Source: Holophagaceae bacterium
GTDB lineage: Bacteria > Acidobacteriota > Holophagae > Holophagales > Holophagaceae
Length of the DNA stretch: 11,002 bases
Direction: 5' to 3'
NCBI GenBank assembly: GCA_025355915.1
Contig: JANXYT010000055.1
Coordinates: forward strand, 1-11,002
Shown here: positions 1-11,002 of the stretch, piece by piece
How positions within the stretch are numbered: the first letter of the stretch is position 1
Layout of the letters: each line of letters starts with the position of its first letter
Made by a program: the position numbers and the translations under genes
Notes under the pieces: model-generated
The model's database searches: none
What the model was told of the DNA's origin: nothing
What the model saw: the letters and a program-made list of their open reading frames with translations, nothing else

Positions 1-1829
1 TCGCCCCAGGCCCGCAGACGCTGAAGGGCCGGGTGATCGTCCCGCACCTCCCGGATCCCTTCCAACTCCGGCAGCGACAGGCCGAAGAAGGGCGAGAGCA
101 GGGCCCGGGCGAGGCAACCGCGGTCGCGGGGATTTTCGACGGCCTGAAGCAGGTGCAGCCAGGCGCGGGCCTCGGGGCAGCGGAACAGGCCCTTTTGTTT
201 GAAGAACGCGAAGGGCAGGCCCACGGCCCCCAGAGCCTCCGCCATGAGCCGGCCCTCGGAGGCCTTCCCCACCAGCACGAACACATCCTTCGGCGACAGG
301 GGTTGTCGCGTCCCTGCCTTCCCGAACCGTGCGCCGGCAGCCAACAGGTCTTTGAGGTCCCGAGCCAACCCCAGCGCCACCCGGCGCCACAGCCGAGCTC
401 CGCCCTCCAACTCCTCCACGCGCAGCACCCGCAGGGGCGACAGCGAATGCCCGGCGGCATCCTCCAAACCCAGCTCCGGCCGGCCACAGGCGACGGGCAC
501 GAAGGCCACTTCGCCCGTGAAAAAGTGGGGATCCGAGAACAGCGCCGCGCAGGCCTGGAGCAGGGGTCCGGTCGAGCGGAAGTTCTCCGCGAGGTCCACC
601 TTCCGCGGCCCCGCCAGGAGCTCCCGCGCCGCCAGGTAGGTGGGCAGGTCGCCGCCGCGGAAGCCGTAGATGGCCTGTTTGGGATCACCCACCAGCACCA
701 GCTCGTGACCGTCGTGATGGAAGAGGATCCGGAAGATCTCCCACTGGGCGGCGTCCGTATCCTGGCATTCGTCGATGAAGGCCAGCCGGAATCGCTCGCG
801 CAACCGCGCCGTTAGCCCCGGGCCGCCGGGGCCTTCCAGGGCCTCCCGCACGCGGAGGATCATGTCGTCGAAATCGTAGAGGCCTTCAGCCGCCTTGATG
901 GCCGCCAGGCGGCGCTGGACGGCCGGAAGGAGCGCCTGGACGAGCACGCCTTCCGGGGTGGGCGGCTCGAAGGCCAGGCACCAGTCGGCGAACAACCGGG
1001 CATCCCCCTGAAGCCCCGCCTTGGTGGAGGCCTTCTTCAGCGACTCGAAGCCCAGGGTCTTCAAACCCGAGGCGAAGGCGTAGGCGCTCCGGGGAAGCAG
1101 CTCCAGGAATGGCCCCAGCCGCCCCGTCGCGGCCTTGAGGGTGCTGGCATGCACCTTCGCCGCGGCCCACCCCGCCGCGATGGCCTGCGGATCGAGCCCT
1201 GCGGGGAAGGCCTGGCGGTGGGCCTCGGCGGCGCCCACATCCGGCAGCAGACGCGCCCGTTCGCGGTGCGCCTGCCACAAAAGCTCCTCGAGGCCTTCCA
1301 CCGTCTGGCCATCGGCCAAGGCCTCGCCGAGCAGCTCACGCAGCACCGAATCGCCGCTGGAGACCGTCCGCAGCAGGTCCCGCCAGGCCCGTTCGAACAG
1401 CTGGCGGGCATCGGCCTGGGTCTCGTCGAAGAGGCTCCGGCGTTCCAGGGCGCTCTCCTGCAGCACGCGCTGGCAGAAGCTGTGGATGGTGGAAATAGTC
1501 GCCCGCTCCAGGGCGCTGCGGGCCTGCCGCAGCCGCGTGCGGGCCGCATCGTCCAGGGTCCAGCAGGGGCCGTCCGGGACCTTCGCCGCCACCGGTTCGA
1601 GCATCCGTTCCAGCAGCGCGCGGATGCGGGTGCGCAGTTCGAGCGCGGCCTTCTCGGTGAACGTCACCACGAGGATCTGCTCCAGCGAAATGCCCTCCAG
1701 CACGCGATCCAGGACCAGGTGCTCCAGCGTGTAGGTCTTGCCAGTGCCCGCGCTGGCCTCCAGCACGGCGAAGGGCCGGGGGATGCGATCCAGCACGGCG
1801 GGGCGGGGAACGCGGAGCTCGCCGCTCAC
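1..1829 (-). CDS. recB: RecB, exonuclease V beta subunit (partial: C-terminal part beyond left edge)
   Basis: This is the 3'-to-5' helicase and nuclease subunit of the RecBCD complex, which processes double-strand breaks in the cytoplasm. About 609 codons are visible from a GTG start at 1829 and the frame is open to the edge. UvrD/Rep-type helicase motifs are clear: Walker A ASAGTGKT at residues 25-32, the following VVTFTEKAA segment, STIHSFCQRVL, YDFDDMI, motif II FIDECQDTD around D353-E354, motif III LVGDPKQAIYGFRGGD near residues 379-394, and ENFRST near 414. The later helicase motifs and the C-terminal nuclease domain lie outside the window. The start is fixed by the GTGA overlap with the recC stop codon, which suggests translational coupling. 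Motif II has Cys where Phe is common (DECQDT against DEFQDT), a mild variation. Family members are usually 1,100-1,200 residues, so about half is seen. A recD gene may follow to the left. Confidence 0.93.
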   Translation of the reverse strand, partial: MSGELRVPRPAVLDRIPRPFAVLEASAGTGKTYTLEHLVLDRVLEGISLEQILVVTFTEKAALELRTRIRALLERMLEPVAAKVPDGPCWTLDDAARTRLRQARSALERATISTIHSFCQRVLQESALERRSLFDETQADARQLFERAWRDLLRTVSSGDSVLRELLGEALADGQTVEGLEELLWQAHRERARLLPDVGAAEAHRQAFPAGLDPQAIAAGWAAAKVHASTLKAATGRLGPFLELLPRSAYAFASGLKTLGFESLKKASTKAGLQGDARLFADWCLAFEPPTPEGVLVQALLPAVQRRLAAIKAAEGLYDFDDMILRVREALEGPGGPGLTARLRERFRLAFIDECQDTDAAQWEIFRILFHHDGHELVLVGDPKQAIYGFRGGDLPTYLAARELLAGPRKVDLAENFRSTGPLLQACAALFSDPHFFTGEVAFVPVACGRPELGLEDAAGHSLSPLRVLRVEELEGGARLWRRVALGLARDLKDLLAAGARFGKAGTRQPLSPKDVFVLVGKASEGRLMAEALGAVGLPFAFFKQKGLFRCPEARAWLHLLQAVENPRDRGCLARALLSPFFGLSLPELEGIREVRDDHPALQRLRAWG

Positions 1830-4800
1830 GGGTGCCCCCCTTCGCGTCGGCAGGCGCGGACGAAATCGCCCAGGCGCCGCTCGCCACGCGCGGCCCAATC
1901 CGGTGCCACGGGCTGTTCCGCCGCGTCGGGGATCGGCCCCCACAGGCTGGAGAAGGATGGTTTGGTCTGATCCAGCTGCTTCTCGATCCAGGCTTCCAGA
2001 TCCTCGGTGCCCGCGGCCAGGGCCTCGACGGGCAGCGGCCCCGGTTCACCGTGGAGGAGGTCTTCGCACCAGCCGCGCAGGCGGGCTTCGGCCTCCGCCT
2101 GAGTCCAGGCGGGAAGACTGACCTCCCATCGAACGGCTTCGCCCTTGCGGACACTCAGCACCACCACCCGGCCTGGACTCGGCAGGTCACGGGCCCGCAG
2201 CGCCGCGTGGGCCACCCAGGCCTTCAACAGGTCGCGGACATCGCCCGCTTCCGGGGCCTGGCCAGCGGCCGTGGCCTTGCGTTCGGACAGGAGGATGAAG
2301 CCCTCCGCAGCTACCGGGGGGGTGAGCCCTTCCAGCTCCACCGGTACCGCTTCGCCGCGGAGATCCAGCGGCAACCGGAGGGCCACGTAATCGTCCGCGG
2401 GAAGATTCCACCCACTCGCGTCGGCGGCGCCGAAGCGCACCACCCTGGGCGTTCTGCCCTGCCAAAGCGACCGCCAACCTTCGACGACGGCCTTGGCCCG
2501 GGCGAGTTCGGCCTCGGCGAAGATCCCCACAGGCGCCTTGGCCTGGGCCAGCAGGGTCCGCCAACCCTGGCGCAGCGCGGCTTCGACCGATGGGCCCGCA
2601 AGGCTGGCGAAGAAGGCCCGCTGCATCCAGACGCGGCGATCGAGGAAGGGTGTCTCGAAGGCCTCTTCTTCCCGCTCCGCTTCGTCGCCGTCCTCCTCAC
2701 CGCGCAGGCCCAGGCGCGCCGCCGCCGAGCCCTGCAGGGGGCAGGACAGCCACTTGCGCAGCTGGCCGAAGCTGAGCCGAAGGCGTCCATTCGATGTGGC
2801 GGATTCCGCGGCCAGGGGCGGAACCTGGTGCAGCCGGACCTCCAGGGCCCGCCGCACGGGCTCCGCGAGTTCCAGGCCAGTCAGAGTCCATCCCGGATGG
2901 TCCGGCCCAACGGCCCGGCGCAGGCTCGGGCCCAATTCAACAGACCGGGCTTCGCGCAGCGCGGCGGGGCTGAATTCCGGGAGCGCCCCGGCCTGGAAGA
3001 CCGCCGCATCAAAGCGGTTGATAGAGGGCTCGTGGACGAGCGTCTGCCAGCCTTCCGAGCCCGCGAGGGCCGACACCCATTCGCGGAGGTCGTCCAGCAG
3101 CGGCGACGGCTCCAGGGGTGTGCCATCACCCGCGTCGCGGCGGACATAGGAGAGCTGCAGGTGCCGCCGGGCGCAGAGCAGGCTTTCCAGGAAGAGGTAG
3201 CGGTCCTGTTCGGGGCGGGAGACATCCCCCGGCTTGCGGCCGGGAAGGCGCAGATCCAGCGGGTTGCGCACATCCTGGCCCGGGAACACGCCTTCGCCCA
3301 GGCCCATGAGGAAGATGGCCTGGAAGGGCAGCGCCCGCATGGGGGCGTAGCTGGCCACCAGGACGCCCTGGCCCAGCGCGGCGGTTTCGGTGCGCAGGCC
3401 GGAGAGCAGCTCCAGCACCAGATCCAGAACGCCCACATAGGCCAGGCGCGGCGCCGGAAGACCCTCGGCTTCGAGGCCTCCGAGCCCTTCGATGGTGTGC
3501 TGGAGGCGCGCCAGGGGCCCCGCATCGGCATCGCCATCGCCCAGGTAGCCGCCCAGGTACCGCGCCAGGTCCAGGGCCCATTCCGCGGGCGTCCGCCGCT
3601 GGTCCCTCAGGCGCCGGGCATCCGCAAGCAGCCCGCGCACCAGGGCCAGAAAGCCCGCGCCCTGGTCGGGCGGCAGCACGGGATCGGAGATGCCTTCCAG
3701 ATCCAGTTCGCCGGGCGGCAGCACCGCGCCCAGGGCCAAGCGGCGGGCGCCCATATCCCAGGTCCAGAGGCCGCTTGTGTCCTCCGCATCCTGCGCCAGG
3801 CCCCGCACCACGCCCAGGTCTTCGCACAGCGCCGCCCAGTCGCCTTCCAGTTCCGGGAACCGCGCCGTCACGGCGGGATGATCCACCACGGCGAGCACCT
3901 CGGCCCGGGTGAAGGCGGACAGCGGCAGCCGCAGCAGGCGCTCCGCGCCGTCCAGCAGCTCCGCCAGGCGGCGGCTGCCTTCGTCCCCGGCGATCCAGGG
4001 GATGCGGTGGCAGGCCTCGAAGGCCGCCCGCAGGTGATCCAGGTACAGGTCCTTCTGGGACGGCGGCACGACGACCGCGATATCGGAGAACCGCAGGCTG
4101 ACCTCCGAGCTGCGCAGGCTGGCGGCCTGCACGCGCTCCCAGATGGCCGAGGCCACGGCTTCCGCCTCGCGCCGCGGGCTGGCGCAGGCCACCACCCGCA
4201 GGCTGCCGTCCACCGGCTGGGGCGGCTCCGCGGGCACCGTGGGCGCCCGGTGCAGCAGGTCCGACTGGAGCCGCGCCAGCAACGTGTCCTCGCCCGGATC
4301 CTGGAAGTGATCCTCGAAATCGCAATCCACGAGATCGTTCAGCAGGTGGATGTTCTCGCGGCCGGGCCGGCCCCAGCGCTGCAGCCCGAGGTGCTCGTCC
4401 AGCAGGAGGCTGTAGGGATCCTCGCTTTCCGGCGCGGGCTCCCGGGGACCGCGCACATCCTCCCAGAACTCCCCGCAGGGATTCAGCACGTAGAGGTCCA
4501 CGGGCCGCAGCGCGCCCAGACGGCGGAAGCCCTCGTGGTAGGCCCGCGCCATCTGGGATAGGCCGAAGGCGAAAATCCGGTCGGGGAAGCGCCCCTGCCC
4601 CATGAGGCCAGATTCGAAGTATTCCGGCAGGCTGATCCACCGGTGCGCGGCGCCCTTCAGACGGCCGCGCAAGGCCTGCCACAGCCGCCGCTGGGGGCCT
4701 TCCCGGGGATCCTCGGTGGCCGGCCGACCGGCTTCCCAGCGGGACCGCCAGTCCGGTCGCGACAGCAGGTACTCCTCGAACAGCCGCGCCAGGCGCCCGC

Positions 4801-5173
4801 TGAGTTGCGCAGCCTTGCGGCCACCCTCATCGTCCGCGAGGTAGCCAGCGAAGCCCGTCTCCGCGAGCAGGTTGGGATCTTCGAACAGGGCCAGCAGCTG
4901 GCCCTGGATGGCGGGCCGATCCAGCAGGCGCAGGGGCGGATCCGAGGCTGGCAGGGACTCGCGCCAGAGCCGGTCCAAAAAGCGGAACCGCAGGTTGGCC
5001 GCGATGCCCAGCGCATCCGCCAGCCCCTGCTGGAGCCACACCTGCACATTGCGATTGGGCACCACGATGGACACCGGCTCCCAGGGCCCCCGCGCTGCCC
5101 GGTGCGCCGCCACATCCGCCGCCAGACGCTTCAGCAGCGCCTCCGTGCGGTTGGAGTAGTGGAGCGTGGTCAT
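1826..5173 (-). CDS. recC: RecC, exonuclease V gamma subunit
   Basis: This subunit of the RecBCD helicase-nuclease holds the complex together and, in E. coli, recognises Chi in single-stranded DNA. The product is 1,115 residues, close to E. coli RecC (about 1,120). The N-terminus has the family signature: HYSNRTEALL, then IVVPNRNVQVWLQQGLAD at residues 36-53, GIAANLRFRFLDRLW at 56-70. A segment near 322-345 (CASPRREAEAVASAIW) matches the RecC region after the first domain. MRALPFQAIFLMGLGEGVFPGQ near residue 611 is the inactive-helicase motif typical of RecC. The C-terminal nuclease-like fold begins near residue 796 (LRLSFGQLRKWLSCPLQ). No Walker A is seen, as expected for the inactivated helicase fold. 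The ATG at 5173 is the first in frame and lies just before the RecC signature; no good Shine-Dalgarno precedes it. It is directly followed by recB in an overlapping pair and is divergent from the WYL regulator, with 470 bp between them. Confidence 0.93.
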   Translation of the reverse strand: MTTLHYSNRTEALLKRLAADVAAHRAARGPWEPVSIVVPNRNVQVWLQQGLADALGIAANLRFRFLDRLWRESLPASDPPLRLLDRPAIQGQLLALFEDPNLLAETGFAGYLADDEGGRKAAQLSGRLARLFEEYLLSRPDWRSRWEAGRPATEDPREGPQRRLWQALRGRLKGAAHRWISLPEYFESGLMGQGRFPDRIFAFGLSQMARAYHEGFRRLGALRPVDLYVLNPCGEFWEDVRGPREPAPESEDPYSLLLDEHLGLQRWGRPGRENIHLLNDLVDCDFEDHFQDPGEDTLLARLQSDLLHRAPTVPAEPPQPVDGSLRVVACASPRREAEAVASAIWERVQAASLRSSEVSLRFSDIAVVVPPSQKDLYLDHLRAAFEACHRIPWIAGDEGSRRLAELLDGAERLLRLPLSAFTRAEVLAVVDHPAVTARFPELEGDWAALCEDLGVVRGLAQDAEDTSGLWTWDMGARRLALGAVLPPGELDLEGISDPVLPPDQGAGFLALVRGLLADARRLRDQRRTPAEWALDLARYLGGYLGDGDADAGPLARLQHTIEGLGGLEAEGLPAPRLAYVGVLDLVLELLSGLRTETAALGQGVLVASYAPMRALPFQAIFLMGLGEGVFPGQDVRNPLDLRLPGRKPGDVSRPEQDRYLFLESLLCARRHLQLSYVRRDAGDGTPLEPSPLLDDLREWVSALAGSEGWQTLVHEPSINRFDAAVFQAGALPEFSPAALREARSVELGPSLRRAVGPDHPGWTLTGLELAEPVRRALEVRLHQVPPLAAESATSNGRLRLSFGQLRKWLSCPLQGSAAARLGLRGEEDGDEAEREEEAFETPFLDRRVWMQRAFFASLAGPSVEAALRQGWRTLLAQAKAPVGIFAEAELARAKAVVEGWRSLWQGRTPRVVRFGAADASGWNLPADDYVALRLPLDLRGEAVPVELEGLTPPVAAEGFILLSERKATAAGQAPEAGDVRDLLKAWVAHAALRARDLPSPGRVVVLSVRKGEAVRWEVSLPAWTQAEAEARLRGWCEDLLHGEPGPLPVEALAAGTEDLEAWIEKQLDQTKPSFSSLWGPIPDAAEQPVAPDWAARGERRLGDFVRACRREGGHP

Positions 5174-5207
5174 GGATTACCAGACTAGCGAAGGATTGAA
5201 GGCGTTT

Positions 5208-5388
5208 AACCGCAGATGACGCAGATGGCGCAGAAAAGGGCATGGGTCCACAGATTGCACAGATTCGCACCGATTCAAAACCGCGAATCGATCGCCCGGG
5301 CCGGGGTGTCGCCGCGCGAGGATGGGCTCCAGTGGGGCCCATGCCGTTGGGTCGGCACCCATCCGCGACATCTGCGTCATCTGCGGTT
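5208..5388. repeat. Element bounded by a perfect 20-bp inverted repeat, built of 9-nt-period units
   Basis: The left arm at 5208-5227 is exactly the reverse complement of the right arm at 5369-5388, both based on repeated CGCAGATGA/CGCAGATGG units of nine bases. Inside, at 5248-5276, lies a related 9-nt-period block (CACAGATTG, CACAGATTC, then a diverged GCACCGATTC). The element is about 181 bp. I see no target-site duplication next to the arms (gcgttt on the left, ccaatt on the right) and no transposase. It could be a MITE-like element or simply two insertions of the same short dispersed repeat in opposite orientation. What the sequence shows is the arms and the period; origin and function are unknown. 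Confidence 0.75.
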
Positions 5389-5517
5389 CCAATTTTTGAT
5401 CTTGAAAAGCTTCAGTGCTGGCCAGGGCGCATTCGTGAATTCCGTGCAACCAGATAGGCTTCTCCTTCCTTTTCCCGAGTCTTCCCGCTTCTTTCTGTGC
5501 CTTCCGTGACCAGCGCT

Positions 5518-5547
5518 TTCCTTGGCGTCTTCGCGTCTTGGCGGTGA
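5518..5547 (+). repeat. 8-nt-period dispersed repeat, copy 1 (TCTTGGCG type)
   Basis: Three imperfect units in a row (CTTGGCG, TCTTCGCG, TCTTGGCG) end in GTGA. The final 15 bases are identical to the end of the copy at 7461-7490, and the rest matches it after a one-base gap. An inverted copy is at 7406-7434. The nearby blocks at 5431-5450 and 5491-5510 (ATTCGTGAATTCCGTG and TTCTGTGCCTTCCGTG) look like looser members of the same style of repeat. Copies 1 and 3 are direct repeats that flank the WYL gene and the membrane-protein gene. Confidence 0.75.
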
Positions 5548-5632
5548 TTCCTTCTCTCCAGATCCTAACGAAACCCGATCATTTCCCATTATCGCCCTTG
5601 CCATTAGACAGTCCCTGACCAATCCTGGACCC

Positions 5633-5638
5633 AGGAGG
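5633..5638 (+). promoter_or_regulatory. Ribosome binding site of the WYL regulator
   Basis: A full AGGAGG lies five bases before the ATG at 5644. This fixes the start of the WYL-domain gene. Confidence 0.85.
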
Positions 5639-5643
5639 CCCCC

Positions 5644-6702
5644 ATGGCCCGTGCCGCATCCCGCAAGGTACTCGAATCCCCCCGCCCGGACGGCGGCCAC
5701 CTGGTGAAGCCCGAGCGGCTGCAGGTGGTGCTGGAGGCCATCCGCAACGCCGGGGACCGCGGCATCACCAAGGATGGCCTCGCCCGCCGCTTGGGCGGCG
5801 TGGCCATGCGCACGGTGGACCGCGCCGTGCAGCTGCTGGAGGAACAGGGTGCCCGCTTCGGCAAGGCCCGCGAAGGCCGGCCCGCCCTCATCCACTTCAC
5901 CCTGGAGAAGGCGCCGGACTGGGACAGCAAGATCACCCCCCACGCCCGCATGGCGCTGGAAGTGGCCCTCATGGCCCTGGAGGGCACGGCCACCGAACTC
6001 TGGTTCGATCAGCTGGAGGGCCTGCGCACCCTGGCGGACAGCCACCTCAGCACCCGCGACCGGGACCTGTTCCGCGCCCTGCAGGAGCATGTCTGCGTCC
6101 GCGGTGGGGCCGACGATCAGCAGGCCCTCGACACGAAGATGCTCACCCAGGTGTTGCTGGCCCTGGGCCACCCCGACGGCCCGCGCGAGTTGGAATTGAC
6201 CTACAAGGCCGCCTCCACGGGCCGCACCAGCGCCCGCACCGTGGTGCCTTTCACGCTGACCCATGATGTGTTCTCCGGCGGCGCCTTCCTGCTGGCCTGG
6301 GATTCCGCCAAGCAGGAACCCCGGCACTTCCGCCTGGCCCGCATCGAGGAAGCCAAGGCCCTGACCCGGCGCGGCCTCATCCCCGACAAGCGCCCCCTGG
6401 AGCAGGCCCGGGAGCTGCAGATCGGCGGCTGGTTCAGCCTCGCGTCGCCGATGAAGATCCAGGTACGCGTCAGCGGCACCAACTGGCCCCAGGCCCTGCT
6501 GGACGCCCCCCCCGCCCTGCCCGGCGTGGCGGTCCGCAAGGAAAAGGGCGGCACCGTCCTCCTGACCTTCCAGGCCACCGAGCTGTCCGGCCCCACCCGG
6601 TTCATCTTGCAGTTTGGAGCGGACGCCGAGGTCCTGGAGCCGAAAGCCCTGCGGGCGCATCTCTCGACCACCTTGAAAGCCATGGTTGGCTTGTACCGTT
6701 AG
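5644..6702 (+). CDS. WYL-domain transcriptional regulator (HTH-WYL-WCX)
   Basis: A 352-residue DNA-binding regulator of the WYL family. Residues about 24-85 form an N-terminal winged helix-turn-helix (ITKDGLARRLGG, then MRTVDRAVQLLEEQGA as the likely recognition part). A helical linker follows. The WYL domain covers about 180-240 (RELELTYKAA, VVPFTLTHDVF, GAFLLAWD, HFRLARIEEA). The C-terminal WCX domain runs from about 268 to 350, with the typical ending FGADAEVLEPKALRAHL. WYL domains are known or thought to sense ligands such as nucleic acids, and PafBC members activate DNA-damage genes. The name-giving Trp-Tyr-Leu is here Ala-Phe-Leu (214-216), so ligand contacts may differ, but the Arg-rich FRLARI strand is kept. 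It is divergent from recCB, so it may control that operon, itself, or both; this is inference. Its stop codon overlaps that of the convergent membrane-protein gene. Confidence 0.88.
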   Translation: MARAASRKVLESPRPDGGHLVKPERLQVVLEAIRNAGDRGITKDGLARRLGGVAMRTVDRAVQLLEEQGARFGKAREGRPALIHFTLEKAPDWDSKITPHARMALEVALMALEGTATELWFDQLEGLRTLADSHLSTRDRDLFRALQEHVCVRGGADDQQALDTKMLTQVLLALGHPDGPRELELTYKAASTGRTSARTVVPFTLTHDVFSGGAFLLAWDSAKQEPRHFRLARIEEAKALTRRGLIPDKRPLEQARELQIGGWFSLASPMKIQVRVSGTNWPQALLDAPPALPGVAVRKEKGGTVLLTFQATELSGPTRFILQFGADAEVLEPKALRAHLSTTLKAMVGLYR

Positions 6703-7289
6703 GCCCCCGACCCCTTCCGCGTATTGCTTTCGATGGCGCAGATCACGCCGAGCAGTTCGGAGGCCAGGTAGCCGGCCAGCAGGCCGAGGGCGGCGCAGCC
6801 CAGGCCGGTGAGCAGCAGGATGAGCCCCGTGTGGAAGGGATCGCCGCTGAACCCGGGGAGGAGCTGGCGCAGCTCGGGGGTGTCCAGGCGGGCCTCGCCG
6901 GCGCTGATCCAGATCATGAGGGCGCCCCCGGTGCCCAACACCGCCATGAGGCTGGCGTAGATCTCACCGCACAGGCGCAGCAGCAGCCGGGCCAGGGGGA
7001 TGATGACCTCGCCCGCGGTCTGCGGCATGGCCGCCACATCCTGGGCCCGCAGCCAGCTCAGGTGGGCCACCAGGTAGGTGGCCAGGAGGAGGGCCGCCTG
7101 GAAGACGATCTGGCCAAACACCGCCTGACTGCTGGGATTTCCGGCCCGCCACATCTCGATGGAGATCCAGAGGCCCAGCACCACGGCGGCGGCGGCTCCG
7201 AACCGCAGCAGCCAGCTGAAGATCTGCTTGAAGAGATGTCCTTCCGAGATCAGGCGGAGCAGGGTCGGGGCGGCGAGGAACGTCGGCAT
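6699..7289 (-). CDS. Hypothetical four-helix integral membrane protein
   Basis: I do not recognise this 196-residue protein. Four hydrophobic segments are visible: residues about 28-46, 57-80, 108-130 and 154-185. Short polar loops lie between them (EMWRAGNPSSQ, RAQDVAAMPQTAG, GEARLDTPELRQ), and the tail is basic (NTRKGSGA). There is no clear signal peptide or catalytic motif. The ATG at 7289 is chosen because GGAGG lies five bases upstream. A longer reading of the same frame, starting at 7448, would add 53 residues, but that stretch runs through the inverted-repeat DNA and is unlikely to be coding. The gene is convergent with the WYL regulator and its TAA shares bases with the regulator's TAG (TTAG at 6699-6702), so there is no room for an intergenic terminator. 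Function is unknown. Confidence 0.75.
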   Translation of the reverse strand: MPTFLAAPTLLRLISEGHLFKQIFSWLLRFGAAAAVVLGLWISIEMWRAGNPSSQAVFGQIVFQAALLLATYLVAHLSWLRAQDVAAMPQTAGEVIIPLARLLLRLCGEIYASLMAVLGTGGALMIWISAGEARLDTPELRQLLPGFSGDPFHTGLILLLTGLGCAALGLLAGYLASELLGVICAIESNTRKGSGA

Positions 7290-7405
7290 GAAAGCCTCCG
7301 GGAGGACTGGGGATGAGACCTCCAGCCTCGGAAGGCCGCCGCCATCCGTCAAGCAGTTCCCACAAAAGGGGAGGGCTGATACCAGTTTGCATTCAAAGAA
7401 TAAGA

Positions 7406-7490
7406 TCACCGCCAAGTCGCCAAGATGCCAAGAACTGCGAAAGCACATAGTCTGTTGCCTTTCTTGGCGCCCTTGGCGTCTTGGCGGTGA
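7406..7490. repeat. Inverted pair of 8-nt-period repeats (long hairpin potential)
   Basis: The left arm at 7406-7434 starts TCACCGCCAAG and continues with CGCCAAG and CCAAGAA units. It is nearly the reverse complement of the right arm at 7461-7490 (TTCTTGGCG to TTGGCGGTGA), with about 26 bases between them. Only a few mismatches and a one-base gap break the match, so a stem of more than 25 pairs is possible as RNA or as a cruciform. The right arm matches copy 1 at 5518-5547. It lies between two divergently transcribed units, so it is probably not a simple terminator for either, although it could block transcription from one side to the other. Confidence 0.8.
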
Positions 7491-7687
7491 AAGGTCCTTT
7501 CATGTTGAACGCTTCTTGGTATGAGGGGCGCGCAACCGCCTGGAGTGCTATGCATTCATAAATGGACTCGCCTCTGGACCTGGCGCTGGCGCTCGCGGAT
7601 GGGCTGCCGTTTCGACGCGGCCAGGTCCGTCCGCGCCTTCATCGGCCTTATCGGGAAATCGGGTTCCCCGTGCGTGGGAGGCTTTCA

Positions 7688-7721
7688 ATTTGATGGAATG
7701 TGTATTTCGATTTGATGGAAT
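7688..7721 (+). repeat. 12-bp direct repeat with 22-bp spacing (operator candidate)
   Basis: ATTTGATGGAAT occurs at 7688-7699 and again, identical, at 7710-7721. The starts are 22 bp apart, about two helical turns, which would put two bound proteins on the same DNA face. It sits at the edge of the AT-rich island upstream of the KaiC-like operon. The binding factor is unknown. Confidence 0.5.
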
Positions 7722-7759
7722 ATCTCACAGCGCAAATTGATAAATTTAATACAAATAAT

Positions 7760-7771
7760 TGAATATATTCA
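7760..7771. promoter_or_regulatory. Perfect 12-bp palindrome in the AT-rich island
   Basis: TGAATATATTCA is its own reverse complement. It may be a dimeric operator or overlap a promoter. In AT-rich DNA a 12-bp palindrome can also be chance. Confidence 0.3.
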
Positions 7772-7838
7772 TAGTTAAATTGTGGCGTAAAAAATGCGTA
7801 ATGAATTCACAGATGAGTAGTTGAGGTTAGAGAACAGA

Positions 7839-7871
7839 GGTCACCTTTTCAACAACGCACACCAGGTGATC
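7839..7871 (+). other. Possible leader hairpin 1
   Basis: GGTCACC at 7839-7845 can pair with GGTGATC at 7865-7871 (seven pairs with one G-U) around a 19-nt loop. A compact GGGGCAGCCCC palindrome follows at 7892-7902. They would lie in the 5' leader if transcription begins in the AT-rich island. Confidence 0.35.
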
Positions 7872-7930
7872 AAGCACGACTGAAAGCATAAGGGGCAGCC
7901 CCGTGGTTGGACCATGTCATCGACATCAAT

Positions 7931-7973
7931 CCTCAAGCAACCCCAAGCGAGCGGGGTTGCAACTCGACTGAGG
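7931..7973 (+). other. Possible leader hairpin 2
   Basis: GCAACCCC at 7937-7944 pairs perfectly with GGGGTTGC at 7953-7960 around an 8-nt loop. Outer bases CCTCA (7931-7935) and TGAGG (7969-7973) can extend it after an asymmetric internal loop. No U-tract follows directly, so it does not look like an intrinsic terminator. It lies about 30 bases before a small ORF with a good ribosome binding site. Confidence 0.45.
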
Positions 7974-8002
7974 CTTCTTCATCCACCCTCCAAGGACACC
8001 GT

Positions 8003-8104
8003 ATGTCTCTTTGTCCCTCGACCCGCACCTGCCTTGGCATCGCCACCGCCATCCCGGGGTTCAGTCAGGCCATCCACAGGCAATCAGATGTCCACATCGG
8101 ATAA
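8003..8104 (+). CDS. Small leader ORF (33 codons), possible coupling peptide
   Basis: An ATG at 8003 has AAGGA at a good distance (CAAGGACACCGTATG). It encodes a 33-residue peptide beginning MSLCPSTRTCLG and ending QSDVHIG. The peptide has no recognised domain. Its stop lies 17 bases inside the next gene, whose own start at 8088 has only a weak AGG upstream, so translation of this ORF could deliver ribosomes to the operon's first gene. Codon use does not prove that the peptide itself matters, and it could be a chance ORF. Confidence 0.35.
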   Translation: MSLCPSTRTCLGIATAIPGFSQAIHRQSDVHIG

Positions 8105-8522
8105 GAAGGTCCTGCCCCCCGAGGCGATACGAAGCACCCTGGTGCGCCGTGCCGGAGTTGCTCCCGATGCGACGGCCGTAGCCGAAGCCACCCTTGGCAC
8201 CTTGCACCAGTTGGCCGCCCAGCTCTCGCCCGTGATCGGCGCGCGGGGTGTGGATGCGCTCCTCACCTACTCCCTGCACCAGACGAGTCATGCCTTCTCC
8301 TGGCTTGAAGGAGATCACGAGGACACCGCCACGCTCCTGGCAAGCATCAAAGCACATCTCGAAGCCCAAGAGGCCGCTGCGGCTTTGGAGGCGAGCTGTG
8401 CCCTGCTGGTGACTTGCACTGACCTGTTGGGGGTCTTGATCGGAGAGTCCTTGACCCGGCGTCTGTTGGCTCCAGTGTGGGCGATCACGCCCCCCACCTC
8501 AGTTCGGGAGATCACGCCATGA
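8088..8522 (+). CDS. Small helical protein of unknown function, first gene of the KaiC-like operon
   Basis: This 144-residue protein is not a family I can name. It looks mostly alpha-helical: amphipathic or hydrophobic stretches at about 28-50 (TAVAEATLGTLHQLAAQLSP), 54-73 (GVDALLTYSLHQTSHAFSWL), 80-100 and 102-131 (LLVTCTDLLGVLIGESLTRRLL). That suggests a small helical bundle. His40, His64 and His68 are present, but no phosphotransfer motif is clear. I have the impression that similar small proteins accompany KaiC-like genes in other bacteria, but I cannot verify it. The start at 8088 is preferred because the same frame upstream (from 7914) is rich in Ser, Pro and Arg and does not look like protein. 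Its TGA overlaps the next gene's ATG (ATGA), which implies coupled expression with the KaiC-like ATPase and a likely physical or functional partnership. Confidence 0.7.
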   Translation: MSTSDKKVLPPEAIRSTLVRRAGVAPDATAVAEATLGTLHQLAAQLSPVIGARGVDALLTYSLHQTSHAFSWLEGDHEDTATLLASIKAHLEAQEAAAALEASCALLVTCTDLLGVLIGESLTRRLLAPVWAITPPTSVREITP

Positions 8523-9997
8523 CCACCAAAGTGACCATCCGCCGTCTTGCCACTGGCGTACCGGGCCTCGATTCGATCCTGGGCGGCGGCCTGCCGGAAT
8601 TCTCTCTCAACCTCATTTCCGGGCCACCGGGTTCGGGCAAGACGACCCTGGCGCACCAGATCATGTTCGCCTTGGCGACCCCGGAGCGACCGGCGCTGTT
8701 CTTCACCGTACTGGGCGAACCGCCGCTGAAGATGTTGCGCTACCAGCAGCAGTTCTCGTTCTACGACGTGGACAAGATCGGTGACACGATCCGCTTCGTC
8801 AATCTGAGTGACGACCTGGCGACAGGCAAGTTCGACGACGTGTTGGCCCACATTGCCAAGGAGGTGGAAGGCTTCCATGCGGGGCTGGTCTTTGTCGATT
8901 CGTTCCGTTCGGTCCTGCAGGAGGGAGGCCGGCTGGATAACGACGAAATCAGCCTGCAACAGTTCATCCAGCAGCTCGGAATCAACTTGACCAGCTCGAA
9001 GGCCACCACCTTCCTGATCGGCGAATACCTTACCGATGCCGAAGCCCCCCCGATTTCCGCGGTGGCCGACGGCTTGATCAAGCTGTCCCAAAGCATCCAA
9101 CAACATACGATGGTGCGTCAGATCCAGATCCAGAAGATGCGCGGTCAGCCCACCAGCCCGGGGGTTCATTCCTTCCGCATCACCAACGACGGGATCGAAG
9201 TCTTTCCGTCGGCGATGATTCATTCCGAGACCGGGGCCGTGACGGGGGCCGTTCGATCACCACACAGCCAAGTGCGGTTGGCCATGGGCGTGCCGCGCCT
9301 GGATGACATGCTGGGGGGCGGTCTGCCGACGGGCTATTCGTTGCTGGTGGCCGGGCCCTCCGGTTCGGGCAAGACCATCCTCTCCACAAGCTTCCTGGCC
9401 GAAGGCGCACGCCGCGGCGAACCGGGAGTGCTCGTCGCGTTTGAGCAGACGCCCAATCAGTCCTTGACCCCCACGATCGACGAGTTGGTCCGCGCCGGGA
9501 AAATCGGCCTGATCAACACCCGTGCCACGGATCTGTCGATGGACGAGATCATGCACCAAATGACTAGCGTCATTCGGGATATGAAGGCCACCCGGGTGGT
9601 GATCGACTCGCTGTCCGGGTACGAACTCTCTGTGGCGCCGTCGTTTCGAACGGACTTCCGGGAAGCTCTGTTTCGCATGGTCACCGTGCTGTCTGGCATC
9701 GGCGTCACGGTACTCATGACGTCGGAACTGGAAGACCGCTACATCGACCTGCGGTTCAGCACCTATGGCTCGGCCTTCCTCACCGACGCGATCATCGTCC
9801 AGCGCTACATCGAAATCGACAGCCGGCTGAAGCGCGTCATGGCCGTCGTCAAGGTGCGCGGAAGCGCGCACAGCAAGGAGATTCGAGAATTCGAAATCAC
9901 CGATGCGGGCATCGTCATCGGTGATCCCATCCTCGATTTCGAGGCGATCCTCGGCGGCCAGCCCACGCGAAGGCCACCCTTCAAGAAGGTCGATTGA
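8519..9997 (+). CDS. KaiC-like double-domain RecA-fold ATPase
   Basis: A 492-residue protein with two KaiC domains. Domain 1 has Walker A GPPGSGKTT (35-43), a Glu at 67 (LGEPP) and Walker B GLVFVDSF (122-129). Domain 2 has Walker A GPSGSGKTI (279-287), FEQ at 308-310 and Walker B VVIDSL (360-365). Both domains start with the KaiC hallmark of GVPGLD or GVPRLD followed by GGGLP. The C-terminus resembles cyanobacterial KaiC (VRGSAHSKEIREFEI, then GGQPTR). KaiC proteins are ATPases that form hexamers in the cyanobacterial clock; outside cyanobacteria most KaiC-like proteins lack KaiA and KaiB, and neither is seen here. By my alignment, the residues matching Ser431/Thr432 are Ala419/Phe420, and the second domain has Gln at the second position of the EE pair. 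Phosphorylation cycling like that of the clock protein is therefore doubtful. The start at 8519 is set by the ATGA overlap with the upstream gene; a longer in-frame start at 8477 lies inside that gene. Confidence 0.9.
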   Translation: MTTKVTIRRLATGVPGLDSILGGGLPEFSLNLISGPPGSGKTTLAHQIMFALATPERPALFFTVLGEPPLKMLRYQQQFSFYDVDKIGDTIRFVNLSDDLATGKFDDVLAHIAKEVEGFHAGLVFVDSFRSVLQEGGRLDNDEISLQQFIQQLGINLTSSKATTFLIGEYLTDAEAPPISAVADGLIKLSQSIQQHTMVRQIQIQKMRGQPTSPGVHSFRITNDGIEVFPSAMIHSETGAVTGAVRSPHSQVRLAMGVPRLDDMLGGGLPTGYSLLVAGPSGSGKTILSTSFLAEGARRGEPGVLVAFEQTPNQSLTPTIDELVRAGKIGLINTRATDLSMDEIMHQMTSVIRDMKATRVVIDSLSGYELSVAPSFRTDFREALFRMVTVLSGIGVTVLMTSELEDRYIDLRFSTYGSAFLTDAIIVQRYIEIDSRLKRVMAVVKVRGSAHSKEIREFEITDAGIVIGDPILDFEAILGGQPTRRPPFKKVD

Positions 9998-9999
9998 GG
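9996..9999 (+). promoter_or_regulatory. Ribosome binding site of the GGDEF gene
   Basis: GAGG overlaps the KaiC-like stop codon and lies nine bases before the ATG at 10009. It supports both that start and co-translation with the upstream gene. Confidence 0.5.
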
Positions 10000-10008
10000 C
10001 AAACGGCC

Positions 10009-11002
10009 ATGAGCAAAATGGGTCACACCCACCGGAAAGGCGCACAGGGACAGGCCCCAGAGGGCAAGGGAGCCGCGCCTCCCCCGGCTCCGGCGCCAGT
10101 GTCGGCCCCTGGGGCGACCGGCGCCCAGGGCGAGCCTGCGATCTTGGGCGGCGGACCCGCCATCCAGGGCCAAGACACGGCCGCCGAGCTGCTCGAAGAG
10201 GCCCTAGAGGCCGTCGAGGCCATAGCCGAGCATAGCTCGACCACCGAGGCCGAACTGCGGGAAGCGAACGAGCGCCTCGTCCTGGCAAATGTGAAGGCCC
10301 AGGCGATGGCCGAGGCCGCCGAACAGGCTGCCGCTCAGCTACGGGAGGCCAATGAGCGCCTCGTCGTCGCGACGGTCAACACCCAGACGATGGCCGACGC
10401 CGCCGAGACCTCCGCCGCCCAAATGTCCTACCTGGCCGAACACGACTTCCTCACGGGCCTACCCAACCGATCCCTCCTTACCGACCGCATGATCCAGGCG
10501 ATCGCCCTCGCGGAGCGCCATGGCAAGACGGTCGCCCTGATGTACATGGACCTCGACCATTTCAAGGACATCAACGATTCCCTCGGACATGCGGTCGGCG
10601 ATCAGTTATTGAAGTCAGTCGCCGCGCGCCTCCAGGCCTGCGTGCGGCACTCGGATACCGTCAGCCGCCAAGGGGGGGACGAATTCGCCGTGCTGCTGCC
10701 CGAAGTCGAGGCGGAAAATGACGCCATCATCATCGCCCAGAAGCTGATCGAGGCCATGACGGCACCCCATCTCATTGGAGGCCACCAGCTCCAGGTCACC
10801 CTGAGCATTGGGATCAGCCATTTCCCCGATGACGGCAGGGATGTCGATACGGTGCTCAAGCACGCCGACACGGCGATGTATCACGCCAAACAACTCGGCC
10901 GGAACAACTTCCAGGTGTTCACGCCGGGCATGAATCTCCCCGGGATCCCGCGGCCAACCGGTGAGCCGGGTGCGGACCCTGCGCCCGCGCCGCCGCCGGC
11001 GC
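10009..11002 (+). CDS. GGDEF diguanylate cyclase with coiled-coil signalling helix (partial: continues past right edge)
   Basis: This enzyme should make c-di-GMP from two GTP. The frame is open for 331 codons to the window edge. Residues about 10-50 are Gly/Pro/Ala-rich and probably disordered. Residues 57-140 form a helical coiled coil with two tandem 28-residue units (81-108 and 109-136). The GGDEF domain starts at HDFLTGLPNR (145-154), continues with MDLDHFKDIND (180-190), the intact active-site GGDEF (222-226) and a product-inhibition I-site RHSD (213-216) at the usual spacing, and ends near FQVF (304). A Pro/Ala-rich stretch follows to the edge, so an extra C-terminal domain such as EAL, or just a tail, may lie beyond. 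No membrane segment is seen, so it is probably cytoplasmic. It follows the KaiC-like gene by 11 bases, and that ATPase may be its input through the coiled coil, since no sensor domain is visible in the N-terminal part. Confidence 0.93.
   Translation, partial: MSKMGHTHRKGAQGQAPEGKGAAPPPAPAPVSAPGATGAQGEPAILGGGPAIQGQDTAAELLEEALEAVEAIAEHSSTTEAELREANERLVLANVKAQAMAEAAEQAAAQLREANERLVVATVNTQTMADAAETSAAQMSYLAEHDFLTGLPNRSLLTDRMIQAIALAERHGKTVALMYMDLDHFKDINDSLGHAVGDQLLKSVAARLQACVRHSDTVSRQGGDEFAVLLPEVEAENDAIIIAQKLIEAMTAPHLIGGHQLQVTLSIGISHFPDDGRDVDTVLKHADTAMYHAKQLGRNNFQVFTPGMNLPGIPRPTGEPGADPAPAPPPA
10249..10416 (+). repeat. 84-bp in-frame tandem duplication within the coiled coil
   Basis: Two adjacent units of 28 codons share the pattern (A)ELREANERLV followed by a variable part and AEAAEQAA or ADAAETSA. 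The length is exactly four heptads, so the coiled-coil register is kept. The units have diverged, so the duplication is not recent. Confidence 0.8.

Follow-up and report, generated by a model that had tools for sequence, protein, structure and literature searches.

The three genes that close this contig probably represent a signalling module made up of a small helical protein, a KaiC-like ATPase that would bind it, and an exchangeable output enzyme steered through a helix. The coupling of the ATPase and its small partner to the output enzyme is well supported, and at the level of sequence the gene order, the natural fusions, the ATGA coupling, the swapping of outputs and the link between helix and KaiC are established. 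To our knowledge, KaiC has many homologues outside cyanobacteria, most of them without a known role. If the module reading is correct, one large KaiC group would acquire a partner and a range of outputs, along with a docking element open to mutational tests. The control of the sensor-less cyclases and kinases at these loci would be explained, and the state of an ATPase ring would be tied to c-di-GMP.

Three co-directional genes at the contig end

We analysed a stretch of 11,002 nucleotides (the window), whose last position, 11002, is the end of the contig. Three co-directional genes on the plus strand run from 8088 to that end (Table 1). The TGA of the small gene overlaps the ATG of the KaiC-like gene (ATGA), and a gap of 11 nt, with no overlap, separates the KaiC-like gene from the cyclase gene. 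This layout had been described by a first-pass annotation of the same DNA, and the coordinates agree. The products it had named are also supported by Pfam, NCBIfam and AlphaFold2: a helical protein without a known family, a KaiC-like ATPase and a GGDEF cyclase. The annotation further saw no kaiA, kaiB or sensor kinase. No such gene was seen in the window, and across the whole source assembly (77.6% complete) the KaiB profile reached 20.4 bits against a cut-off of 27. Absence of a kinase is nevertheless not established, because the contig ends within the cyclase gene and in several relatives one protein combines GGDEF with a histidine kinase. Scanning for promoters and terminators gave no excess over shuffled sequences. 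A defence system was considered and rejected: PADLOC matched neither the small protein nor the cyclase, and what it returned for the ATPase was limited to weak P-loop hits, the best being mad8 (E 5.3e-11, residues 30-110).

Table 1. Genes and motifs at the contig end, by position in the window
Feature	Position	Strand	Details
Small helical protein gene	8088..8522	+	ORF; 144 aa; start common to close homologues
Two-domain KaiC-like ATPase gene	8519..9997	+	492 aa; PF06745 in two stretches, E 7.8e-76
Walker A, first ATPase domain, GPPGSGKT	8621..8644	+	residues 35-42
Walker A, second ATPase domain, GPSGSGKT	9353..9376	+	residues 279-286
GSAFLTD, stretch aligned with KaiC phosphorylation sites	9767..9787	+	alignment with KaiC
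GGDEF diguanylate cyclase gene (predicted)	10009..11002	+	331 aa visible; PF00990, E 6.1e-54; runs to contig end
Output helix copy 1	10255..10338	+	28 residues; genome-wide match E 1.3e-12
Output helix copy 2	10339..10422	+	28 residues, 20/28 identical to copy 1; genome-wide match E 8.6e-15
GGDEF domain	10435..10908	+	residues 143-300; profile positions 1-161 of 161, E 6.1e-54
RHSD, I-site pattern RxxD	10645..10656	+	five residues before GGDEF
Active-site motif GGDEF	10672..10686	+	residues 222-226

The GGDEF domain is complete and its motif intact, which predicts a diguanylate cyclase; the preceding RHSD fits RxxD, which we take to be the product-inhibition (I-) site pattern. A Pfam search up to E 1 of the visible 331 aa found GGDEF only, with no KaiB-like N-terminal (SasA-type) domain, in keeping with the earlier statement that this part has no recognised sensor domain. 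The coiled coil that had been noticed there consists of two tandem 28-residue repeats (nucleotides 10255-10422, 20/28 identical).

The small protein and its KaiC neighbour

The small protein had no Pfam or NCBIfam family above cut-off and no match among PDB sequences up to E 10, and no Pfam match among 45 members of its family went below E 0.04. A BLUF identity was discarded as noise (Pfam E 0.3). The AlphaFold2 model contains five helices (pLDDT 85.1, pTM 0.79), for which neither Foldseek nor VIA-align found a PDB fold match, a null result that does not amount to a new fold. Two natural small-KaiC fusions occur, with different linkers. A model of the fusion was weak (pLDDT 72.9, pTM 0.54) and unfit for docking; its alignment was limited to KaiC rows and the two fusions, without separate small proteins, because MAFFT scattered these over the fusion. 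In one set of 27 separate small genes, 19 have an ATGA overlap at the stop; in the blind survey the figure is 12 of 24.

That survey used a KaiC profile ignoring neighbours in the taxonomic order of Noviherbaspirillum, with at most 3 candidates scored per genome; removing Noviherbaspirillum's own, already known match from 25 left 24 loci. The small gene adjoined KaiC in all 24, a downstream gene carried the output helix in 20, and GGDEF was present in 10. Among 396 sampled Acidobacteriota genomes, 16 matched the small gene strongly (E of at most 2.9e-14), with KaiC adjoining it in 15 (the exception is G348). Three weak matches (G287, G362 and G315; E 2.5e-5 to 4.9e-4) were left out of the 16, and these too are without an adjacent KaiC. 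The small-protein profile matched 1 of 289 Alphaproteobacteria genomes, namely the starting genome, so that the module is sparse there or missed by the profile. Alienimonas carries the small gene, with a KaiC outside the main clade, and the Caballeronia SBC1 and SBC2 plasmids have an identical three-gene order. Judged by these neighbourhoods, the gene order is found much too frequently to be a coincidence, and the small protein and KaiC are the conserved core pair. The first-pass annotation had itself named non-conserved gene order in relatives as a refutation, and this test came out in its favour.

An output helix on exchangeable enzymes

The third gene varies among GGDEF, GGDEF-EAL, GGDEF-kinase and histidine kinase, and the window's genus alone supplies GGDEF, GGDEF-HK and, twice, HK-REC as outputs. 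This indicates that the third gene is exchangeable, a histidine kinase being no less frequent there than a cyclase, and that c-di-GMP is one of several module outputs. The idea of a dedicated KaiC-cyclase system is not supported; the conserved part is the small protein-KaiC core. A REC-GGDEF-EAL protein without the output helix is found at L169, and no adjacent output with the helix was seen at L006, L007, L092, L225, L227 and L229.

Most outputs have in common a helix of 28 residues, with conserved N, L and Q, that precedes the catalytic domain; in L056 and L222 it lies ahead of both modules. We ran the helix profile on 47 genomes outside its building set, 27 with KaiC and 20 negatives (from the first genomes listed, those in which KaiC was not matched at E 1e-100), with at most 3 candidates scored per genome. 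Matches were found in 18 of the 27 KaiC genomes, all of them 50-2726 nt downstream of KaiC, and in 0 of the 20 negatives so defined. The other nine KaiC genomes had no genome-wide helix match; four of these nine, L189, L216, L218 and L233, did match in a locus-only search. For Acidobacteriota, 12 of the 14 genomes matched had gone into building the profile, so only the absence of other matches is informative in that phylum. As to its origin, the common helix could be a relic of the outputs' common descent.

The suggestion that the ATPase and the small protein are both inputs to the cyclase stood in part. A c-di-GMP output coupled to the ATPase is the preferred reading, because the gene order is conserved, no sensor domain is visible and the helix is kept with this KaiC. 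As for the small protein, the fusions and ATGA overlaps support it better as a partner of KaiC than as a direct cyclase input.

Proposed mechanism, rival readings and known systems

We propose that the small helical protein binds the two-domain ATPase, which, as in KaiC, probably forms a double ring of six subunits. The state of the ATPase would shift with ATP, or with a signal via the small protein, and would be passed to the output enzyme through the conserved 28-residue helix directly before the catalytic domain. KaiC may dock on the helix, or it may set coiled-coil register or dimerisation. The product in the window would be c-di-GMP, made by a diguanylate cyclase, and the enzymes addressed in relatives would be a histidine kinase, a GGDEF-EAL protein or a GGDEF-kinase hybrid. 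In this scheme we infer the hexamer, the KaiC-helix contact, the binding of the small protein to KaiC, the stimulus and the sign of control. A broader version, which we hold tentatively, is a family of plug-in switches in which a KaiC-like ring and its small partner read an energy state or signal and dock on a portable 28-residue helix. Were this true, any helix-bearing enzyme (cyclase, GGDEF-EAL, histidine kinases of two types) would come under ring control, and an ATP-driven ring would be linked directly to c-di-GMP without a phosphorylation clock.

The genes might instead be co-transcribed only for related tasks, with KaiC making no contact with the cyclase and acting with the small protein elsewhere. 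The absent or different output gene in several loci and the 11-nt spacing before the window cyclase agree with this unlikely reading, which does not predict a helix tracking KaiC across unrelated catalytic domains, with no other match in the 47 held-out genomes. About equally improbable is a KaiC that serves as chaperone or remodeller of the small protein, the latter being the true output regulator. A second small gene lies directly before the helix-GGDEF-EAL gene at L219, as such a role would have it, but the small protein is joined to KaiC in two fusions, and one region search (proteins 0.55-1.75 times 640 aa) found no fusion between small protein and output. Compatible with the preferred, ATPase-coupled reading is a third possibility, on which we are evenly divided: the window's third protein may be a GGDEF-histidine kinase or GGDEF-EAL hybrid, and the module would then feed a phosphorelay as well as c-di-GMP. 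The cyclase reading frame reaches the contig end without a stop codon, proline-rich sequence follows GGDEF as it does in G029 of the same genus, and GGDEF-HK proteins occur in G029, Caballeronia SBC1, L222, L223, L224 and L226. Against a hybrid, G636 (L171) encodes helix and GGDEF as a complete protein of their own (265 aa), and no contig of the source assembly clearly continues the cyclase gene; two contig-start kinase pieces share only 46-47% identity with the kinase of G029, much as unrelated kinases in that assembly do.

A timer, meaning a reduced clock or hourglass with c-di-GMP output, has the fold of the ATPase on its side: the closest solved chains are KaiC, and the protein belongs to the KaiC family (PF06745), with two ATPase domains and a Walker A in each. 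However, A and F replace S and T at the two adjacent aligned phosphorylation sites, placed by what we take to be KaiC numbering, which sets the protein apart from circadian KaiC. Of the adjacent Glu pair in each circadian KaiC domain, presumably catalytic, one Glu is kept per domain (VLGE in domain 1, FEQ in domain 2). The ATPase ends a few residues past a conserved PTR without a long KaiC-like C-terminal tail, scores 164 bits with NCBIfam circ_KaiC against a cut-off of 546.25, and belongs to a module for which KaiB was above cut-off in only 3 of 20 carrying genomes. In the available excerpts of PMC3164672 an hourglass is proposed for a kaiC-kinase operon without kaiB, but homologues without both sites are judged unlikely cyclic timers; according to an excerpt of PMC13001216, c-di-GMP alters the rhythm of a cyanobacterium. 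We regard the module as unlikely to be a clock, and a timer in this operon as very improbable.

In the cyanobacterial KaiABC-SasA system, the KaiC double ATPase signals to a kinase, as we propose for the module. Unlike that system, the window genome has no KaiB above cut-off (in a 77.6% complete assembly), the phosphorylation sites are not kept, and the module outputs examined have no KaiB-like domain by Pfam. A 2011 study (PMC3164672) described non-cyanobacterial kaiC genes that have kinase or GGDEF/EAL genes as neighbours. The neighbourhoods in its excerpts resemble the module in that kaiC adjoins a histidine kinase or GGDEF/EAL gene and in that one KaiC group has poorly conserved phosphorylation sites and varied neighbours. 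By contrast, these excerpts name no small partner, fusion or common output helix, and what marks out their conserved kinase group is a KaiB-like N-terminal region. Archaeal KaiC-family ATPases have likewise been proposed as signalling hubs (Makarova 2017, cited in the available part of PMC5847659), whereas the bacterial module has a fixed small partner and archaeal loci L009-L012 have no small gene.

The S-helix, of about 40 residues with ERT in its central heptad, also precedes kinase or cyclase domains (PMC1592074, in excerpt). The output helix differs from it in lacking ERT in all 20 rows of its alignment, which places it outside the S-helices, and in accompanying a single KaiC clade, not a wide range of sensors. 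In the accessible text on RsbT and RsbU (PMC12143880), a partner protein turns on an enzyme via a linker coiled coil; the separate partner, the coiled coil and exchangeable outputs make this a working analogy only, with RsbT as partner and a phosphatase as output. Coiled-coil register switching is known from a Rec-GGDEF cyclase (PMC8041772, in excerpt). A literature search with subscription papers mostly outside its coverage returned no report of the small partner or the output helix; a 2022 paper containing both search subjects (PMC8899612) was set aside, its excerpt merely listing KaiC among variable genes. The module occurs in Caballeronia sp. SBC1 and SBC2 and in Noviherbaspirillum denitrificans TSA40 and is therefore open to study in named strains.

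Association of the small gene with KaiC

The window is an entire contig (assembly completeness 77.6%), and its cyclase gene is left unfinished at the contig end. Pfam and NCBIfam named the ATPase and the cyclase of the operon and gave no name to the small protein. A database search yielded 21 proteins, the small protein itself counted, and an alignment-based search reached 43. Comparing 45 family members with Pfam gave no fit better than E 0.04, and no PDB chain matched the small protein by sequence. Structure prediction folded it with confidence (pLDDT 85.1) into a bundle of five helices, one of them 40 residues long, for which no convincing match was found among PDB structures.

Small-protein profile matches occurred in 19 of 396 Acidobacteriota genomes; 16 matches were strong, and KaiC adjoins the strong small gene in 15 of these 16 genomes. 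Among 30 tabulated loci, part of them picked via the small gene itself, 28 possess it (27 separate, 1 fused), and an ATGA overlap is present in 19 of the 27 separate genes. To escape circularity, we searched 399 genomes from Noviherbaspirillum's order by KaiC profile alone. Matches came from 24 genomes. The small gene directly adjoins KaiC in all 24 newly fetched loci, with ATGA at its stop in 12. Small protein and KaiC share a single open frame, with no stop between them, in G029 (a genome from the window's genus). An independent metagenome protein of 639 aa is fused in this way too, although its linker differs.

A KaiC tree placed 25 KaiCs, the window's included, in one clade (100/100), subject to long-branch cautions. 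No small gene was seen for three of them (loci L172, L173 and L005, the last at a contig start). Beyond the window, the module was patchy, being found in 2 of 36 same-genus genomes in one search and in one more (G207) in another. Several observations count against the proposed control of the output by KaiC and its partner: the unfinished window cyclase, a weak predicted structure of the fusion, a strong small-protein match in G348 (L082) with no KaiC beside it, a small gene in Alienimonas whose KaiC lies outside the main clade, an output without the conserved helix in L169, and loci with no readable output.

The Caballeronia SBC2 plasmid pSBC2-3 (L185) bears a second copy of the pair; here the KaiC frame is truncated at 294 aa, a cyclase is missing, and a transposase of the IS110 type lies close by. 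Longer paralogues of the small protein (201-236 aa), extended at the C-terminus, lie near the operon in four loci (10 kb off in L085); three of the four are either encoded on the other strand or separated from KaiC.

Coordinates of features in the window and in related loci
Feature	Position	Strand	Remark
RecB-like frame	window 3-1943	-	after recC; cut by contig start; named by eye
RecC-like gene (PF04257)	window 1826-5173	-	
WYL/WCX regulator	window 5644-6702	+	between recC and operon
249-aa protein	window 6699-7448	-	hydrophobic stretches; no Pfam match
Small protein, 144 aa	window 8088-8522		ORF; co-directional with other two operon genes
KaiC-like ATPase, 492 aa	window 8519-9997		co-directional; ATGA overlap with small gene
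GGDEF protein, 331 aa visible	window 10009 to contig end		co-directional; Pfam/NCBIfam
Paralogue	L084 7577-8182		
Paralogue	L085 3375-4055		
Paralogue	L091 7521-8201		
Paralogue	L092 6523-7233		
Second small-protein gene	L219 5494-5880	KaiC reading direction	directly 5' of helix-GGDEF-EAL gene
KaiB above cut-off	L170, G509:C1:1880337-1880570		

Outputs and their shared helix

The first-pass annotation had proposed that the ATPase and small protein may be the input to a diguanylate cyclase. The third gene encodes GGDEF in the window and genome G636, GGDEF-histidine kinase in G029 and Caballeronia SBC1, histidine kinase-receiver in G015 and G207, and GGDEF-EAL in Noviherbaspirillum. Most of the remaining Acidobacteriota have a kinase in this place, as do those Alphaproteobacteria that were examined. 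Of the 24 loci picked by KaiC profile, a GGDEF protein is encoded in 10 and a kinase in 15 according to the search, or in 16 if L232, judged by eye, is counted; 6 loci have both. In 4 loci neither is seen, including L228, which stops at a contig edge. A c-di-GMP label needs four changes on the KaiC tree, indicating that outputs were swapped.

These otherwise different outputs have in common a 28-residue stretch, roughly xANExLVxAxVxAQxMxEAAExAxxQ, before their catalytic domains. It occurs as two tandem copies in the window cyclase; in L056 and L222, one copy precedes GGDEF and another precedes the kinase. A helix profile gave 19 matches in 14 of 396 Acidobacteriota genomes, 18 adjoining this KaiC and one at a contig end in G316 with neighbours unreadable. 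As 12 of the 14 genomes supplied the profile, only the lack of other matches counts. Noviherbaspirillum, Bauldia and a Beijerinckiaceae genome, also contributors, each gave one match at a KaiC-linked gene. Among 47 genomes outside the building set, matches appeared in 18 of the 27 with this KaiC and in none of the 20 without it, and each of the 18 lay 50-2726 nt downstream of KaiC.

Predicted mechanism and known systems

Walker A is kept in both ATPase domains, and the K-x-R motifs K206/R208 and K445/R447, which we take to match residues reaching the neighbouring subunit in KaiC rings, are invariant in nine relatives; a double ring is therefore likely. The two positions that align with KaiC's paired phosphorylation sites hold A and F, and the C-terminal tail is short, which makes a clock based on phosphorylation unlikely. 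Having GGDEF and an RxxD site, the pattern of product inhibition, the cyclase is probably active and product-inhibited. KaiC and its small partner would act on the helix of the output enzyme; the KaiC-helix contact, the sign of control and the stimulus belong to what we infer.

Coiled coils before GGDEF are described as known switches (PMC8041772), and a separate partner protein as able to act on a linker of this type (PMC12143880). An earlier study already described kaiC in bacteria next to genes for kinases and GGDEF/EAL proteins, among them one group whose phosphorylation sites are poorly conserved (PMC3164672); SasA homologues outside cyanobacteria are noted to lack a KaiB-like domain (PMC5520375). 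No report of the partner family, its fusions, output swapping around a constant pair or the shared helix was found in the open-access papers searched. In one genome (L170), a KaiB and a second KaiC-like frame lie about 3 kb from the module.
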